64,000 bases of DNA from Opitutales bacterium (GCA_021772515.1 JAJFLU010000022.1:62001-126000), one strand, 5' to 3'. Numbered from the stretch's first letter, positions 1 through 64,000 are shown. Made by a program: numbers and translations. Notes: a model not told the origin generated them from the sequence alone.

Positions 1-276
1 CCGCAGGTAAACCCCGGGAATTTTCCGCAAAATTTTGTTGATATCGTCGAGTTGCAAATTTCCGATATCGTCGCGGGACAGGTAAGCCCCGGAACCGGGG
101 AGGGTAAAAATCGCCTCTTTCGAGCCCACAATCTGGAACTCCTCCAGCGAACGGACCGGCCCGATGACCTCCGTTTCGTCGACTCCTTTTTCCTCCCCCA
201 AAACATCGCCAACCACAAAACCTGTAGAAAGAATCAGGAGGTATCGAACAAGAATTGATTTAGGAGGTTGGATCAT
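1..276 (-). CDS. TonB-dependent receptor, N-terminal fragment (cut by window edge)
   Basis: The minus strand reads 92 codons from an ATG at 276 off the left edge without a stop. Residues 1-28 look like a signal peptide (basic start, hydrophobic core with LILSTGFVVGDVLG). Then comes a plug-domain start with the pattern LPGSGAYLSRDDI followed by INKILRKIPGVYLR. This matches the beginning of FecA-like TonB-dependent receptors, in which the same stretch precedes the conserved EEDGYGLRPNIG-type plug segment. Such receptors import ferric siderophores or ferric citrate across the outer membrane using TonB energy. A Fur-like palindrome lies about 55 bases upstream, which supports an iron-related role. 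The beta-barrel lies outside the window, so the substrate cannot be inferred. Confidence 0.82.
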   Translation of the reverse strand, partial: MIQPPKSILVRYLLILSTGFVVGDVLGEEKGVDETEVIGPVRSLEEFQIVGSKEAIFTLPGSGAYLSRDDIGNLQLDDINKILRKIPGVYLR

Positions 277-331
277 CGCTATGGGCTTCAGGGGGCAGAA
301 ATTTATTGATAATAAGTCTCAATTACAATAT

Positions 332-350
332 AAATGAGATTCATTCTCAT
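332..350 (-). promoter_or_regulatory. Fur-box-like palindrome upstream of the TonB receptor
   Basis: Arms ATGAGA (334-339) and TCTCAT (345-350) are a perfect inverted repeat around a 5-base centre. The 19-mer closely resembles the common Fur box form AATGAGAATCATTCTCATT. A second, weaker match (gataataagtctcaatta) lies just to the left at 308-325. The site sits in the AT-rich leader of the receptor gene, where an iron-responsive operator is expected. Fur binding is an inference from the sequence match and the context. Confidence 0.6.
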
Positions 351-519
351 GTAATGTCAAATCATTATCGAATTTTTTCCAGCTTTCTTAAGAAAGTCTG
401 AGATTCGACGGACCTTATTTATTGCCCAAAAGAAAGGTCTTTGGGAAATACGGCTTGTTCTGGCAGCATGTTTTCCGGTTGACTACCCCGAAAAATGCTG
501 GCTCCTATAACCACGGACT

Positions 520-594
520 GCTCCCGTAGTTCAATGGATAGAATATGCGCCTCCGGAGCGTGGGATCTGGGTTCGAATCCCGGCGGGAGCACCA
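520..594 (+). tRNA. tRNA-Arg (anticodon CCG), CCA encoded
   Basis: The cloverleaf can be folded by eye. The acceptor GCTCCCG (520-526) pairs with CGGGAGC (584-590). The D arm is GTTC/GAAT, the anticodon loop is CTCCGGA with anticodon CCG (reads CGG, Arg), the T arm is CTGGG-TTCGAAT-CCCGG, and the variable loop is short. The discriminator A is followed by a genomically encoded CCA (592-594). The anticodon stem contains two G-T type pairs, which is tolerable. It stands alone between the TonB receptor and the YceI-like gene. Confidence 0.93.
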
Positions 595-621
595 TTATCT
601 AGCCGTGCCGTGTGGGGCTGG

Positions 622-1206
622 CTATTTGCCCTCGACGTGCAGGGCAATCTCTAGTTCCGGGGATACTTTGAGAAAGCCCATGACCTTGATAATTTCGAGA
701 TCCCAATTTTGGTAATCGATTACGGGACTGGCATCGATGGTGATTTTTCCGGCCTCATTTTTCAAATCAAAGGGGAACCGCAGCTTCTTTTTCACACCAT
801 GAATGGTGAGTGTGCCCTCCGCGAACCATTGGTTTTTTTCCTGGACTATCCTCGTGGAGGAGAAGGTTCCCACCGGAAAACTACTGTGGGAAAGCCATTT
901 CAACATAGCCTTATCTCGCTTGGCGCTATCGGAATCCATATCCGCAAAATTAAAGACAAACCTCGCCCCCTCAATATTTCCAGTCTCCTCATCGATCAGC
1001 ACTTTCAGGTCGAAGCTCGTGACTTTGCTCGTGAAATCGTGGAGAGTGCTTTCGCCAAAAACCACCACGCTTGTGTTTGCCTTGTCGATAACAAGAGGTC
1101 GGTTTTCAGCCGTCGCCTGTTGGAAAACGGTGAATGTTACCAATACAACGGCGAGAATTATTTTCAGGAATCGTTTCATAAATTTTAGATTGTTGAGTCT
1201 TTGCAT
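622..1206 (-). CDS. YceI-family periplasmic protein
   Basis: A 194-residue protein. A signal peptide (about residues 10-33, FLKIILAVVLVTFTVFQQATA) is followed by a YceI-type lipocalin-like domain. The family pattern is visible: VIDKANTSVVVFGESTLHDF at the start, the KRDKAMLKWL and FPVGTFSSTRI stretch, and EGTLTIHGVKKKLRFPF in the second half. YceI proteins are secreted or periplasmic barrels that bind isoprenoid-like lipids, but the ligand here is unknown. Two ATGs are possible, at 1206 and at 1179 (MKRFLKII); the second gives a more typical signal peptide. Neither has a convincing ribosome binding site. It is transcribed toward the tRNA gene and away from the methyltransferase gene at 1470. 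Confidence 0.85.
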   Translation of the reverse strand: MQRLNNLKFMKRFLKIILAVVLVTFTVFQQATAENRPLVIDKANTSVVVFGESTLHDFTSKVTSFDLKVLIDEETGNIEGARFVFNFADMDSDSAKRDKAMLKWLSHSSFPVGTFSSTRIVQEKNQWFAEGTLTIHGVKKKLRFPFDLKNEAGKITIDASPVIDYQNWDLEIIKVMGFLKVSPELEIALHVEGK

Positions 1207-1318
1207 TTCAGATTGATGTGTCAGTCGAATTATTCCCCCCTGTCATTTGAATTGTGGAGAATCGATCAAGTTTCAGCCACAGTTTAGTTGGACGATATGA
1301 ATTTATTGTGAATCTGAA

Positions 1319-1396
1319 ATGAATAAATATTCATCAAGGTTTCATTTGTCGTTCATTTCCCACTGATACTATTGATCTGTGACAGTGAATTCACTG
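1319..1396. promoter_or_regulatory. Two palindromes in the divergent yceI/methyltransferase promoter region
   Basis: The 263-base gap between the divergent genes (1207-1469) is AT-rich and holds two dyads. One is ATGAATA-AA-TATTCAT at 1319-1334. The other is a perfect 14-base palindrome, CAGTGAATTCACTG, at 1383-1396. They are candidate operators or hairpins. I do not recognise either as the site of a named regulator. Confidence 0.35.
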
Positions 1397-1469
1397 AATA
1401 CTCAGACGATATGAAAGACTATTTAAAGCAGATTGGAAATGCGGGTCAAACACCCTGTTTTCACACAAA

Positions 1470-2282
1470 ATGGCAGCTAAAAGGCTCTGCCCACCCAACC
1501 GCTTGAGCGGCCACACTTTTCGCCACCGAGGAGTGGCGTTGCACTACGGGATTGTCTGTCACTCGATCTTTGTGGTCGCCATAGGTTCGATGGCATTGGG
1601 TCTGTATAGCGGGATGTCGCTGGGAATCGGCAAACTCTCCGGCTGGTCGGCCACAATCGCCAATCTGTGCCTGATTTTGCAATTCGCTGTGACTCACTCG
1701 CTCTTGCTGACATCCCAGGGTCGAACATTTTTGGAGCGGTTTGCTCCTTTTGGATTGGGCCGCGATCTCTCCACTACGATTTTCGCGATCATTGTTTCTC
1801 TGCAACTGCTCTCGACATTCATCCTTTGGTCCCCCTCCGGGACAATCTGGTATGACCCACAGGGCATGGTTCGCTGGGCGTTTTTGGGAGCCTATGTATT
1901 ATCCTGGCTTCTCCTTATCAAATCGCTTTATGACGCCGACCTTGCCCTGCAATCGGGATCCCTTGGCTGGTGGGCGGTATTTCGCGGGCGCAAACCCCAA
2001 TTCAAGCCATTCCCCGTGAAAGGACTGTTCCGGGTTTGTCGGCAGCCCATTTATATTTCGTTCAGCCTGATTTTGTGGACGGCTCCGGTTTTTACGCCTG
2101 ACCGGGTGGCGCTCGCCACTTTATGGACAGTCTATTGCCTGATCGGACCCATATTCAAGGAACGTCGATTTTTATCCCGCTACGGCGATGACTTCCGGGC
2201 CTATCAAGCAAAAGTTTCCTACTGGCGGCCCCGATTTCCAAAAATCGCCAACAATCTTTCCATGGATTCCTTTAAAAAGTGA
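1470..2282 (+). CDS. Membrane protein of the isoprenylcysteine methyltransferase / MddA-like family
   Basis: A 270-residue protein with about five hydrophobic segments (near residues 28-50, 60-85, 95-115, 130-150 and 190-220). The C-terminal part carries the family layout: FPVKGLFRVCRQPIYISF, then LWTAPVFTPDRVALATLWTVY, then KERRFLSRYGDDFRAYQAKV. This is close to the ends of MddA (methanethiol S-methyltransferase) and other ICMT/PEMT-type enzymes, which methylate small or lipid-linked substrates with SAM at the membrane. The usual RHPxY signature reads RQPIY, so the histidine is replaced by glutamine. Substrate and activity are therefore uncertain. A UbiE-type methyltransferase starts 36 bases downstream in the same direction and may be cotranscribed. 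Confidence 0.65.
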   Translation: MAAKRLCPPNRLSGHTFRHRGVALHYGIVCHSIFVVAIGSMALGLYSGMSLGIGKLSGWSATIANLCLILQFAVTHSLLLTSQGRTFLERFAPFGLGRDLSTTIFAIIVSLQLLSTFILWSPSGTIWYDPQGMVRWAFLGAYVLSWLLLIKSLYDADLALQSGSLGWWAVFRGRKPQFKPFPVKGLFRVCRQPIYISFSLILWTAPVFTPDRVALATLWTVYCLIGPIFKERRFLSRYGDDFRAYQAKVSYWRPRFPKIANNLSMDSFKK

Positions 2283-2317
2283 AAATTTAACAAAAAACCT
2301 TCAATATAAGCATTATT

Positions 2318-3055
2318 ATGAGTGAGAGATTTTCCCTGCGCATCGAAGACTGGTTTTACCCACCCGACCGGAAGCGAACCCTGAACCTGCGCCTTTTTAC
2401 CGAGGTTGCGCCGCGTTATGACTTTGTAACCCGGGTGCTCTCGCTTGGGCGGGACCGGGCTTGGAAGCGGGGATTGGTAAAATCGCTGCCGGGGGTCGAT
2501 TCGCCATTCTGTATCGATATCGCCTGTGGAACCGGAGATATCTCACTGCTATTGGCCGAAAAATACCGGAAAGGAGAGGTCCACGGCATTGATTTGACAC
2601 CGCTAATGTTGACATTGGCGAACCAACAAGCGACGCCTCGGAATCTCCAGTATTCTCAGCAGGACATGTGTTCGTTGGGCTTTCCCGATGCCTCTGCCGA
2701 TATTGTTACCGGCGGATATGCCCTCCGTAACGCCCCCGATCTCGATGGAGCCCTCGGGGAGATTAGCCGCGTATTAAAGCCCGGCGGAGTGGCCGGATTT
2801 CTCGATTTTTCAAAACCGCCCAGCCGGTTTATGCAGGGATTATGGCAGGGAGTTCTTAGGATTTGGGGCGGATTCTGGGGATTGCTTTTACATGGAAATC
2901 CATCGGTCTATATTTATATCGCAGAAAGCTTGAAGCGGTTTCCCGATCGCGATAAATTAAGAGCCAACATGATTAATCATGGCTTGGAGCTAGTCCATTC
3001 TCAACGACATCAGCTCGGCCTGATCGAGATCTTGGTGGTAAAAAAGAAGGCCTGA
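2318..3055 (+). CDS. UbiE/MenG-type class I SAM methyltransferase
   Basis: A 245-residue protein. It has the UbiE/COQ5 N-terminal signature (RLFTEVAPRYDFVTRVLSLG, residues 25-44), motif I CIDIACGTGD (65-74), the acidic residue after strand 2 (GIDLT) and the late motif LKPGGVAGFLDFSKP. The YALRNAPD stretch matches the conserved LRN pattern of UbiE. Family members methylate the quinone ring in ubiquinone or menaquinone synthesis. This one lies next to a membrane methyltransferase rather than other quinone genes, so it could be MenG or a paralogue acting on another lipid. The ATG at 2318 has no strong ribosome binding site. Confidence 0.75.
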   Translation: MSERFSLRIEDWFYPPDRKRTLNLRLFTEVAPRYDFVTRVLSLGRDRAWKRGLVKSLPGVDSPFCIDIACGTGDISLLLAEKYRKGEVHGIDLTPLMLTLANQQATPRNLQYSQQDMCSLGFPDASADIVTGGYALRNAPDLDGALGEISRVLKPGGVAGFLDFSKPPSRFMQGLWQGVLRIWGGFWGLLLHGNPSVYIYIAESLKRFPDRDKLRANMINHGLELVHSQRHQLGLIEILVVKKKA

Positions 3056-3104
3056 ACGACAGCATGGGCATGGAATCGAAAACCGATATTATTGAATTTT
3101 GGAC

Positions 3105-3773
3105 ATGAAAATTCTCCTGATTGAAGACGAGCCCAAGGTGGGCCGATTCGTGCAAAAGGGCCTTGCGGAGGTATCTTATTCGGTGGTTTGGGTGCGGACC
3201 GGCGCCGCCGCTCGGGATGCTTTATGCGAGACGGCGTTCGATGCGCTCATTCTCGATCTTGGTTTGCCCGATGAGGATGGTTTGAATTTACTCGCGGATT
3301 GGCGCCGTTCGGGGTTCAATGAGCCGGTCATCATTCTGAGCGCCCGCGATGCGGTTCATGATCGTATAAAAGGCCTCAATCTCGGGGCGGATGATTATCT
3401 GCCAAAACCCTTTTCCTTTGAGGAATTGCTGGCCCGGGTGCGTTCGTTGATGCGCCGGCAGTCGGATCGTAAATTAACCGCCTTCGAGTATGGAAATATC
3501 AAGATGGATTTGCTTTCGAGAACGGTTTTGGTCGATGAGCAGCCCGTCGAGTTGACCAATCGGGAATTCGCCCTTCTCGAACATTTCATGCAGAACACCG
3601 GCCGGGTGCTTACCCGCACCCAAATCGCAGAAAAAATTTGGGAGGCGCATTTTGATATGGAAACAAATTTGATCGACGTTTATGTTCGCCGTCTGCGAAA
3701 GAAATTGGGGATGTTTGACGACAAGGAATCGGTTATTAAAACGATACGCGGAGTTGGTTACAAGTTGGCATGA
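3105..3773 (+). CDS. OmpR-family two-component response regulator
   Basis: A 222-residue protein from the ATG at 3105; a TTG two codons upstream is less likely. The receiver domain covers residues 1-115, with acidic pocket E7/D8, phosphoacceptor D51 in LILDLGLPDEDG, S79 and K101 in LPKPFSFEEL. The C-terminal winged helix (about 125-220) has the OmpR pattern LTNREFALLEHFMQNTGRVLTR and ends with TIRGVGYKLA. Its gene overlaps the histidine kinase gene by four bases (ATGA), so the two form a cognate pair with coupled translation. Similarity to the CusR/QseB group suggests envelope or metal sensing, but the signal is unknown. Confidence 0.93.
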   Translation: MKILLIEDEPKVGRFVQKGLAEVSYSVVWVRTGAAARDALCETAFDALILDLGLPDEDGLNLLADWRRSGFNEPVIILSARDAVHDRIKGLNLGADDYLPKPFSFEELLARVRSLMRRQSDRKLTAFEYGNIKMDLLSRTVLVDEQPVELTNREFALLEHFMQNTGRVLTRTQIAEKIWEAHFDMETNLIDVYVRRLRKKLGMFDDKESVIKTIRGVGYKLA

Positions 3774-5140
3774 GTTCGCTCAGATTTCGATTAACTTTCT
3801 GGTACACCCTCGTAGTTTCTCTCACCGTTATTTTGGTCTTGTTTGTGGGCCGTTGGCTGTTGCAGCGTGAAGTCATCCACAGCTATGATCTATTAAACGC
3901 CGCCGAGTTTCAGGAATTGGTAAACCGGTTGCCCGAGGATACCAACGGCTTATCTGGCGCCGAAATCGCTGAACCGATACGCGAGCATGTGGAAAAAGAG
4001 GGGACCCTTTTCTTTTTCCAAATTCACAGGGATACTGAGGGAGTGATTTACCGGTCTCCCAATCTTGGGTCGGTCTATCTTCCCGATAATTCTCCCGGAC
4101 CTTTGCTCCGCACCTACACTTTGGCCCACATTGGAGAAATTCGTGAGGCCGAGTTTTATTTGAACGATCTGCATATACAAATCGCGTCTCCATTGAGCCA
4201 CGCTCAGGAAGTTTTTCGTGGTTACCTTAAAATGAGCCTGATTTTGTCCACGGGAGTCATTTTATTGAGCCTGATCCTGTCAAAATTCCTCACGGCAATG
4301 GCCCTCCGACCCATCCGGGCCATCCAGACGACAGCAAATAGAATCACGGCGCTGAACCTCAGTGAACGTATTCCGGTTTCTCCTGGAAACGATGAAATAT
4401 CCGAACTCGCCCAGTTTCTCAACATCATGTTCGAGCGTCTTGAAAAGTCGTTCGATCAGATCAAATCTTTCACCGCAGATGCTTCCCACGAACTGCGGAC
4501 TCCTTTGTCCCTGATCCGATTGCAGGCGGAGAAGCTGCAACGGGACAGGGCGATATCCGAGGAGAATCGCGAAGGGCTGACCGAGCTTGTGGATGAGGTT
4601 ATCCGCATGAACAAAATCATAGAAAACCTGCTTGTCCTCGCCCGTGCCGACAGTCGCGTAATCCAATTGGAAAAGGAATCGCGTGATGTCCAGAAATTCG
4701 TTGCGGAATTCAGCGAAGATGCCGAAGCATTGGCCGAGGATAATCAATTGAAATTTGAACTTGGCCGGGATGATGCCGGGTTTGTAAAATTCGATGCCTC
4801 CTGGCTGCGGCATGTATTCCTCAACATTTTTTCCAATGCCCTCAAAATCAGTCCCGAGAACGGCAGAATTATTATGCTATCGGAGATTGATAACGATCAC
4901 TGGAAGGTATCCTTTGAGGACGAAGGGCCCGGCGTCCCCGAAGATCGTTTGGAGCGAATCTTCGATCGATTTGAGCGCGAAGGTCAGGAGGACGCACCCG
5001 AAGAACTTACCGGCAGTGGTCTCGGGCTTGCGATCTGCCAAAGCATCGTGGAACTCCACGGCGGCTATATTTTCGCCAAAAACAATAAATATCGAAAAGG
5101 TCTCACCGTCACAATGGTGATTCCCCGCGAACCGAATTAG
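3770..5140 (+). CDS. Membrane sensor histidine kinase (HAMP, HisKA, HATPase)
   Basis: A 456-residue partner of the regulator encoded just upstream. TM1 is at about 10-31, a periplasmic sensor domain of about 120 residues follows, TM2 is at 153-172 and HAMP at 174-228. The H box DASHELRTPLSLIR contains the phosphorylated H240. The N box includes N356 (NIFSNALKIS), the G1 box is DEGPGVP (384-390) and the G2 box is GSGLGL (415-420). All residues needed for autophosphorylation are present. The architecture resembles CusS/heavy-metal-type sensors, but the periplasmic domain carries no obvious metal motif. The start ATG overlaps the regulator stop. Confidence 0.92.
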   Translation: MSSLRFRLTFWYTLVVSLTVILVLFVGRWLLQREVIHSYDLLNAAEFQELVNRLPEDTNGLSGAEIAEPIREHVEKEGTLFFFQIHRDTEGVIYRSPNLGSVYLPDNSPGPLLRTYTLAHIGEIREAEFYLNDLHIQIASPLSHAQEVFRGYLKMSLILSTGVILLSLILSKFLTAMALRPIRAIQTTANRITALNLSERIPVSPGNDEISELAQFLNIMFERLEKSFDQIKSFTADASHELRTPLSLIRLQAEKLQRDRAISEENREGLTELVDEVIRMNKIIENLLVLARADSRVIQLEKESRDVQKFVAEFSEDAEALAEDNQLKFELGRDDAGFVKFDASWLRHVFLNIFSNALKISPENGRIIMLSEIDNDHWKVSFEDEGPGVPEDRLERIFDRFEREGQEDAPEELTGSGLGLAICQSIVELHGGYIFAKNNKYRKGLTVTMVIPREPN

Positions 5141-5254
5141 CCGCATGCTCAAAGCTAGGCACCGAATCAAGGGGAAGGAAGTCGGGCAGTTTTTATTGAT
5201 TTCGGAGCCCGGTATTGATGTTTTCCGAAAAAAACGTAAGAAACTGGAGATAGT

Positions 5255-6019
5255 ATGAAGAAACCGGGAATTTTTTACGGAATTGGAGAGGCCATTAATA
5301 ACCTATTTGGCTATGGGCGTATAATTGGAACCGGTTTGAATAGCGGAGCGGCCATCAAAGAGGAGAGGGCGCTCGATGCGGTTTTGGCTGGCTATCCCCG
5401 GAATCACAATTATCGGCTGCGCGGTGGGGCGGTGGTACCGAGCTACCGGTTGTTTTGTCGGGAGCGGCTTGTTACTTCGCTTTTTCAACCAAAAATGGAG
5501 TCGTTTCTCGATATCGGATGCTGCCGGGGTTATTATGTTTTAAAGGCGGCGGAAGGCGAGCATTGCCGGTTGGCGGCGGGAATTGATGTATTTGAGCCTT
5601 TCGTATCGATTTCCAAACAAGTGAGAAAGTGTTTGGCAGTGGAGAATGCCAATTTTCACCTGGCCGCTATCGACGAAGTAGCGGAAAGCCTCAAAGAATT
5701 TGGCGGGCCTTTTCAAACGGTGATGACCATTGGCACCTACCACTATCTCTTTTGGGGCAGCAGTCGCAGTGAAAACGCTTTTTACGATCACCGGCGAATA
5801 TTATCTATTTTGTCGGATTTATGCACGGAGAGATTGATATTCTCAGGGCGGCTTGAGTTGGAACGGCTGCCGGAGGAAATCGCCGATAAAGCCAGAGGGC
5901 ATGAAAAAGCGGACACCTACAATACAGCGGATTTCCTGAAGGTGGCCTCGGAATTTTTCGACGTCAAGGAAGCAGGTTTTCTGGGAACCTACCCGCTATA
6001 CCTGATGGAAAAGAAATAA
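5255..6019 (+). CDS. Class I SAM-dependent methyltransferase, unknown substrate
   Basis: A 254-residue protein with motif I FLDIGCCRGYYVLKAA (about residues 88-103) and the post-strand-2 acidic residue in AAGIDVFEP. The later part contains TVMTIGTYHYLFWGSS, where CmoB/DUF1698-like proteins have a similar GTYHYL-type loop. That makes it a distant CmoB-like or related methyltransferase, but it lacks the CmoB N-terminal extension. GGAG at 5245-5248 supports the ATG at 5255. It follows the two-component pair after a 114-base gap and converges on the LPS kinase gene, whose stop is only 12 bases away. The substrate cannot be read from the sequence. Confidence 0.7.
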   Translation: MKKPGIFYGIGEAINNLFGYGRIIGTGLNSGAAIKEERALDAVLAGYPRNHNYRLRGGAVVPSYRLFCRERLVTSLFQPKMESFLDIGCCRGYYVLKAAEGEHCRLAAGIDVFEPFVSISKQVRKCLAVENANFHLAAIDEVAESLKEFGGPFQTVMTIGTYHYLFWGSSRSENAFYDHRRILSILSDLCTERLIFSGRLELERLPEEIADKARGHEKADTYNTADFLKVASEFFDVKEAGFLGTYPLYLMEKK

Positions 6020-6030
6020 GGCATTTTAAA

Positions 6031-6870
6031 TCAGGGTGAGAATTCCGGGGGCAGGATCGGGTTTTGGCTGTAATGCTTTTTATACATGCGGATGGCTCTT
6101 TGCATCACTTTTTTCCAGAATTCCGGGTTGGCTTTGAGTTCCTTACCAGCAAATTTTCCACTGTAATTTTTGATAAACAATGCCAGTTCCCTGGACGTCA
6201 ATTCCAGGTGCATGGCCGAAAATAGGAGCCCACCAAGGTCTTTAACCAGCCAGCGGGTGGGCACTCGATTTCGCCTTTGCATCCGATGCAGATCGATGAG
6301 GGTAAGCCCGAGCGGTTCCCCCTGACGGTAATCGGTCCAATCCCGTTCGTGAACCATAATATGATCCAGATACAAATCCCTGTGATTGAGCCCGTGCCGG
6401 TGGATTTTCGAGGCCAACAAGGAAACTTCTTTAATGAGAGTCAGGCGGATGAGGGTAACTTGTTCATCGGGTAAATCGGCCCAGGTTTCTTCAATGTCGG
6501 CGAGCTTAATTTTGCCGGTCAGCTCCTCCGTGATGAGGAAGGATTCTCGTGCTGCCGGGTTGATGCCCCTTTGGCCGAATCCGGCGATTTTCTGGGTGGC
6601 AACCCCGGTTTTCTCCAATGCCTTGATGGACTCGTATTCGTTTCGGGCGCCAATGACTGGAAGGTTGCCCTGTAGGAGGCTCTTAAAAATTTCTCCCCAA
6701 CCAACCCCCGTATGGGTTTTCAGGAAATAGGACTGGTCGCCGACCTCAAAGCGCACCGTCCGTCGGTTGGCCAATAGGCGGTAAACCTCACCCGGCCAAT
6801 CCATCAGCCTGTTGAAAAGATTCGGTTCCTCGGGCAGGTGTTTTCGGAGATAGGGAGATAGTTCCAGCAA
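6031..6870 (-). CDS. waaP: LPS core heptose kinase, RfaP/WaaP-like
   Basis: A 279-residue protein kinase-fold enzyme of the WaaP/InaA/Kdo-kinase group. WaaP phosphorylates the first heptose of the LPS inner core in the cytoplasm, which stabilises the outer membrane. Visible features are the N-terminal GEVYRLLANRRTVRFEVGD with SYFLKTH (the ATP-binding lysine region) and the pattern LPVIGARNEYESIKALEKTG. The catalytic loop is HGLNHRDLYLDHIMV and the metal-binding region is LTLIDLHRMQ. The start read here is a TTG at 6870, because this N-terminus aligns best with known WaaP. An ATG at 6804 would cut into the fold. It lies 20 bases downstream of a heptosyltransferase gene, so both are probably one core-assembly operon. 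Confidence 0.88.
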   Translation of the reverse strand: MLELSPYLRKHLPEEPNLFNRLMDWPGEVYRLLANRRTVRFEVGDQSYFLKTHTGVGWGEIFKSLLQGNLPVIGARNEYESIKALEKTGVATQKIAGFGQRGINPAARESFLITEELTGKIKLADIEETWADLPDEQVTLIRLTLIKEVSLLASKIHRHGLNHRDLYLDHIMVHERDWTDYRQGEPLGLTLIDLHRMQRRNRVPTRWLVKDLGGLLFSAMHLELTSRELALFIKNYSGKFAGKELKANPEFWKKVMQRAIRMYKKHYSQNPILPPEFSP

Positions 6871-6890
6871 AGGTTTAGTGGATTTATGGA

Positions 6891-7904
6891 TTACTTTTCT
6901 TCGAGTTTTCGCATGTCCTCGAAGCAGTGGAAAATTTCCTCGGAGGAAACTTGAGCGATGCAGGGATGTTCATATTGGCAACTCGACGCGTGCCCACTGC
7001 AAGGGCAAAACCCGCCTTGCACGCTCTGATGGATGGCTCCCGGCGGAGCCCAGCGGCGGCTGTCGGTCGGACCAAAAATCCCGATCGTGGGGACGCCCAA
7101 ACCGGCGGCGAAATGGAGGGGCCCGGTGTCCCCCGAAATAAAGCCCCGGGCCTCATTCAAAACGGCCAGAAACAAATCGAGCGAATCGGTGGGCGGCAAA
7201 ACCGGCAGCGTCGAGTCCAGTTTTAGAAGCTCCTTGAGCATGGTTTGCTCTCGATCCGTGGGGCCGCTCGAAAAAATCACCCTCGCGCCGGTTTCGGTGG
7301 CTTTATGGTAAAATCGAACCCAGTTCTCCAGCGGCCATTCTTTCTTTTCCCGGCTGGTGGAGAGGTGGCAGATATATTGATGCCCACCGAGCAGGGCTTT
7401 CGCTTTTTCGGTCAATACAGGATCGGAACGAATTTCCAGTTGCGGTTTCTCTGGATACGGAATCCCCAAAAAAGTGATGAGGTGAAAATTTCGCATCAAT
7501 TCATGGTGATAGTAGGGCAGTTCCTCAATCGACTGGTGATAGCAATGCTTTCTGCCCAGAAACCCACGCGGGGCGATGGGACCGACCCGCATCTTGGCCC
7601 CCGTCAGGAGACTTAAAATGGCTCCCCGGTCATTTCCTGAAAAATCTATGGAAATATCGAAACGCTCCCGCCGCAACCGCCGGATAAGCGGCAAGGAACG
7701 CCCCAATTGGACCTTACCCCGTGTGCGCGGAAAAGCCCACAAGCGGTCGATCCACGGCAGATGACGAAGTATGGGCACCGCCTCCTCGGCCACCACCACA
7801 TGAAGCTCCGAGTCCGGCAGCTTGGTCTTTACTGCCCGCAAAGCCGGAATGGTGACAGCCACATCCCCCAAAAATTTGAAACGTATAGCCAGAATTTTTC
7901 TCAT
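6891..7904 (-). CDS. LPS heptosyltransferase (GT9 family, WaaF/WaaQ-like)
   Basis: A 337-residue GT9 glycosyltransferase from the ATG at 7904. The N-terminal MRKILAIRFKFLGDVAVTIP is the typical start of heptosyltransferases, with the catalytic Asp in LGDV. The C-terminal nucleotide-sugar site is GDTGPLHFAAGLGVPTIGIF followed by GPTDSRRWAPPG. Such enzymes transfer heptose from ADP-heptose to the LPS inner core on the inner face of the membrane. Being upstream of a WaaP-like kinase, it resembles the waaQ-waaP arrangement. Whether it adds heptose I, II or III cannot be decided from sequence. A cysteine-rich stretch (FCPCSGHASSCQYEHPC) near the end is also common in this family. Confidence 0.88.
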   Translation of the reverse strand: MRKILAIRFKFLGDVAVTIPALRAVKTKLPDSELHVVVAEEAVPILRHLPWIDRLWAFPRTRGKVQLGRSLPLIRRLRRERFDISIDFSGNDRGAILSLLTGAKMRVGPIAPRGFLGRKHCYHQSIEELPYYHHELMRNFHLITFLGIPYPEKPQLEIRSDPVLTEKAKALLGGHQYICHLSTSREKKEWPLENWVRFYHKATETGARVIFSSGPTDREQTMLKELLKLDSTLPVLPPTDSLDLFLAVLNEARGFISGDTGPLHFAAGLGVPTIGIFGPTDSRRWAPPGAIHQSVQGGFCPCSGHASSCQYEHPCIAQVSSEEIFHCFEDMRKLEEK

Positions 7905-7998
7905 CAAATGGGTAAAAAAAGGATGTTGGCAGTAATAGCAAATTTCCCCTTAATGCTGCAAAAATAAAAACAACAACTACTTTTAGCAAAGGTTGATT

Positions 7999-9111
7999 AT
8001 GATTGTCGGGGTACCGAAGGAAATAAAAATTTTGGAAAACAGGGTGGCTTTGGTGCCGGCGGGTGTCGAACTGCTCAAGGCCGCCGGGCATCGCGTGCTT
8101 ATTGAAACCCAAGCCGGTCTCGGGAGTGGTTTTTCGGATGAGGATTATCGCCAATATGGGGCCGAAGTGTTGGATTCCGCCGAGGAAATCTTCGCCGCCT
8201 CCGATATGATTGTAAAGGTCAAGGAGCCTCTGCCGGAGGAATACCCCTTGATTCGCGAAAATCAGATCGTCTTTACCTATTTCCATTTCGCGGCGTCGCT
8301 GGATTTAATCGAAGGCATCCAAAACAGTGGCTGCGTAGCAATCGCCTATGAAACCGTTGAATCGGCCGATGGTTCCCTGCCATTGCTGATTCCCATGAGC
8401 GAGGTGGCGGGCCGGATGTCCATTCAGGTGGGGGCCGATTGTCTCGAGCATCCGCACGGGGGAATCGGGGTGCTGCTTGGCGGCGTGCCGGGTGTCGAAC
8501 CGGCCAGTGTGGTTATTCTCGGTGGTGGTATTGTGGGGGCCAATGCGGCAAAAATCGCCGCCGGTCTCGGGGCCAGTGTCTCCATTCTCGATGTCAGTCT
8601 GCCCCGGATGCGGTATCTGGATGATGTCATGCCGGCCAATGTGAACACCATTATGTCGAACCCGGCAAATATCCGCAGGGCCATCGAGCGGGCGGATCTC
8701 GTTATCGGCGCGGTGCTCATTCCAGGGGCAAAGGCACCCAATCTCATCACCCGACAAATGCTATCTCTAATGCAGCAGCGCTCCGTCATTATCGATGTGG
8801 CGGTTGACCAGGGAGGATGCGTCGAGACCATACATGCGACCACCCACGACGACCCGATATACGAGGTGGACGGGGTGGTCCATTACGGGGTGGCCAATAT
8901 GCCGGGCGCGGTTCCCAAGACCTCCACCGTCGCTTTGACCAACGCAACGTTCCGGTATGTTCTCGAAATCGCCAATACGGGTTTTCCGGGATGTGTGAAA
9001 AAGCATCGGGAAATCGCCAGAGGGGCCAATATCGTGCGGGGAAAAATCACCTACGAAGGCGTCTCGGAGGCATTTTCATTGCCCTACCACGAGCTCGAAT
9101 CGGTGATTTAA
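7999..9111 (+). CDS. ald: Alanine dehydrogenase
   Basis: A 370-residue enzyme, the usual length for Ald, which interconverts L-alanine and pyruvate plus ammonia with NAD. The start [20 protein letters not shown] includes the substrate-binding R15. K75 in VKVKEPLP and H96 in TYFHFAAS are the expected active-site residues. The nucleotide site is [20 protein letters not shown], and DVAVDQGGC and the [16 protein letters not shown] signature follow. The ATG at 7999 has AAAGG at 7988-7992; a TTG two codons earlier is unlikely. Its TAA overlaps the stop of the convergent pump gene by two bases. The neighbouring genes give no further hint about its role beyond nitrogen and pyruvate metabolism. Confidence 0.95.
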
Positions 9112-11468
9112 TCGGAAGGCGGTAAGGCTTCAGCTTCGTCATCGTCGAATTTGTGGTGGCGGTAGAGCCAGCGGGCTATGGCGGGAAGCAGGAGCATGGC
9201 TCCGAGCATGTTGAGGAAGAACATGAAGGTGAGCAGGATGCCCATGTCGGCCTGAAATTTGAGTGCGGAGAATATCCATGTGCTTACGCCTACCGCGAGG
9301 GTAAGTCCGGTGAATACCACGGCGCTCCCGGTGAGCTTGAAAGCCGAGGCGAGGGCTTCCTCGAAGTAGTCGCTTTGGGCAAGACAGGTTTCCAGTCTGG
9401 AGAAAAGATAAATGCCGTAATCCACACCCACACCCACACCGAGAGCCACAACGGGCAGGGTTGAGACTTTCAACCCGATATCGAGAAATTGCATGAGAGC
9501 GTAGGCGAGAACGGAAACCAGCGCCAGCGGAATGACGATGCAAAAGGCCGCCTTCCAGGAGCGAAATGCCAGGATGCAAAGGATGATGACGGCGGCAAAT
9601 ACCCAGAGTAGTATGGGAAATTGGGCCGCGCTGACGACTTCGTTGGTGGCGCCCATAACCCCCACATTGCCGCTCGCCAAATTGAAAATGACTTTTGGAT
9701 TTTCGCTATTATTTTCAGCTGCGTAGGTTTTGATAGCGGCGATAACGGTTTCGATGGTTTCAGCCTTATGGTCCTCGAGGAAAATGAGGATGGGCATAAC
9801 ATCGCAATCGGCATTGAGGAGACCACTCGATGTATCGATGGGGCTGATGGCCTGCGCGAGAACGGAAGGGTGTCGGGGCAATATCTGCCATTTTGGGCTG
9901 CCTTCATTCCAGCCAGCATTGATCACCTTGGCCAAACCCGGCAGACCGATGACCGATTGCACACCGGGAACATTGCGCATATGCCATTCAAAACGGTCCA
10001 TATTCGACATTATCTCATAATCGATGCAACCGTCGGGAACGGTTTCGACGATGACCGAGAGCAAATCCACTCCGATTGTAAAGTTATGTGTGATGATTGA
10101 GCTATCTTTATTGTAGCGGGAGTTTTCCCTCAATTCGGGGACGCCCTCGTTGAGGTCGCCGATTTTGATTTTGCTGGCCTTTCCATAGCCCGCCATAAAG
10201 AGAATAATTGCCCCCGCGATGATGACCAATGATACCCTCGCTTCAGCGATTCGCGCCAATCTACTCCAGAAACGGTCTGTGATCTCCTTGCGTTGGGCCA
10301 CTCTGTCCAGGTATTCCGGCTTCAGGTTCACATAGGAAAGGAGGACGGGTAAAAGGATCAAGGTCGTGAAGAGAATGGTGGCCACACCGAGGCTTGCGGA
10401 TTTGGCCAATTCCTGAATCACCTCGATTTTGATCAATAAAATAGTGACAAATCCAATCGTATCGGTGAGCAGGGCAGTGCCCCCCGGTATGAGCAACTGT
10501 CGAAAGCTCGACCGGGCCGCCTCCTCATTGCTATTGCCGAGGAATATCTCCGCCCGGAAGCAGCGGATCATTTGCACTCCATGGCTTACTCCAATCGCAA
10601 AAACCAGGAACGGAACCAGTATGGACATGGGATCGATGCCATAGCCGAGAACGTTTAACAGGCCAATTTGCCAGATAACTGCGACCAGTGCGCAGGCCAA
10701 GGGTAAAACGGTCAAACGAAAGGATTGGGAGTAAAAATAAACAAACGAGCCGGTTACCAGAAACGATATGATGAAAAATAAAATTACGCTGCGAGCGCCG
10801 TTGGCGATATCGCCGATAACCTTGGTAAACCCGATAATGTGGACCTTCAGACCAATGTCTTTGCCCTCTTCTTCAAAGCGCTCACGGATTTTTTCCTCAA
10901 GGTGATTTGCCACCTCGATATAGTTCATTTTTTCTCCGGTGGCCGGATTTAACTCCTGCAATTGAGCCGACACAATGGTACCACTGAAATCATTGGCCAC
11001 CAGACGGCCCACTCGCCCCGATTTGATAACGTTTTCACGCACCTTTTCGAGACCTTCCCTGGTTGGTTCAAAGTCGTCCGGCACCACGTTTCCGCCCGCA
11101 AAGCCGTCCTCAACTATTTCCACAAACCTCACATTGGGGGTAAAAAGGGAGGTTACCTGTGCCCGATCCACTCCCGGGAGGAAAAATACCTCATCGGTGA
11201 CCGATTTGAGGATTTCGAAAAATTCGGGAGTAAATATGTCACCCTCGGGCACCATCAGGGCGATGACTATCCGGTTGGCTCCGCCGAATTGCTCGCGGTA
11301 TTGCATGAAAGTCTGGATATACTCGTGTTTGAGGGGCAGTTTTTTCGTAAAGCTGACATCGACCCGGGCCTTGATGGCGGAGTAGAGCATGCCCGCAGTG
11401 ACCAATAGAAAGAGGGTCACCAGCAATCCGCGGCGCGCGAATACCAACTTTTCGATTTTTTCAACCAT
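9108..11468 (-). CDS. RND-superfamily (MMPL/HAE3) membrane transporter
   Basis: About 786 residues from the ATG at 11468 (MVEKIEKLVFARRG). The frame stays open to 11567, but that would overlap the upstream gene. The layout is TM1 near the start, a large periplasmic loop of about 190 residues, five or six clustered TMs, a second large loop and a second TM cluster. Motifs typical of the HAE3/MMPL group are visible, such as FAIGVSHGVQMIRCF in the first half and GVGVGVDYGIYLFSRLE in the second. Such proteins move hydrophobic molecules (hopanoids, lipids, steroids) across the periplasm using the proton gradient. It is the last gene of an operon with a YCF48-like protein, DUF1329 and DUF1302. The latter pair probably act in the periplasm and outer membrane. 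Confidence 0.85.
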   Translation of the reverse strand: MVEKIEKLVFARRGLLVTLFLLVTAGMLYSAIKARVDVSFTKKLPLKHEYIQTFMQYREQFGGANRIVIALMVPEGDIFTPEFFEILKSVTDEVFFLPGVDRAQVTSLFTPNVRFVEIVEDGFAGGNVVPDDFEPTREGLEKVRENVIKSGRVGRLVANDFSGTIVSAQLQELNPATGEKMNYIEVANHLEEKIRERFEEEGKDIGLKVHIIGFTKVIGDIANGARSVILFFIISFLVTGSFVYFYSQSFRLTVLPLACALVAVIWQIGLLNVLGYGIDPMSILVPFLVFAIGVSHGVQMIRCFRAEIFLGNSNEEAARSSFRQLLIPGGTALLTDTIGFVTILLIKIEVIQELAKSASLGVATILFTTLILLPVLLSYVNLKPEYLDRVAQRKEITDRFWSRLARIAEARVSLVIIAGAIILFMAGYGKASKIKIGDLNEGVPELRENSRYNKDSSIITHNFTIGVDLLSVIVETVPDGCIDYEIMSNMDRFEWHMRNVPGVQSVIGLPGLAKVINAGWNEGSPKWQILPRHPSVLAQAISPIDTSSGLLNADCDVMPILIFLEDHKAETIETVIAAIKTYAAENNSENPKVIFNLASGNVGVMGATNEVVSAAQFPILLWVFAAVIILCILAFRSWKAAFCIVIPLALVSVLAYALMQFLDIGLKVSTLPVVALGVGVGVDYGIYLFSRLETCLAQSDYFEEALASAFKLTGSAVVFTGLTLAVGVSTWIFSALKFQADMGILLTFMFFLNMLGAMLLLPAIARWLYRHHKFDDDEAEALPPSD

Positions 11469-11511
11469 ATTTTTTGGGTTATGGGCTAATGAGCGCTGAT
11501 TCTTGTCCGAA

Positions 11512-12498
11512 TTATTCGTCGCTTGCCGACTCTTGAAGCGGTGGCGGATCAAGCCGATGAACTCCATTAACCCCTGCGGCCAAAATGTAGCCTCCGGGTG
11601 TTTCCACCAATTCGGCGGTGCCGATCAAAGAGGGTTGTTTCCAGAGTTTGAAGGATTTACCAAGATCACGGCTGACGAATAAATTACCGCCTTGCCCTGC
11701 CATCACGATGATTCCGTTGCGCAGCCGAATGGCCGACGAAAGGAGAACTTTTACATCATTATCGATTTTATTCCAGCTCAGCGCCCGGTCTTCGGTCAGG
11801 TAAATATTACCTCTCAGGCCATAGAGCAGAAGTATGCTTTTGTCGATCGAAAGAACACCAAAAGTGGAGCCGTAATAGGGCGATTCGAGAGCATTCCAGG
11901 TTTGCGCCTGATCCTTCGATTCCATGAGGGTTCCGCTTTCACCCGCCAGATAGACATACCCGTCCTGCCCCGTGCTGATACGATTGAAATGCATTTCTTC
12001 CTCTGAAACCCATTTCTGCTCCCAGGTTTTGCCACCGTCCTCGGTTTGACGGAACTCCCCATAGGCGCCGACGATGAATCCGCGATCACGATCGATGAAA
12101 TATACGTCGAGGTAACTGGTTCCCGACTCGATTTCGGCATTTACCTTTTCCCACCACTCACCGCCGTTGACCGTGTGCAGTATAATGCCGTCGTGCCCCA
12201 CGGCCCAGCCATCTTTGACATCGGCAAAGTAAACCGCCGTCAGAGTGGAGCGCGTTGGGGTGGGCATTTGCTTCCAAGATTGGCCATCATCCTCTGATGT
12301 GAGGATATGCCCCCGCTCGCCCACAACCACGATCTTCGTGCCCACAACCTGCATGTCGAGGAGCAGGGAGTTCGGCGCCAGCGGCAAGGATTCCGAAGGG
12401 AGTTCGTCGCTGCCCTGTAAAATTTGGGCAAAACACAGCGTCATAACGCCGACGAGAAGCAGGAACCGTCTGAACCACCTTGCCGACTTAGTATCCAT
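11512..12498 (-). CDS. YCF48/HCF136-like beta-propeller, secreted
   Basis: A 328-residue protein. A signal peptide (about 1-29, RRFLLLVGVMTLCFAQILQG) is followed by repeated BNR/YCF48 blades. Recurring phrases include TSEDDGQSWKQMPTPTRSTL, KDGWAVGHDGIILHTVNGGE, RGFIVGAYGEFRQTEDGGKT and GYVYLAGESGTLMESKDQ, giving about six or seven blades. HCF136 assembles photosystem II in plants, but bacterial relatives in this operon context have no photosynthetic role. They most likely scaffold or chaperone the neighbouring transporter and outer-membrane proteins, which is an inference from the recurring gene set. It begins 94 bases after the DUF1329 gene ends and is followed 43 bases later by the pump. 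Confidence 0.82.
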   Translation of the reverse strand: MDTKSARWFRRFLLLVGVMTLCFAQILQGSDELPSESLPLAPNSLLLDMQVVGTKIVVVGERGHILTSEDDGQSWKQMPTPTRSTLTAVYFADVKDGWAVGHDGIILHTVNGGEWWEKVNAEIESGTSYLDVYFIDRDRGFIVGAYGEFRQTEDGGKTWEQKWVSEEEMHFNRISTGQDGYVYLAGESGTLMESKDQAQTWNALESPYYGSTFGVLSIDKSILLLYGLRGNIYLTEDRALSWNKIDNDVKVLLSSAIRLRNGIIVMAGQGGNLFVSRDLGKSFKLWKQPSLIGTAELVETPGGYILAAGVNGVHRLDPPPLQESASDE

Positions 12499-12592
12499 TG
12501 AAACTGTTGCGGGAATTACAATGTGGAAAAGGTTTTCCTGAAAATGACAACCTGGATTTGAGGAAGACTCCTGACAAACCTTCTAGTTAAAC

Positions 12593-13954
12593 CTAGCGGA
12601 TACCCGATCTTCGGAGGGCGGATGGGGTGTAGTCGGAGACTTCCCGGTCGATACCGAATTCATACATTTTGCGTTGGTTATCGAGACCAATAGCGAGGTA
12701 GCGGCCCGAGAACAGGTCGGTATGCACCTCGAGTGTGCTCCAGAAAGTGGGTTCTTCGTAGTAGTTGATGCAGTGGCCCTCTGAAATCCTCCAGAGCTCG
12801 CCCCTGCCGTCATATTGGTCCACTGCCAGAATCTGCCAGCTATCTTCGTCCACATAAAAAGTTCTCCGCGAGTAGAGGTGGCGTTTACCTTCCTTCAAGG
12901 TGGCATCGACGACCCAGACGCGGTGCAGTTCATAGCGGGCAAGGTCCTGGTTGATGTGCAGGGGTGTGAGAATTTCCTTAACTTTTACCTGGTCGCTGTG
13001 CAACTTGTAGGAGTTGTAGGGCATATACATTTCCCTTTTGCCGAGCAGTTTCCAGTTATAGCGGTCGAGTGCGCCATTGAACATATCGAACTGGTCACTG
13101 GTTCTCACGCCGTCGGCGGCGGTTCCGGGGTTGTCGTAGGCAACATTGGGGGCGCGGCGAACGCGGCGCTGGCCGGTATTGTAAACCCAGGCCCGCCGAG
13201 GCTCCGTAATCTGGTCCATGGTTTCATGGGCGAGGAGAATGGTTCCGGCCAGTCGTGCAGGGGCTTTCACCTCTTGTTTGAAATAAAGGAGGGTATTATC
13301 GAGTTCCTCGGCCTTCATCCCCTCAAGGGTGTAGTTGAAGAGAAATTCATCCTCAAAATCGACCAGTGTGAACCGTCCATTGCGTGTCGGAGCCGCCTGG
13401 CTGATATGGCGCGCTGCAATTGTGCCACGGTAGCGAACGAGGTGATTCCAGATGACTTCGTGGCCCGATTTGGGGATTGGAAATGGGATTCCCAAAATGG
13501 CCCCCGAGACACCTGCGCCGTCACCAATGACCTCCGAAGTGAGGGCAATTTGTTTGGTGGCGTCGTAAACTCGTTGAGGATAGGAAGCGGAACGGCGGGT
13601 GGGGTAAACGGCCATTTTGTAGGTATCGTAAGCATTCAAGAGAGCCTGGTGACCGATTGAAAGCTGATCCTTGTGCTGATTTAGGTTGGAGGCGGTTATG
13701 GTAAACTGGGCACTGTCTCCCGCATAGGGATCCGGGTGGTGCATTCCTTTTACATAACCGGCGGGCGGAGTGGTGATGCCCCCCTCCCAGGCGGGTATGG
13801 TGCCTTCGGCATTACCGGCTTTTTCACCGCCGATCGGAGTAAGGTCATTTCCGAGGCGATCTACTTCGGCCTGTGTGATTGCCGACCAAGCCTGCTGCCC
13901 GGATAGGGTGATTAGGATACAGAGAGAGATAAAAAGTTGAAATTTTTTAAACAT
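12593..13954 (-). CDS. DUF1329 family periplasmic/outer-membrane protein
   Basis: A 453-residue protein with a signal peptide (about 1-24) and then the DUF1329 pattern. This includes GNDLTPIGGEKAGNAEGTIP and AWEGGITTPPAGYVKGMHHP near the N-terminus, RRAWVYNTGQRRVRRAP in the middle (related to the LolB/outer-membrane lipoprotein fold) and WRISEGHCINYYEEPTFW near the end. DUF1329 proteins are almost always encoded beside DUF1302 barrels and RND pumps, as here. A role in passing a hydrophobic cargo to or from the outer membrane is inferred from that context. The gene starts 22 bases after the DUF1302 stop, so the two are surely cotranscribed. Confidence 0.85.
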   Translation of the reverse strand: MFKKFQLFISLCILITLSGQQAWSAITQAEVDRLGNDLTPIGGEKAGNAEGTIPAWEGGITTPPAGYVKGMHHPDPYAGDSAQFTITASNLNQHKDQLSIGHQALLNAYDTYKMAVYPTRRSASYPQRVYDATKQIALTSEVIGDGAGVSGAILGIPFPIPKSGHEVIWNHLVRYRGTIAARHISQAAPTRNGRFTLVDFEDEFLFNYTLEGMKAEELDNTLLYFKQEVKAPARLAGTILLAHETMDQITEPRRAWVYNTGQRRVRRAPNVAYDNPGTAADGVRTSDQFDMFNGALDRYNWKLLGKREMYMPYNSYKLHSDQVKVKEILTPLHINQDLARYELHRVWVVDATLKEGKRHLYSRRTFYVDEDSWQILAVDQYDGRGELWRISEGHCINYYEEPTFWSTLEVHTDLFSGRYLAIGLDNQRKMYEFGIDREVSDYTPSALRRSGIR

Positions 13955-13976
13955 GATGACAGGTCTCAGCTAGCTA

Positions 13977-15911
13977 TTAGAAGGAGTATTTAATGGTGGC
14001 GGAAAAGAAATCGCGGTCACTGGCCAGGTTAAAGTCCCCGGCCCCGAAGAAGTTGGTATAACGCATGGCGTAGGACCAAGAGTTTAGGTATGTGAACTCG
14101 ACTCCCAGAGTGAGGGTTTTTCGGCCTTCGAGGAAATTGCCGATGGGTAAAGGGGTGTTACCAGTAACATCGTGAGCGAAGGCGAGGCTGGGGGATACAT
14201 TTACGCCGCTGAACAGATTCAGGTAGTCCAGGCGGGTCAAAATCCGGTAACCCCATGAGGAGCTATCGGCAAAAGCATCAAGCGAGGTGGCGGGTAAATC
14301 GCCGTTCCCGGTTATGAGCATGGCGAATGGATCGCCACTGGTGAAGGTTCCGGGTCCGTCGAACCTGAGTACGTCTTTGTTTGGCAAATCCGGCACAAAG
14401 GTGGCGCCGATTTCGACCAGGAAGACGGATTGATCGGCCCCCAGGATTGGCCCGGTGACATTTGTCAAAGTGGTCTGTACCTGTATCACATCCTTGCGCT
14501 GAAAGCCATCGATGGAGGTTCCCAGCTGGCCGCCGAAATCACCGATCTGATTGGCGCCCCCAAAATCCGGAAAACCGGGAACAGGCCCGACGCCGGGGAT
14601 ATTCGTGATGGCCGAGAGGGTTGCGAAAAGCAACTCCACATCGTCAATTTGCAGTGGCTGGTCGATGCGGACGGAGATTTCACCCTGCAGGGAGATACCG
14701 GTCTTTCCGAGGTCTGTATTGATACTGATGCCAAATTGATCGATATCCTCGGGGTAACCGACGACGTAGCGACCAGTGGCTGCGCTGGTCAGCAGGAAGA
14801 CCGTCCCGCCCTGTGAGGTTGCTGCGGCTGTGGCCTCTTCCAGAGTAAGACCCTGGGCAATAAAACCGGGGACCAGGGAACCGATGAAGGCCGGCAGATT
14901 GGCAAAATCGATGGGGACCGTTGGTGTGATTGAACTGATCAATGGGAGGCGGCTGTGGGTGCGAAGGAAATACAGGCCGATCTCGATATCGTTCAGGGCA
15001 GGGATCAAGATGCGGGTGGCAAACCCGAATTGCCCGCTGTCGCTGGGGTTTCTGTTGGGGCCGCGTGGCACGCCGCCAAGGCCGCCGAGAGGACTGTTGG
15101 CGGGGATGTCGGGGATGGCCCCGAAGCCCAGCATGACGGTGTTTCCGCTAATTCCGGCAAAATCGTTGGTGCTGAAATAGGTGCCGGGGGGATCGATTTC
15201 AGTTTCCGCAAACTCGAAAAGGTAAAAACCCTCAAGGGAAATATTCTCGGTAATGCCGATCGAGGCCGAAACCATTGGCACGGGAATAAGGCCCTCTCTC
15301 AACTCAGCGCCGGCAACGCGAAACTTTGAAACATCAACCGGGTTGATAGAATTGATGCCGTTCTGAATAAAGGTGCTTTCACCCCAACTGAGAACCTGGC
15401 TGCCGACCCGGAGGTCCACCGGCATGTTTCCGAGGTCGAAACTGGCGAAACCGTAGAAATCGAGAAGAATTATATCCTCACCCACTTTTTCGAGAGCGTC
15501 GCCAGATAGCTGGGTGCGTTCCCTGTCATTGTTTTCGTTCTCGAAATCGTGAAAGGCTGTGCCGCGAGTAAAAAATCCCACATTTTTATAATTAACCTCC
15601 ATTTCACTGGTGATCTTCATGGCGCTCGAAAAAAGACCTTTGTCGTAATTGAGATTGCCATCATCGGCATTGACGGAATTTTGCAATCCGCCGTTGGTGG
15701 TTCCGAGAAGAGCTCGATCCGCTTCGTTCAATCGGAATTGAATGCCATAGGAGAGTGTGGTGTCTATACTGACATCGGCTTCTCCAAGGAGAAAATCGAC
15801 GGCGGAGGCTGTCGAGACGCCCACTATCGCCAATGCGGTAATGAGGAGCCCGGTTTTAACATGCAGACAAGGCAGGGTTGCCCTGAGGGTGGAAGGAGTT
15901 TTTTTATTCAT
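13977..15911 (-). CDS. DUF1302 outer-membrane beta-barrel protein
   Basis: A 644-residue protein. A signal peptide lies at about 18-39 (LLITALAIVGVSTASAV), followed by FLLGEADVSIDTTLSYGIQF, the usual start of DUF1302 proteins. The body has many short amphipathic strands and ends in SATIKYSF, with the terminal aromatic residue expected for an outer-membrane barrel. MPVDLRVGSQVLSWGESTFI and INSINPVDVSKFRVAGAELR are family hallmarks. It is the promoter-proximal gene of the minus-strand operon with DUF1329, the YCF48-like protein and the MMPL pump. It likely forms the outer-membrane channel or binding partner for a hydrophobic compound, but the substrate is unknown. Confidence 0.85.
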   Translation of the reverse strand: MNKKTPSTLRATLPCLHVKTGLLITALAIVGVSTASAVDFLLGEADVSIDTTLSYGIQFRLNEADRALLGTTNGGLQNSVNADDGNLNYDKGLFSSAMKITSEMEVNYKNVGFFTRGTAFHDFENENNDRERTQLSGDALEKVGEDIILLDFYGFASFDLGNMPVDLRVGSQVLSWGESTFIQNGINSINPVDVSKFRVAGAELREGLIPVPMVSASIGITENISLEGFYLFEFAETEIDPPGTYFSTNDFAGISGNTVMLGFGAIPDIPANSPLGGLGGVPRGPNRNPSDSGQFGFATRILIPALNDIEIGLYFLRTHSRLPLISSITPTVPIDFANLPAFIGSLVPGFIAQGLTLEEATAAATSQGGTVFLLTSAATGRYVVGYPEDIDQFGISINTDLGKTGISLQGEISVRIDQPLQIDDVELLFATLSAITNIPGVGPVPGFPDFGGANQIGDFGGQLGTSIDGFQRKDVIQVQTTLTNVTGPILGADQSVFLVEIGATFVPDLPNKDVLRFDGPGTFTSGDPFAMLITGNGDLPATSLDAFADSSSWGYRILTRLDYLNLFSGVNVSPSLAFAHDVTGNTPLPIGNFLEGRKTLTLGVEFTYLNSWSYAMRYTNFFGAGDFNLASDRDFFSATIKYSF

Positions 15912-16104
15912 AATCCAAACAGGGGTAACTTATACGAGCTATTGAAAACAGCCAGGATTTCCCATATCGATTTTCTGTTTCAACGGCAGTTGCAGGTTTC
16001 GTAAAGTAGTGATTATACTTTGATTAAGTTATCATAAAAGTATTTTTCTGATAAATGCAAATTCTTATCTTCTATATCTTTGCGGCATTTTTTGTGCCTT
16101 TTTG

Positions 16105-16134
16105 TTGAGAATTTTTTGCGTATACGGTTATAAA
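16105..16134 (+). promoter_or_regulatory. Sigma-70-like promoter for the E1 gene
   Basis: TTGAGA (16105-16110), an 18-base spacer and TATAAA (16129-16134) are close to the consensus. Transcription would start near 16141. That leaves the first ATG (16146) almost leaderless, while the second ATG at 16161 would have a leader of about 20 bases. The divergent DUF1302 gene begins at 15911, so this 234-base, very AT-rich gap must hold both promoters. A TTATCA/TGATAA dyad lies at 16029-16054. Confidence 0.45.
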
Positions 16135-16145
16135 TATTCCTGAAT

Positions 16146-18503
16146 ATGAGTAGAGAAATAATGAAACCAAATCGAGTGGCTTTGCTCCGTGAGATTCAAA
16201 AAAAGGTCCTCTGGCTGGCTGTAAAAATGGTCCATCACGCCAATACCTTTCATAAAAGCGCGGGCGGGGTGAAGGTTGGCGGGCACCAGTCTTCCAGCGC
16301 ATCGGTAGTGACCATCATGACGGCCCTCTTCTTTGATTACCTGAGGGCGGGGGACAAAATATCCGTCAAACCGCACGCCTCCCCGGTCTTTCACGCAATC
16401 CAGTTTCTATTGGGCAACCTCGATCCGAAATACTTGAAGAACCTGCGACAACTGGGCGGCCTGCAAGCCTACCCCAGCCGGACCAAGGATCCCGATCCCG
16501 TCGATTTTTCTACCGGTTCGGTGGGGCTTGGGGCGACCGCTCCCAATTTTGCCGCCCTTGTAATGGCCTATCTCGATACGCACTCCTTTTCGGCCAAGAC
16601 CCCCGGCAGGCATCGATTTGTCAGTCTCGTGGGCGATGCCGAACTCGACGAGGGCTCGGTTTGGGAAGCGGTCGCGGAACCCGCCATGAGTGAGCTGACC
16701 GACCTGTTGTGGATCGTCGATTTGAACCGGCAGAGCCTTGACCGCGTGATTCCGGGCATCCGCGTTCGCTGCTGGCGGGAAATGTTTGCCGCCAACGGTT
16801 GGAAAGTAATCGACGTCAAATATGGCAAGCGCCTCAAGGCGGCCTTCGAGCAGCCGAACGGGGAATTGCTGCGGGCCTGCATCGATGAATTGTCAAACGA
16901 CGCCTACCAGGGACTGCTCAGGCTCGGGCCGGAAGATCTCCGCACATGGCTGCCGCGTAAAAGCCGTTTCCCTCGCGACATGTCTCGCTTTCTCGATCGC
17001 TATGGGGATCCGGAACTGCGCGATTTGTTCTGGAATCTGGGAGGGCACGATTTCGATGAACTATTGGCCGCATTGTCCGCCGTGGATGCCCATGAAGGGC
17101 CGTCCGTCTTGTTTGCCTACACCATGAAAGGCTGGCAATTGCCCTCCGCTGGTCATCCGCAAAATCATTCCGTTCTCCTGAACGAACCGCAGATGGAGGA
17201 ATTGCAAAAACAGCTTGAAATTCCCGTGGGGCAAGAGTGGTCCGGCTTTGAGCCCGACAGCCTGGAAGGCGGCCTCTGTGCCGAAGCTGCCACACGGTTG
17301 CGGCCACCGAGCGAATCGCCCGAATCACCAGCCTTGGCGCCCCTGGCAACTGCGCTCTCTTGTAAGCATCGGGGGCTCCGCTCGACCCAACAGGCATTTG
17401 GCGTAATCCTGACGGCCTTGTCGCGGAAGCATCCCGAGGTAGCCGAAAGGGTGGTCACCCTGAGTCCCGATGTGGCCAGTTCGACCAACCTTGGGGGTTG
17501 GATCAATAAAATGGAGGTGTGGAGCCAGGATGAGGGGGAGGCGCTCCCGGATGCTCCCGAAGAAGGCGTTTTACGCTGGAAAGAAACACCCGGCGGACAG
17601 CATATCGAGCTTGGGATTTCCGAAAACAATCTCTTCATGGCCCTCGGCCAATTTGGCCTCTCGAAGGAACTTTTCGGAGAAACCTTGTTTCCCATTGGAA
17701 CGCTTTACGATCCCTTCGTACGTCGCGGGCTGGACGCATTTTTTTACGCGATCTATTCCGGCTCCCGATTTATAACGGTGGGCACTCCCTCCGGGGTTAC
17801 GCTTTCGGGCGAGGGTGGGGCGCATCAATCGATTCTGACTTCCTCCATCGGCACGGAAATGCCCAAACTGTCCGCCTACGAACCTTGTTTCGGGCAGGAA
17901 TTGGAATGGATTATGATGGAGGCGCTCGATCAGATTCGCCGGGGCGATCTCTCTACCTATATAAGACTGACTACAAAACCGGTCGATCAGAACCTTTTTC
18001 AATTGCCGGAAAATATCGAGGAAGCCCAACGCCTGCGCCTTCAAGTCCTCCGGGGCGCTTACCTGCTGGTGGATCGCAGTTTTGAAAAAGACTGCCTGCC
18101 CGGTCACAATCTGGTCAATCTGTTCGCCTGTGGGGCCATGATTCCCGAGGCGATTGAGGTCAGTCGCCAATTGCGTGAGGAGGGTTACTTCGTAAATGTC
18201 ATCAATATCACCGGTCCGGGGCCGCTTTACCGGGATTATCAAAGCATCGCCGACGAGCCATCGGCGGGGGACCATTTTTTGGCGGACGTTCTTCCAGAAG
18301 CGAGTCGCTGCGCACCAATCGTCACCTTGATCGATGGGCACCCCCATGCCCTTGCCTGGATTGGAGGGGCATTGGGAGCGAGAGTCATTCCGCTGGGGGT
18401 TAAGGATTTTGGGCAATCGGGATCGATGGAGGATGTTTATCGGGAGTATAAAATCGATGTCCCATCAATCGCGGCGGCTTGCAAAAGGGCTTTAAGCGTT
18501 TAA
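16146..18503 (+). CDS. Homodimeric-type 2-oxoacid dehydrogenase E1 (AceE/MdeB-like)
   Basis: A 785-residue thiamine-diphosphate enzyme with the transketolase-like layout of homodimeric pyruvate dehydrogenase E1. The N-terminal part has KVGGHQSSSASVVTIMTALF, and the TPP/Mg site is LVGDAELDEGSVWEA (161-175) with IVDLNRQSLDRV (190-201). The middle domain includes TLSPDVASSTNLGGW and HIELGISENNLFMALGQFGL. It is about 100 residues shorter than E. coli AceE and is not followed by E2 or E3 genes. Pseudomonas MdeB, a homologue, prefers 2-oxobutyrate from methionine and yields propionyl-CoA. The prpBCD genes immediately downstream consume propionyl-CoA, so the same preference is plausible here. The second ATG at 16161 is an alternative start. 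Whether it docks to a distant E2 is unknown. Confidence 0.82.
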   Translation: MSREIMKPNRVALLREIQKKVLWLAVKMVHHANTFHKSAGGVKVGGHQSSSASVVTIMTALFFDYLRAGDKISVKPHASPVFHAIQFLLGNLDPKYLKNLRQLGGLQAYPSRTKDPDPVDFSTGSVGLGATAPNFAALVMAYLDTHSFSAKTPGRHRFVSLVGDAELDEGSVWEAVAEPAMSELTDLLWIVDLNRQSLDRVIPGIRVRCWREMFAANGWKVIDVKYGKRLKAAFEQPNGELLRACIDELSNDAYQGLLRLGPEDLRTWLPRKSRFPRDMSRFLDRYGDPELRDLFWNLGGHDFDELLAALSAVDAHEGPSVLFAYTMKGWQLPSAGHPQNHSVLLNEPQMEELQKQLEIPVGQEWSGFEPDSLEGGLCAEAATRLRPPSESPESPALAPLATALSCKHRGLRSTQQAFGVILTALSRKHPEVAERVVTLSPDVASSTNLGGWINKMEVWSQDEGEALPDAPEEGVLRWKETPGGQHIELGISENNLFMALGQFGLSKELFGETLFPIGTLYDPFVRRGLDAFFYAIYSGSRFITVGTPSGVTLSGEGGAHQSILTSSIGTEMPKLSAYEPCFGQELEWIMMEALDQIRRGDLSTYIRLTTKPVDQNLFQLPENIEEAQRLRLQVLRGAYLLVDRSFEKDCLPGHNLVNLFACGAMIPEAIEVSRQLREEGYFVNVINITGPGPLYRDYQSIADEPSAGDHFLADVLPEASRCAPIVTLIDGHPHALAWIGGALGARVIPLGVKDFGQSGSMEDVYREYKIDVPSIAAACKRALSV

Positions 18504-18540
18504 ACTATTTTTGACGCCCTCTTAATGCAAAGCTCTTGCC

Positions 18541-18562
18541 ACTGTGCACAGTAATTACGTAA
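18541..18562. promoter_or_regulatory. Palindromes upstream of prpB (candidate operator)
   Basis: The 80-base gap between the E1 and prpB genes holds a perfect 12-base palindrome, ACTGTGCACAGT (18541-18552), followed at once by TTACGTAA (18555-18562). They lie 22-43 bases before the prpB ATG, where a repressor site is expected. No regulator gene is adjacent, and I do not recognise the site. Confidence 0.35.
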
Positions 18563-18583
18563 AGTGGTCGTTTTTCTATTTAC

Positions 18584-19483
18584 ATGAGCAATTCTCCCAC
18601 TGCCGGTAAACGATTCCGGGCTGCTCTTGAGGAAGAAACCCCTCTCCAGGTAGTCGGTGTCGTTAATGCGTATTCAGCCCTTTTAGCCGAAAGGGCCGGT
18701 TTTAGGGCGCTCTATTTGTCCGGGGCAGGGGTAGCCAATTCCTCACACGGGCTGCCGGATCTCGGAATCACGACCTTGCAGGATGTCCTCGAAGACATCC
18801 GCCGAATTACCGCCGCCACCTCTCTGCCACTGTTGGTGGACGCCGATACTGGTTTTGGAGGCGCTTTTATGATCGCCCGGACGATTCGTGAAATGACTCG
18901 GGCCGGAGCCGCTGGAATTCATATGGAGGACCAGGTACAAACCAAGCGCTGTGGTCATCGTCCGGGCAAGGAATTGGTTTCGGCGAGTGAAATGGCGGAT
19001 CGCATTGTTTCCGCTGTCGATGCCCGTAGGGACCCCGAATTCGTAATTATGGCTCGGACGGATGCCCTTGCTTCGGAAGGTCTGGATGCCGCCATAGAGA
19101 GAGCCTGTCGATACGTCGCGGCGGGGGCCGATATGATTTTTGCCGAAGCCTGCACCGAATTGGCCGAGTATCGCCGGTTTACAGAGGCGGTAAACGTTCC
19201 GGTTCTGGCCAATATCACGGAATTTGGCAAAACACCGCTTTTTAATCTGGATGAATTGCGGTCCGCTGGCGTTGGGCTGGCGCTGTATCCGCTTTCCGCA
19301 TTTCGAGCCATGAGCGCTGCTGCGGAAACTATTTTTTCAACCATTCGGGAGGAGGGGACACAAAGTGAGGTCCTCGATTTAATGCAAACCCGGCAGGAAC
19401 TTTACGAAGTCCTCGAATACCATAAGTTCGAGGAAAAACTGGATAAATTATTCAAAGAACAACAGGAAAAGGAAAATCTATGA
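18584..19483 (+). CDS. prpB: 2-methylisocitrate lyase
   Basis: A 299-residue member of the isocitrate lyase/PEP mutase superfamily. It cleaves 2-methylisocitrate to pyruvate and succinate, the last step of the methylcitrate cycle. The catalytic signature KRCGH sits at 121-125. The Mg-binding aspartates are in [13 protein letters not shown] (82-93), and GIHMEDQ (111-117) supplies the conserved glutamate. The N-terminal [18 protein letters not shown] and [13 protein letters not shown] are typical of PrpB. The gene overlaps prpC by four bases (ATGA), showing translational coupling. Context with prpC and prpD makes the assignment firm. Confidence 0.93.
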
Positions 19484-20601
19484 GCGCCAAAAAAGCAGTT
19501 CAAATGTCTGGAATCATCGCCGGAGAAACCACCATTGCCACGGTTGGAAAAGAGGGCAAAGGTCTCACCTATCGAGGTTATACGATCGAAGATCTGGCCG
19601 AAAACTCCACTTTCGAGGAGGTGGCCTATCTTCTCCTGAAAGGCCAACTGCCGCTGGCCAGTGAGCGTGACGCATTTTGCGCCGAATTAAAAAGCAAACG
19701 CGGCCTTTCCGCCGGTATGAAAACCATTCTCGAAAATTTGCCCGGTTCAGCCAATCCCATGGATGTCCTGCGAACGGGTTGCTCGGCTCTGGGTTGCCTG
19801 GAACCAGAAAAGTCCTTCGACGACCAGATGTCGGCGACCATGCGTCTGTTGGCCTGCCTGCCATCAATGCTCGCCTACTGGCATCATTATAGCCGGGACG
19901 GACGGAGAATCGAGGTGGAAACGGATGATGCCTCGATTGCCACACATTTCCTGCACCTGCTGCATGGCAGCCCTGCTGGCCCCACGGCGGCCCGCGCCAT
20001 GGATGTGTCCCTCATCCTCTACGCCGAGCATGAATTCAATGCCTCGACTTTTGCCTCACGCATAACGACCTCCACCATGTCCGATCTCCATTCGGCTATT
20101 TCCACTGGTATAGGAACCCTCCGTGGCCCCTTGCATGGCGGCGCCAACGAGAAAGCCATGCAATTGATCGAGCGTTTTCAGGATGCCGATGATGCCGAGC
20201 GCGGTGTACTGGAAGGGTTGGCCAAAAAGGAGAAATTCATGGGCTTCGGGCATCCCGTTTACACCGAAAATGACCCCCGTTCAGACATTATTAAAAGCTG
20301 GTCCCTGAAATTGAGTCAGGAAGCGGGTGATACGCGGCTTTGGGAAATTTCCGAGCGCGTCGAAACGGTGATGATGCGCGAAAAAAAGATGTTCCCCAAT
20401 CTCGATTTCTTCAGCGCATCGGCCTACCATATGATGGGTATTCCCACACCGATGTTCACGCCGATTTTTGTTTTATCGCGTGTTTCCGGCTGGGCCTCCC
20501 ATGTATTTGAGCAGCGTGCCAGCGGCAGAATTATTCGCCCCAGCGCCGAATATGTGGGTCCAGAAGAAAGAGCTTACGTGCGAATCGAAGAACGCGGGTA
20601 G
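19480..20601 (+). CDS. prpC: 2-methylcitrate synthase
   Basis: A 373-residue citrate synthase-family enzyme condensing propionyl-CoA with oxaloacetate. The N-terminal [24 protein letters not shown] is the usual PrpC/short citrate synthase start. The active-site histidines lie in [15 protein letters not shown] and [10 protein letters not shown], and the C-terminal region has [17 protein letters not shown]. The length is that of the short bacterial PrpC type rather than the long GltA. The start overlaps the prpB stop. AGGAAAAGGA lies shortly upstream as ribosome binding signal. The neighbours prpB and prpD favour methylcitrate synthase over a housekeeping citrate synthase. Confidence 0.92.
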
Positions 20602-20732
20602 GGGAGAATGAAGATACAGGATGAGGGATGGTGGATTCGGGATGAATTTCATTTGGGAATCTGAAGACTGACATCCGCTGCCTATTTTCCTGACTCCTGA
20701 AAACTGATCCCCTTTACCTTCTTGATTGAATT
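20602..20732. repeat. Intergenic purine-rich repeat between prpC and prpD
   Basis: This 131-base gap interrupts an otherwise tightly packed operon. It opens with AAGATACAGGATGAGGGATG and related GGATGG units, followed by CTGAAGACTGACATCCGC and TCCTGACTCCTGAAAACTGA-like units. The first type belongs to the same dispersed family found near 34.4, 45.0, 45.8 and 55.6 kb. No gene is visible. Confidence 0.55.
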
Positions 20733-22172
20733 ATGAGTATGCATAAATCTGCTGAACGCCCCTTGCCTGAGCGTATTCTGGTCGATATCGCCGACTATGT
20801 TGCCAATAACCGGATCGATAGTTCGGTCGCTTTTGAAACCGCCCGCCATTGCCTTATGGATAGCCTTGGCTGCGGCTTGTTGGCACAGAAATACCCGGCC
20901 TGCACGAAATTGCTCGGCCCGGTGGTTCCGGGAGCCCAAATGCCCAACGGCGCAAGAGTCCCCGGCACCAGCTATGAACTCGATCCTGTTCAGGCGGCTT
21001 TCAACATCGGCTGCATGATTCGTTGGCTCGATTACAACGATACCTGGCTGGCGGCGGAGTGGGGGCACCCCTCGGATAATTTGGGTGGAATTTTGGCCGT
21101 TGCCGACTACATGTGCCGCCAGGGGAAAGCCACTTTTACAGTGCGAGATATTCTCGAAGCCGCCATCAAGGCCCACGAAATCCAGGGTGTTATTGCCCTC
21201 GAAAATTCTTTCAACCGGGTGGGGCTTGACCATGTGCTCCTGGTGAGAATTGCCAGCACAGCCGTCGTCACCCAATTACTGGGCGGCACACGGGACGATA
21301 TCATCAATGCGGTTTCCCATGCCTGGATTGATGGCGGGGCCTTGCGCACCTATCGCCACGCGCCCAATACCGGTTCGCGGAAATCCTGGGCCGCCGGTGA
21401 TGCCACCAGCCGGGCCGTCCGCCTGGCGCTGATTACCCTGTCTGGTGAGATGGGCTACCCGACCGCCTTGAGCGCACCGGGTTGGGGTTTTCACGATGTT
21501 CTCTTCAAGGGCGAGGAGCTTGGTTTTACCCGTGGTTATGGCAGCTATGTGATGGAGAATGTGCTCTTTAAAATCTCTTTTCCGGCGGAATTCCATGCCC
21601 AAACCGCCGTGGAAGCCGCCTGCACCTTGCATCCGCTGATTATTGACCGGCTGGATGAAATTGAAAAAATCGAGGTTGAAACACAGGAAGCAGGGGTTCG
21701 CATCATCGATAAAACGGGGCCGCTGGACAACCCGGCGGACCGGGATCACTGCCTGCAATATATGATCGCGACCGGGCTTTTGCATGGCAATCTGACCGCA
21801 GACCACTACGAGGACGAAGCCGCCGCCGATCCCCGAATCGATGCCCTTCGCGGGAAGATGGAAGTGCGGGAAAACGAGCGTTTCAGCCGCGAATATCTCG
21901 ATCCCGAAAAGCGATCCATCGGCAACGCTTTGACCATTCATTTTCAAGACGGATCAAGCGCCGAACGGGTGGAAGTCTCCTATCCAATCGGACATCGCCG
22001 AAGACGCGAAGAGGGCATCCCACTGCTGATCAAAAAATTCGAGGCAAACCTGGCCACCCGTTTCCCAAGCAATCGGGCCAAGGCCATTCTCGATCTTTTT
22101 TCAGAACCGGAACGGCTCGATCAAACACCGGCGAACGCTTTTATGGACCTCTTTGTCCTCAACGAGAAATGA
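20733..22172 (+). CDS. prpD: 2-methylcitrate dehydratase
   Basis: A 479-residue MmgE/PrpD-family protein, close to the 483 residues of E. coli PrpD. It dehydrates 2-methylcitrate to 2-methyl-cis-aconitate in the methylcitrate cycle. Recognisable stretches are [20 protein letters not shown] near the N-terminus, [20 protein letters not shown] (the substrate-site region), GAVLRTYR-like [20 protein letters not shown] and [11 protein letters not shown]. PrpD needs no iron-sulfur cluster, so the classical prpBCD set is complete here apart from PrpE and an aconitase. Its stop overlaps the DAHP synthase start by four bases, an unusual partner for prpD. Confidence 0.93.
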
Positions 22173-23257
22173 CCGACAGGCGTATAGAGAACGTAAACGT
22201 TTTCGCTGAGGAGCCGCTTCTGACTCCACTGGAGCTGAAGCAAAGGTATCCCCTCAGCGAAAAGGCGGTAGAAACGGTTTTGCAGGCCCAGCAATCCGTA
22301 AAAAAAATCCTTTTGCGAAAGGATCATCGGCTATTCGTTGTGGTCGGGCCCTGTTCCATACATGATGTCAAGGCAGCCCGTGAATATGCTGTCCGGTTAA
22401 AAGATTTGGCCGACGAACTGGAGGACACCCTGCTGCTCATCATGCGTGTGTATTTTGAAAAACCGCGCACCCGGATCGGCTGGCAGGGGCTCATCAACGA
22501 TCCCTTTCTCGATAATTCCTGTCAGATCGAGGAAGGCCTGAAACTGGCCCGCAAACTCCTCCTCGACCTTGCCGAGCTTGGCCTGCCGGTGGCGGGGGAA
22601 GCCCTCGACCTCATTTCACCCCAATATGTGCAGGATTTGACTTCATGGACCGCCATCGGGGCGCGAACAACGGAGTCGCAAACTCATCGCAAAATGGCCA
22701 GCGGTTTCACCTCACCGGTGGGCTTCAAAAACGGCACCGACGGCAGTTTGGATGTGGCCATCAACGCCATCCATGCCGCCGCAAAAAGTAATGATTTTCT
22801 CAGTGTCGATCCACCGGGTCAGGTGGCCGTCGTTCGCACCAAGGGCAATCCCTACACCCACATCGTCCTGCGGGGTGGGGGAGGAAAACCCAACTTCGAT
22901 GTCACCGCCATCGCCGATTGTGAACAGGCGCTCGAAGGGACTGGTCTGAAGGCCAATATCATGGTCGATTGCAGCCACGCCAATTCCGGCAAAGACCCCG
23001 TCCGGCAATTGGAGGTTCTCAAAGATATCGCACAACAGATTTCCAACGGTAACCGCTCCATCGTCGGCCTGATGCTCGAAAGTCACCTGCGCGAAGGTAG
23101 CCAACCAATTCCCAAAGACCTCACCCAACTCGACTACGGCATCTCCATCACCGACCCCTGCCTGAGTTGGGCCGAGACCGAAAAGGCCCTCCGCGCATTA
23201 TCAGAAAACCTGAAACTGATTCTACCCTCACGCGTAAAACTGAAACTTGGTTCGTAA
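22169..23257 (+). CDS. aroG: 3-deoxy-7-phosphoheptulonate (DAHP) synthase, class I
   Basis: A 362-residue enzyme for the first step of the shikimate pathway (PEP plus erythrose 4-phosphate). The family signatures are clear: [88 protein letters not shown] and [13 protein letters not shown], with the metal-binding Cys, His and Glu present. The length fits the AroF/G/H type. It begins inside the prpD stop (ATGA overlap), so it is translated with the propionate operon. That linkage is odd and may simply reflect operon accretion. Which aromatic acid inhibits it cannot be told by eye. Confidence 0.92.
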
Positions 23258-23441
23258 AACGGGTCTCCGACGGTTGGGGAAAATATCGCTTATCCAAAGA
23301 ATTTTTCCACCCACTTAGGGAAGAGATTTGGTCCATAATCAAATTAAACGCCCTATTATCCCGTATATTCGTTGATTAATCACTCCTGTCGTAGTATATA
23401 GTAATCGGCAACTCCGCTAAGTTAAGGACCGGCCGTTTGTT

Positions 23442-24344
23442 ATGCGGTATTTTCTCAGATTTATTACTTACACTGCGTTTTTCTGGGCGTTGGTTTTATG
23501 GCAGGGTTTAGCTTTTGGTGTTCCGACCAAACTGGGAGACCTTGATGAGGATGGTCAGGCTACGGTTCTGGATGTTGTTATACTCCAAAATCACCTTCAG
23601 GGCAGCTCTTTTTTGTCGCCCAGCCTGCTGCCCTTTGCCGATGTCAATAAAGACGGTGTGGTAAACGCTGTGGATGCCACTGTTCTTGCCGATATTGTCC
23701 TGCAACGCCTGCCGCTTGAGGATCCTCAGTTTTCCGATCGTGATTTCGACGGATTGCCCAACGATTTTGAAACCGCGATCGGCCTCGATCCCGACCTCGA
23801 GGACAGCAATGGAAACAGTGTGGTTGACGGACTTGAGGACTCCGACATCGACGGTCTTCCCAATATCGGTGAGTTTTTGCTTGGGACGGATCCTACAAAA
23901 CCTGATTCTGACGGAAACGGAACCAACGACGGCCTGGAGGATAGCGATTTCGATGGAATCAACGACGGGGACGAAATTCGCGGGGGCACCGACCCCACCT
24001 TAATTGACACCGACGGCGATGGTTTGGACGACTTGACAGAAATCGCCGAGGGCCGGGATCCTACGATCAGTGACAATATGATCTCGGTTCAGGTTACCTC
24101 CACCATTTCTGCTTATCTAAACGCCCTTCCAACCGCATTGCCAAGTGATTTTTCCACAACATCCGTCCAATCCCTTCCAATTTTTTACCTCAACGCCCAA
24201 GAGACCACCTTGTTAGCCGACCATTTCATTTCTGTCCAATCATTCCCTATGTACTACATTAATACATTGGAAGGAATACTTCCAACCGCCGTTGATTACC
24301 CGGTTGAATCACCTTTGATCAGTTATGAATCGAACCCGCCCTAA
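23442..24344 (+). CDS. Secreted dockerin plus thrombospondin type 3 repeat protein
   Basis: A 300-residue protein. A signal peptide (about 1-26) is followed directly by a type I dockerin-like pair of calcium loops. Loop 1 is D33-L-D35-E-D37 ending at D44, and loop 2 is D67-V-N69-K-D71 ending at D78, each followed by a hydrophobic helix. Residues 97-210 hold about five thrombospondin type 3 / calcium-rich repeats (DSDGNGTNDGLEDSDFDG and similar). The C-terminus (about 215-300) has imperfect repeats around SVQSLPIFYLN and SVQSFPMYYIN. Dockerins bind cohesins, and the third gene of this operon encodes two cohesins. A calcium-dependent surface assembly is therefore a reasonable inference. No catalytic domain is present. 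Confidence 0.8.
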   Translation: MRYFLRFITYTAFFWALVLWQGLAFGVPTKLGDLDEDGQATVLDVVILQNHLQGSSFLSPSLLPFADVNKDGVVNAVDATVLADIVLQRLPLEDPQFSDRDFDGLPNDFETAIGLDPDLEDSNGNSVVDGLEDSDIDGLPNIGEFLLGTDPTKPDSDGNGTNDGLEDSDFDGINDGDEIRGGTDPTLIDTDGDGLDDLTEIAEGRDPTISDNMISVQVTSTISAYLNALPTALPSDFSTTSVQSLPIFYLNAQETTLLADHFISVQSFPMYYINTLEGILPTAVDYPVESPLISYESNPP

Positions 24345-24371
24345 GCGCTAAAACTCCAATCTGATAACATT

Positions 24372-25610
24372 ATGAATCCCAAACGCCAATTGTCTCGCAG
24401 CATTCTACCCGAATTAACACACCGGTGCCCGGCACTACGTTTATGTTGTATTTGCGCTTTGGCTCTGATCGTTTTCGCTTTTACCCCCCGGTTTTCGATA
24501 GCGCAAAATATCGACCTGCCCCACACCAGCGCTTCCACCGGGGTCGATGGCCCGTTGAATATATCCGGTATCCTGGGAGGGACCTACGTGTTCGACATGA
24601 CTGCAAAGCCGGACGGGGTATGGAATTTTACCTCAATCTTCGTCGAGGAGGGGATCACCGTAACCTTCGAGAAAAATGACAACAATACTCCTGTGGTGTG
24701 GCTGGCGACGGAGAATGTCCAGATTGACGGTGTGCTGAACCTCAATGGCGTTGCCGGGACACTGGTTGAGGGTCAGGCGTCTCCCGGCGGCCCTGGTGGC
24801 TATGCTGGCGGCCTGGGCGGAATAGCGTTCAATCGTTCGAATTTATATGCCGGCAGCGCGGGTCAAGGACCCGGCGGGGGCTTGCCAGGCTCTAATTTTT
24901 GTGCAGCAGGTGGTAATGGCGCTTACAATGGAGTTTATGGCAACGCCTTCATTCAACCCTTGGCTGGTGGTTCAGGCGGCGGTGGCTCTGGTTCTCTCAG
25001 CGATAGTAACGGAGCAAATGGCGGTGGTGGGGGCGGCGCTATTCTGATCGACTCGACCCTGGATATCATTGTGAACGGGACCATTTCCGCCATTGGTGGT
25101 GGTAGCGCAATCAATTGTCAATTTTCAGGAACTGGCTCCGGCGGTGCCATTCGCCTGGTGGGGGACCGCGTGCTTGGAACCGGTAACCTTTCTGTGGGTA
25201 ATGGACGCAGCCGGGTGGAAGGTTTTATCCGGCAAATATTAGCTAACTCTTCCGCCGCTCCCTCTGGGACGCTCGACTTTGGAGTCAATCAATCCCAATT
25301 ATTAATAACCGATGTAGCGGGCGTGGGGGTAGCTTCACCTCCGACCGGCGACACAACCAACCCCGACGTTGTATTCTCCCAAGCGGGCGAAGTCACCATA
25401 ACCGTTACAGCGATAAACATCCCGGACGGCAACCCGGTAACCTTGCGCATTATCTATAGCGGGCTAATTATCGCATTACCTGATCCGAACGATCCCACGG
25501 CGCTGTTTGCGGCACAGCTTTCAGGAGGCATAGCCACTTTTACGGCTACTTTGCCTGCCGGCATCGGCACAATCCAGGCCTTCTCGATTGTCGAAATTTC
25601 TCCCCAATAG
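24372..25610 (+). CDS. Glycine-rich secreted protein of the cohesin/dockerin operon
   Basis: A 412-residue protein I do not recognise by name. After a basic N-terminus, a hydrophobic segment (about 22-43, CCICALALIVFAFTP) ending near SIAQN looks like a signal peptide. Residues 55-115 are rich in beta strands, for example YVFDMTAKPDGVWNF and VVWLATENVQIDGVLNLNG. Residues 135-230 are dominated by Gly-Gly runs (GGPGGYAGGLGG, GGGGSGSLSD, ANGGGGGGAILI), suggesting a beta-helix or a flexible polyglycine sheet. The C-terminus from about 310 resembles an Ig-like strand sandwich. It lies 27 bases after the dockerin gene and 41 bases before the cohesin gene, so it is probably a structural partner of both. 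Confidence 0.6.
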   Translation: MNPKRQLSRSILPELTHRCPALRLCCICALALIVFAFTPRFSIAQNIDLPHTSASTGVDGPLNISGILGGTYVFDMTAKPDGVWNFTSIFVEEGITVTFEKNDNNTPVVWLATENVQIDGVLNLNGVAGTLVEGQASPGGPGGYAGGLGGIAFNRSNLYAGSAGQGPGGGLPGSNFCAAGGNGAYNGVYGNAFIQPLAGGSGGGGSGSLSDSNGANGGGGGGAILIDSTLDIIVNGTISAIGGGSAINCQFSGTGSGGAIRLVGDRVLGTGNLSVGNGRSRVEGFIRQILANSSAAPSGTLDFGVNQSQLLITDVAGVGVASPPTGDTTNPDVVFSQAGEVTITVTAINIPDGNPVTLRIIYSGLIIALPDPNDPTALFAAQLSGGIATFTATLPAGIGTIQAFSIVEISPQ

Positions 25611-25651
25611 GCTCATATTGAGGAAGACCTTCTGTCTCCCCCACATTGATT

Positions 25652-27199
25652 ATGGCAGCGATTAAAAGTAAACCCGGTGGCCAATTGGGATTCCGGCTCA
25701 GGCTCACGGCGTTTATTGTGGGCCTGTTAGTTTTGGCTCAACCGTTATCAGGGGAGTCCATCGTTTTCATGGGTGATTCCAGCGGTGAAACCGATTACAG
25801 CCTTAACGTGCCCGTCAGCCTTGTTACCAATGGCAACTTGGCAGCCCTGCAGTTTGATGTTCTTTATGACCCGGCGGTGGCTACAGTCGGCCAAATCCTG
25901 GGCGGCAGCGCGTTAGTCAACCACTCCATTGCTTCAGAGAATATCGACGTGGGAGTGCTCCGGGTGCTCATTACCTCTCCTGACAATTCGACTCTCGCGA
26001 CTGGTGATTTGGCGCAAATCGCGGTGACTCTTTCGAGCGCCGTTCCCGAAAACAGTCGCAGTTTGTTTCTGGACAATATCATTTTCTCGGGCAGCGATGG
26101 AATCCAAATCCTTGAGCGACGATTGACCTCTCTGGCGCTTGGGAAGTCCAGCGGAACGAACGGATCCACGGTGGATGTGCCGCTGAAGCTCGACTCGATC
26201 AACGAAGTGGTGGCCGTGCAATTCGATATCCTCTACAACCCTGCTACTGCCACACTCGATAGTATTCTGGGAGGCAGTGCCCTGGTCAGCCATTCGGTGG
26301 ATTCGGCAGGACTGGTGAATCAGGATGTAAAGCGTGTCATTGTCACTTCGGCAGACAATGCCCCTTTAAACGACGGCGAATTGGCTTCCATCATGGTAAC
26401 GTTGGTGAGCGCTGTTGCCGAAAATGACCGAAGCCTTTCCATCGACAATGTTATCGTTTCAGATAGTAATGGCAAACTGATGCCCGAAGCGCTCATTCCA
26501 TTTGTGCAATTGTTAGCGCCCATGGAAGGTCAGCAGGTTGATGAGAATGTGCAGGTGACCGTCAGCGGACTGGCTGCAGATACCGATGCCGGGGGGTCGG
26601 TCAGCGAAGTGGAGTTTTTTGCCAATGGCCAAAGCCTGGGGGTAGTCAATCAACCTCCTTACACCACTACCTGGACAGCCACTCAACCGGGCCAAAATAT
26701 ACTTACTGCCATGGCCAGGGATAACAGCGGATTCCTGGCCGTCTCAAGCCGGGTCATAGCCAATGTCAGCGCTACAGCGACTCCTTACCAAATCTGGCTG
26801 GCCGCACATTTCAGCGATTTCGAGCAAACGCAGCAGGCATTAAGCGGTCCCCTGGCTGATTTCGATGACGACGGTATTATCAATCTATTCGAATATGCCT
26901 TTGGCCTCGACCCGAAAATATCGGCGACAACTGGAATGCCCATAATTATAACTGTAGACGACGGCGGACAAACCTACCTGGCCATACAATACCGGCGGCC
27001 TGTCAGCGCAACCGACCTGACTTACGATGTCGAAGTGTCGGTCAATCTCACAGATTGGAATACCGGGTCGGGGCATACAGTTCTTCACAGCAGTGACACT
27101 CAGGGTGGGATAGAAACCCGAATCATCCGCGATGCCATTCCCATGGATCAGCAAAACACGCGGACCATGCGCCTGAAAATCAACGAACCCGGTATATAG
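25652..27199 (+). CDS. Secreted protein with two cohesin-like domains, an Ig-like domain and an EF-hand
   Basis: A 515-residue protein from the ATG at 25652 (a TTG two codons earlier is less likely). A signal peptide ends near residue 35. Two tandem cohesin-like domains follow (about 37-155 and 160-278). Both contain the pattern AALQFDVLYDP or VAVQFDILYNP, a shared GGSALVxHS turn and the L.xGxLAxI.VTL strand. An Ig-like module (285-373, VEFFANGQSLGVV) comes next. Then DFDDDGIINLFEYAFGLDP (about 403-421) holds a calcium loop, and the last domain with YLAIQYRRP and SVNLTDW is common in verrucomicrobial secreted proteins. Cohesins are the scaffold half of cohesin-dockerin pairs, and a dockerin protein is encoded two genes upstream. 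Confidence 0.78.
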   Translation: MAAIKSKPGGQLGFRLRLTAFIVGLLVLAQPLSGESIVFMGDSSGETDYSLNVPVSLVTNGNLAALQFDVLYDPAVATVGQILGGSALVNHSIASENIDVGVLRVLITSPDNSTLATGDLAQIAVTLSSAVPENSRSLFLDNIIFSGSDGIQILERRLTSLALGKSSGTNGSTVDVPLKLDSINEVVAVQFDILYNPATATLDSILGGSALVSHSVDSAGLVNQDVKRVIVTSADNAPLNDGELASIMVTLVSAVAENDRSLSIDNVIVSDSNGKLMPEALIPFVQLLAPMEGQQVDENVQVTVSGLAADTDAGGSVSEVEFFANGQSLGVVNQPPYTTTWTATQPGQNILTAMARDNSGFLAVSSRVIANVSATATPYQIWLAAHFSDFEQTQQALSGPLADFDDDGIINLFEYAFGLDPKISATTGMPIIITVDDGGQTYLAIQYRRPVSATDLTYDVEVSVNLTDWNTGSGHTVLHSSDTQGGIETRIIRDAIPMDQQNTRTMRLKINEPGI

Positions 27200-27207
27200 A
27201 TATTGAT

Positions 27208-27238
27208 ACAAAGGGGAATTCGAGACTATCCCTTTTGT
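27208..27238 (+). terminator. Possible terminator after the cohesin operon
   Basis: ACAAAGGG (27208-27215) and CCCTTTTGT (27230-27238) can pair with one bulged T, nine bases after the cohesin gene stop at 27199. The loop is about 14 bases and there is no clean T-tract, so efficiency is doubtful. Confidence 0.35.
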
Positions 27239-27381
27239 GTGGGCGACCGGTTAATCGTATTCTGTGCTTTTTTGCTATTGAAACCGCGTGATTTTGGGTA
27301 AAAGACGAAAATACGGAACGTTTTTGTAACCTTTGGGCATTCAATTGAGTAGATTGAATAATTCCAACCCAAAGATATTTT

Positions 27382-29055
27382 ATGAAAAAAACGCGATCCT
27401 TGAAATTCCTTGTATGTTTAACGATTGTTACCTGTTTCCCTACGGCAGGTAGTTTTGCCAGTCCTCAGGAGCGGGTTGTCGAGCTTCTCGAATCGATAAT
27501 TGCTCCCGATGAGCCCGGAGCCGCGGTGCTGGTTATGAAGGGGGGCGAGGTGATTGTGAGTGAGACTATCGGGTTGGCCGATATGGAGCACAGGGTGGCA
27601 ATCACGGAGCGGACAAGCTTCCGTTTGGGTTCGGTAACGAAGCAGTTTACCGCGGTGGCCATCCTGAAGTTGGTGGAGGCGGGTAAAATCGATCTGGACG
27701 GCAAGGTAACCGATTATCTTCCCCAACTCCCGGAGCATTTCGGGAAAATTGCCATTCGCCATTTACTCAGTCACACCTCGGGCCTAGTAGATTTATTTAC
27801 CAAGCGAGGAATTTATTCCTTGATTCACCTCGAAGTAACACCCGCTGATTTAATCGGGCTGATCCAAGACGATCCCCTGATGTTCGAGCCGGGAGACCAA
27901 TGGACCTACTCGAACACAAATTACGCCCTGCTTGGCTGGATAATCGAGATGGTTTCCGGTGAGCCTTATGGCCAATTTATCGAGGAACACGTTTTTAGGC
28001 ATCTCGGGATGGTGGATTCCCACTTCGACTACAATTTGAAAGTCATTCCCAACCGTGCGCGCGGCTACATTCTGGATGGCGATACCTGGCTTAATAACGA
28101 ATATTTAAACGCCAGCAATGCCTATGCCCACGGCGGGTTGACCTCCTCTATCACGGATCTCGCCAAATGGCATTTGGCCATCCGCAGTAAAACCCTGCTC
28201 CGGGCCGATCTGCTGGCTTTGGCCTTCCAGAAAACGCCCTTGAATAATGGGGAAGAGGCCGACTATGGCATGGGTTGGAAACTGCGCAATTACCTTGGCG
28301 TGGACACGATTGAGCACGACGGATCGATTGCTGCCTTCGAGACCACAGTCATCCATGTGCCCAGTCTCGATGTCTATGTTGCGGTCCTCACGAATAACAT
28401 CGCGGCCACTAACTCGACCATGCTGGCCCGTCGTATTGTGGGCGATATGGCTTCCAAACCGTTTCCAATTTTTCACGAAATTGAACAGTCGGTATTCGAC
28501 CCCGCCAAAATTCGCGGCACATACTCTCTTGGAGAGGAGGAGACAGTGCAAATTGGAATTCATGATGGCCAACTCTATTCCAAGCACTCCAACGGGTCGT
28601 GGCGTGAAGCTATTCCCGCTCAAGAGGGTTATTTTTACAATCGGTATTCGTTGTCCTATTTTCAACTCGTAGCCAATGAAGCCGAAGGTGAGCCCATTAA
28701 AGTTGAATATTTTAATCGCGACCAGAGCAGCATGACCGGCCATAAAATCAGCGACAGTGTCGAAGACTGGCTCGATCCCCAACCCCTTGATTCAAAAATC
28801 GCGGAGAGTCTTGTCGGGAGTTACGATATTGGAGGCGGCTGGAAAGTCCGAATTTCCACTGCCGATGGAAGGCTTTTCGTGAAGATTCCGGACCGTGCGA
28901 AGGAGGAACTTTTCGCGATCAACAAATACTCCTATCAGGATTTTCCCGGCGGCCTGCATTACGATTTCACCCCTGAGGCCAACGAAGTCAGCCATTTGGC
29001 CATCTCAGCCGGAGGCTACACCTTTCTGACCGGCTCCAAAGTAGGAAGCCAATAG
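27382..29055 (+). CDS. Serine beta-lactamase-family hydrolase, exported
   Basis: A 557-residue protein with a signal peptide (about 1-27) and a class C beta-lactamase/PBP4*-like domain. All three motifs are present: SVTK at 84-87 (nucleophile S84), YSN at 176-178 and HDG at 312-314. The region after about residue 375 contains two lipocalin-like beta-sheet segments (RGTYSLGEEETVQIGIHDGQ and VGSYDIGGGWKVRISTADGR). That layout matches many exported esterases and D-aminopeptidases of this family. True antibiotic resistance is not implied, since most such proteins are peptidases or esterases with unknown substrates. It stands alone with its own 182-base upstream region and ends at a strong hairpin. 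Confidence 0.85.
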   Translation: MKKTRSLKFLVCLTIVTCFPTAGSFASPQERVVELLESIIAPDEPGAAVLVMKGGEVIVSETIGLADMEHRVAITERTSFRLGSVTKQFTAVAILKLVEAGKIDLDGKVTDYLPQLPEHFGKIAIRHLLSHTSGLVDLFTKRGIYSLIHLEVTPADLIGLIQDDPLMFEPGDQWTYSNTNYALLGWIIEMVSGEPYGQFIEEHVFRHLGMVDSHFDYNLKVIPNRARGYILDGDTWLNNEYLNASNAYAHGGLTSSITDLAKWHLAIRSKTLLRADLLALAFQKTPLNNGEEADYGMGWKLRNYLGVDTIEHDGSIAAFETTVIHVPSLDVYVAVLTNNIAATNSTMLARRIVGDMASKPFPIFHEIEQSVFDPAKIRGTYSLGEEETVQIGIHDGQLYSKHSNGSWREAIPAQEGYFYNRYSLSYFQLVANEAEGEPIKVEYFNRDQSSMTGHKISDSVEDWLDPQPLDSKIAESLVGSYDIGGGWKVRISTADGRLFVKIPDRAKEELFAINKYSYQDFPGGLHYDFTPEANEVSHLAISAGGYTFLTGSKVGSQ

Positions 29056-29147
29056 CCATTCAAAAACCGAAATTGTAGCCTCGAATGGAATTCGTTGTCA
29101 AGCTTCCGACGCGGTAGTATTTCGCTGGCAAATCCCATTCTACCAAT

Positions 29148-29178
29148 TTACTACCAATTTCTACGGAATTGGTAGTAA
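29148..29178. terminator. Strong hairpin between convergent genes (bidirectional terminator)
   Basis: TTACTACCAATT (29148-29159) and AATTGGTAGTAA (29167-29178) form a perfect 12-base stem that can extend to a triloop. It lies in the 158-base gap between two convergent genes. A T-rich stretch (TTTCTGTTTTTT) follows on the plus side. The left arm partly overlaps a direct repeat of TACCAATTTAC-type sequence starting at 29141. Confidence 0.6.
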
Positions 29179-29213
29179 GCATCGATTTCTGTTTTTTGAA
29201 TATCAATTTTAGT

Positions 29214-29918
29214 TTATTTGTAATTTTTAGGATACTGAATACGGAGCAGATTTAGGAGTTCCGATAGGTTTTTGATGTAGGGGGTTTCCGGTTTTGGTGG
29301 GCCATCGTTCAAGAGGAGATGATGCCAGTTGGCTTTGGCGGCTCCCTGGATGTCGTGCTTGAGACTGTCGCCGATATGGAGGATTTGGCGGGGTGTCAGC
29401 CCGAGCTTTTTTTCGACGTGTTGGAATATTCTTGGATCGGGTTTTTCGAAACCGATTTCGCTTGAGAGGAAGACTTCCTCTACCAAGTCGGTGATTTCCA
29501 TTTCCTGAAAAACCTGACGAAAACGCCGGTCTGCATTGCTGAGAATGGCCAACCGGAAACCTCGTTTGCGCAACTTGATGAGAACCGGTTTTGCGTCTTC
29601 GGCCAGTTGCCAGCGGCTGGAGGAGGCGAATGTATCGAATAGCTCGCCAAAGACATCCTCGAAAATATCGCCGGGGATAAATTGACCCAAAACCGTTCCG
29701 ACTAGCTCCCTCCAGAAATCCCGTTCGGCTTTTTCGCTGACGCCATTTCGTTCAAGTCTCCTGATTTGGCCGAAGGCGGTGCGGAAATTGTTTTCGGTTT
29801 CCTGCGCATCGATTTTTATCCCATACCGGGCAAGCACCTCAGCATATATTTCACCGACCGAGGGGTAGGGCCGGATGAGGGTTCCTCCCGCATCGAAAGT
29901 TATCGCCTTAACATCCAT
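29214..29918 (-). CDS. HAD-superfamily hydrolase (HDHD3/YjjG-like)
   Basis: A 234-residue phosphatase-like protein. Motif I is ITFDAGGTLIRP, with the nucleophile Asp and the AGG variant seen in HDHD3-type proteins. Motif II is LAILSNADRRF. Motif III/IV is EIGFEKPDPRIFQHV, with the lysine, then ILHIGDSLKHDIQGAAKANW. A helical cap lies between residues 20 and 95. Members dephosphorylate small metabolites such as nucleotides or sugar phosphates. It is the last gene of a minus-strand operon with an FkbM methyltransferase, an MsbA-like exporter and an LPS acyl/glycosyltransferase, with 21-44-base gaps. It may act on a cell-surface sugar phosphate, but this is only context. Confidence 0.82.
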   Translation of the reverse strand: MDVKAITFDAGGTLIRPYPSVGEIYAEVLARYGIKIDAQETENNFRTAFGQIRRLERNGVSEKAERDFWRELVGTVLGQFIPGDIFEDVFGELFDTFASSSRWQLAEDAKPVLIKLRKRGFRLAILSNADRRFRQVFQEMEITDLVEEVFLSSEIGFEKPDPRIFQHVEKKLGLTPRQILHIGDSLKHDIQGAAKANWHHLLLNDGPPKPETPYIKNLSELLNLLRIQYPKNYK

Positions 29919-29939
29919 ACACCTGCCAATGACCAGCGC

Positions 29940-30665
29940 CTATTTTCTCTCAAAGGCGATTACGTTATGCTGATAGGCTGCAAGCTGAAACCCCTCATCG
30001 ATTACCGCCTGAACCGCCTTTGCCGCCGTCTCAGTGCCATAGATCTGGTGATGAAATTCAGCTATGAGAACCCGCACCGTTGGGGGAAAGCAGGGCGAAA
30101 TTTTCGTCCAGACCTCCTCCGCTCCTTCGATGTCCATCACGATAGCGTCGGGCTCCAGAGAACAGTCGGCGCAGACCGCTTCCGCTGTTTCCCAGGGAAT
30201 ATCGCGACCCCCCTCGGCGCTCGGCCCGGCTCGGCCCAGCAGATTATTCTCCGAGGGAAAATAGACTTTTAGCGCGGTCAGGGAAGGCAGCTCATTTTCC
30301 CAGATTGGGCAGCAAAGGGCATTTATCCAGGTCGATTCATATCCGTTGAGTTCCAGTTGTTTTTCGTAAAAAGGTTTCAGGTCGATGTTCGGTTCCACGC
30401 TCACCAGCCTGCCGCCCGGGCTGGTTTGCCGACCGATAAAGCAAGCCACAATTCCCAGTGATGCGCCCATTTCGAGCACTTGATCACCGGGTTTGAGGAA
30501 CTTTTTGACCATCTCCCTTTCCGGGTTCTGATATTGACCACGCCTCAAATGGCGGCGGATTCTCCGGCTCGTCGGGAGGGATTTTACGCGCACCTGGATA
30601 CCGTCCACATCGACGATATCCGGCTGCATTCCGGGAATGGAAAGTATGGCTTTGCCTGGGCTCAT
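29940..30665 (-). CDS. FkbM-family methyltransferase
   Basis: A 241-residue SAM-dependent methyltransferase. The binding motif is QVLEMGASLGIVACFIGRQ (a GxS/GxG variant), with the acidic residue in LVSVEPNIDLKPF. A later conserved strand is AIVMDIEGAEEVWTKISPCF, the DxEG signature of FkbM proteins. These O-methylate sugars or polyketides. Position between an MsbA-like flippase and a HAD phosphatase suggests a sugar of LPS or another surface glycan as substrate. The ATG at 30665 lies 21 bases after the exporter gene. Confidence 0.82.
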   Translation of the reverse strand: MSPGKAILSIPGMQPDIVDVDGIQVRVKSLPTSRRIRRHLRRGQYQNPEREMVKKFLKPGDQVLEMGASLGIVACFIGRQTSPGGRLVSVEPNIDLKPFYEKQLELNGYESTWINALCCPIWENELPSLTALKVYFPSENNLLGRAGPSAEGGRDIPWETAEAVCADCSLEPDAIVMDIEGAEEVWTKISPCFPPTVRVLIAEFHHQIYGTETAAKAVQAVIDEGFQLAAYQHNVIAFERK

Positions 30666-30686
30666 TTTTCAACCTGTGATTCTTCG

Positions 30687-32414
30687 TCAAGAAAGTCGGT
30701 TATCATAGACATTTCTGTAGAAGGAGCAACTTTTATGGAGTTCTTGGTGAGTTCCGCTGTCGACTATTTTCCCCGCATCGAAGACAAAAATTCGATCGGC
30801 CATTTGTATGGTGCTGAACCGATGAGCGATAATGATCACCGTTTTTCCTTTCACTAGTTCCTCCAATGCGGCATGGATCTGGCTTTCGCTTTCCCCATCG
30901 AGGGCCGAGGTTGCCTCGTCGAGTATGAGAATGGGAGCGTTTTTCAAAAAGGCTCTGGCCAATGTGATTCGTTGCTTTTGCCCCCCGGACAGCCGCGCTC
31001 CGCGATCTCCCACCAAGGTTTCGTAGGCATTTTCGAAATCCACAATAAACGAATGGGCATGGGCCTTGCGGGCGGCTTCATGAACTTCCTCCTCACTCGA
31101 ATTCGGGCGGCTCAGGAGGATGTTGTTGTAAATGGTGTCGTTGAACAGCACGGGATCCTGGCTGACCAACGAAATCTGTTGGCGAAGGCTTTTTAACTTG
31201 ATGTCGCGCAGATCAACTCCATCCAGCCTTATGCACCCCACCGTGACCTCGAAAAACCGGGGCACCAGGTTGGCGAAGGTCGATTTACCCGCACCACTCG
31301 GCCCGACCAGAGCATATACCTTGCCCGCCTCCAAAGTGCAGGCGATTTCCTTCAAAATGGGGCCTTCGCCGTAGCTGAATCCCACTGCGTCAAATTCGAT
31401 TTGACCCTCGGCTCCCTCCAATTCCCGCGAATCCGGTTTGTCGGTGATGGTGATCGGCTCGTTCAGAATGGTTTCCAGTCGCTCCAGGGAAGCCAATCCT
31501 TTTTTGAACTGCCCGTGGAGGACGCCGATTTTTTTAATGGGGTCGTAGGAAAAATAGAGCGCCACCACCAACGGCACCACTTCTTCCAGTGTGATATCAG
31601 TCTTTTTGGCGTAAAATATGGCCAATGCCAGACCAATCGAGGTGATGAACTCGATACTCGGGGCAATCGCCTTGAAATACTTGGTTACCTTGAGCTGAAG
31701 GCCGAAAAACTTGCGCAGCAGTTTCAGGAAACCCGTTTTTTGCTCCTCCTCTAAAGTGAACGCCCGGACCTCGCGGATTGCGGTCAGGTTTTCCCGTTCA
31801 TACTCCGTCACCACACCCATTTCCACCTGCAATTGCTTTGCCCGGAGGATCAATTTTCGGGCCAGGTAGCGAATGGGCATCACGCAAACCGGCACCATCA
31901 TGAGAAATAGCAGCACGAACCCCAACCCCGTGTTTTCCAGCGCCGTCCAGACCAGAAATATGACTGCCGCCAGCAATGTAAAGGGCTGCACCAGCAGATC
32001 ATTCGAGCCTTGGATAATCGTCTGCTGGAGAATCGCCGTGTCGTTCATGCTCCGGCTCAGGAGGTCGCCGCTATTATGTTTTTGGAAAAAACTCAGTTGC
32101 AGATACTGCAATTTCCCAAACACCCGAAACCGGATTTGCTCCAGGATTTTCAACCCGCAGTAGGTTATCAAAACAGCATTCAAATACCCGCCGATTGCCC
32201 TCAGAGAAAAAACTAGCGGCAGCTTGAGCACGATCAGTATCAGGGCCCAGTCCGAAAATACTTTCTCCCCATAAAGCTCGGGCAAAATCTCCTGTAGAAC
32301 ATAGGCCAGACCGAATCCGCTCATGCCGGCATAGATCAGCCCCGCCAGGAGCGCTCCCAGAAACGGGAGTTTCACCGGCTTTAGCAAAGCGAAATATGGA
32401 AGCAGTTTTTTCAC
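30687..32414 (-). CDS. MsbA-like lipid/LPS exporter (ABC half-transporter)
   Basis: A 575-residue half-transporter, about the length of MsbA (582). It has six TM helices in residues 1-310. The C-terminal ATPase has Walker A GPSGAGKST, the Q-loop in LVSQDPVLFNDTIYNN, the signature LSGGQKQRITLARAFL, Walker B ILILDEATSALD and the H-loop in IIIAHRFSTI. MsbA flips lipid A-core across the inner membrane. Here it follows an LpxL-type acyltransferase fused to a heptosyltransferase, so export of lipid A/core is the likely job. The start codon is GTG at 32414. Other lipid-linked substrates remain possible. Confidence 0.87.
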   Translation of the reverse strand: MKKLLPYFALLKPVKLPFLGALLAGLIYAGMSGFGLAYVLQEILPELYGEKVFSDWALILIVLKLPLVFSLRAIGGYLNAVLITYCGLKILEQIRFRVFGKLQYLQLSFFQKHNSGDLLSRSMNDTAILQQTIIQGSNDLLVQPFTLLAAVIFLVWTALENTGLGFVLLFLMMVPVCVMPIRYLARKLILRAKQLQVEMGVVTEYERENLTAIREVRAFTLEEEQKTGFLKLLRKFFGLQLKVTKYFKAIAPSIEFITSIGLALAIFYAKKTDITLEEVVPLVVALYFSYDPIKKIGVLHGQFKKGLASLERLETILNEPITITDKPDSRELEGAEGQIEFDAVGFSYGEGPILKEIACTLEAGKVYALVGPSGAGKSTFANLVPRFFEVTVGCIRLDGVDLRDIKLKSLRQQISLVSQDPVLFNDTIYNNILLSRPNSSEEEVHEAARKAHAHSFIVDFENAYETLVGDRGARLSGGQKQRITLARAFLKNAPILILDEATSALDGESESQIHAALEELVKGKTVIIIAHRFSTIQMADRIFVFDAGKIVDSGTHQELHKSCSFYRNVYDNRLS

Positions 32415-32458
32415 GGGGCTTTTTGCAGGATGGGAATTACTTCAACGGCTCTCGGTTG

Positions 32459-34408
32459 TCACGCATTTTTCAACAGCTTGAGCGCGGCGCCAGCCACAGT
32501 TTCTACCGGCACTCCATCAATGGTCTCGCCACCTTCGGGTGGGCAGCCGGGGGGTTGCAAAATAACTACCGGAGCCTCGAAAACCGGCCCCGTGCGCAGG
32601 GGATTGGTGGGCCCGTAAACCACAACCACCGGCACGCCCAGGGCGTTGGCCAGATGGGCCCCCCCGGTGTCGTTGCCAATCAGCAGACGGCAATTTCTCA
32701 GTTGATCCAGAAAGCCCTCCAGGTCGGTTTTGCCCGCCAAATCCTCGACCGATTCCTTTGGAAGCCCCTTGGCCACGACCTTGGTTATGGTTTGATCGTT
32801 TTCCGTCCCGAATAAAACGATTTTCAGGTTGTTTTTATAGGAAAATAATTGCTCTATCAACCCCCGCCAATGCGCAACCGGCCAGCGTTTCGAGGGCTGG
32901 TTTTCCGTCCCGCAGATCAATCCGATGGTCATCGCGTCCGGTTGAGGAGAATTCCGACCACCGAAAATCGGCTCAAGACCGAGCGATTCCTGCAGTCCGA
33001 AATGGTTTAAATACTGCTCCCAGACCCGGATTTGGTGAACTTTATTTTCGTTCAGGTCTTGGGGCAATCTCCAGCAATGCGTTAATAATGGTCGCCTTTT
33101 ACCGGGTCGGAGCATCCCGAATCGCTGGGGGCAGCCGGTCAGTCGCGCTTCCAGATCGCCCCGAAATGAATTTGTAAACAGCAGAAAGGTGTCTGGATAT
33201 TGATGCCGCAGGTTTCTGAAAAATTGAAAATAGCTCCAGTTGCAGCATTGCGCCTTTTCCGGCAGGGCGATGACTTTATTCACAAACGGCAGTTCCTCTA
33301 AAAACTGGCAGTAGGTCTTTCGAGCCAGGACAGTGATTTCCGCGTCCGGCCTTCCCGCGTGAATCGCCCTGAGCAGCGGCAGGGCCATGACCACATCGCC
33401 CAGCCAATTCGGCATCCGTATCCAAAAACGCGTCCGGCGGGGATGCTCTTCGAGTCCGTAATACTCCCGCGATTGCTCCAGGAGGCTCTTTTTTTGCTCC
33501 AGCCGCAGTCGTTTTCCGGGGTTATCCTGCGTTTTCCAGCGCTTGTGCATCCAAAGCCAGTCCGCACAGTGGTCATCAGAGGACGATAGATAATTTTCCA
33601 GCCATTTATTATTGACCAATGTGAGACCCTCGGGAGTTTTGGGGAATTTTAAGACTTCAAATTTCACTTCGCCCCGCCAGAAAGCAGTCCGCTCGGTAAA
33701 GGCCATCGCTGCGGGGGCCTTGAATTTTCGGCATAGGATCGAGGGTAACTCCGTTGCCGATGCGACACGACCAAAGGAGTAAATAAGCGTGCCTTTGTCC
33801 CCGGCGTTTTGGTCGAACAACACCCCCGTCCAGCCACCTTCACGGACAAGCCGCTGGGCCTCGCCGAATCCTTTTTTACGCGACAACAGACGCCCCCCAA
33901 ACCGCTCCCGCGTCTTCAATATCCACCGATCCAGGCTCTTATTATCGAAAGGCCGATAGATGGCTCCCATAGTATATTTACCATCGAGCAGTAGAGGCGT
34001 AAACACCATCGTTTCGATCAAAGTCAGGTGAAAACCGAGGAGGATACCGCCGCCGCCCGCGTTTTCAAACTCCTCCAAAGTGTTTGCTGATGCCGCCGAC
34101 AGGGTGATTAACGCCCGCCAGCGTTCTTCGCTGAAAAAAGGCGAAGCCAGCACAAACAAGCCCGACTCTACCATTCGGCGGCAGCTTTCCCTCCCGATCA
34201 CAGGGTGCCAGCCAACCGGTTTATCGGGAAAAGCATGATGCAGATTGGACAAAAGCACTGTCCGTCGCCGTGTCGGGGCAAAAAATATCAAGTCGCCAAG
34301 CAGGCGGCAAAGCGCTCGCACAACGACCTCCGGCAAGGTGGCCAGAACCCATCCAATAACTCTCAATATGGTTACAAGTATCACAAGATCAAGTATTAGC
34401 GTTATCAA
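32459..34408 (-). CDS. Fused lipid A acyltransferase (LpxL-like) and heptosyltransferase (GT9)
   Basis: A 649-residue two-domain protein. Residues 1-300 form a membrane-anchored lysophospholipid/lipid A acyltransferase with the catalytic HX4E motif (H127-LTLI-E132, within GILLGFHLTLIETMV), a NLHHAFPDK segment near 55 and GVLFDQNAGDKG. Residues 325-649 form a complete GT9 heptosyltransferase. This starts RFWIRMPNWLGDVVMALPLL and includes GNDTGGAHLANALGVPVVVV then YGPTNPLRTG. One polypeptide would thus carry lipid A late acylation and core heptose addition, normally separate enzymes (LpxL/M and WaaC/F). No stop or frameshift separates them. The start is TTG at 34408, or possibly GTG eight codons later. 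It is the first gene of the operon with the MsbA-like exporter. Confidence 0.85.
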   Translation of the reverse strand: MITLILDLVILVTILRVIGWVLATLPEVVVRALCRLLGDLIFFAPTRRRTVLLSNLHHAFPDKPVGWHPVIGRESCRRMVESGLFVLASPFFSEERWRALITLSAASANTLEEFENAGGGGILLGFHLTLIETMVFTPLLLDGKYTMGAIYRPFDNKSLDRWILKTRERFGGRLLSRKKGFGEAQRLVREGGWTGVLFDQNAGDKGTLIYSFGRVASATELPSILCRKFKAPAAMAFTERTAFWRGEVKFEVLKFPKTPEGLTLVNNKWLENYLSSSDDHCADWLWMHKRWKTQDNPGKRLRLEQKKSLLEQSREYYGLEEHPRRTRFWIRMPNWLGDVVMALPLLRAIHAGRPDAEITVLARKTYCQFLEELPFVNKVIALPEKAQCCNWSYFQFFRNLRHQYPDTFLLFTNSFRGDLEARLTGCPQRFGMLRPGKRRPLLTHCWRLPQDLNENKVHQIRVWEQYLNHFGLQESLGLEPIFGGRNSPQPDAMTIGLICGTENQPSKRWPVAHWRGLIEQLFSYKNNLKIVLFGTENDQTITKVVAKGLPKESVEDLAGKTDLEGFLDQLRNCRLLIGNDTGGAHLANALGVPVVVVYGPTNPLRTGPVFEAPVVILQPPGCPPEGGETIDGVPVETVAGAALKLLKNA

Positions 34409-34739
34409 CGATTAAAATATAAGCAACAATCAACATCCTCTCCCCATCCCCCATCCATCACTTTCCTCTTCGTCTTCCTCCATTTGGGGACACGATGAAG
34501 AGGATGAGCAAGACGAAGATGAAGAGAGAAATTCCAAACGGTATCAAATTCAAGCCATTCAGACAGGACTCGAATGGCAAGAACCTAAGCATCATATCTT
34601 CCTCTTCTTCATCCTCTTAGTCTTTGTCTTCGTCTAATTTTGTGTAAGCTATTGTTGTAAAAGAATGAATAGGGGACGAAGAGGTTGAGCAAGAGGAAGG
34701 CGAAGAGTGAGATTCCAAACGGCGTTAAGGTTGTGCCGT
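34409..34739. repeat. Intergenic GAAGA/TTC-rich repeat region with a duplicated gene tail
   Basis: No gene is seen in these 331 bases. It starts with a TCCCC-ATCCC-CCATCC segment (reverse complement of the GGATGGGGGA family). Pyrimidine-rich CTTCCTCTTCGTCTTCCTCC and GTCTTTGTCTTCGTC blocks alternate with purine-rich GAAGAGGATGAGCAAGACGA blocks, so the strands can pair as imperfect inverted repeats. Two copies of a ~75-base unit are recognisable (about 34494-34567 and 34675-34749), sharing GAAGAG-TGAGCAAGA and ATTCCAAACGG and ending CA-TTCAG-CAGGA. The second copy contains the stop and last codons of the cupin gene. Confidence 0.65.
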
Positions 34740-35948
34740 TCAGGCAGGAATCTCCGTAATAATCCCTTCTAGCAATACCAGTGGTTGATCGCCGGTTGGT
34801 TTGATGTGGGCATTCATGTCGGCGGGAATTCCCACGTGGTCGCGCTCCTCGATCGCTGCCTTGGCCGGGCCGATTGTTATTTCAGCCGCCCCTTTGGACA
34901 CCGAATAGATTTTGTAAATGTCTCCGCCCAGGGAGAGACCATCGCTGCCTACTTTTATCAATGACATTTCGAGGGCGCCAACCTCTCCCGAGGCCGTGGC
35001 GGTGGCGGGAATTATTACCTCACTGTGCGTCCCCGTCCAACTGGCGGCCCGCTCGATTTCACGTTCGATAAAGACGCTGTGGTTCATTTCGGGTGAATTG
35101 AGGGGAACCAGTTTTAAGTTTTCGGTATCCTTTTCTCGCGGATCGACATCGAAAAATACGCCCCAACCCCCGAGAGTGAGCGAACCGAAAATGAAGGGTA
35201 CCCAATGTTCAGTTTCCTCCAGATTATCGAGCCCGTGGTCCACATTTATGGGGATGGGCATGGCGTAGCCCTCGCGGATTTCGGTGGCGTAGTCGCCCAA
35301 AAATGTTCTCCCGTGCATGGGAGAGTAGCCCAGATGGATTTCCACTCCGGCACGATGGCGGTGGGAGGTTGCGCCGATCAATGGCCCCGGTAATTGGGTG
35401 GTATTCCACGAATGGTGGTCGCCATAAACGAGCGGAACAATGGTAATGCCGAGGTTAGGGACGACAAAGCTGCCCTGCTTGGGGAGTCGATCATCACTGG
35501 CCGTGAAGATTCCATTGCCGCCGGAAATTCGCTCCATGTTTTGCCGAAAAAGATCGAGGATTTGCCCTTTTTCAACGGTGGGATCGAGAAGGCAATCGGC
35601 TTTCAGAAAATCCAGAGTCTGGTGCGCCTTTTTGTCGTAAAAATAGAGGGTATTGAGAGCGGCTCGAAAATCTCGGGGGACGGGCAGGGCGGCCTGCGCT
35701 TCGAGTTCCCGGAGGGTGGCCAGTGCCGAGGCCATCGGTTCCGAGGGAGGCTGGTCGGCTGTTTTTGGCAAATTTTGCAGATTGATTCGGCAGGCGTAAA
35801 AAGCGCCGATAGTTTGGGTGCGATACCCGTAGGAATAGAGTCGGGCAAGCGCGATATCCTGATCGGTAAAATGAAAAGCGCTGCGGTGGTTTTGGTGGCT
35901 CCACTCGGCTTTTTCGATTAGCTGTCGATAGGGTTCAGCCTCATTCAT
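34740..35948 (-). CDS. Cupin-type protein of unknown function
   Basis: About 402 residues from the ATG at 35948 (an ATG at 35966 is also in frame). AGGA nine bases upstream favours 35948, which gives an 8-base overlap with the dehydrogenase gene. I do not recognise the family. A cupin-like metal motif is visible in TSHRHRAGVEIHLGYSPMHG, with GPLIGA just before it. A second barrel-like half ends with AAIEERDHVGIPADMNAHIK and a final TGDQPLVLLEGIITEIPA strand, again cupin-style. The N-terminal 150 residues are helical. It may be a sugar- or amino acid-related dioxygenase or isomerase. Its coupling to a threonine-dehydrogenase-like SDR suggests a shared pathway. The stop lies within an intergenic repeat. 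Confidence 0.5.
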   Translation of the reverse strand: MNEAEPYRQLIEKAEWSHQNHRSAFHFTDQDIALARLYSYGYRTQTIGAFYACRINLQNLPKTADQPPSEPMASALATLRELEAQAALPVPRDFRAALNTLYFYDKKAHQTLDFLKADCLLDPTVEKGQILDLFRQNMERISGGNGIFTASDDRLPKQGSFVVPNLGITIVPLVYGDHHSWNTTQLPGPLIGATSHRHRAGVEIHLGYSPMHGRTFLGDYATEIREGYAMPIPINVDHGLDNLEETEHWVPFIFGSLTLGGWGVFFDVDPREKDTENLKLVPLNSPEMNHSVFIEREIERAASWTGTHSEVIIPATATASGEVGALEMSLIKVGSDGLSLGGDIYKIYSVSKGAAEITIGPAKAAIEERDHVGIPADMNAHIKPTGDQPLVLLEGIITEIPA

Positions 35949-36894
35949 GGGTCGAGTCCTGTTCATTTTGCAAAGTGGCGATCACCTCGTCGGCCATGCG
36001 GTCGAGATCGTAGGTTTCCTGCCAACCCCAGTCCTCGCGGGCATGGTGGTCATCAAGGGCGTGGGGCCAACTATCGACCATGGCGGTTTGGAGGGGCTCG
36101 GGGTTGTAGGTAATCTTCACGTGGGGAAGGCGCGCTTTGACAACTGTCTCGAGTTCTCCCGGAGTGACGCCACGGGCATGGATGTTGTAGGAGCGGCGGG
36201 TTAAATTTTCCTCGGGAGCATCGTGGATGAGGAGAAAGGATTTGATGGCGTCGGCGATATAGACGATGGGGATGCTCGAATCGGGCCTCAGGTAAAATTC
36301 GTAGGCGCCATTGTTAACCGCCTCCAGAAATACCTCGGAGGTAAATCGACCTGCGCCACCCAGCATTCCTCGCGGAGCGATCACCGAGGGAAATCGTATG
36401 GCCCGGAAATCGAGTCCAAAGCGGTGGTGATAATACACCCCGAGCAGCTCACCGGCAACTTTTGTGACACCGTAAAGGCTGGCCGGCCACATGGGCGAAT
36501 CGATGTCGAGGGGGGAGGGCAGTCCCGCGCCGTAGGTGGCCAGAGTGCTGGAGAAAATGAATTTCTTAACACCACCGAGCCGAGCCGCTTCGAGGGTGTT
36601 GCGGATGCCCTCCATGTTGATCGTCCATGCGCGATCCCGCTCGTTTTCCGCCTGTGCCGAGAGGATTGCCCCGAGGTGAAAAATACTGTCGATTTTTTCA
36701 TTCTGGACCGCCCCGACCACCGCATCGCGATCGGTGAGGTCGCCCTTGATGATTTTGCACTGGTCAAACTCCTCCGAAGGGATGAACGGTTGATCGTTCA
36801 AATCAAAAATAACCACCCGATCCCCACGGCGTACCAAAGGGATCAGGAGCCTCGAGCCGAGATTACCAGTGCCGCCGGTCAGTAAAACATTCAT
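35941..36894 (-). CDS. Short-chain dehydrogenase of the L-threonine 3-dehydrogenase (SDR) type
   Basis: A 317-residue extended SDR. The NAD site is VLLTGGTGNLGSRLLIPLV and the catalytic Ser and YxxxK are in FIFSSTLATYG and SLYGVTKVAGELLGVYY. The C-terminal half matches SDR-type threonine dehydrogenases: AIRFPSVIAPRGMLGG, then VYIADAIKSFLLIH, RRSYNIHARGVTPGELE and the end pattern MVDSWPHALDDHHAREDWGW. These enzymes oxidise threonine to 2-amino-3-oxobutyrate. Related SDRs act on sugar acids, so the substrate is not certain. It is followed with an overlap by the cupin gene, and the PEP-CTERM gene ends 13 bases upstream. Confidence 0.8.
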   Translation of the reverse strand: MNVLLTGGTGNLGSRLLIPLVRRGDRVVIFDLNDQPFIPSEEFDQCKIIKGDLTDRDAVVGAVQNEKIDSIFHLGAILSAQAENERDRAWTINMEGIRNTLEAARLGGVKKFIFSSTLATYGAGLPSPLDIDSPMWPASLYGVTKVAGELLGVYYHHRFGLDFRAIRFPSVIAPRGMLGGAGRFTSEVFLEAVNNGAYEFYLRPDSSIPIVYIADAIKSFLLIHDAPEENLTRRSYNIHARGVTPGELETVVKARLPHVKITYNPEPLQTAMVDSWPHALDDHHAREDWGWQETYDLDRMADEVIATLQNEQDSTHE

Positions 36895-36907
36895 TTTGAT
36901 ATTCGCC

Positions 36908-37519
36908 CTATAATCGTTTCCTCAAAACCATTACGGCCAAGCCGAAAAAGAGCAAGATGGAAACAGAGGGCTCGGGTATGGCGATGGCCCCGGCGAGGAT
37001 GCCCACGCCAGGCTCCGACTCATAAGCAAAATCGAAAAAGAACCCTCCCAATCCTGCAAACTCTCTTATTTGAATCCACCCGTAATGCGTTTCCCCCTCA
37101 ATTTCAAATTCCGCACCCATGAAGGCCGTTAGATTAGTGAAAGCACCGTCGCATTGAACACCGATGGGGGTTGACATACAACTTGAAATAAAGGCCTTGT
37201 CGCCCCACCATTGCGCCCCATTTGCATTATCTATTGCTTCTCCAATCGAAAAGCCTGCATCCAAAGGAGCCAAATTATTCTCAAAAACTGTGATAATTCT
37301 ATTATTTCCTTGCGGCCTTAATGTAAATCCTGAATTTGAAGCCGAAAAGATTAAATCAATCGCGCCATCACCATTGAAATCAAAATCCTTGGTAGCTAGA
37401 GAAACGAAAACAAAAGACTCTTCGTCCTCAGGGATGTCCACATAGATAATAACTGCCGAACAGTTTAGAGTCGACAGACTACCGATTGCGAAGGCACACC
37501 AGAATAATAATTTTCTCAT
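36908..37519 (-). CDS. PEP-CTERM exported protein
   Basis: A 203-residue protein with an N-terminal signal peptide (about 1-22, LLFWCAFAIGSLSTLNCSA) and a C-terminal sorting tail. The tail is the PEP motif IPEPSVS, a hydrophobic helix LLFFGLAVMVL and a basic end RKRL. PEP-CTERM tails are processed by exosortase and are linked to extracellular polysaccharide, but no exosortase gene is in the window. The body (about 25-170) contains FDFNGDGAIDLIFSAS (a calcium-loop-like DxNxDG) and HYGWIQIREF, common in this class. The function is unknown. It lies 3 bases after the subtilase stop (37523), so both are probably cotranscribed. Confidence 0.85.
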   Translation of the reverse strand: MRKLLFWCAFAIGSLSTLNCSAVIIYVDIPEDEESFVFVSLATKDFDFNGDGAIDLIFSASNSGFTLRPQGNNRIITVFENNLAPLDAGFSIGEAIDNANGAQWWGDKAFISSCMSTPIGVQCDGAFTNLTAFMGAEFEIEGETHYGWIQIREFAGLGGFFFDFAYESEPGVGILAGAIAIPEPSVSILLFFGLAVMVLRKRL

Positions 37520-37522
37520 CGG

Positions 37523-39847
37523 TTATTTCGTTTCTACCACTCGAAAGAACTTTTTATCGAGTGGTGATGAGTAAGGAACGGTCAGTTCTGTTGTCGTCCT
37601 GAGAGCGGAGAAATCACTCGTGACATCAGTAAAGGCCGAAAGTAAATCATCTGAAATTTGAACCTTGTAACGTTTCCCTACCTCACTCGGCCAGTCCAGA
37701 AAGAACTCATCATTGGGAAGTAAAGCCAAGTTTTCGGCCTTGAAGAATCGTTTTTTATCGGCCTTGTTTCCCGTTATTATTATCGAGACGAATTGATTAG
37801 CATCCGAAGTGTTCACCAATATGTATTTGTCTATTGTCGGATCAAATCCCGGCTCTCCAGATTGAATGAGGACAGGGACTTCCAAGTTTCCTTTGTGAGT
37901 GATCTTGATTATATATTCGCCATCGGCTACCGGACTCGTAATAACAACTTGCTCCACGTTGTCCCTTGTATTGTCACCGGTAAAGGCATTGGAATCTGGG
38001 GCAGCCGGATTGAGGACAAAAGGATGAAAGTCCGAGCCTGTGGGCGGTGTGACTCTCAAATCCAAGTCATTTACCAACATCAGCGTTGTCGGGTCCAGAC
38101 TATCAGGCAATACATCACCGTTTGAATCTGAGTAAGGCGGGTCAGTCCAACATATTGTCACCCTTAATTGCTCATTGCCTGCCGCAATAACAGGAAATTC
38201 AATAAACTCCCCATGAGGCAATTCTACTTCCTTGATATGCGATACTTCTGTTTCACTTACTGAGTTCGCCACTACAACCTCACCGGCTGAAACAGAATTC
38301 AGCAATCCCCACCCAAACCTGTAATCAGGGCCAGGGTTTCCGGCATCATCAGCAGTATGAATTGCGATGCCCCGAAGTGTTGAAGCAAGCATCGGAGTAT
38401 CGCTCACATCCTCTTTATGAAGTTGCTGAATTAAGTTGAGGGATCCGGTAACATTTGGAGCGGAGAAACTTGTTCCCGATACTGTTGCATAAGATGATAC
38501 ACTGGCAGTATCAGAAGTGAAAACATTATCTCCATTTGCTACCAAATCGGGCTTAATTCTTCCATCATCGGTGGGCCCCAGACTTGTGAATGAGGATAGA
38601 ATAACATCTTGTGGGCTAGTATAACCACCGGCTATGTCTCCTACCGATCCGATGACTAAGTTATTTTTTGCAATTGCCTGTGGTGGTAATGTTTCAAATC
38701 CTGTCGCGCCACCATCAGCAGGCCTGGAAGTTGTGCTGAAAAACCCACTACCTTCGATAAAAATGACGTGTAATGAACCAGGGGGTGGCCCTTGTCCAGA
38801 AGCGTCTCTATGATTACCCGCCGACCAAATGGGAAGATAGGTTTGCGAAAGGTAAACTACCTGATCAATCGATTGTGGTTCTTCTTGGTAAAACCCAAAT
38901 TTGAAATCATCGCTTTGGCTTATAGCTGTATCTCCGAGCCAAAACCATGGTGTTTCAGCAACTAACCCGGGTATGAACTCCCACCCTGCGCGCAAGCTAT
39001 AAGAATGATTTGAAATTATTAATTCATCGTTTGCTGCCGCCACTGTCATTTCGCCAAAATCATCTATATGATTGTATGCAGAAAGATTTGCTCGCCACGA
39101 CATTCCGTTGGCAGAAGGATTAACTCCACCAGCAATTAAAGTTCCTGCTACCCATGTCGCGTGCTGTGCAATTGAGCCAGGGGAATCTATTTGCGTGACA
39201 CGAGAAGGGCCAAGATCGGTAAACTCATTGTGAGTTGAGTATACTCCTCCCCCAACTTCCCAAATTCCGATTGTCGTGTTTGTCCCATCCAGATCATATT
39301 GAGTAGTGCCACCGGGCCATATCTCATCAGTTGAAATAGTGTCAGCAGCATTCAAATTGTCTGTACCATTATAGAGAGGGATGCCGTTTCTGAATCTCAC
39401 TAAAGAGATTGCTCCACCATCAGCAAAGACTTTCTTCGCAGGAAGCCCTATCTGTTGGGCTTGTAGTTCCGCTGCTTCTCTGTCTGCTTGCTGCTTGGAT
39501 TTCAGTCTTTCTCCCCTTGCCGTCAGTTGAGCCTTTCGTTTTACCGCCAGTGATTCGGCAGACTCGGGCTGCTGTTTATCCGCAATCCATACTCTCTGGG
39601 CAACTTTTCTTCCCCTCGCGACTTTCTCTTGACTTGGCAGAAATTTACTGGACGACCTGACCGGCGCTGAAGCCTGAGCCGCCAAAAGCATGGCCTTGGT
39701 CTCAGCAGTCAGTGTTTCGACTTGCTCCGATACCTCGTAGAATTTCAGGAAAAGGGCTTGCGTTTCCTTGGTCATTTCGTCGAAACCGGGAATATGCTGC
39801 CTGGCTTGGGCGAGCGCCGATGTTTTATCGGGTTGAGGGGCAGCCAC
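37523..39847 (-). CDS. Subtilisin-family (S8) serine protease
   Basis: 774 residues from the in-frame GTG at 39847. The helical propeptide-like region is at 20-140 and the catalytic domain at about 185-520. H229 is in SIAQHATWVAGTLIAGG, N345 in WSAGNHRD is the oxyanion residue, and S460 is in VSGTSFSAPNVTGS. The position of the catalytic Asp reads Glu (E197 in TIGIWEVGGGVYSTHNEF), a variation to check. A proprotein-like beta-sandwich follows (VTICWTDPPYSDSNGDVL to IKITHKGNLEVPV). A C-terminal module with DEFFLDWPSEVGKRYKVQ is of the kind seen in verrucomicrobial surface proteins. As read, it has no signal peptide. One is encoded just upstream in another frame (separate entry). Confidence 0.82.
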   Translation of the reverse strand: MAAPQPDKTSALAQARQHIPGFDEMTKETQALFLKFYEVSEQVETLTAETKAMLLAAQASAPVRSSSKFLPSQEKVARGRKVAQRVWIADKQQPESAESLAVKRKAQLTARGERLKSKQQADREAAELQAQQIGLPAKKVFADGGAISLVRFRNGIPLYNGTDNLNAADTISTDEIWPGGTTQYDLDGTNTTIGIWEVGGGVYSTHNEFTDLGPSRVTQIDSPGSIAQHATWVAGTLIAGGVNPSANGMSWRANLSAYNHIDDFGEMTVAAANDELIISNHSYSLRAGWEFIPGLVAETPWFWLGDTAISQSDDFKFGFYQEEPQSIDQVVYLSQTYLPIWSAGNHRDASGQGPPPGSLHVIFIEGSGFFSTTSRPADGGATGFETLPPQAIAKNNLVIGSVGDIAGGYTSPQDVILSSFTSLGPTDDGRIKPDLVANGDNVFTSDTASVSSYATVSGTSFSAPNVTGSLNLIQQLHKEDVSDTPMLASTLRGIAIHTADDAGNPGPDYRFGWGLLNSVSAGEVVVANSVSETEVSHIKEVELPHGEFIEFPVIAAGNEQLRVTICWTDPPYSDSNGDVLPDSLDPTTLMLVNDLDLRVTPPTGSDFHPFVLNPAAPDSNAFTGDNTRDNVEQVVITSPVADGEYIIKITHKGNLEVPVLIQSGEPGFDPTIDKYILVNTSDANQFVSIIITGNKADKKRFFKAENLALLPNDEFFLDWPSEVGKRYKVQISDDLLSAFTDVTSDFSALRTTTELTVPYSSPLDKKFFRVVETK

Positions 39848-39945
39848 TTCCGTCTGTGCGAGGACGGTGGCGTAGGGTGTTGCCGTAAAACGGCGGCGGC
39901 GAACATTATAGTTCTGGCGGATTTTATAAGTGTCAGTGTTTTCAT
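39848..39945 (-). pseudogene. Out-of-frame signal peptide of the S8 protease
   Basis: An ATG at 39945 reads MKTLTLIKSARTIMFAAAV in a frame that stops matching the protease at a TTTT run (plus-strand AAAA at 39887-39890). Reading one base on gives FTATPYATVLAQTEVAAPQ, continuous with the protease. Joined, the two halves make a perfect signal peptide with a VLAQ cleavage site. One missing base in the run would explain this, either as a true frameshift or a sequencing error. Confidence 0.7.
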
Positions 39946-40053
39946 AGCCGTTAGGTACTAGAGAGCCAAACGATCTATGGCAAGCGAAATTTCGTGGAAA
40001 AACCGAATTTTCTAACTTAGAGCTACATTTTGATAATATTCGTTTTTGTCGAT

Positions 40054-40524
40054 TCAGCGGTCGATGGTTTGCTCCTTTTTGGGTAGGTCTTTAAACTTTT
40101 CTTTGGCTGTTTCTTCGTCCCATCTTGGGTAAAAATTGTAGGTTAGAATAGCGATGGCGATCGCGATACCGATAAAAATGGCGGCCCAGATCATACAGCC
40201 TTTCCGGGTGTCGGCCAAATTCATTTGAGAGCCGCTGTAGGCTTGAATATCGGGGTCGTGCGTCGCCGGGAATTCCTTTGCCTCGGCGGCAATTTGAGCG
40301 GGGGCCTGAGGTTGTCGGGCGGGTGTTGCGATGGTGGTTTCAGGAGCGGTTTTTTCCGGGGGAGGGGAAACCACGGTTTGCTGCTGGATTGACGGGGCTG
40401 GCGAATGTTGAGGCTGGCTGCTGCTGCCGCCATCTCGAATTTCGCCGATGCGGGAGTTTATCAGTTCGAGTTGTTTTTCGAGGAGCGTTTTTTGCTCGAG
40501 TAGTTCCTGGAGGGTAAATTTCAC
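40054..40524 (-). CDS. Small coiled-coil, single-TM protein of unknown function
   Basis: A 156-residue protein starting at GTG 40524. The N-terminal helix (LQELLEQKTLLEKQLELINS, residues 5-24) can form a coiled coil. A Pro/Gln/Ala-rich disordered linker follows (35-90). One TM helix lies at about 110-130 (MIWAAIFIGIAIAIAILTY), and the charged C-terminal tail (EETAKEKFKDLPKKEQ) comes after. I do not recognise the family. It lies 108 bases before the start of the frameshifted subtilase on the same strand, and its upstream region holds a repeat. Confidence 0.5.
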   Translation of the reverse strand: MKFTLQELLEQKTLLEKQLELINSRIGEIRDGGSSSQPQHSPAPSIQQQTVVSPPPEKTAPETTIATPARQPQAPAQIAAEAKEFPATHDPDIQAYSGSQMNLADTRKGCMIWAAIFIGIAIAIAILTYNFYPRWDEETAKEKFKDLPKKEQTIDR

Positions 40525-40595
40525 TCTAGAACTTTAGGCGCAATGGGTCGGAGTGGTCAAGCGTTTGGTCTGATTTAGGGCGAATGTGAGGGAAT

Positions 40596-40687
40596 CGCAC
40601 ACCTTCAGAGTGCAGGGATTGATGGATTGCATTGGGTCCCCGGGTTTCACCCGAGGCTGGCGAATGGCACACCTTCCGCGTGCAGGG
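40596..40687. repeat. Intergenic repeat pair (CACACCTTC...GTGCAGGG)
   Basis: Two 22-base copies, CGCACACCTTCAGAGTGCAGGG (40596-40617) and GGCACACCTTCCGCGTGCAGGG (40666-40687), are 70 bases apart and both are preceded by GCGAATG-like sequence. Between them lies GGGTTTCACCCGAGGCTGG. The 286-base gap (40525-40810) also contains a GCGTTTGG/GCGTTTAGG pair (at 40561 and 40739). Such sequence is typical of multicopy intergenic elements, and I see no gene in it. Open frames here are translated repeats. Confidence 0.55.
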
Positions 40688-40810
40688 GGATTTTCGAGGC
40701 AATCCTGGTGCGGCTCCGCTTTTGGGTGGAATGGGCAAGCGTTTAGGGCGAGACGAATACCCTTCGCTTGGCGTGTGGGGTGACCTATGGACTTCGTTTG
40801 CCGGAGGAGA

Positions 40811-41059
40811 CTAGTTGGTGGATTCTACCGATACTCGACGGTGGGGGCCATCCCAATTTACTTTTCCATCGGCGAGGGCGAAGAGTGTAAAATCGCGACC
40901 GAGGCCGACATTTCTGCCGGGGTGTATCTTGGTTCCCCGCTGCCGCATGATGATGTTTCCGCAGATGACGACTTCGCCGTCGTATTTTTTAACACCGAGT
41001 CGTTTGCTGTTGCTATCGCGTCCGTTTCTCGAAGTTCCCTGTCCTTTTTTATGTGCCAT
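40811..41059 (-). CDS. rpmA: 50S ribosomal protein L27
   Basis: An 82-residue protein with the hallmark L27 start [20 protein letters not shown] (no N-terminal cleavable extension) and the conserved [20 protein letters not shown] and [20 protein letters not shown]27 sits at the peptidyl transferase centre, and its N-terminal tail contacts tRNA. It is encoded 38 bases downstream of rplU, the usual pairing in bacteria, and both use the minus strand. Confidence 0.97.
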
Positions 41060-41097
41060 GGATTATTTCCTCAATAAATTTTAACTGTCGATCACTC

Positions 41098-41415
41098 TCA
41101 GGAGGCTTGGATTGATTCGATTTTGATGACCGAAATTTCCTGCCGGTGGCCTCTTTTACGGCGGTAGCCCTTGCGGCGTTTCTTTTTGAAAACTATCACC
41201 TTTTTGGCACGCTTGTTCTCGAGAACTTTTGCCGTTACGGACGCGCCTTCGACGCAGGGGCTGCCAAAAGAAGCCTCGGCCCCTTCGCCAACCATGAGCA
41301 CCTCGCCAATGGTTACGGTGTCCCCAGCGGTGGTGTCAACGTAGCGGTTAACCTGGAGAATATCTCCCTCTGTGACGGTAAATTGGCGACCCTGTGTCTT
41401 AATTGTGGCTTTCAT
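41098..41415 (-). CDS. rplU: 50S ribosomal protein L21
   Basis: A 105-residue protein with the L21 pattern [40 protein letters not shown], and a basic C-terminus with [18 protein letters not shown] followed by the closing strand SVIKIESI. It binds 23S rRNA in the large subunit. The leader (41416-41468) contains an inverted CTTGCGT/GCAAG-like pair that could be a promoter or attenuator. rpmA follows in the same operon. Here the usual neighbour obg is not visible. Confidence 0.97.
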
Positions 41416-41468
41416 GGTGAAAAAACGGGCAAATATTCACTTGCATTCAAAAAACGCAAGCCCTTTTA

Positions 41469-42272
41469 GTGTTATTTGTTGTCTTTGGCGGAAGGTTTTT
41501 GCAAAGCAACCGCATAATAATTGTTTTGGAATCGGAGGAGGTCAAACATTTCTATAGCCAACGCGAGGTGGTTCGCCAATACGGCGAGGCGGCCATGCGG
41601 GTTGGTTTATGGGTTTCCGAGGAGATTGTTTTTAATCGTTTCTTCAAGCCGGAGGATGCCCTTCTCGATCTCGGGACGGGGGCGGGCAGAATCGCACTGG
41701 GGCTTTACAAGATTGGCTTCAAAAACATCATGGGGGTCGATTTTTCAAATGAAATGGTGCGGGAGGCCCGTGAATTAGCGGACTCGTTGAAGTATCAGAT
41801 TACCTTTCGGAGGGGGGATGCGCTCGATCTCGATTTCGAGGAAGGGCGGTTCGACGGAATGATATTCGGGTTCAATGGGCTGATGCAAATTCCTGGGAAG
41901 GAAAGCCGCAGCCGGGCGTTGACTGAAATTTTTCGGGTTTTGCGTCCGGGAGGGCGGTTTATTTTCACCACCCACGATCGGCATTTGAGGCGGTTTAAAA
42001 AATTTTGGACGAAGGAGAAATTCCTTTGGCGAAGTGGCAAACAAAAACCGGAGTTGGATGATTTTGGGGACCGCTACGAGAGCACACCGGTGGGAAATCT
42101 ATTTATCCATGTCCCGACAACCCAGGAAATACGGGCAGCGCTGAAATTGGCCGGATTCAAGGTGGAAGCCGATGAGACCCGATCGAGCTTGGCAAATGAG
42201 CCCTTTCCGGTGCGTGGGTTTTCCGACGAATGCCGGTTTTGGGTCGCCCAAAAACCGTTGATCGCCGATTAA
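41469..42272 (+). CDS. Class I SAM-dependent methyltransferase
   Basis: A 267-residue frame from a GTG at 41469. A TTG at 41526, giving MESEEVKHFYSQRE, is an alternative start, because the first 19 codons look non-coding. The motif I stretch is LLDLGTGAGRIALGLYKIGF, followed by IMGVDFSNEMVREA (acidic residue after strand 2), the QITFRRGDALDLDF region and a late LRPGGRFIFTTHDR. This is a typical Methyltransf_25 or Methyltransf_11 fold. The substrate is unknown. It diverges from the L21-L27 operon and converges on the coiled-coil gene at 42287. Confidence 0.78.
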   Translation: MLFVVFGGRFLQSNRIIIVLESEEVKHFYSQREVVRQYGEAAMRVGLWVSEEIVFNRFFKPEDALLDLGTGAGRIALGLYKIGFKNIMGVDFSNEMVREARELADSLKYQITFRRGDALDLDFEEGRFDGMIFGFNGLMQIPGKESRSRALTEIFRVLRPGGRFIFTTHDRHLRRFKKFWTKEKFLWRSGKQKPELDDFGDRYESTPVGNLFIHVPTTQEIRAALKLAGFKVEADETRSSLANEPFPVRGFSDECRFWVAQKPLIAD

Positions 42273-42286
42273 AGGCGGTGTTTTAT

Positions 42287-42985
42287 TTAGTTGTTGCCTT
42301 GGCCCAACCCGATGGCTTTTAAGAGGTCGGCGATGAGGTCGAGAAGGTCTCTGGTTTCGCCCGGGGTCCGGCCCTCGCGGATGAGAGCGCCCGCGGTTTT
42401 ACTCTGGCGGGCGAGCGCTGATTCGTATTTTGCCTGAAGAGCGGCCTGTTGTTGGGCCAGCATTGTCAGGTTATCCTCTTTTGCCTGCAATTCCTGTTTA
42501 ACACGCTCAAGCTCGGCCATAACTTCGGGATCTTCCGCGTCCTTGGCCTTCGCCTCGGTGAGGGCGAGCAATTGCCTGTTGGATTCGCGTTGGGCCTCCT
42601 CCAGAGCTTTGACCTTTTCGGCGACGGCCAGCATGGCCTGCTCGGCTTTCCGGCGTTCCTCGGCTTCCTGGACCAATTGTTCCCTCAGATCGGCGATGCG
42701 TTTCAGCCGCTCCGCTTCATCTTTCTGGGCCTTGAGCTCGGCCATTCGGCGTGCGTCTTCGGCATTTTTGCGGCCATCGGCTTCCTGCTTGGCGATCCGT
42801 TCGGCCAATTCCTTCAACTCGGCGTTTTGATTGGTGGCATCCTCGAGTTTTCGTTCCCAATCCTCGGATAGGGCCTGCTCTTCGGCCATCGCGCTTAGAT
42901 GTTGATCATTCAGCTTTTTGTAGACAACCCAGAATCCACCGGCGAGAATTAGAACCAGAACTATAAATATAATGTTTTTTACCAT
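42287..42985 (-). CDS. Membrane-anchored coiled-coil protein
   Basis: About 232 residues. The first 20 are a TM or signal anchor (VKNIIFIVLVLILAGGFWVV) and the rest is almost entirely coiled coil (about 28-205), rich in Glu, Lys, Ala and Gln. The stretch continues through EAERLKRIADLREQLVQEAE and similar. The C-terminus ends LLDLIADLLKAIGLGQGNN. A strong GGAGG lies five bases before the start. I do not recognise a family. It could be a cell-envelope or chromosome-organisation protein of the TolA/KID-repeat type, by composition only. Confidence 0.6.
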   Translation of the reverse strand: MVKNIIFIVLVLILAGGFWVVYKKLNDQHLSAMAEEQALSEDWERKLEDATNQNAELKELAERIAKQEADGRKNAEDARRMAELKAQKDEAERLKRIADLREQLVQEAEERRKAEQAMLAVAEKVKALEEAQRESNRQLLALTEAKAKDAEDPEVMAELERVKQELQAKEDNLTMLAQQQAALQAKYESALARQSKTAGALIREGRTPGETRDLLDLIADLLKAIGLGQGNN

Positions 42986-43077
42986 AAAACCTCCATGAGT
43001 ATAGAGTTAGTTAGCACAATTTCAGGGATTAATAAAGCTTTCCTTTCAGGTTTTCCAATTTTTCAAAATAGTTGCTG

Positions 43078-44916
43078 TTATCGATCCACGTCTGATTGTC
43101 GAATTTTCACAATCGCTACGGGGCCGGAATCGAGGCCTTTAATGAGGGCGTTTTCAGCGGTCGTTTTCAGGTTGTTGGCGTTTTTTTCAAGAAAACTGAT
43201 AACGGTGGGCTCATCGAGGAATGCCTTCGAGACGACGAGATCCTGGCCGCAGGAGAGGCATTCGAGGCGGGCGGCGAGGTTTACGGCGGTGCCGAAATAA
43301 TCGAGGCGGGCATCCTGGTTAATGGCGATACAGTGGCCGGTGTGTATGCCTGCCTTGAGGACGAGCGGCTGCGAATTTTTGCTTTGGGTGAGCTCTTTTT
43401 GGGCGGCGAGAAGGGCTTTGAGGGCGTTTGTGGGTTGGGTGAATACCGCCATGATGGCATCTCCCATAGTTTTGACGATTGCGCCGTCATTCCTGGCCAC
43501 ATGTTTTTTGAGAATTTCAAAATGCTCCATGACGACACCAAATGCGGGGGCGTCGCCGATTTTCTCATAGAGGCTGGTGGAACCCTTTAAATCGGTGAAA
43601 GCAATCGTAATTTTGCCAACGGAAATCCTTTCGCCATATCCGATTACCTCGCTTGAAAAAAGGTCGCGGAAAGTCTGGCGTGAGGTGACTTCAGCGGCGG
43701 TCACGGCGTCGTCCATCCAGGCCAATTTTTCGAGCAAAACGAGTTGGGGGGAATCGCTACCGTTCGAAATGGTTAGTTGGGAATCGGAATCGATGGTTGT
43801 ATCGGCGGGGTCGAAGCCCTCGTTGGTAATTGGAATGGATCGTGTCGGGGCGTCATCGATTTTCGCAATGAGGTAGCAGGAGCTTTTTCCCTGAACGGTG
43901 CGTAGTCGATAGCGTCCGGGTTTCAACGATAAATGCCATTGCAGGTTTGCCGCTGGTTGGAGCGTTTGCTGGGCCACGATGTGGGGAGTTACCTGGGGTC
44001 CTCCGACGCAGAATTCGTGGGTTTCGATGATTCTGATGGCGGGGTTGGGGGTAAAAACCAGTTCAACGGCCTGGTCGAGATTGGCATCGAATTCGATATT
44101 GCACGATTCGCAGTGGGCCGCTCCGTTGAGATCTCGCAGGCTGGCGACGGTGGATTTCGCGCCTCGGCAGAGCGGGCAGAGTATCTCCCAACTGAAATCG
44201 AGCAGGCCCTCGCGGGTGGCCTGCAAAAAAAGTTCGAGAATGTTTTTGCGCGGTATATTCCAGAGTTTGGCGAGGGCATAGGGGCGCATCCGGCTGAGGG
44301 AGAAGTCATCGCCAAATTTTAAAAGGTCAATGATGGGGCGAACCATCGCCGATTCGAGCCCGGGATATTCAGATAACCGCTGCGCGATGGCCTCGATTCT
44401 CCTTCGGGAACCGGCAACATGATCGCGCTGTGAAACGAGAGGCTGCTCGATTTCCGTGGAGTCGATTGCGGCCAATTCATCATAGCCGCGAAAAGCTTTG
44501 CCGAATTGGTTTTTGGCAAAAATCCCGATTTGCAGGGGTGAGAGCAGCCAGCCAATGAAATTTCGCGGAACTATCCAGAGGTTGTAGTGTAAAACGGTGC
44601 CGTTTTCGGGGGTGGGTTCGAGGGTGGCCTGCATACGGAGACTTTCCAGCGGCCCGTTGTCATACCGCCTGACGACGCCGAATTTTTCCGGAGCCACCCA
44701 ATCGAAGGGGTATTCGCGCCAGCGGATGCACAGTCCCCACCGATTGAGGTGCATCAGGCGTACGGTAGGGTCGGTGGAATCGACCTCATCCGTAATCATG
44801 GGCCGCAGGCCAGTATCGCGATTAAAACGGTTAGTATCGGCCACATGGGGCCACAGTTTTTCCCTGGGGCTTTTGAGTTCCCACCGAAAACAATAATGAC
44901 GTTCCGCGAATTTCAC
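43078..44916 (-). CDS. Class III adenylate cyclase-like protein with SRPBCC N-domain and zinc-ribbon-like motif
   Basis: 612 residues. Residues 1-150 form an SRPBCC/START-like ligand domain. Residues 155-285 hold a helical segment and a zinc-ribbon-like motif with paired cysteines C247/C250 and C269/C272. Residues 286-420 look beta-rich. The cyclase domain is 432-600: metal ligands D442 (FTDLKGS) and D486 (KTMGDAIMAVF), substrate-specifying K482 and D539 (RLDYFG) favouring ATP, N546 and R550 (TAVNLAAR) for catalysis. Most sites are intact, so it is likely active, making cAMP. The start is GTG at 44916. The N-terminal domain could bind a hydrophobic ligand that controls activity, but this is an inference. 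Confidence 0.82.
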   Translation of the reverse strand: MKFAERHYCFRWELKSPREKLWPHVADTNRFNRDTGLRPMITDEVDSTDPTVRLMHLNRWGLCIRWREYPFDWVAPEKFGVVRRYDNGPLESLRMQATLEPTPENGTVLHYNLWIVPRNFIGWLLSPLQIGIFAKNQFGKAFRGYDELAAIDSTEIEQPLVSQRDHVAGSRRRIEAIAQRLSEYPGLESAMVRPIIDLLKFGDDFSLSRMRPYALAKLWNIPRKNILELFLQATREGLLDFSWEILCPLCRGAKSTVASLRDLNGAAHCESCNIEFDANLDQAVELVFTPNPAIRIIETHEFCVGGPQVTPHIVAQQTLQPAANLQWHLSLKPGRYRLRTVQGKSSCYLIAKIDDAPTRSIPITNEGFDPADTTIDSDSQLTISNGSDSPQLVLLEKLAWMDDAVTAAEVTSRQTFRDLFSSEVIGYGERISVGKITIAFTDLKGSTSLYEKIGDAPAFGVVMEHFEILKKHVARNDGAIVKTMGDAIMAVFTQPTNALKALLAAQKELTQSKNSQPLVLKAGIHTGHCIAINQDARLDYFGTAVNLAARLECLSCGQDLVVSKAFLDEPTVISFLEKNANNLKTTAENALIKGLDSGPVAIVKIRQSDVDR

Positions 44917-45211
44917 CTCTTCAATAGAATCTATCTCAAATCAACTGACTTCAACACACAAATAAACCCACTGAGTTTGCGGAAACAGGTCAAGACATGG
45001 TTTCCGGGATGTGGCTGGCTGGGGAGAAGATGATGCAGGATGCTTGATGGGGTAGAGACCGATTATTGTGATCAATATTGATAATATCGATTGTATGATT
45101 AATGTGTTTGCACCCGAATGGCATTGAGTCCATCGTGGTGCAAATCCGCCTTGTATCTGCCATCGTGGCGCTACAAAAATCATTCATCTGCGAATTGGAG
45201 ATAGGTTCTAA
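44917..45211. repeat. Intergenic region with a hairpin repeat and GATGCAGGATG unit
   Basis: The 295-base gap between the cyclase and a small membrane protein gene carries a hairpin at 44980-45006 (CGGAAAC/GTTTCCG arms). Its internal sequence AGGTCAAGACATGG closely matches the element at 55600-55626. A GATGCAGGATGCTTGATGG unit lies at about 45032-45050. The remainder is AT-rich and probably holds the promoters of the divergent genes. No coding potential is convincing. Confidence 0.55.
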
Positions 45212-45730
45212 TTGAAAAAGTTTTCCCTGAAACGTCATACTGTTAATAGAATCCTCAAGAGGATTCGGGAGCGTTTTGAAGAAAAAGAGAAGGAGCTTGG
45301 GCGGCAGCCGACCATTCGTGAATTGGGTCGACTTCAAATCCTCAAACCGTCCGATAGAATATGGTTTGTCTTTGTCGGGCTGTTTTTTATGGGTGTCGCC
45401 GTAGTAGCCTTAATCAAATCCGTGTGGTGGGCTGCCTTGCTCATTGGTCCGCCTAGCGCCTATGTGGCGTATAGGGGTTTCTTTGGTCATTCGGTGGATA
45501 TTATACGGTTATTGAGATCTACAAAGGGAAAAGTTGAGACGAATATTGAAAGGGAAATCGATATTCAAATTTTAACTGAAGAGATCGAAAAAAACGCTAC
45601 GACTCGTTTTGTCGCCTTTTTTATGGTCGAATTATTTTTGGGTATTGTTCTGGCTATTTTGGAAATGATCGCGGTGATTCTGGAAATGATAGTAGCAGTT
45701 CTCACCGCATTATTTTCAATATTTGGCTAA
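45212..45730 (+). CDS. Small membrane protein, unknown function
   Basis: A 172-residue frame from a TTG at 45212 (KKFSLKRHTVNRILKRIRER, with GGAG at 45197-45200). The N-terminal ~50 residues are charged and helical (EKEKELGRQPTIRELGRLQI). Two TM segments lie at about 54-90 (FVFVGLFFMGVAVVALIK, WWAALLIGPPSAYVAY), followed by a polar helix (IEREIDIQILTEEIEKNATT) and a C-terminal hydrophobic pair (128-172, FMVELFLGIVLAILEMIAV). I do not recognise it. It is flanked on both sides by intergenic repeats, which suggests a mobile or variable region. Confidence 0.45.
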   Translation: MKKFSLKRHTVNRILKRIRERFEEKEKELGRQPTIRELGRLQILKPSDRIWFVFVGLFFMGVAVVALIKSVWWAALLIGPPSAYVAYRGFFGHSVDIIRLLRSTKGKVETNIEREIDIQILTEEIEKNATTRFVAFFMVELFLGIVLAILEMIAVILEMIVAVLTALFSIFG

Positions 45731-46050
45731 TTGAGAATGAAGTAAATTACCTGCGCTAAGGAAAAGGTGGAGGAGAGGATGCTTGATGTGGGAAAGATAT
45801 TAAACCGCAGATTTCGCAGATGAACGCAGATATGAATAGCAGGGAGATGGTGGAGAAGAGGATGCTGGATGCAGGATACGGGATGGTGGAGCGGAGAGTG
45901 GGAGTTTTTAACCACGGATTACACTGATGAACGCAGATGTAGAAGTAGAAGATGGGAGAAGAATTTTTATCCGCTGATGGTGGAGATTTTTTTGGCAATT
46001 TTTACTGGAATATCGAAACTGGGTTTATTGGATGTTTAGGGGTGGTTTAA
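45731..46050. repeat. Intergenic repeat island
   Basis: This 320-base stretch carries no gene I can support. It contains GATG-GAGG-type units (about 45765-45793 and 45836-45902). It also has two copies of another element, AACCGCAGATTTCGCAGATG-AACGCAGAT (45803-45831) and AACCACGGATTACACTGATG-AACGCAGAT (45910-45938), sharing the GATGAACGCAGAT core. Two interleaved copies of each of two families make it a good marker of the repeat system. Confidence 0.7.
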
Positions 46051-47169
46051 ATGGCTATGAATTTTCAGGATTTTTTAGATATGAACTGGTATATGAATAG
46101 ATATAATTTTTTTGGAAAAAGGGCTTTTACTGGCTTTCTTGTGGCGCTGTTTACGCTGACTCCTTTTTGGGGATTTGGCGATACGGTGGAAACACGGGAT
46201 GGCGCTGTTTTGGTTGGCGATATCACCGGGATGACCGATGAGACGATTACTCTGGAAACGGTTTATGCGGGAGTTCTGGAAATCAAGAAGGCGGAGGTGG
46301 TTGGTTTCAGCACAGAGGAGCCGGTATTTGTCCGCCTGAAGGGTGGGAGGACTCTATCGGGTAAAGTGCTTCACAGTGGCGGGTCGCGGATGGAAATCGT
46401 TGACGCTGAGGGGAGCCATGCCACGCAAATGCCTGAAATCGCGGTTTCGTGGGTAAGCGGTGGGGAAGATCCGGCGGTTATCAAAATGAGAAAGGAACTC
46501 GAAGAGAAACGCCGCAAGTGGACTCATGAAGTCGGGATCGATTTGTCCGGTAAGTCGGGCAACAGTGACGAGTTTGGGACGGCAGCGCGGCTGAAATCTT
46601 CGCTTACGGGGCCGGTCGGCTCGATAGGATTTTATCTCTCCTACGATCAGGCGGAGAAAAATGGCGATCAGACCTCGAACGAATTTATCGCCGGAACCAC
46701 GTATAACTTGTTTTTCAAAGAAAAGCTGGGGTGGTTTCTGCGGTCAGAATACGAGAGCGACGAATTTGAGGATATCGATATCCGTGTGACTACAGCGGGT
46801 GGTTTGAGTTATCGATTTATTGAGCAGGAGCATCATTCGCTGAAGGTGAGGGCGGGCGCGAGCTATCGCTTTGAGAGACAGGATAATGGGGAGACCATCA
46901 CCTCGCCGGGTCTGGATTTCGGCGTCAATCACTACTATCGATTTGGTAAAATTGGGGCCGTCAAGACCGACTTGAAATTCATTCCGAGTGTTGAAGATTT
47001 CTCCGATTTCAGGTTTTCTCAGGATACGGGCTTTGAATTTCCACTCGCGAGCGGCGGATTCCTGAAACTACGCATCGGAGTATCGAATTTCTTCAACAAC
47101 AATCCGGCGGACGGAAAAGAGCGACTGGATACCACTTATTATACACGTCTCCTGTTCACTTGGGAATGA
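46051..47169 (+). CDS. DUF481 outer-membrane barrel protein
   Basis: 372 residues from ATG 46051, preceded by AGGGGTGG (46038-46045). A signal peptide at about 22-43 (GKRAFTGFLVALFTLTPFWG) is followed by a small N-terminal SH3-like region (VETRDGAVLVGDITGMTDET). Then comes the DUF481 barrel from about residue 160 (KWTHEVGIDLSGKSGNSDEF to YTRLLFTWE), ending with the aromatic outer-membrane signature W-E. Strands alternate polar and hydrophobic residues throughout. DUF481 proteins are porin-like or salt-induced outer-membrane proteins of unknown substrate. It precedes typA by about 140 bases but probably has its own promoter in the repeat region. Confidence 0.8.
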   Translation: MAMNFQDFLDMNWYMNRYNFFGKRAFTGFLVALFTLTPFWGFGDTVETRDGAVLVGDITGMTDETITLETVYAGVLEIKKAEVVGFSTEEPVFVRLKGGRTLSGKVLHSGGSRMEIVDAEGSHATQMPEIAVSWVSGGEDPAVIKMRKELEEKRRKWTHEVGIDLSGKSGNSDEFGTAARLKSSLTGPVGSIGFYLSYDQAEKNGDQTSNEFIAGTTYNLFFKEKLGWFLRSEYESDEFEDIDIRVTTAGGLSYRFIEQEHHSLKVRAGASYRFERQDNGETITSPGLDFGVNHYYRFGKIGAVKTDLKFIPSVEDFSDFRFSQDTGFEFPLASGGFLKLRIGVSNFFNNNPADGKERLDTTYYTRLLFTWE

Positions 47170-47308
47170 GGATGTCTTTGAAGCTCATGTTTGAAACAAA
47201 AAAGCGATTTAACTATTTACGAAATTAGCGTGGAAAAATATGCTTTTGGCCGATTTATCTTCTGGCCATGCGGTGGAAACCTGTCAGGTTCGCGCGTTTT
47301 CTCTAAAG

Positions 47309-49132
47309 ATGGAACCAACAAACATACGTAATATCGCGATAATCGCGCATGTGGATCATGGTAAAACAACCCTGGTCGATCAATTGCTGCGCGGTGCGGG
47401 GGCATTCCGGGAAAACCAGGAGGTGGTCGATCGGGTGATGGATTCGATGGATCTCGAGCGGGAAAAAGGCATCACCATCAAGGCGAAGAACACGGCGGTT
47501 TTGTGGAAGGACAAGCTGATCAATATCGTCGATACGCCGGGGCATGCGGATTTTGGGGCCGAGGTGGAGCGAATCATGAAAATGGTCGATGGGGTATTGC
47601 TCATTGTGGATGCTTTCGAGGGACCGCAGGCGCAGACCCGATTTGTATTGCGGAAGGCGCTCGGGCATGGATTGGTGCCGGTGGTAGTGGTCAACAAGAT
47701 CGACCGGCAGCACGCCGACCCGGAGGGAGCGCATGATAAAGTGCTCGAGCTTTTTCTGGAATTGGGCGCCACGGAGGAGCAGTTCAATGCGCAGTTTCTC
47801 TACGCAAGCGGCAAGAATGGCTGGGCCGACCACAGTCTCGATGGGACGAGAGAGAACATGAATCCGCTTTTTGAAACGATACTGGAACATGTCCCGGCGC
47901 CTGTTGTGGAAGACAAGCCGTTTCGGATGTTGGTCAGCAATATCGAATGGAATGATTTTGTGGGAAGGGTAGCCGTGGGACGAGTTCTCAGCGGCATGGC
48001 AAAGCAGGGTGATCGTCTCCATGCCCTCCGAAAAGAAGGTGTCCGGGATCGGTTTAAGGTAACCAAGCTCTTTACCTATAGTGGTATGAAAACTGAGGAC
48101 ACTATCCTGGGTGGGGCCGGTGATATCATCGGTTTGTCTGGTCTTGAGGAGATCGATATCGGAGATACCCTGTCCGCCGACCCCGAAGCCGAGCGTCTGC
48201 CTTTTGTCGAAATCGATCCACCGACCATCAAAATGGAGTTCGCAGTCAACGATGGACCGCTCGCCGGGCGGGACGGGAAAAAGGTCACATCGCGGCAAAT
48301 CAGAGAGCGTCTTTTGCGGGAAATGAAGTCGAATATCTCGATCCACATTAGTGAGACAGCCGAGGGATCCCGATTTGAGGCGACGGCCCGAGGGGCCATG
48401 CAGATCGCGGTCATCGTGGAGACCATGCGGCGCGAGGGCTTTGAGGTTCTGGTTTCACGCCCGACGGTGGTTTTTAAGGAGATCGATGGCCGCCGATGCG
48501 AGCCGTTTGAGCAGTTGTGGGTCGAGGTACCCGGTGAGCAATTGGGTTCGGTGATGGAAAATTTAACCCGTCGGCGTGCGCAGATCACCAACCTGCACCA
48601 CCATGAAAATGGCGGGGTAACCGTCGAGGCTGAAATACCTACGCGGGGTATCATCGGGTTTGAAACCGACCTCGTCAATGTGACCAGTGGGCGGGGGGTG
48701 CTCAGCCACCTTTTTCTGGAATACCGGCCCTTTGCGGGGGCAATTACCACTCGCCAGACCGGCACGCTGGTTTCCACGGATCGGGGAAAAGCGATGTCCT
48801 ATGCGCTCGATAAATTGCAGGAGCGGTCAAAACTTTTTATTGGCCCCGGTGAGGAAGTTTATCCCGGGCAGGTTGTCGGGGAAAACCCCCGCAAACGCGA
48901 CCTTCCAGTCAACCCGACCAAAGCCAAGCAACTCGATAATATGCGCAGCAGCGGTGATGGCAAGGGGATCATGTTGACGCCGCCCATCCGGTTCAGCCTC
49001 GAACGGGCGATCGAATATATCGAGTCCGATGAGTATGTGGAGGCAACGCCGAACCATCTTCGGATGCGGAAACGTGTTCTTAACGCCAGTGACCGCCGTA
49101 AAGAGGAAAAGCGTTTAGCCACGACCTCGTAG
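47309..49132 (+). CDS. typA: Ribosome-associated GTPase TypA/BipA
   Basis: 607 residues from the ATG at 47309, the usual length; longer frames upstream are not conserved-looking. G1 is IIAHVDHGKTTLVDQLL (residues 11-27), G2 lies near EKGITIKAKN, G3 is DTPGHADFG and G4 is VNKIDRQHAD. EF-Tu domain II and EF-G-like domains III and V follow, then the BipA-specific C-terminal domain with DLPVNPTKAKQLDNMRSSGD. BipA binds the 70S ribosome and helps growth at low temperature and under stress by a GTP-dependent mechanism. It has no obvious operon partner here. Confidence 0.95.
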   Translation: MEPTNIRNIAIIAHVDHGKTTLVDQLLRGAGAFRENQEVVDRVMDSMDLEREKGITIKAKNTAVLWKDKLINIVDTPGHADFGAEVERIMKMVDGVLLIVDAFEGPQAQTRFVLRKALGHGLVPVVVVNKIDRQHADPEGAHDKVLELFLELGATEEQFNAQFLYASGKNGWADHSLDGTRENMNPLFETILEHVPAPVVEDKPFRMLVSNIEWNDFVGRVAVGRVLSGMAKQGDRLHALRKEGVRDRFKVTKLFTYSGMKTEDTILGGAGDIIGLSGLEEIDIGDTLSADPEAERLPFVEIDPPTIKMEFAVNDGPLAGRDGKKVTSRQIRERLLREMKSNISIHISETAEGSRFEATARGAMQIAVIVETMRREGFEVLVSRPTVVFKEIDGRRCEPFEQLWVEVPGEQLGSVMENLTRRRAQITNLHHHENGGVTVEAEIPTRGIIGFETDLVNVTSGRGVLSHLFLEYRPFAGAITTRQTGTLVSTDRGKAMSYALDKLQERSKLFIGPGEEVYPGQVVGENPRKRDLPVNPTKAKQLDNMRSSGDGKGIMLTPPIRFSLERAIEYIESDEYVEATPNHLRMRKRVLNASDRRKEEKRLATTS

Positions 49133-49173
49133 AAGGCGGTTGTTTTTCCAATCCATCGCCGAAATGCGCCTTA

Positions 49174-50610
49174 TCAAAGTTCCCCGGAGCGAATTACGAG
49201 GAGCTTATTGATCTGCATGTCATGCATGGTAAAGGGGATTCCACCGACACCGAGTCCGGATTCCTTCAACCCGGCAAAGGGCATCCAGTCGACGCGAAAA
49301 GCGGTGTGATCGTTGACCATCACGGCGGAGGCATCGAGTCGATTGTAGGCCTTCATGGCGAGATCGATATTTTTGGTGAAGACGGCAGACTGAAACGCAT
49401 AGGGGAGGGCATTGGCGCGATCGATTGCCTCGTCGATATCGGTGTAGGGATAGACGCATACGACGGGGCCGAAAATTTCCATTTGGCTGACTTTGGCCTC
49501 GGTCGGGGGGTCGTAGAGAACGGTGCAGGCATAGCAGGTATCGCCGATTCGTGAACCACCGCTTAACAGCTCGGCACCCTTGTCAACGGCCTCCGACACC
49601 CAGGATTCGACCCGATCGACCTCCCTTGGGCGAATGAGTGGACCGACTTCGGTTTCCGCCAACGTGGGGTCGCCGATTTTCAAGGAGTTGGCCGCTTCCG
49701 CCAGCCGTTCGGCGACATCTCTGGCAATCGACTCATGGGCGAAAATACGCTGAACCGATACGCAGACTTGCCCGGCGTGGTAAAAACCGCCTTTGGCCAG
49801 TAGGGGGAGGGCTTGGTCGAGATCGGCATCTTCGGCCACGATGACTGGCGCAGCCCCGCCGTGTTCGAGGGCGCAACGGGTGCCCGGAGCCAGCTTCGAG
49901 CGCAGCATCCAGCCAACTTTGGCGCTCCCGATAAAAGAGAAAAAGGCGACCCGCGAGTCGGTTACCAGTTGGGTGGCGGCATCGAGTTCATCCGTCATAA
50001 AAACCTGGCACCATTCCTCCGGCAGACCTGCCTCGCGAAGAATTTGCACGAATCTTATGCAGGAAAGCGGAGTATCTTCCGCCGGTTTCACAATAACCGG
50101 GCAACCGACCGCCACCGCAGGCCCCACCTGATGCACAATCAAATTGAGCGGGTGATTAAATGCGCTCACCGCCACAACCACCCCTATCAGCTCATGCCGT
50201 GTCACAGCCAATCGGCCTGCGGAGGCGGGGTTTAATCCCATAGGCACCTCTTCGCCCGATTGAGTGCGTAAAACTTCTATGCACCCTTTAACACCGTCGA
50301 TGGCCCGGGTGACCTCGACCTGTGAATCGATCAGCGGCTTGCCTCCCTCGCGGGCGGCTTCCAGAGCGAGGGATTCCGCTTCACCGGTCATTATCCGGGC
50401 GGCGTTTTCGAGAATCTCAATACGTTTTGGAACACTCAGCCAGGAATTCCGGTTGCGATATAACCCATATGCGGTTTCCAGGGCCTTGTTTACGGCCTCC
50501 CCACGGCCCGTCTCGACCTCGGCGATTACACTCCCGTCGAAGGGTGCCGTTACCACGACGTTTTTGCCCTCGGGCTGTGCGCCGGGAATCATCATTGGAA
50601 AGGTTTCCAT
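49174..50610 (-). CDS. Aldehyde dehydrogenase family protein
   Basis: About 478 residues from the ATG at 50610; a TTG at 50619 overlapping the acetolactate synthase stop is an alternative. The catalytic Cys lies in GGFYHAGQVCVSVQRIFA and the general base Glu in RCALEHGGAAPVIVAEDADL. The NAD site includes VIVKPAEDTPLSC and FFSFIGSAKVGWML. The C-terminal MVNDHTAFRVDWMPFAGLKE and SGLGVGGIPFTMHDM resemble lactaldehyde/phosphonoacetaldehyde dehydrogenases. The aldehyde substrate is unknown. Neighbouring genes suggest it works with an acetolactate synthase-like enzyme and a glutamate synthase-like flavoprotein. Confidence 0.85.
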   Translation of the reverse strand: METFPMMIPGAQPEGKNVVVTAPFDGSVIAEVETGRGEAVNKALETAYGLYRNRNSWLSVPKRIEILENAARIMTGEAESLALEAAREGGKPLIDSQVEVTRAIDGVKGCIEVLRTQSGEEVPMGLNPASAGRLAVTRHELIGVVVAVSAFNHPLNLIVHQVGPAVAVGCPVIVKPAEDTPLSCIRFVQILREAGLPEEWCQVFMTDELDAATQLVTDSRVAFFSFIGSAKVGWMLRSKLAPGTRCALEHGGAAPVIVAEDADLDQALPLLAKGGFYHAGQVCVSVQRIFAHESIARDVAERLAEAANSLKIGDPTLAETEVGPLIRPREVDRVESWVSEAVDKGAELLSGGSRIGDTCYACTVLYDPPTEAKVSQMEIFGPVVCVYPYTDIDEAIDRANALPYAFQSAVFTKNIDLAMKAYNRLDASAVMVNDHTAFRVDWMPFAGLKESGLGVGGIPFTMHDMQINKLLVIRSGEL

Positions 50611-50615
50611 GCGGT

Positions 50616-52256
50616 TCAAACGAGCTTGCTTTTCTGGGCGATTTCCCGGTTCAAGATACGGTCATTGTCTGAATAATCAATTGGCAAATCAATGAGGTGA
50701 ACCCCGCCGCTCGCGAGGCAATTTTGCAGGGTAGTCAGCAGCTCCTCAGAGCTATTCACGCGGTGCCCGTTGGCGCCATAACTTTCGGCGTATTTAACAA
50801 AGTCCGGGTTTCCATAGTCGAGACCCCAGTTTTTGAAACCCATATTGGCCTGTTTCCATTTGATCATGCCATAGGCGCTGTCGTTCAAGATGAGGACGAC
50901 CAGATTCATCTTCAGACGAACGGCGGTCTCCAATTCCTGTGAATTCATCATAAAACCACCGTCACCGCAAATGGCCATTACCTTGCGCTTCGGGTGGACG
51001 AGATGGGCCGCCATTGCCGAGGGCAGCCCCGCGCCCATGGTGGCCAGGGCATTGTCCAGAAGGACGGTGTTGGGACAGCGGGCCTTGTAATTGCGGGCAA
51101 ACCAGATTTTGTAAACACCGTTATCGAGCGCGATGATTCCGTCGTCGGGCATTGCCCTGCGGACATCTGCCACCAAACGCTGAGGGTAAACCGGAAATCG
51201 GTCGTCGTCCGAGCCTTCCCCCAAATTTGCCAGCATGGCCTCGGCTACGCGCTGAAAGTATGAAAAATCCCAGTTATCCTGCGGTTCGAGTCCTTCGTTC
51301 AACTCCCAGATGCTGTGGGCGATATCGCCGACCAATTCCAATTGCGGAAAATAAACCGGATCGACTGAGGCTGTGTTGAAATTGACATGGATGACTCTGG
51401 TACCGCCTCGGCTCATGAAAAAGGGCGGCTTTTCAACCACATCGTGACCAATGTTGATAATGAGGTCCGCCCGATTGATGGCGCGGTGCATAAAGTCATT
51501 CGAGGAAAGAGCCGCATTGCCTAAAAACAGGGGGTGATCCTCGTTGATAACGCCTTTGCCCATCTGAGTTGTAATAAACGGGATGCCCTGTTTTTCCACA
51601 AATCGGCGCAATACTTTAGCGGTTAGCTTTCGATTGGCCCCGGCGCCGAGCACAAGCAGAGGATGGTTTGCATTTTGAATCATCTCCAATGCTCGGCTGA
51701 TGGCCTTTTTCTCCGCTACGGGACGGCGAACAATGCTTTTATTCAAGGGCACGGCGTCGGTGCCCTCGGCAGCGATATCCTCCGGCAATTCCAGATGAAC
51801 GGCTCCGGGGCGCTCCTCTTCGGCCAACCTGAATGCCTCACGCACTCGCGGCGGAATATTGTCACCGCTCACAATCTGTCGGGTATATTTGGTTAAGGGT
51901 CGCATCATGTCCACGATATCGACGATCTGAAATTGCCCCTGTTTGCTGCTTTTAATCGGTTTTTGCCCGGTAATCATAAGCATCGACATGGCGCCCAGTT
52001 GAGCATAAGCCGCCGCCGTTACGAAATTTGTGGCCCCCGGCCCCAATGTGGATAAACAGACACCTGCTTTTCCGGTTAGGCGACCATAGGTTGCCGCCAT
52101 GAATCCCGCCGCTTGCTCGTGCCGCGTGAGAATAAGTCTTATCGAGGATTCCCGCAGGGAGTTAAGAAAATCCAGGTTTTCCTCTCCGGGGATTCCGAAA
52201 ATAAATTCGACCCCCTCTTTCTCCAGCGCTTCAACTAATAAATCTGATGCTTTCAT
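50616..52256 (-). CDS. Acetolactate synthase-like TPP enzyme
   Basis: A 546-residue TPP-dependent enzyme. The catalytic Glu is E47 in LILTRHEQAAGFMAATYGRL. The Mg/TPP motif is AICGDGGFMMNSQELETAVR with the following VVLILND. The FAD-binding middle region is present (PLLVLGAGANRKLTAKVLRR). It resembles IlvB/AlsS but lacks a nearby ilvN regulatory subunit gene and is in a non-amino-acid context. Acetolactate synthases decarboxylate pyruvate and condense it with a second pyruvate or 2-oxobutyrate, and related enzymes act on other 2-oxoacids. The promoter-proximal AGGAG (TTTAGGAGTAACT before the ATG) gives a strong ribosome binding site. The 3' end abuts the aldehyde dehydrogenase gene. Confidence 0.85.
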   Translation of the reverse strand: MKASDLLVEALEKEGVEFIFGIPGEENLDFLNSLRESSIRLILTRHEQAAGFMAATYGRLTGKAGVCLSTLGPGATNFVTAAAYAQLGAMSMLMITGQKPIKSSKQGQFQIVDIVDMMRPLTKYTRQIVSGDNIPPRVREAFRLAEEERPGAVHLELPEDIAAEGTDAVPLNKSIVRRPVAEKKAISRALEMIQNANHPLLVLGAGANRKLTAKVLRRFVEKQGIPFITTQMGKGVINEDHPLFLGNAALSSNDFMHRAINRADLIINIGHDVVEKPPFFMSRGGTRVIHVNFNTASVDPVYFPQLELVGDIAHSIWELNEGLEPQDNWDFSYFQRVAEAMLANLGEGSDDDRFPVYPQRLVADVRRAMPDDGIIALDNGVYKIWFARNYKARCPNTVLLDNALATMGAGLPSAMAAHLVHPKRKVMAICGDGGFMMNSQELETAVRLKMNLVVLILNDSAYGMIKWKQANMGFKNWGLDYGNPDFVKYAESYGANGHRVNSSEELLTTLQNCLASGGVHLIDLPIDYSDNDRILNREIAQKSKLV

Positions 52257-52272
52257 AGTTACTCCTAAATGA

Positions 52273-52665
52273 TTAATTTGAAATTCGCTTCGCCAGCACC
52301 TTGCCTATGATGGGAATTTCAGTGCGGCGAATTACTAAAATGCTAATAGACATGACAAGAACCGCAATCGCCAGCAGACCAAGCTGAAGACGTTCATCCG
52401 CGAAACCTAGCACTGTTATATGACCTATGACAGCCCCGGTCATAAGACCCGTGGCTAATATCGCTCCATAGGCCGCGCTGCCGGGAATTATTAATAAGAT
52501 ACCCGCAATAAGCTCAAGAACACCTATCAATATGCGTCCATTTGGCTCCATTTTTAACTCGGTAAACAATTGCACCGAATCAACATGTGCGGAAAATTTG
52601 AAGTAGAGAGTTTGCAGCAAAATTAATGCGCATATAATTTGTAATATCCAGGCGACTTTTTTCAT
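52273..52665 (-). CDS. DoxX-family membrane protein
   Basis: A 130-residue protein with four hydrophobic helices (about 3-20, 47-64, 69-88, 95-111) and the family layout LYFKFSAHVDSVQLFTELKM then ILIGVLELIAGILLIIPGSA. DoxX proteins are small integral membrane proteins related to quinol oxidase subunits or thiosulfate-quinone oxidoreductase subunits, but most have no known function. The gene lies 16 bases upstream of the acetolactate synthase gene and downstream of the glutamate synthase-like gene on the same strand. Confidence 0.75.
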   Translation of the reverse strand: MKKVAWILQIICALILLQTLYFKFSAHVDSVQLFTELKMEPNGRILIGVLELIAGILLIIPGSAAYGAILATGLMTGAVIGHITVLGFADERLQLGLLAIAVLVMSISILVIRRTEIPIIGKVLAKRISN

Positions 52666-52717
52666 AATATTTTAATATAAGTTGGAATTAACGAAGAATG
52701 GTTATAGTTAGAACTAG

Positions 52718-54262
52718 TTAATTTGAGGACGCAGATTCCAATTGATGAATACAGGCGGCCAGATTTGTTCCCTCGGGCACGTAGAGATTTTCGGAGGTGA
52801 GTCCCCGTGGCGACTCACAGCCTGTCGCAGTTAGCAATTCTATGAAATCATGCTCCAGGTTTTCTATATAATTTTTAACCCTAACTGCCTTTTCATCCGG
52901 CACCAACCCTTTTTGCAGCATGGGATCGTGAGTCGTTATGCCGACCGGGCAGGTGTTGTTGCCGCATTGGAGAGCCTGTATGCAGCCGAGGGCTAGCATG
53001 AACCCGCGGGCGGTGTAGCAGGCGTCGGCACCGAGGCTCATGGCAACCAGCATCTTTCCGGCATTGATGAGCTTTCCTGCCGCCATTAGTTTGAGCTTAT
53101 CGCGAACGCCCTCCTCTACGAGAATGTTTTGCATATTATGGAGCGCCGGATATAAAGGCACCCCCACATTATCCATAAACGCCTTGGGTGCAGCGCCGGT
53201 TCCCCCTTCCGAGCCATCAACCGATATGTAATCGGGAAATATATTTTGGGACTTCATTTCTCTGATTAGAGTTCTGACTTCCTTAAACGAGCCGACACAC
53301 ATCTTGATACCGACTGGCAGTTGGGAGACATCCTGAACTTTTTTGATAAATTGAACTGTGCTTTCGAGGTCTTTACATTCGAGATGATGGGTGGGGGAGA
53401 CGACATCCTTGCCCTTGGGCACATTGCGGAGTTCGGCAATTTCGTCGGTGATCTTTTCCTTCGGGAGTAATCCGCCCTTACCGGGTTTTGCGCCCTGTGA
53501 AAATTTGACCTCGATCATTTTAATCTGATCCTTGTTGGCGAGATCTCTCAATTTATCATCGTCCAAAGACCCGTCTTCATTGCGAACTCCGAATTTGGCG
53601 GTTCCCATTTGGAAAATTAAATCGACACCTTCTGCGAGATGATACTTGGGATAACCGCCTTCCCCCGTGTTCATGGGGATGCCCGCCATTTTTGCTCCCC
53701 GAGCCAATGCCTGTACCGCCGGTTTACCCAACGCTCCGTAGCTCATGGCGCTAATTATAACCGGTCGTTTTATGGTGTAAGTATTGGCAATGCCTCTCTC
53801 TTCCCCAAAAGTAACGGAGAAAGGTTTCATCTTGCTCTTATTGGCGGGAAAAAGTGAATGCCTCAGCTTAATCTCGGTGGCGTCGAAATTTCCCTGCGAG
53901 CCAAATGAAAATGCCGAATCAATATTCTGCGCCTTTCTATAAACCTCGCTTCTCTCCTCACGATTGAAAGGTCTTTCTTCGGTATCATTGGCAAACAGAT
54001 ATTGTCGAAGCTCTGGGCCTATACTCTCCAGCATATAACGCCCCTGACCAAGAATGCCGAAATTCCTCAACAGGCTGTGATGAGTTTGAACATTGAGGTA
54101 AAATATATTGATAACCGTGAGAAAAATAAACGTTACTGTGATGAAATGAAAGTAAAACGATAGGTAGATTCCAGCCAGAAAAAACAATATCGCTATTATA
54201 GGAATAACGATGTTTGTGAATTTTGCTAATTTGTGGAGATCGATCGATAATTTTGAAGACAT
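52718..54262 (-). CDS. FMN-binding glutamate synthase-family protein
   Basis: A 514-residue protein with two N-terminal TM helices (about 15-55). The rest is the GltB alpha/beta-barrel FMN domain. RPVIISAMSYGALGKPAVQA and NTGEGGYPKYHLAEG are the family signature, with IEVKFSQGAKPGKGGLLPKE, GSEGGTGAAPKAFMDNVGVP and the C-terminal iron-sulfur cysteines in LQCGNNTCPVGITTHDP. Only the synthase core is present, with no amidotransferase domain. The TM anchor suggests a membrane-associated ferredoxin- or quinone-linked flavoprotein rather than classical GltB. It is 111 bases downstream of the aminotransferase gene in the same direction. Confidence 0.83.
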   Translation of the reverse strand: MSSKLSIDLHKLAKFTNIVIPIIAILFFLAGIYLSFYFHFITVTFIFLTVINIFYLNVQTHHSLLRNFGILGQGRYMLESIGPELRQYLFANDTEERPFNREERSEVYRKAQNIDSAFSFGSQGNFDATEIKLRHSLFPANKSKMKPFSVTFGEERGIANTYTIKRPVIISAMSYGALGKPAVQALARGAKMAGIPMNTGEGGYPKYHLAEGVDLIFQMGTAKFGVRNEDGSLDDDKLRDLANKDQIKMIEVKFSQGAKPGKGGLLPKEKITDEIAELRNVPKGKDVVSPTHHLECKDLESTVQFIKKVQDVSQLPVGIKMCVGSFKEVRTLIREMKSQNIFPDYISVDGSEGGTGAAPKAFMDNVGVPLYPALHNMQNILVEEGVRDKLKLMAAGKLINAGKMLVAMSLGADACYTARGFMLALGCIQALQCGNNTCPVGITTHDPMLQKGLVPDEKAVRVKNYIENLEHDFIELLTATGCESPRGLTSENLYVPEGTNLAACIHQLESASSN

Positions 54263-54373
54263 AATAGTTACGAGCGGTTATTTTTCTTATGAGACGCGCC
54301 AGGAACTGATAGTTGACAATAAAAATGACTTTCTTATTTAAAAATCGAAACACCCATGGATAATTCTGTTACC

Positions 54374-55525
54374 TCAGAGGAGGTCCAGAGCCGAGTCGAT
54401 TTCCCCCTTTATATTGTAATAGTGGGGTGAAAAGCGCAGCCATTGACGCCCGTCGGGTGTAGAGCGCAGGGAAGCGGTGATATTAGCTGCGGCCAGTTTT
54501 TGGTGTCGCAGAGCCATGTCGGTACCTTCCCTAAAAAGTGAAGTGATGCCCGAAAGGTGATCCTCGTCACCGCTGGCCAGGGTATAGTCCTTTAGCCGGA
54601 CCTCCTCACGAATATGTCGGGTATGTTCCAGAATTGTCTCCGTTATTTTTTGAGGATTTAGTTCCTGGATCAGAGATAAACTTGCATGCAGTCCCGCCAG
54701 TCCGAGATTATTGGCGCTTCCAGCCTCATAACGGCGGGCATTGTCCTCGAAAACGATCTTATCTGGAGGCAGGAAATCAGGGCATTGGACGTTATGCCAG
54801 CCAAGCAGAGAGGGACTCAACTGCTCCCGCGCCTCCTTTCCGACATAGAAAATACCTGAGGAGCATGGCCCGAGAAGCCATTTATGGCTGTCGGCGGCAA
54901 GGAAGTCCACATACTCGACCGGTGTTGGAAGGGCGCCAACAGTCTGAATGCCATCCACGCAAAATAATGTTTTTCGGCCTCCTTCTTTCAGCCACGAACC
55001 GATTGCAGAAATGTCGATTCGATAACCGCTCACGTAGTGGGCGGAGGAAAGCGCGACCAGTCGCGTTTTGGAATCGACCAGGGGCTTGAGGGTGTCGACC
55101 GTAATTTTACCGGGCTCTTCTGGAATTACGGGACGCAATTCGACGCCCCTTTTCGTCAAATTCATCCAGACGACGGTGTTGGACGGGTAATCGGCGCCGT
55201 GATATACGACATTGTCACCGGGTTTAAAAGCGAGACCGTTGGCGACCAGGGAAAGCCCAACAGAAGTTGGCCCGACCAGCGCAATGTCCTCGCCGTCGCA
55301 GCCAAGCAGATCGGCTGCCATGAGCCTGATCTCTTCCGGCAGAGCTTCGGGCATCCCTTTTTCCTGGTCGCACAAAGTGGTTGTGAGCGCATATTCGCTG
55401 ACGGCTTCCGCCACGCATCGGGGAAGGGGGCAAATGGCCGCATTGGCCAGATAGGCAGTACGTCCCGCAATGGGGAATTCTCGCTGGCGTAGAGCCTCGT
55501 TATTGTGCAATTCGGAAATATTCAT
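54374..55525 (-). CDS. Class V aminotransferase / cysteine desulfurase-like PLP enzyme
   Basis: About 383 residues from the ATG at 55525; the frame extends to a TTG at 55549 inside a repeat. The PLP lysine is in FLAADSHKWLLGPCSSGIFY. The LSSAHYVSGYRIDISAIGSW and FCVDGIQTVGALPT stretches supply the PLP-ring aspartate. ALVGPTSVGLSLVANGL lies in the phosphate-binding region, and ARRYEAGSANNLGLAGLHAS follows. Family members include cysteine desulfurases, isopenicillin-N-epimerase-like and kynureninase-like enzymes. The exact reaction is unknown. It is the first gene in the direction of a cluster of metabolic genes on the same strand. Confidence 0.75.
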   Translation of the reverse strand: MNISELHNNEALRQREFPIAGRTAYLANAAICPLPRCVAEAVSEYALTTTLCDQEKGMPEALPEEIRLMAADLLGCDGEDIALVGPTSVGLSLVANGLAFKPGDNVVYHGADYPSNTVVWMNLTKRGVELRPVIPEEPGKITVDTLKPLVDSKTRLVALSSAHYVSGYRIDISAIGSWLKEGGRKTLFCVDGIQTVGALPTPVEYVDFLAADSHKWLLGPCSSGIFYVGKEAREQLSPSLLGWHNVQCPDFLPPDKIVFEDNARRYEAGSANNLGLAGLHASLSLIQELNPQKITETILEHTRHIREEVRLKDYTLASGDEDHLSGITSLFREGTDMALRHQKLAAANITASLRSTPDGRQWLRFSPHYYNIKGEIDSALDLL

Positions 55526-55684
55526 GGCGTAGGGTAGGGAGAGATGCAAGATGCTGGATGGGAAGATGCAGGATGCAGGTACAGTCAGGACATCGTTTAC
55601 GGAAATAGGTCAGGACCTGGTTTACGATTTAAATGATTTGGTTTCCATCTTGTATCCCGAATCCTGCATCCTCTTTTCCAGCTT
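55526..55684. repeat. Intergenic repeats: GATGCAGGATG and hairpin element
   Basis: This 159-base gap combines two repeat types. AGATGCAAGATGCTGGATGG and GATGCAGGATGCAGG (55542-55579) are on one side. An inverted copy, ATCCTGCATCC (55661-55671), makes a 10-base stem with GATGCAGGAT (55565-55574). Between them is the hairpin-type unit GTTTACGGAAATAGGTCAGG continuing to ACCTGGTTTACG (55595-55626), with an inner AGGTC-AG-GACCT palindrome. It closely matches 44980-45006. No gene is evident. Confidence 0.7.
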
Positions 55685-58237
55685 TCAACGCCACTCGTGC
55701 TTTGGGTAACGCCCTTTTAACTGTTTCTTTATTTCGGGGTAAGCGCCAGTCCAAAAGGCTCCCAGGTTGTCCGTTGTCTGCACAGGGCGTCCATTGGGAG
55801 CCAGAAGTTCAATCGTGAGAGGGATTCGTCCCTCCGCAATCGCGGGATTATCGGGCGCGTCAAAAAATTGTTGAATAAAGGCCGACAGGACTGCTTTGCC
55901 ACCCGGTTCATAACGAATTTTAGGGGATTTTCCCTTGGAAAGTTCATAACGCAGGGGGGCCAGATAGTCGAGCAGCCGGTGTTGATCTTCGCGCAGCCAT
56001 TCCTGTAAAAACGGAAGCGGTTGGCGGTCTTTAATCTCCTTGTAGCTGACGGCTCCGTGACAAATTTGTTCGACTAATAAAAGCCGATTGCTTTCGCCGA
56101 TTGGGGGGATTTCGTATTCCGGAAAGTTTGCGGCAATCAGATTTACCCGATTTATCCACGTTTCCACCGAGGAATCCCATCTTTTCAGCTTCAATCTGCC
56201 TTCCGCCACCTCTTTGGCCAGGATTCGGGCTGCCTCATCCAGATCGGGAACGCCTTCTTCCTTGCTCTCCAGAATCAGATCGCGAAAACGCCGCTCGCGA
56301 GTTTGCAGAACCTTACGTTGGCGGGAATCATAGGTGATGCGCGCCTCAACCACAAATTCGCCGGGATAAAGTTCCTCCAGCCATTCCTCGCGAACTGCGG
56401 TGTTCATTCCTAGAAGCACTCCGATGTCTCCCCGCACGTCCCGCTCGACGATTTCGGAGGATACAAAGAGGGGGAAATCACGAATGACGCTCTGCCGCCT
56501 TAATTCACCTCTGCGACCATGAATAAGGGCGCAGCGCAAGGTCCCCCGGTCGCGTCGAAGGGCCAGGTGGTCAGAAAATCCGGCCAACAGGCAGCGGCCA
56601 ACGGAACCTTCCTTCCATTTGACAGCGTTTTCCGTTTTCCCACTTTCCTGTCGTCCGGCAATGGTTAAAAACTGTGCTGCGAGTCTTTCCGCCTGCCGGG
56701 CTGAGTTGGCGTTGATTCCCCACTGCGTGCAAAAGCTGCGGTCATAATTTCGCTCCCGCGCGGCCATCCAGGCCAATAGAACGGCGTAAAAATCAGATTC
56801 CACTTTACCTTTGATACCGAGCATTCCATCTCGCCGATTCTCCGCGCGTTGGTCTTTCAAGGGCATCAGCAGACTGCGGCCTTGGGCAAATGCGGCGATC
56901 AAGGCCATAACCGGAAGGCAATCGTATTCCCGCGCAGCCAGGAACATGCGTGAGAAACGAGGGTGCAGAGGAAAGGAGGCCATTTGCCGCCCTGTTTCCG
57001 TTAGAGATTCGTTTCCCTGTTTCAATGCGCCCAAATCTGTAAGAAGTGATTCCGCCCGCATTAACGAATCTTCTTCAGGTGGGGCAAACCAAGGAAAATC
57101 CTCCATCCGTCCCTCGCCGCCCGCCTTGAGTGTCAGGACGGTTTCGGATAGATCGAGCCGTCGGATTTCCGGTAGTTCACTCGCTGGCCGGTGTGAATGT
57201 TCGCGCTCGCTCCATAGCCGAAGGCAATAGCCCGGCCCCGTGCGCCCGGCCCGGCCTGCCCGCTGGTCAGCCGATGCCTGGCAAATGTTTTGAACCAGCA
57301 AGGTGTTGATGCCCCGCCTCGAATCATAGGCGGCAATTCGTGCCAGGCCCGAATCGATAACCACCCGCACACCATCGATTGTGAGGGAAGATTCGGCAAC
57401 ATTGGTCGAGACGATGATTTTGCGCTTTTCACAAACCCCCAAGGCCTCCTCCTGTCGTTCCAGAGGCAGCTCCCCATGCAGGGAAAAAATTCGAAATTCG
57501 CGGGCCAGACCCAATTTCTCCAATTCCCGAATGGTGCGCCTGATCTCGAAGGCCCCCGGCATGAAAATCAGGAAATCCCCTTCCGTAATTTTTTCTGCAA
57601 TCCGCTTGAAATGATAGGCGGCCCGATCCCATACCTCGGACCGAGCTTTATTGCGGGTCGATGCCGAATATTCCACCGTAACGGGAAAAGTGCGCCCTTC
57701 ACTGGATAGAAGAGGGCAGGGGTCGAGAAAAGACTGGAGTTCGTGGGTTTCGAGAGTTGCCGACATCACGACAATACGCAGGTCGGGCCGTTTTGTCGCC
57801 TGCAACCTGCGAGCCAAGGCAAGGCAGACATCGCCCTCCAGATGGCGTTCATGAAATTCGTCAAAAACCAAAGCCTCCACACCATTGAGCGTTGGATCAC
57901 CGAGGAACCTGCGCTGCAAAATTCCCTCCGTTACATATTTGATGCGGGTTTTTGGGCCGCTCCGGTTTTCAAATCGCACTTGATAACCTACTTCCTGACC
58001 CAGCGGCGACCCTCTCTCCCAGGCCACTCGACGGGCCAGCATACGGGCGGCCATACGCCGTGGCTGCAGAACGACTACCTCGCCACTGCCCACAAGACCT
58101 TCGTCAACGAGCATCTGTGGCAATTGTGTCGATTTACCGGACCCTGTCGGCGCGACCAGCACGAGTCTGGAGTGGGCAGAAAGATTTTCGCGAATCTCCT
58201 GTCGCAGACTTTGAATGGGCAGATCAGCGGGATTCAT
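55685..58237 (-). CDS. hrpB: ATP-dependent RNA helicase HrpB
   Basis: About 850 residues from the ATG at 58237 (a TTG three codons earlier is also in frame). The helicase core has Walker A LVAPTGSGKSTQLPQM, DEFHERH (motif II, DExH), VVMSATLET and QRAGRAGRTGPGYCLRLWS (motif VI), plus the C-terminal HrpB extension (PPIGESNRLLLVEQICHG, FFDAPDNPAIAEGRIPLTIE). Its role in bacteria is poorly defined; in E. coli it is nonessential. The gene diverges from the hydrolase gene at 58271 with a 33-base gap. Confidence 0.94.
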   Translation of the reverse strand: MNPADLPIQSLRQEIRENLSAHSRLVLVAPTGSGKSTQLPQMLVDEGLVGSGEVVVLQPRRMAARMLARRVAWERGSPLGQEVGYQVRFENRSGPKTRIKYVTEGILQRRFLGDPTLNGVEALVFDEFHERHLEGDVCLALARRLQATKRPDLRIVVMSATLETHELQSFLDPCPLLSSEGRTFPVTVEYSASTRNKARSEVWDRAAYHFKRIAEKITEGDFLIFMPGAFEIRRTIRELEKLGLAREFRIFSLHGELPLERQEEALGVCEKRKIIVSTNVAESSLTIDGVRVVIDSGLARIAAYDSRRGINTLLVQNICQASADQRAGRAGRTGPGYCLRLWSEREHSHRPASELPEIRRLDLSETVLTLKAGGEGRMEDFPWFAPPEEDSLMRAESLLTDLGALKQGNESLTETGRQMASFPLHPRFSRMFLAAREYDCLPVMALIAAFAQGRSLLMPLKDQRAENRRDGMLGIKGKVESDFYAVLLAWMAARERNYDRSFCTQWGINANSARQAERLAAQFLTIAGRQESGKTENAVKWKEGSVGRCLLAGFSDHLALRRDRGTLRCALIHGRRGELRRQSVIRDFPLFVSSEIVERDVRGDIGVLLGMNTAVREEWLEELYPGEFVVEARITYDSRQRKVLQTRERRFRDLILESKEEGVPDLDEAARILAKEVAEGRLKLKRWDSSVETWINRVNLIAANFPEYEIPPIGESNRLLLVEQICHGAVSYKEIKDRQPLPFLQEWLREDQHRLLDYLAPLRYELSKGKSPKIRYEPGGKAVLSAFIQQFFDAPDNPAIAEGRIPLTIELLAPNGRPVQTTDNLGAFWTGAYPEIKKQLKGRYPKHEWR

Positions 58238-58270
58238 ACTTGGCAAATTGTTCTAAAAAACCTATTGAAG

Positions 58271-59410
58271 ATGAAAATTATGACTGCAAACCAGCCTTAT
58301 CCAATCACAACGCGCCAACTATTCCCAAAGCGACTGTGGGCGTCAACATTCACCCGCCGCACAATTTTGTTTCTTGTTTTGTTCTCGTGGGCAGGGATTC
58401 AGATATCAATGGGAGAGGAAGATTATGAGGTGGAAAGCGGAGAAATTGACGGTGTTCTCTACGATGTTGCGGTGGCTAAAGACTGGAATGGAAAGCTCCT
58501 GTTGTTTAACCACGGGCTTATTTTTGATCATCTGCCCCTTTCCACCTATATGGAACCGGATCGCGAACCTTTCCGCACACTGTTGAAAGAAGGCTGGATG
58601 GTGGCGGCCAGCAGTTACCGGCGAAATGGTCTCGTGGTCAATGATGCCGCCGAGGATGTGCTCATCCTGCACAGTTCCTTGGTTCGAGAATATGGGCGGC
58701 CCAAGCGAACTTTGCTCATGGGTGAATCCATGGGGGGCGCGGTCAGCCTTCGTTTGGTTGAGAGCCTTCCCGAGAGATTTCACGGAGCGGTCATCCTTGG
58801 GCGTGGCCTGATGAGCCGCGATACGGACTCGCAATTCATCTTTTCCTATCAACCGGAGGCGCCGGTTTTGTTTATGAGCAACCAATCCGAAATGGATCAG
58901 GCCCTGGAATATTTTTTCAAATCGAGGGAAACTGGGAAAGAGACAGCCCTTTGGAGCATCCAACGGGATGGGCATATTAACTTCAATGAGGCCGAGTTCG
59001 TGGCAGCGGTCAGGGCGCTCGATCATTGGGTGGAAACCGGCGAAATCGAGCGCGAAAAGGACGCCACGGTTGCGCTGGAAGGCGAAGAATCGAGCGCCCG
59101 GTTTGCCGATGGCGGCGCATATGGGAAAATCCTCAAAACGGATCCCACTTTCGGAAATTTGACGGTTGATTTTGTGGCTGCCGACTTTAATCGTCTGGGC
59201 GTCGCACTCGGCCAAAATGTTATTTTTAGTCTCAACGAAAAAGAATTCACGGCCACGCGGGCCAAAACTTTCCGTGATGTTTCCGAGGGAGAATGGGTAG
59301 TTTTCGAAAATGCCGAAGGCCGCTATACGGTGGCTATCAACCGGTCCCACGCCGCCAACGAAGCCGGAGTCAAAGAGGGTGACACGGTATTTATGAAAAT
59401 GCAGAAATAA
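58271..59410 (+). CDS. Secreted alpha/beta-hydrolase joined to a SAM-hydrolase-like C-terminal domain
   Basis: 379 residues from ATG 58271; the ATG three codons later is also possible. A TM/signal segment lies at about 29-45 (RRTILFLVLFSWAGIQIS). An alpha/beta-hydrolase-like domain (55-265) has the nucleophile elbow TLLMGESMGGAVSLRLVE with S153, and possible acid and base D and H (H235 in QRDGHINFNE). From 284, GKILKTDPTFGNLTVD and continuing through FSLNEKEFTATRAKTF and YTVAINRSHAANEAGVKEGD, the sequence matches the C-terminal beta-barrel of SAM hydroxide adenosyltransferases (DUF62). The N-terminal catalytic half of that family is absent. An exported enzyme with a ligand-binding C-domain is plausible, but the substrate is unknown. 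The frame continues upstream over hrpB, but that part is not credible. Confidence 0.72.
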   Translation: MKIMTANQPYPITTRQLFPKRLWASTFTRRTILFLVLFSWAGIQISMGEEDYEVESGEIDGVLYDVAVAKDWNGKLLLFNHGLIFDHLPLSTYMEPDREPFRTLLKEGWMVAASSYRRNGLVVNDAAEDVLILHSSLVREYGRPKRTLLMGESMGGAVSLRLVESLPERFHGAVILGRGLMSRDTDSQFIFSYQPEAPVLFMSNQSEMDQALEYFFKSRETGKETALWSIQRDGHINFNEAEFVAAVRALDHWVETGEIEREKDATVALEGEESSARFADGGAYGKILKTDPTFGNLTVDFVAADFNRLGVALGQNVIFSLNEKEFTATRAKTFRDVSEGEWVVFENAEGRYTVAINRSHAANEAGVKEGDTVFMKMQK

Positions 59411-59437
59411 GGCCGGGGCAATTCGCTCACCCCGGCC
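59411..59437 (+). terminator. Probable intrinsic terminator after the hydrolase gene
   Basis: GGCCGGGG (59411-59418) and CCCCGGCC (59430-59437) form a perfect 8-base G+C stem with an 11-base loop, starting directly after the TAA stop at 59408-59410. The following sequence is CTATCGTTCTG, not a clean T-run. It also serves as the end for the convergent small heat-shock gene. Confidence 0.6.
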
Positions 59438-59517
59438 CTATCGTTCTGCCATTAGATGGCTACCCCAAGCCACCTACTATGTTGTCGTTGTTTCTCTGCG
59501 AGAAATTGGAGGTTATT

Positions 59518-59946
59518 TTATTTGACACTGATTTTCCTGGCTTTGCTCGCTTCGGCTCTTGGCAAAGCGACTGTCAGGAGTCCGTCCTGTAGCTTGGCCG
59601 ATACCTTTTCGGCATCAATTCCTTCGGGAACACGAATGCTGCGGCTGAATGAGTAAGACTGCTCGCCGTCACCAGTTTTCTCTTTGCGGTCGCCTTTTAG
59701 CGTAAGAACGTTGCGTTCCAGGTTCAACTCAATGTCGCCTTTCTTCACTCCCGGCAGTTCAAAGCGCGCATAATAGTTTTCCGCGTCCTCATTAAAATCG
59801 AGGGCAGGCTCCGCGCGATTAATTCCCCCCAGGATTCCGTTGAATAATCCTGGATTACGACCGAAATTGGTCAATGCACTTTCAAACCACCGGTCGATTT
59901 CATCGTAGGGATTGATATTTGATGGGCTGTAACGTATTAATTTCAT
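59518..59946 (-). CDS. Small heat-shock protein (Hsp20/alpha-crystallin)
   Basis: 142 residues from the ATG at 59946, which has AAAGGAA about nine bases upstream. A longer frame begins at 60018 but its extra 24 residues look non-coding. The alpha-crystallin domain spans about 45-135 (FNEDAENYYARFELPGVKKG, NVLTLKGDRKEKTGDGEQSY, then SRSIRVPEGIDAEKVSAKLQ and DGLLTVALPRAE with the conserved GLL-type motif). The N-terminal part has YDEIDRWFESALTNFG. Small heat-shock proteins hold unfolding proteins for refolding. An upstream palindrome at 60125-60145 is a candidate regulator site. Confidence 0.92.
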   Translation of the reverse strand: MKLIRYSPSNINPYDEIDRWFESALTNFGRNPGLFNGILGGINRAEPALDFNEDAENYYARFELPGVKKGDIELNLERNVLTLKGDRKEKTGDGEQSYSFSRSIRVPEGIDAEKVSAKLQDGLLTVALPRAEASKARKISVK

Positions 59947-60124
59947 GTTTTTGATTCCTTTCGTATGTGTTGTTAAATTGATACACCCAATATATTGCAT
60001 TTTACATGCCAACCTCAAAAAATAATTAAGTAATTGATAGTAAAAGGTTTAAGTATAAACATCAAAAACAGGATAGAGACATTTTGACACACCAAAATCA
60101 TCAAATCGAAAAAACGAGTTCAAG

Positions 60125-60145
60125 AGTGTGCCATAATGTCACACT
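60125..60145. promoter_or_regulatory. 21-base near-perfect palindrome between hsp20 and the DUF1697 gene
   Basis: AGTGTGcCATaATGtCACACT pairs at nine of ten positions around a central A. A related half-site TGACACAC lies at 60085-60092. It sits in the 273-base divergent gap (59947-60219), which is otherwise AT-rich and has no further gene. It is a candidate operator for one or both genes. I do not recognise it as the CIRCE element. Confidence 0.45.
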
Positions 60146-60219
60146 TCAATGATTGAAATATTACCCTTGCGAGCAATGGCTCTGCCAAAAAGTATTTTCT
60201 GACAGCCAGGATTTGAAAA

Positions 60220-60765
60220 ATGAAATATATTTCGATACTTCGGGGGATAAATGTCAGTGGTCAGAAGAAGATTAAGATGGGCGATCTGAAATCTTTGTAT
60301 GAACTAATGGGATTTCAGGATGTTGTAACCTATATCCAAAGCGGAAATGTAATTTTCGATGCCACGGCAGGGAACGAATTTGAATTGAAATCAAGAATAG
60401 AAAAATCTATCGAGAAAAAATACAAATTTCATGTGCCGGTGGAGATTCGGACAAATCGTAAATTTGAAAACATAATCAAAAACTGTCCTTTTGGTTCGGT
60501 TGATTTAGCAGCAGAGGGCACGAAGGTCTTGGTAACTTTTTTGTCCTCAATTCCGGCAAAAGACAAAATTACAGAACTTCTAAAACATGTAGTTGCCCCG
60601 GAGAAACTGGTATTTAGCGGAAGAGATGTTTACCTCTATTGCCCCAATGGATATGGAAAAAGCAAGCTGTCTAACACCTTTATTGAAAACAAGTTGAAGG
60701 TTAAGGCGACCACCAGAAACTGGAAGTCAGTACACAAACTCTTTGAATTATCAATGGGGGAGTGA
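60220..60765 (+). CDS. DUF1697 domain protein
   Basis: A 181-residue protein matching DUF1697: YISILRGINVSGQKKIKMGD at the start, DVVTYIQSGNVIFDAT, then KTRNWKSVHKL-like ATTRNWKSVHKLFEL near the end. The family has an alpha/beta fold of unknown function and is widely scattered in bacteria. Base composition is noticeably more AT-rich than the neighbours, hinting at transfer. CAGGA lies ten bases before the ATG. It diverges from hsp20 and converges on the smr gene. Confidence 0.85.
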   Translation: MKYISILRGINVSGQKKIKMGDLKSLYELMGFQDVVTYIQSGNVIFDATAGNEFELKSRIEKSIEKKYKFHVPVEIRTNRKFENIIKNCPFGSVDLAAEGTKVLVTFLSSIPAKDKITELLKHVVAPEKLVFSGRDVYLYCPNGYGKSKLSNTFIENKLKVKATTRNWKSVHKLFELSMGE

Positions 60766-60773
60766 AATGCCTA

Positions 60774-61052
60774 TTAGTTCAGCGGTTTCAGGTAAACCAT
60801 GGTGGCTCCCCAACCGCCAGCGCTTTCTCCGGCCAAGTGGAAATCCGCCACGAGGGGAGATTTTTTCAACTGGGCATGCACGGTTTCTCTGAGGGTGCCG
60901 ATGCCTTTGCCGTGAACGATTCTGACTGTCAGGATTTTCCTCTCCAGGCAAACTTGCAGGTATTCAGCGACTAAATCCGCCACCTCCTGAGGCCGGAAGG
61001 TATGCAGGTCGAGGGTGCCGTCAATCGGCAGTTCCAGTGGTTCTTCACTCAC
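60774..61052 (-). CDS. Smr-domain protein
   Basis: A 92-residue stand-alone Smr domain. The hallmark LDLHTFRPQEVADLVAEYLQ (the LDLH motif) and VRIVHGKGIGTLRETVHAQL (HGKG motif) are both present, with ending GGWGATMVYL. Smr domains are nucleases acting on RNA or branched DNA and also occur in MutS2. Here the domain lies alone. It begins with GTG at 61052, overlapping the end of rmuC by four bases (GTGA), so translation is probably coupled. Confidence 0.85.
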   Translation of the reverse strand: MSEEPLELPIDGTLDLHTFRPQEVADLVAEYLQVCLERKILTVRIVHGKGIGTLRETVHAQLKKSPLVADFHLAGESAGGWGATMVYLKPLN

Positions 61053-62383
61053 TCACTGTCGCTTTCAGCTTGCGTCAATTCTTCGGCTTGGGCTCGGCTT
61101 GCGATACGCTCCACGGGTTGCGGGGTAGGAATTTCTTTTGCATCGCCGGGAGTGAATTCATTCAATTTGCGAGCGGTCACCAGCAGGCGAGTCTCGGTCG
61201 ATCTTACTGCTTTGTTAAAAATTTCTACCGATTTATCAAGATGTTTTCCCAAGTCGGAAAAATGCCCGGCCAGCACACCGATGCGCTCATAAAGCTCCCG
61301 GCCCAGATCGCTCACTTTTTTGGCGTGTTCGGCCACTTTTTCCTGCTGCCAACCGTAGGCTACGGCCTTAAGCAAGGCGATCAAAGTAGTGGGGGTGGCA
61401 GGGATCACTTTTTCCTTCGCTCCAAACTCGATCAAACCGGGATCCTGTTCCAGAGCAGCACTGAAAAAGGCCTCACCGGGTAGAAAAAGCACCACGAATT
61501 CCGGTGTGGGTTCAAATTGCTTCCAATAACTCTTGGCCCCCAGTTGCGTGATATGGTTTCGCACATGGCGGGCATGGGTCTTCAGGTGGGCTTTTCGTTC
61601 ATCGGGGTCATCGGTTTTGAGGGCGTCCAAATAGGCGATAAGGGGAGTCTTGGCATCCACTACGATTTGACGCCCGTTGGGCAGGCGGACAATTAAATCG
61701 GGCCGCTGGCGGGTGCCCTCTCCGGTGTTGGCGGATTCCTGCTGCACGAAATCGCAATGGTCCACCATACCGGCAAACTCCACCACTCGTTCCAGTTGCA
61801 CCTCACCCCATTGACCGCGCACATTGGGCGTCCGCAGGGCTTGCACCAAGTTTGAGGTTTCCTCCTTCAAGCTGGTCTGGGTTTTGAGCAGATTTTCCAC
61901 CTGAGCGGTCAATCCAGAGTAAGCGCCCGCACGGGTTTTTTCCATCTCCTGAATCTTCTCATCGACCTTTTCCAGAGACTCCCGCATCGGTTTAACCAGA
62001 TCTTCGACCGCCTTCTCGCGCTGTTTTAGGTCGCCCTTGGCTCTCTCCTGAAATTTTCCCAGATTCTCCTTGGCCAAATCGAGAAAAGCGCGGTTGTTGC
62101 CCTGCAATGCTTCCGCCGAGAGCGATTTGAAAGCCTCGGTCAACTTTTCCCGGGCCTCATCCAGGAGGGCGAGTTTTTCCACCGCAGCCTTTTTCTCCAC
62201 CTCGGCACCCGCCTTGAAGTTTTCCAATTCCCGAACCTCCTTGCGCAGCTCATCAACTTCTTGTTCGGATTTATTCAGGCTATCTTTCAACTGCCCCAAG
62301 CGGCCCCGACCGAGCCACAAAGCAAGACCAATTCCGGCCCCAAGACCGACCAGGAAAATTAGAATAGGATAGAGGGCTTCCAT
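61049..62383 (-). CDS. rmuC: DNA recombination protein RmuC
   Basis: 444 residues. An N-terminal TM segment (4-24, LYPILIFLVGLGAGIGLALW) is followed by a long coiled coil (25-180). The conserved RmuC core is visible: NVRGQWGEVQLERVVEFAGM, DLIVRLPNGRQIVVDAKTPL, VVLFLPGEAFFSAALEQDPG and LLKAVAYGWQQEKVAEHAKK. RmuC limits inversions at short inverted repeats in E. coli and has a PD-(D/E)xK-like fold (DAKTPL). The ATG at 62383 is the start. Its stop overlaps the smr start. Confidence 0.93.
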   Translation of the reverse strand: MEALYPILIFLVGLGAGIGLALWLGRGRLGQLKDSLNKSEQEVDELRKEVRELENFKAGAEVEKKAAVEKLALLDEAREKLTEAFKSLSAEALQGNNRAFLDLAKENLGKFQERAKGDLKQREKAVEDLVKPMRESLEKVDEKIQEMEKTRAGAYSGLTAQVENLLKTQTSLKEETSNLVQALRTPNVRGQWGEVQLERVVEFAGMVDHCDFVQQESANTGEGTRQRPDLIVRLPNGRQIVVDAKTPLIAYLDALKTDDPDERKAHLKTHARHVRNHITQLGAKSYWKQFEPTPEFVVLFLPGEAFFSAALEQDPGLIEFGAKEKVIPATPTTLIALLKAVAYGWQQEKVAEHAKKVSDLGRELYERIGVLAGHFSDLGKHLDKSVEIFNKAVRSTETRLLVTARKLNEFTPGDAKEIPTPQPVERIASRAQAEELTQAESDSE

Positions 62384-62492
62384 GATTATTTATTAACTAT
62401 ATCCGACCTGGACAGAACTTTTCTAGCACTTCACCCAAGAGTGGACAGCTAAAAAAACCCTTTCCTTATTGCCGGTTCTTTGATTAACCATT

Positions 62493-63413
62493 TTGAGCGA
62501 ACCAATTGTCGAGGCAAATCAAGGCGGTCCAGACTATAAATTTCAATTTTTGAAACAATCACTACCAATTGGATTACTGGCATTGATGAGACCCCGCCAG
62601 TGGGTGAAAAATGGCTTTGTCCTTGCCCCGCTGACTTTCTCGAGTGAGTTGTTTTTTGTCCCGGATGCGGTGGTCAAGGCGTTGGGGGCCGTGCTGCTTT
62701 TCTCTGTGGCATCCTCATGCGCCTATATCATCAATGACATCCGTGACATCGAGCGGGATCGCCGGCATCCGGTGAAGTCGCGAAAACGGCCATTGGCCTC
62801 GGGAGTGGTCAGCATTCCTCAAGCCCTGGCGCTCCTCGGTGCGCTGTTGGTTATTCTTATTATCGGGATTTTGCAGCTAACTCCGGTGGGCCCGATCCTC
62901 TTTGGTTACCTGATGCTCAATTTAGCCTACTCATTTTTTCTCAAGTACCAGCCCGTCATTGATATCTTTGTCATCGCGATTTGCTTCGTTTTACGAGTCT
63001 ATGCAGGGGCCATGGCGATTTCGGTGGATGTTTCATTGTGGATGTTTGTGACGACTCTTTGCTTGGGACTTTATCTGGCGGCGATCAAGCGTCGACAGGA
63101 GTTGGCCCATAGCGGCTCCGACGGGCGTAAGGTGCTGGAACATTATACCGTTTCTCTGGTGGAGCGCTATGCCGAAATGTCGGCCACGGGAGCTTTGGTA
63201 TTTTATAGCTTGTTCGTAATTTCGGAAAAACCGGAGCTGGTCATCACCATTCCCTTCGTTCTTTACGGGTTATTTCGATACTGGTTTGTGGTGGAATCCC
63301 TCGATGGAGGAGAATCGCCCACCGATTCATTGCTCCAAGATTGGCAATTGGGCCTGACCGTGCTGCTGTGGGTCGGAGCCTGTCTTGCAATCATGTGGCC
63401 TGCGGGGATTTGA
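62493..63413 (+). CDS. UbiA-family prenyltransferase, DPPR synthase-like
   Basis: 306 residues from a TTG at 62493; a later ATG at 62586 (MRPRQWVKN) is an alternative. About eight or nine TM helices. The aspartate-rich motif is YIINDIRDIERDRRHP (NDIRDxxxD), followed by KSRKRPLASGVVS, typical of decaprenyl-phosphate phosphoribosyltransferase, which joins phosphoribosyl pyrophosphate to polyprenyl phosphate. The second motif reads DIFVIAICFVLRVYAGA. A DprE1-like oxidase lies two genes downstream. This favours polyprenyl-phosphoryl ribose over ubiquinone or heme prenylation. Confidence 0.8.
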   Translation: MSEPIVEANQGGPDYKFQFLKQSLPIGLLALMRPRQWVKNGFVLAPLTFSSELFFVPDAVVKALGAVLLFSVASSCAYIINDIRDIERDRRHPVKSRKRPLASGVVSIPQALALLGALLVILIIGILQLTPVGPILFGYLMLNLAYSFFLKYQPVIDIFVIAICFVLRVYAGAMAISVDVSLWMFVTTLCLGLYLAAIKRRQELAHSGSDGRKVLEHYTVSLVERYAEMSATGALVFYSLFVISEKPELVITIPFVLYGLFRYWFVVESLDGGESPTDSLLQDWQLGLTVLLWVGACLAIMWPAGI

Positions 63414-63418
63414 TAACA

Positions 63419-63829
63419 ATGGATTTCACCTATGCGCTAACGCCTTTTCTCGCCTGGTTCCTGGCTGGCGGCATCAAGTTTGCCATCAACAGTATCAAGG
63501 CGCGTAAGCTGGCCTTCGACCAAATGGGTTATGGGGGTTTGCCCAGCACCCATAGCGCAGTTGTCACCAGCATGGCGGCTTTAATCGCTCTACGGGAGGG
63601 GATTGACAACGCGATGTTTGGCCTGGCGGTGACACTTGCCTTTATCGTAATTCTGGATGCCACCGGCCTTCGCGCCAAAGTAGGCAAACAGGCGGCTGCG
63701 ATCAATCAACTGTCCGAAGAGCGAAAGGACGTGGTTCCCAAACAACGCGAGAAAATGGGCCATTCATGGGTCGAGATATTGGCGGGAACAGGCGTCGGAG
63801 TATTCACTGCCTGGATGATTGCCGGTTAA
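63419..63829 (+). CDS. DUF212 divergent PAP2-family membrane protein
   Basis: 136 residues from the ATG at 63419 (MDFTYALTPFLAWFLAGG), just five bases after the UbiA gene. The DUF212 hallmarks are MGYGGLPSTHSAVVTSMAAL (with the GLPSTHSA phosphatase-like site), FIVILDATGLRAKVGKQAAA and the GHSWVEILAGTGVGV end. It is related to PAP2-like lipid phosphatases. In this position it may remove the 5-phosphate from polyprenyl-phosphoryl-5-phosphoribose, the step between DPPR synthase and DprE1; this is inferred from context. Its TAA overlaps the stop of the opposite gene by two bases. Confidence 0.8.
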   Translation: MDFTYALTPFLAWFLAGGIKFAINSIKARKLAFDQMGYGGLPSTHSAVVTSMAALIALREGIDNAMFGLAVTLAFIVILDATGLRAKVGKQAAAINQLSEERKDVVPKQREKMGHSWVEILAGTGVGVFTAWMIAG

Positions 63830-64000
63830 TGCCCCGGAACGACCCGGCGGATAAAACTCGATGAAAAAGCGGGATCGATAAACTTCTCGAACGCATTCCA
63901 TCGAGGGTAAAAATTCAGGAAGTCTTTCGCCTCCATGCAGGCATCCTTGGCCGGGTAGAGCCTCCCTTTGCTTTCCCTGACAATGGCATCCAGGTTTTGA
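63826..64000 (-). CDS. DprE1-like FAD oxidase, C-terminal fragment
   Basis: The last 57 codons of a minus-strand gene enter from the right edge, stop TAA at 63826-63828. The peptide includes GRLYPAKDACMEAKDFLNFY and PRWNAFEKFIDPAFSSSFIR and ends RRVVPGH. It matches the C-terminus of FAD-linked oxidases of the DprE1 type, whose ends read GRLYPAKDxRMxxxxFxxFYP. DprE1 oxidises decaprenyl-phosphoryl ribose at C2. The rest lies outside the window. The start, FAD domain and the usual partner DprE2 cannot be checked. Confidence 0.75.
   Translation of the reverse strand, partial: QNLDAIVRESKGRLYPAKDACMEAKDFLNFYPRWNAFEKFIDPAFSSSFIRRVVPGH

Follow-up and report, generated by a model that had tools for sequence, protein, structure and literature searches.

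An operon encoding a dockerin and two cohesins without a cellulosome in an uncultured Verrucomicrobiota bacterium

Which role do cohesin and dockerin modules play in a bacterium that has no cellulosome? This question is raised by a three-gene operon of an uncultured Verrucomicrobiota bacterium, located on the + strand at positions 23442-27199 of the 64,000-nucleotide stretch of DNA analyzed here (the window; G000:C15:62001-126000). The host assembly comprises 3.84 Mb in 63 contigs and is 93.8% complete. The genes of the operon are separated by gaps of only 27 and 35 nt, and Pfam identified a DAHP synthase encoded upstream and a beta-lactamase-family protein encoded downstream. A scan for promoters and terminators performed no better than with shuffled sequences. 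The operon has the following features (window coordinates):

23442..24344, + strand: gene p1 (300 aa)
23526..23714, + strand: dockerin module of p1, with two calcium-binding loops, GDLDEDGQATVLD and ADVNKDGVVNAVD
24372..25610, + strand: gene p2 (412 aa)
25646 (TTG) or 25652 (ATG) to 27199, + strand: gene p3 (517 aa)
25754..26128, + strand: cohesin 1 of p3 (PF00963, 34.5 bits in the genome scan)
26123..26500, + strand: cohesin 2 of p3 (PF00963, 41.4 bits in the genome scan)
26783..27196, + strand: C-terminal domain of p3, with a DxDxDG loop (15 matches genome-wide, p3 included)

In the preliminary description p3 was read from the ATG at 25652; the open frame also permits the TTG at 25646. Signal peptides were called by eye. 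Elsewhere in the window (36911-37522, − strand) we noted an ORF with a PEP-CTERM-like C-terminus (IPEPSVSILLFFGLAVMVLRKRL).

Domain architecture of the three proteins

The preliminary description had recognized a secreted three-gene operon with a dockerin and two cohesin-like domains, and the profile searches bear this out. In p1, Pfam located Dockerin_1 (PF00404) at aa 31-83 (E 5.7e-12; 46.1 bits against a gathering cut-off of 22.9), directly behind the signal peptide and hence N-terminal; with a score above gathering and two calcium loops, p1 carries both hallmarks of a type-I dockerin. The best match among dockerins of the PDB had an E value of 2e-9, and the Asp/Asn positions of the calcium loops are kept across 19 aligned dockerins, with the exception of loop 1 in L126. 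The dockerin is followed by TSP3-like Asp-rich repeats and by short C-terminal tandem repeats of the 'SxPxxYLNA' type, which by eye look like those of L027, L061 and L184. The TSP3 repeats attributed earlier to p1 remained below the Pfam cut-off in this protein (16.9 bits against 25), but the assignment holds clearly for several of its larger relatives (51-66 bits in L024, L188, L205 and L210). No catalytic domain was detected in p1 by Pfam. With its 300 aa, p1 represents a short version of a protein whose relatives range from ~430 to 2844 aa, and it is minimal beside those of 1637-2353 aa.

The product of p3 consists of a signal peptide, two tandem N-terminal cohesins, an Ig domain (Big_7; 51.9 bits in Pfam), an Asp-rich loop and a C-terminal domain. 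Two segments of p3 matched PF00963 (E 2.2e-16; 60.7 bits against a gathering cut-off of 24.1). Cohesin 2 (AlphaFold2 pLDDT ~81-91) was also recognized by fold: in Foldseek comparisons of the p3 model with solved cohesins, the TM scores (normalized by target length) were 0.75 for 2jh2_C and 0.73 for 1ohz_A, 1anu and 2xdh. In the case of cohesin 1, which AlphaFold2 modelled poorly, the assignment is sequence-based. In sequence searches, a cohesin profile (A5) retrieved cohesins of known structure (2jh2, E 9e-7; also 6kgc and 1g1k); it contains three conserved residues, Q33, D35 and R70. We do not claim that these are structurally equivalent to the residues by which cellulosomal cohesins contact the dockerin. 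The window is the only cassette among those surveyed so far with two cohesins in one protein. The p3-type C-terminal domain ends 0-12 residues from the C-terminus in all eight proteins checked (8/8), and this recurrence makes it a candidate sorting or anchoring domain common to many proteins.

The product of p2 is a secreted glycine-rich protein composed of an N-terminal Gly-rich beta domain and a C-terminal beta-sandwich-like region. It matched no family in Pfam or NCBIfam and contains no dockerin. Its AlphaFold2 model (mean pLDDT 78.9, pTM 0.62) gave values of 81-97 per 10-residue block over residues 51-280, with a dip to ~65 and 70 near residues 181-200, and values below 50 at residues 11-48 and 287-306; Foldseek found no match to it in the PDB at E<=0.001.

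A search of the whole 3.84 Mb revealed a single gene for a cohesin protein and a single gene for a dockerin protein, both within the operon, although the assembly may lack ~6% of the genome. The only cohesin protein, p3, contains no CBM, its Pfam matches being the cohesins, Big_7 and weak other hits. The earlier statement that no cellulosome is present is therefore upheld: the single dockerin of the genome is carried by p1, a protein devoid of a catalytic domain.

Joint occurrence of cohesin and dockerin genes

A homology search with p3 gave no relatives, and the glycine-rich protein and the cohesin profile were therefore used as queries. The survey of the glycine-rich family covered 373 genomes of the order and 384 of the class (overlapping sets) as well as a named collection, and the flanks of the loci were scanned with cohesin and dockerin models.

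The results showed that the gene order given in the preliminary description is kept in several families, but not in the nearest relatives or everywhere else. Two genomes of the same genus (G001, 90% complete, and G002, 81% complete) and one of the same family (G003) contained no cohesin, no dockerin and no relative of p2. The order dockerin protein, glycine-rich protein, cohesin was found in G010, a member of another family of the same order (L022), as well as in L188, L205, L210 and L126; L222/L206 shows it too, but includes one more repeat gene. In a second copy in G010 (L221/L024) the dockerin resides on an RHS protein, followed by a repeat protein, the glycine-rich protein and the cohesin. 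Other cassettes (L027, L061, L063, L065, L084 and L184) begin with the cohesin, followed by a dockerin-first gene and by repeat and glycine-rich genes. The position of the dockerin at the front of its protein, stressed in the preliminary description, proved to be general: it lies near the N-terminus in 13 of the 14 carriers of glycine-rich cassettes (the window counted), the exception being L126.

Several of these loci contain further genes. A conserved protein of 448-454 aa is encoded between the dockerin and repeat genes at L027:4285-5649 and at the equivalent positions of L061, L063 and L065; it has a C-terminal hydrophobic stretch, and the L027 protein matched nothing in Pfam or NCBIfam. 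Upstream of the G010 cassette (L022:4779-6622) there is a gene for a PEP-CTERM-like protein, then a second, more divergent cohesin gene. At L026:7781-11979 (G082:C5), a cohesin and a C-terminal dockerin are combined in one protein of 1092 aa, followed by a separate cohesin gene.

The verrucomicrobial glycine-rich cassettes with adequate flanks carried either both modules (14 cassettes) or neither (~28); not a single one had the cohesin alone or the dockerin alone. In 14/14 of the cohesin-bearing cassettes the dockerin gene is on the same strand. Fisher's test gave p ~2e-11 over all cassettes and ~9e-7 with one cassette of each state per family; these values, computed from counts entered by hand, treat cassettes as independent, which is not fully true, and the models with which cohesins and dockerins were counted had been refined on these same loci. 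Two loci cut by contig ends (L080 and L085) were excluded. A third, L206, appeared at first to have a cohesin without a dockerin, and the longer flank revealed an N-terminal dockerin upstream. Several families contain both kinds of cassettes, with and without the cohesin-dockerin pair. The Pfam cohesin model misses divergent cohesins of the cassettes (G023, for example, is Pfam-negative and was found by other scans), so prevalence estimated by Pfam alone is an underestimate.

The association extends beyond the glycine-rich genes. When the class was scanned from the cohesin side, 5/9 fetched loci without a glycine-rich gene (L247, L249, L250, L251 and L252) had a cohesin adjoining a same-strand dockerin-first gene. 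Of the other four loci, that of G375 has both modules in one protein, those of G416 and G441 lie in genomes in which no Pfam dockerin was found, and in G565 the nearest dockerin is ~10.5 kb from the cohesin; the last three speak against a pairing. Six genomes (G650, G619, G682, G592, G601 and G361) have just one Pfam dockerin, located next to the cohesin.

Block inheritance of the cassette could give the same association. The cohesin and the dockerin might then be true folds without being partners, i.e. ordinary adhesive domains in a co-inherited cassette of secreted proteins. This view is favoured by the orphan cohesin-like genes of G416 and G441 and by the dockerins that lie beside glycine-rich genes in other phyla with no cohesin detected. 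We nevertheless regard it as an unlikely explanation, since the modules are jointly present or absent in the cassettes of Verrucomicrobiota, in both gene orders and also where the glycine-rich gene is lacking. The notion of a dedicated plug and socket is well supported by genomics, the binding itself being predicted.

Partners of the glycine-rich protein and cargo of the dockerin

In the preliminary description, the two cohesins were suggested to hold glycine-rich as well as dockerin partners. The first part of this proposal is not supported: we reject a role of the glycine-rich protein as ligand of the cohesins, as it has no dockerin and its family, which spans Verrucomicrobiota and other phyla, occurs without any cohesin or dockerin in ~28 verrucomicrobial loci. 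In these loci the glycine-rich gene usually adjoins a gene for a protein with short tandem repeats; the repeat types beside glycine-rich genes include 'SREVSVFN', 'ARPPVSVL' and 'SYLNA'. With a crude repeat pattern (score >=4), such neighbours were detected at 25/46 glycine-rich loci versus 1/602 control ORFs; the pattern was written after inspection of the loci and misses 21 of them, including the window, so the figures support enrichment and no more. Since p1 ends in tandem repeats of the type found beside glycine-rich genes, we consider it a likelier contact of p2 than p3, a preference based on adjacency.

The family showed further variation. A second pair of a repeat protein and a glycine-rich protein, without cohesin or dockerin, is present in the host's own genome (L029:8398-10676, G000:C35), where the glycine-rich frame is split into two overlapping ORFs, by an assembly error or as a pseudogene. 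In L027 (8533-10671), L061, L063 and L065 the glycine-rich protein has a long N-terminal extension, which in L027 matches Kelch-type propellers in Pfam. Genomes of one family, f2 (e.g. G060:C150 and G191:C5), contain frames of 10,000-14,800 codons with glycine-rich modules. In records of Sumerlaeota and Planctomycetota (L122:4954-11320, L108, L115 and L093) dockerin ORFs adjoin glycine-rich genes with no cohesin detected nearby, and L122 has three tandem dockerin/glycine-rich pairs.

The dockerin carriers scanned by Pfam (L022, L027, L188, L205, L210, L222, L247, L249, L251, L252 and L084) are mostly large, non-enzymatic proteins. Their domains are Ig-like, carboxypeptidase-regulatory-like, LVIVD, TSP3, RHS and glucodextranase B; no catalytic domain was found at E 0.001-0.01, and the L084 carrier gave no match at all in this range. 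RHS repeats were detected in L222 and, for the L221 protein, in L024. Such carriers would fit a device for contact or antagonism, in which the cohesin displays large dockerin-borne proteins of the RHS type, the copy in the window being a degenerate and shortened one; p1 is indeed much shorter than most of its relatives. However, most of the scanned carriers gave no RHS match, and in the window the reading frames are uninterrupted and the calcium loops conserved, which makes this reading quite improbable. Highly improbable is a reduced enzyme-scaffolding complex of the planctosome or cellulosome kind, in which p3, whose pair of cohesins resembles a small scaffoldin, would gather dockerin-bearing enzymes encoded elsewhere, as proposed for peptidases in Planctomycetes (PMC6461901): the only dockerin gene in the assembly (with ~6% of the genome possibly missing) is that of the non-catalytic p1, and the scanned carriers of related genomes are non-enzymatic.

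Proposed assembly and relation to known systems

With a cohesin and a dockerin encoded together in the absence of a cellulosome, the operon is a variant of a kind already known, the non-cellulosomal cohesin-dockerin systems. According to profile and fold matches, its modules resemble the cohesin of Clostridium perfringens NagJ (2jh2/2ozn) and that of Archaeoglobus fulgidus (2xdh), with which it shares the cohesin fold and a type-I dockerin outside a cellulosome. In contrast to these, the dockerin of the operon occupies the N-terminus of a secreted protein that is not an enzyme, with no hydrolase, and the cohesins are N-terminal in a protein of their own. Cohesin and dockerin modules are shared with the type-I cellulosome (e.g. 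1ohz), but the cassette lacks a CBM-containing scaffoldin, both modules are N-terminal, and no dockerin-bearing carbohydrate-active enzymes were found in the 93.8% complete assembly.

A closer parallel in some respects is the planctosome, a hypothetical structure of freshwater Planctomycetes proposed to gather peptidases (PMC6461901). It too has an adaptor with an N-terminal dockerin and is not involved in cellulose degradation, and its anchoring protein contains TSP3 repeats (PMC6461901). The operon differs from it in the glycine-rich partner and in the lack of a detected enzyme cargo, since no dockerin gene other than p1, and so no dockerin-bearing peptidase, was found in the genome. The giant dockerin-bearing proteins of Omnitrophota, proposed as adhesins (PMC10066038), share large size and a dockerin with the proteins described here, whereas the linked cohesin gene is a feature of the operon. 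Among the titles and abstracts listed for dockerin together with Opitutales, RHS repeats or Verrucomicrobiota, no account of the cassette was found; the review of Peer et al. (2009) may mention such modules.

Probably, the three proteins form a small non-enzymatic cohesin-dockerin assembly outside the cell, in the order p2-p1-p3. In the presence of calcium, the N-terminal dockerin of p1 would dock into the cohesins at the N-terminus of p3, which would be held at the cell surface via its Ig and C-terminal domains, and the C-terminal repeats of p1 would associate with p2. With its dockerin bound to p3 and its repeats to p2, p1 would act as a bridge in a surface or matrix fibre. The surface location is suggested by the signal peptides and the recurrent C-terminal domain, both read from sequence. 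The corresponding plug and socket of related bacteria would hold far larger surface proteins, with Ig, LVIVD, TSP3 and sometimes RHS domains. The preliminary interpretation as a whole is therefore partly supported, and the calcium-dependent surface structure that it predicted is plausible.

Because related genomes keep the plug and the socket together without enzyme cargo, a connection known from the plant-degrading cellulosome seems to serve a different end in this case, the construction of a surface structure. More tentatively, the operon may belong to a surface-building system, widespread in Verrucomicrobiota and partly present in Planctomycetota and other phyla, which consists of tandem-repeat proteins and a glycine-rich partner; the cohesin-dockerin plug-in would tie a subset of these proteins, including very large ones, to the cell.

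If true, cohesin and dockerin would constitute a fastener dedicated to surface proteins without enzymatic activity, and this in a phylum whose surface assembly is poorly known. From family to family the two modules are either both conserved or both absent, so that the pairing lends itself to a direct test with small purified domains. The cassettes also draw attention to an unannotated family of glycine-rich proteins that recurs in many phyla.
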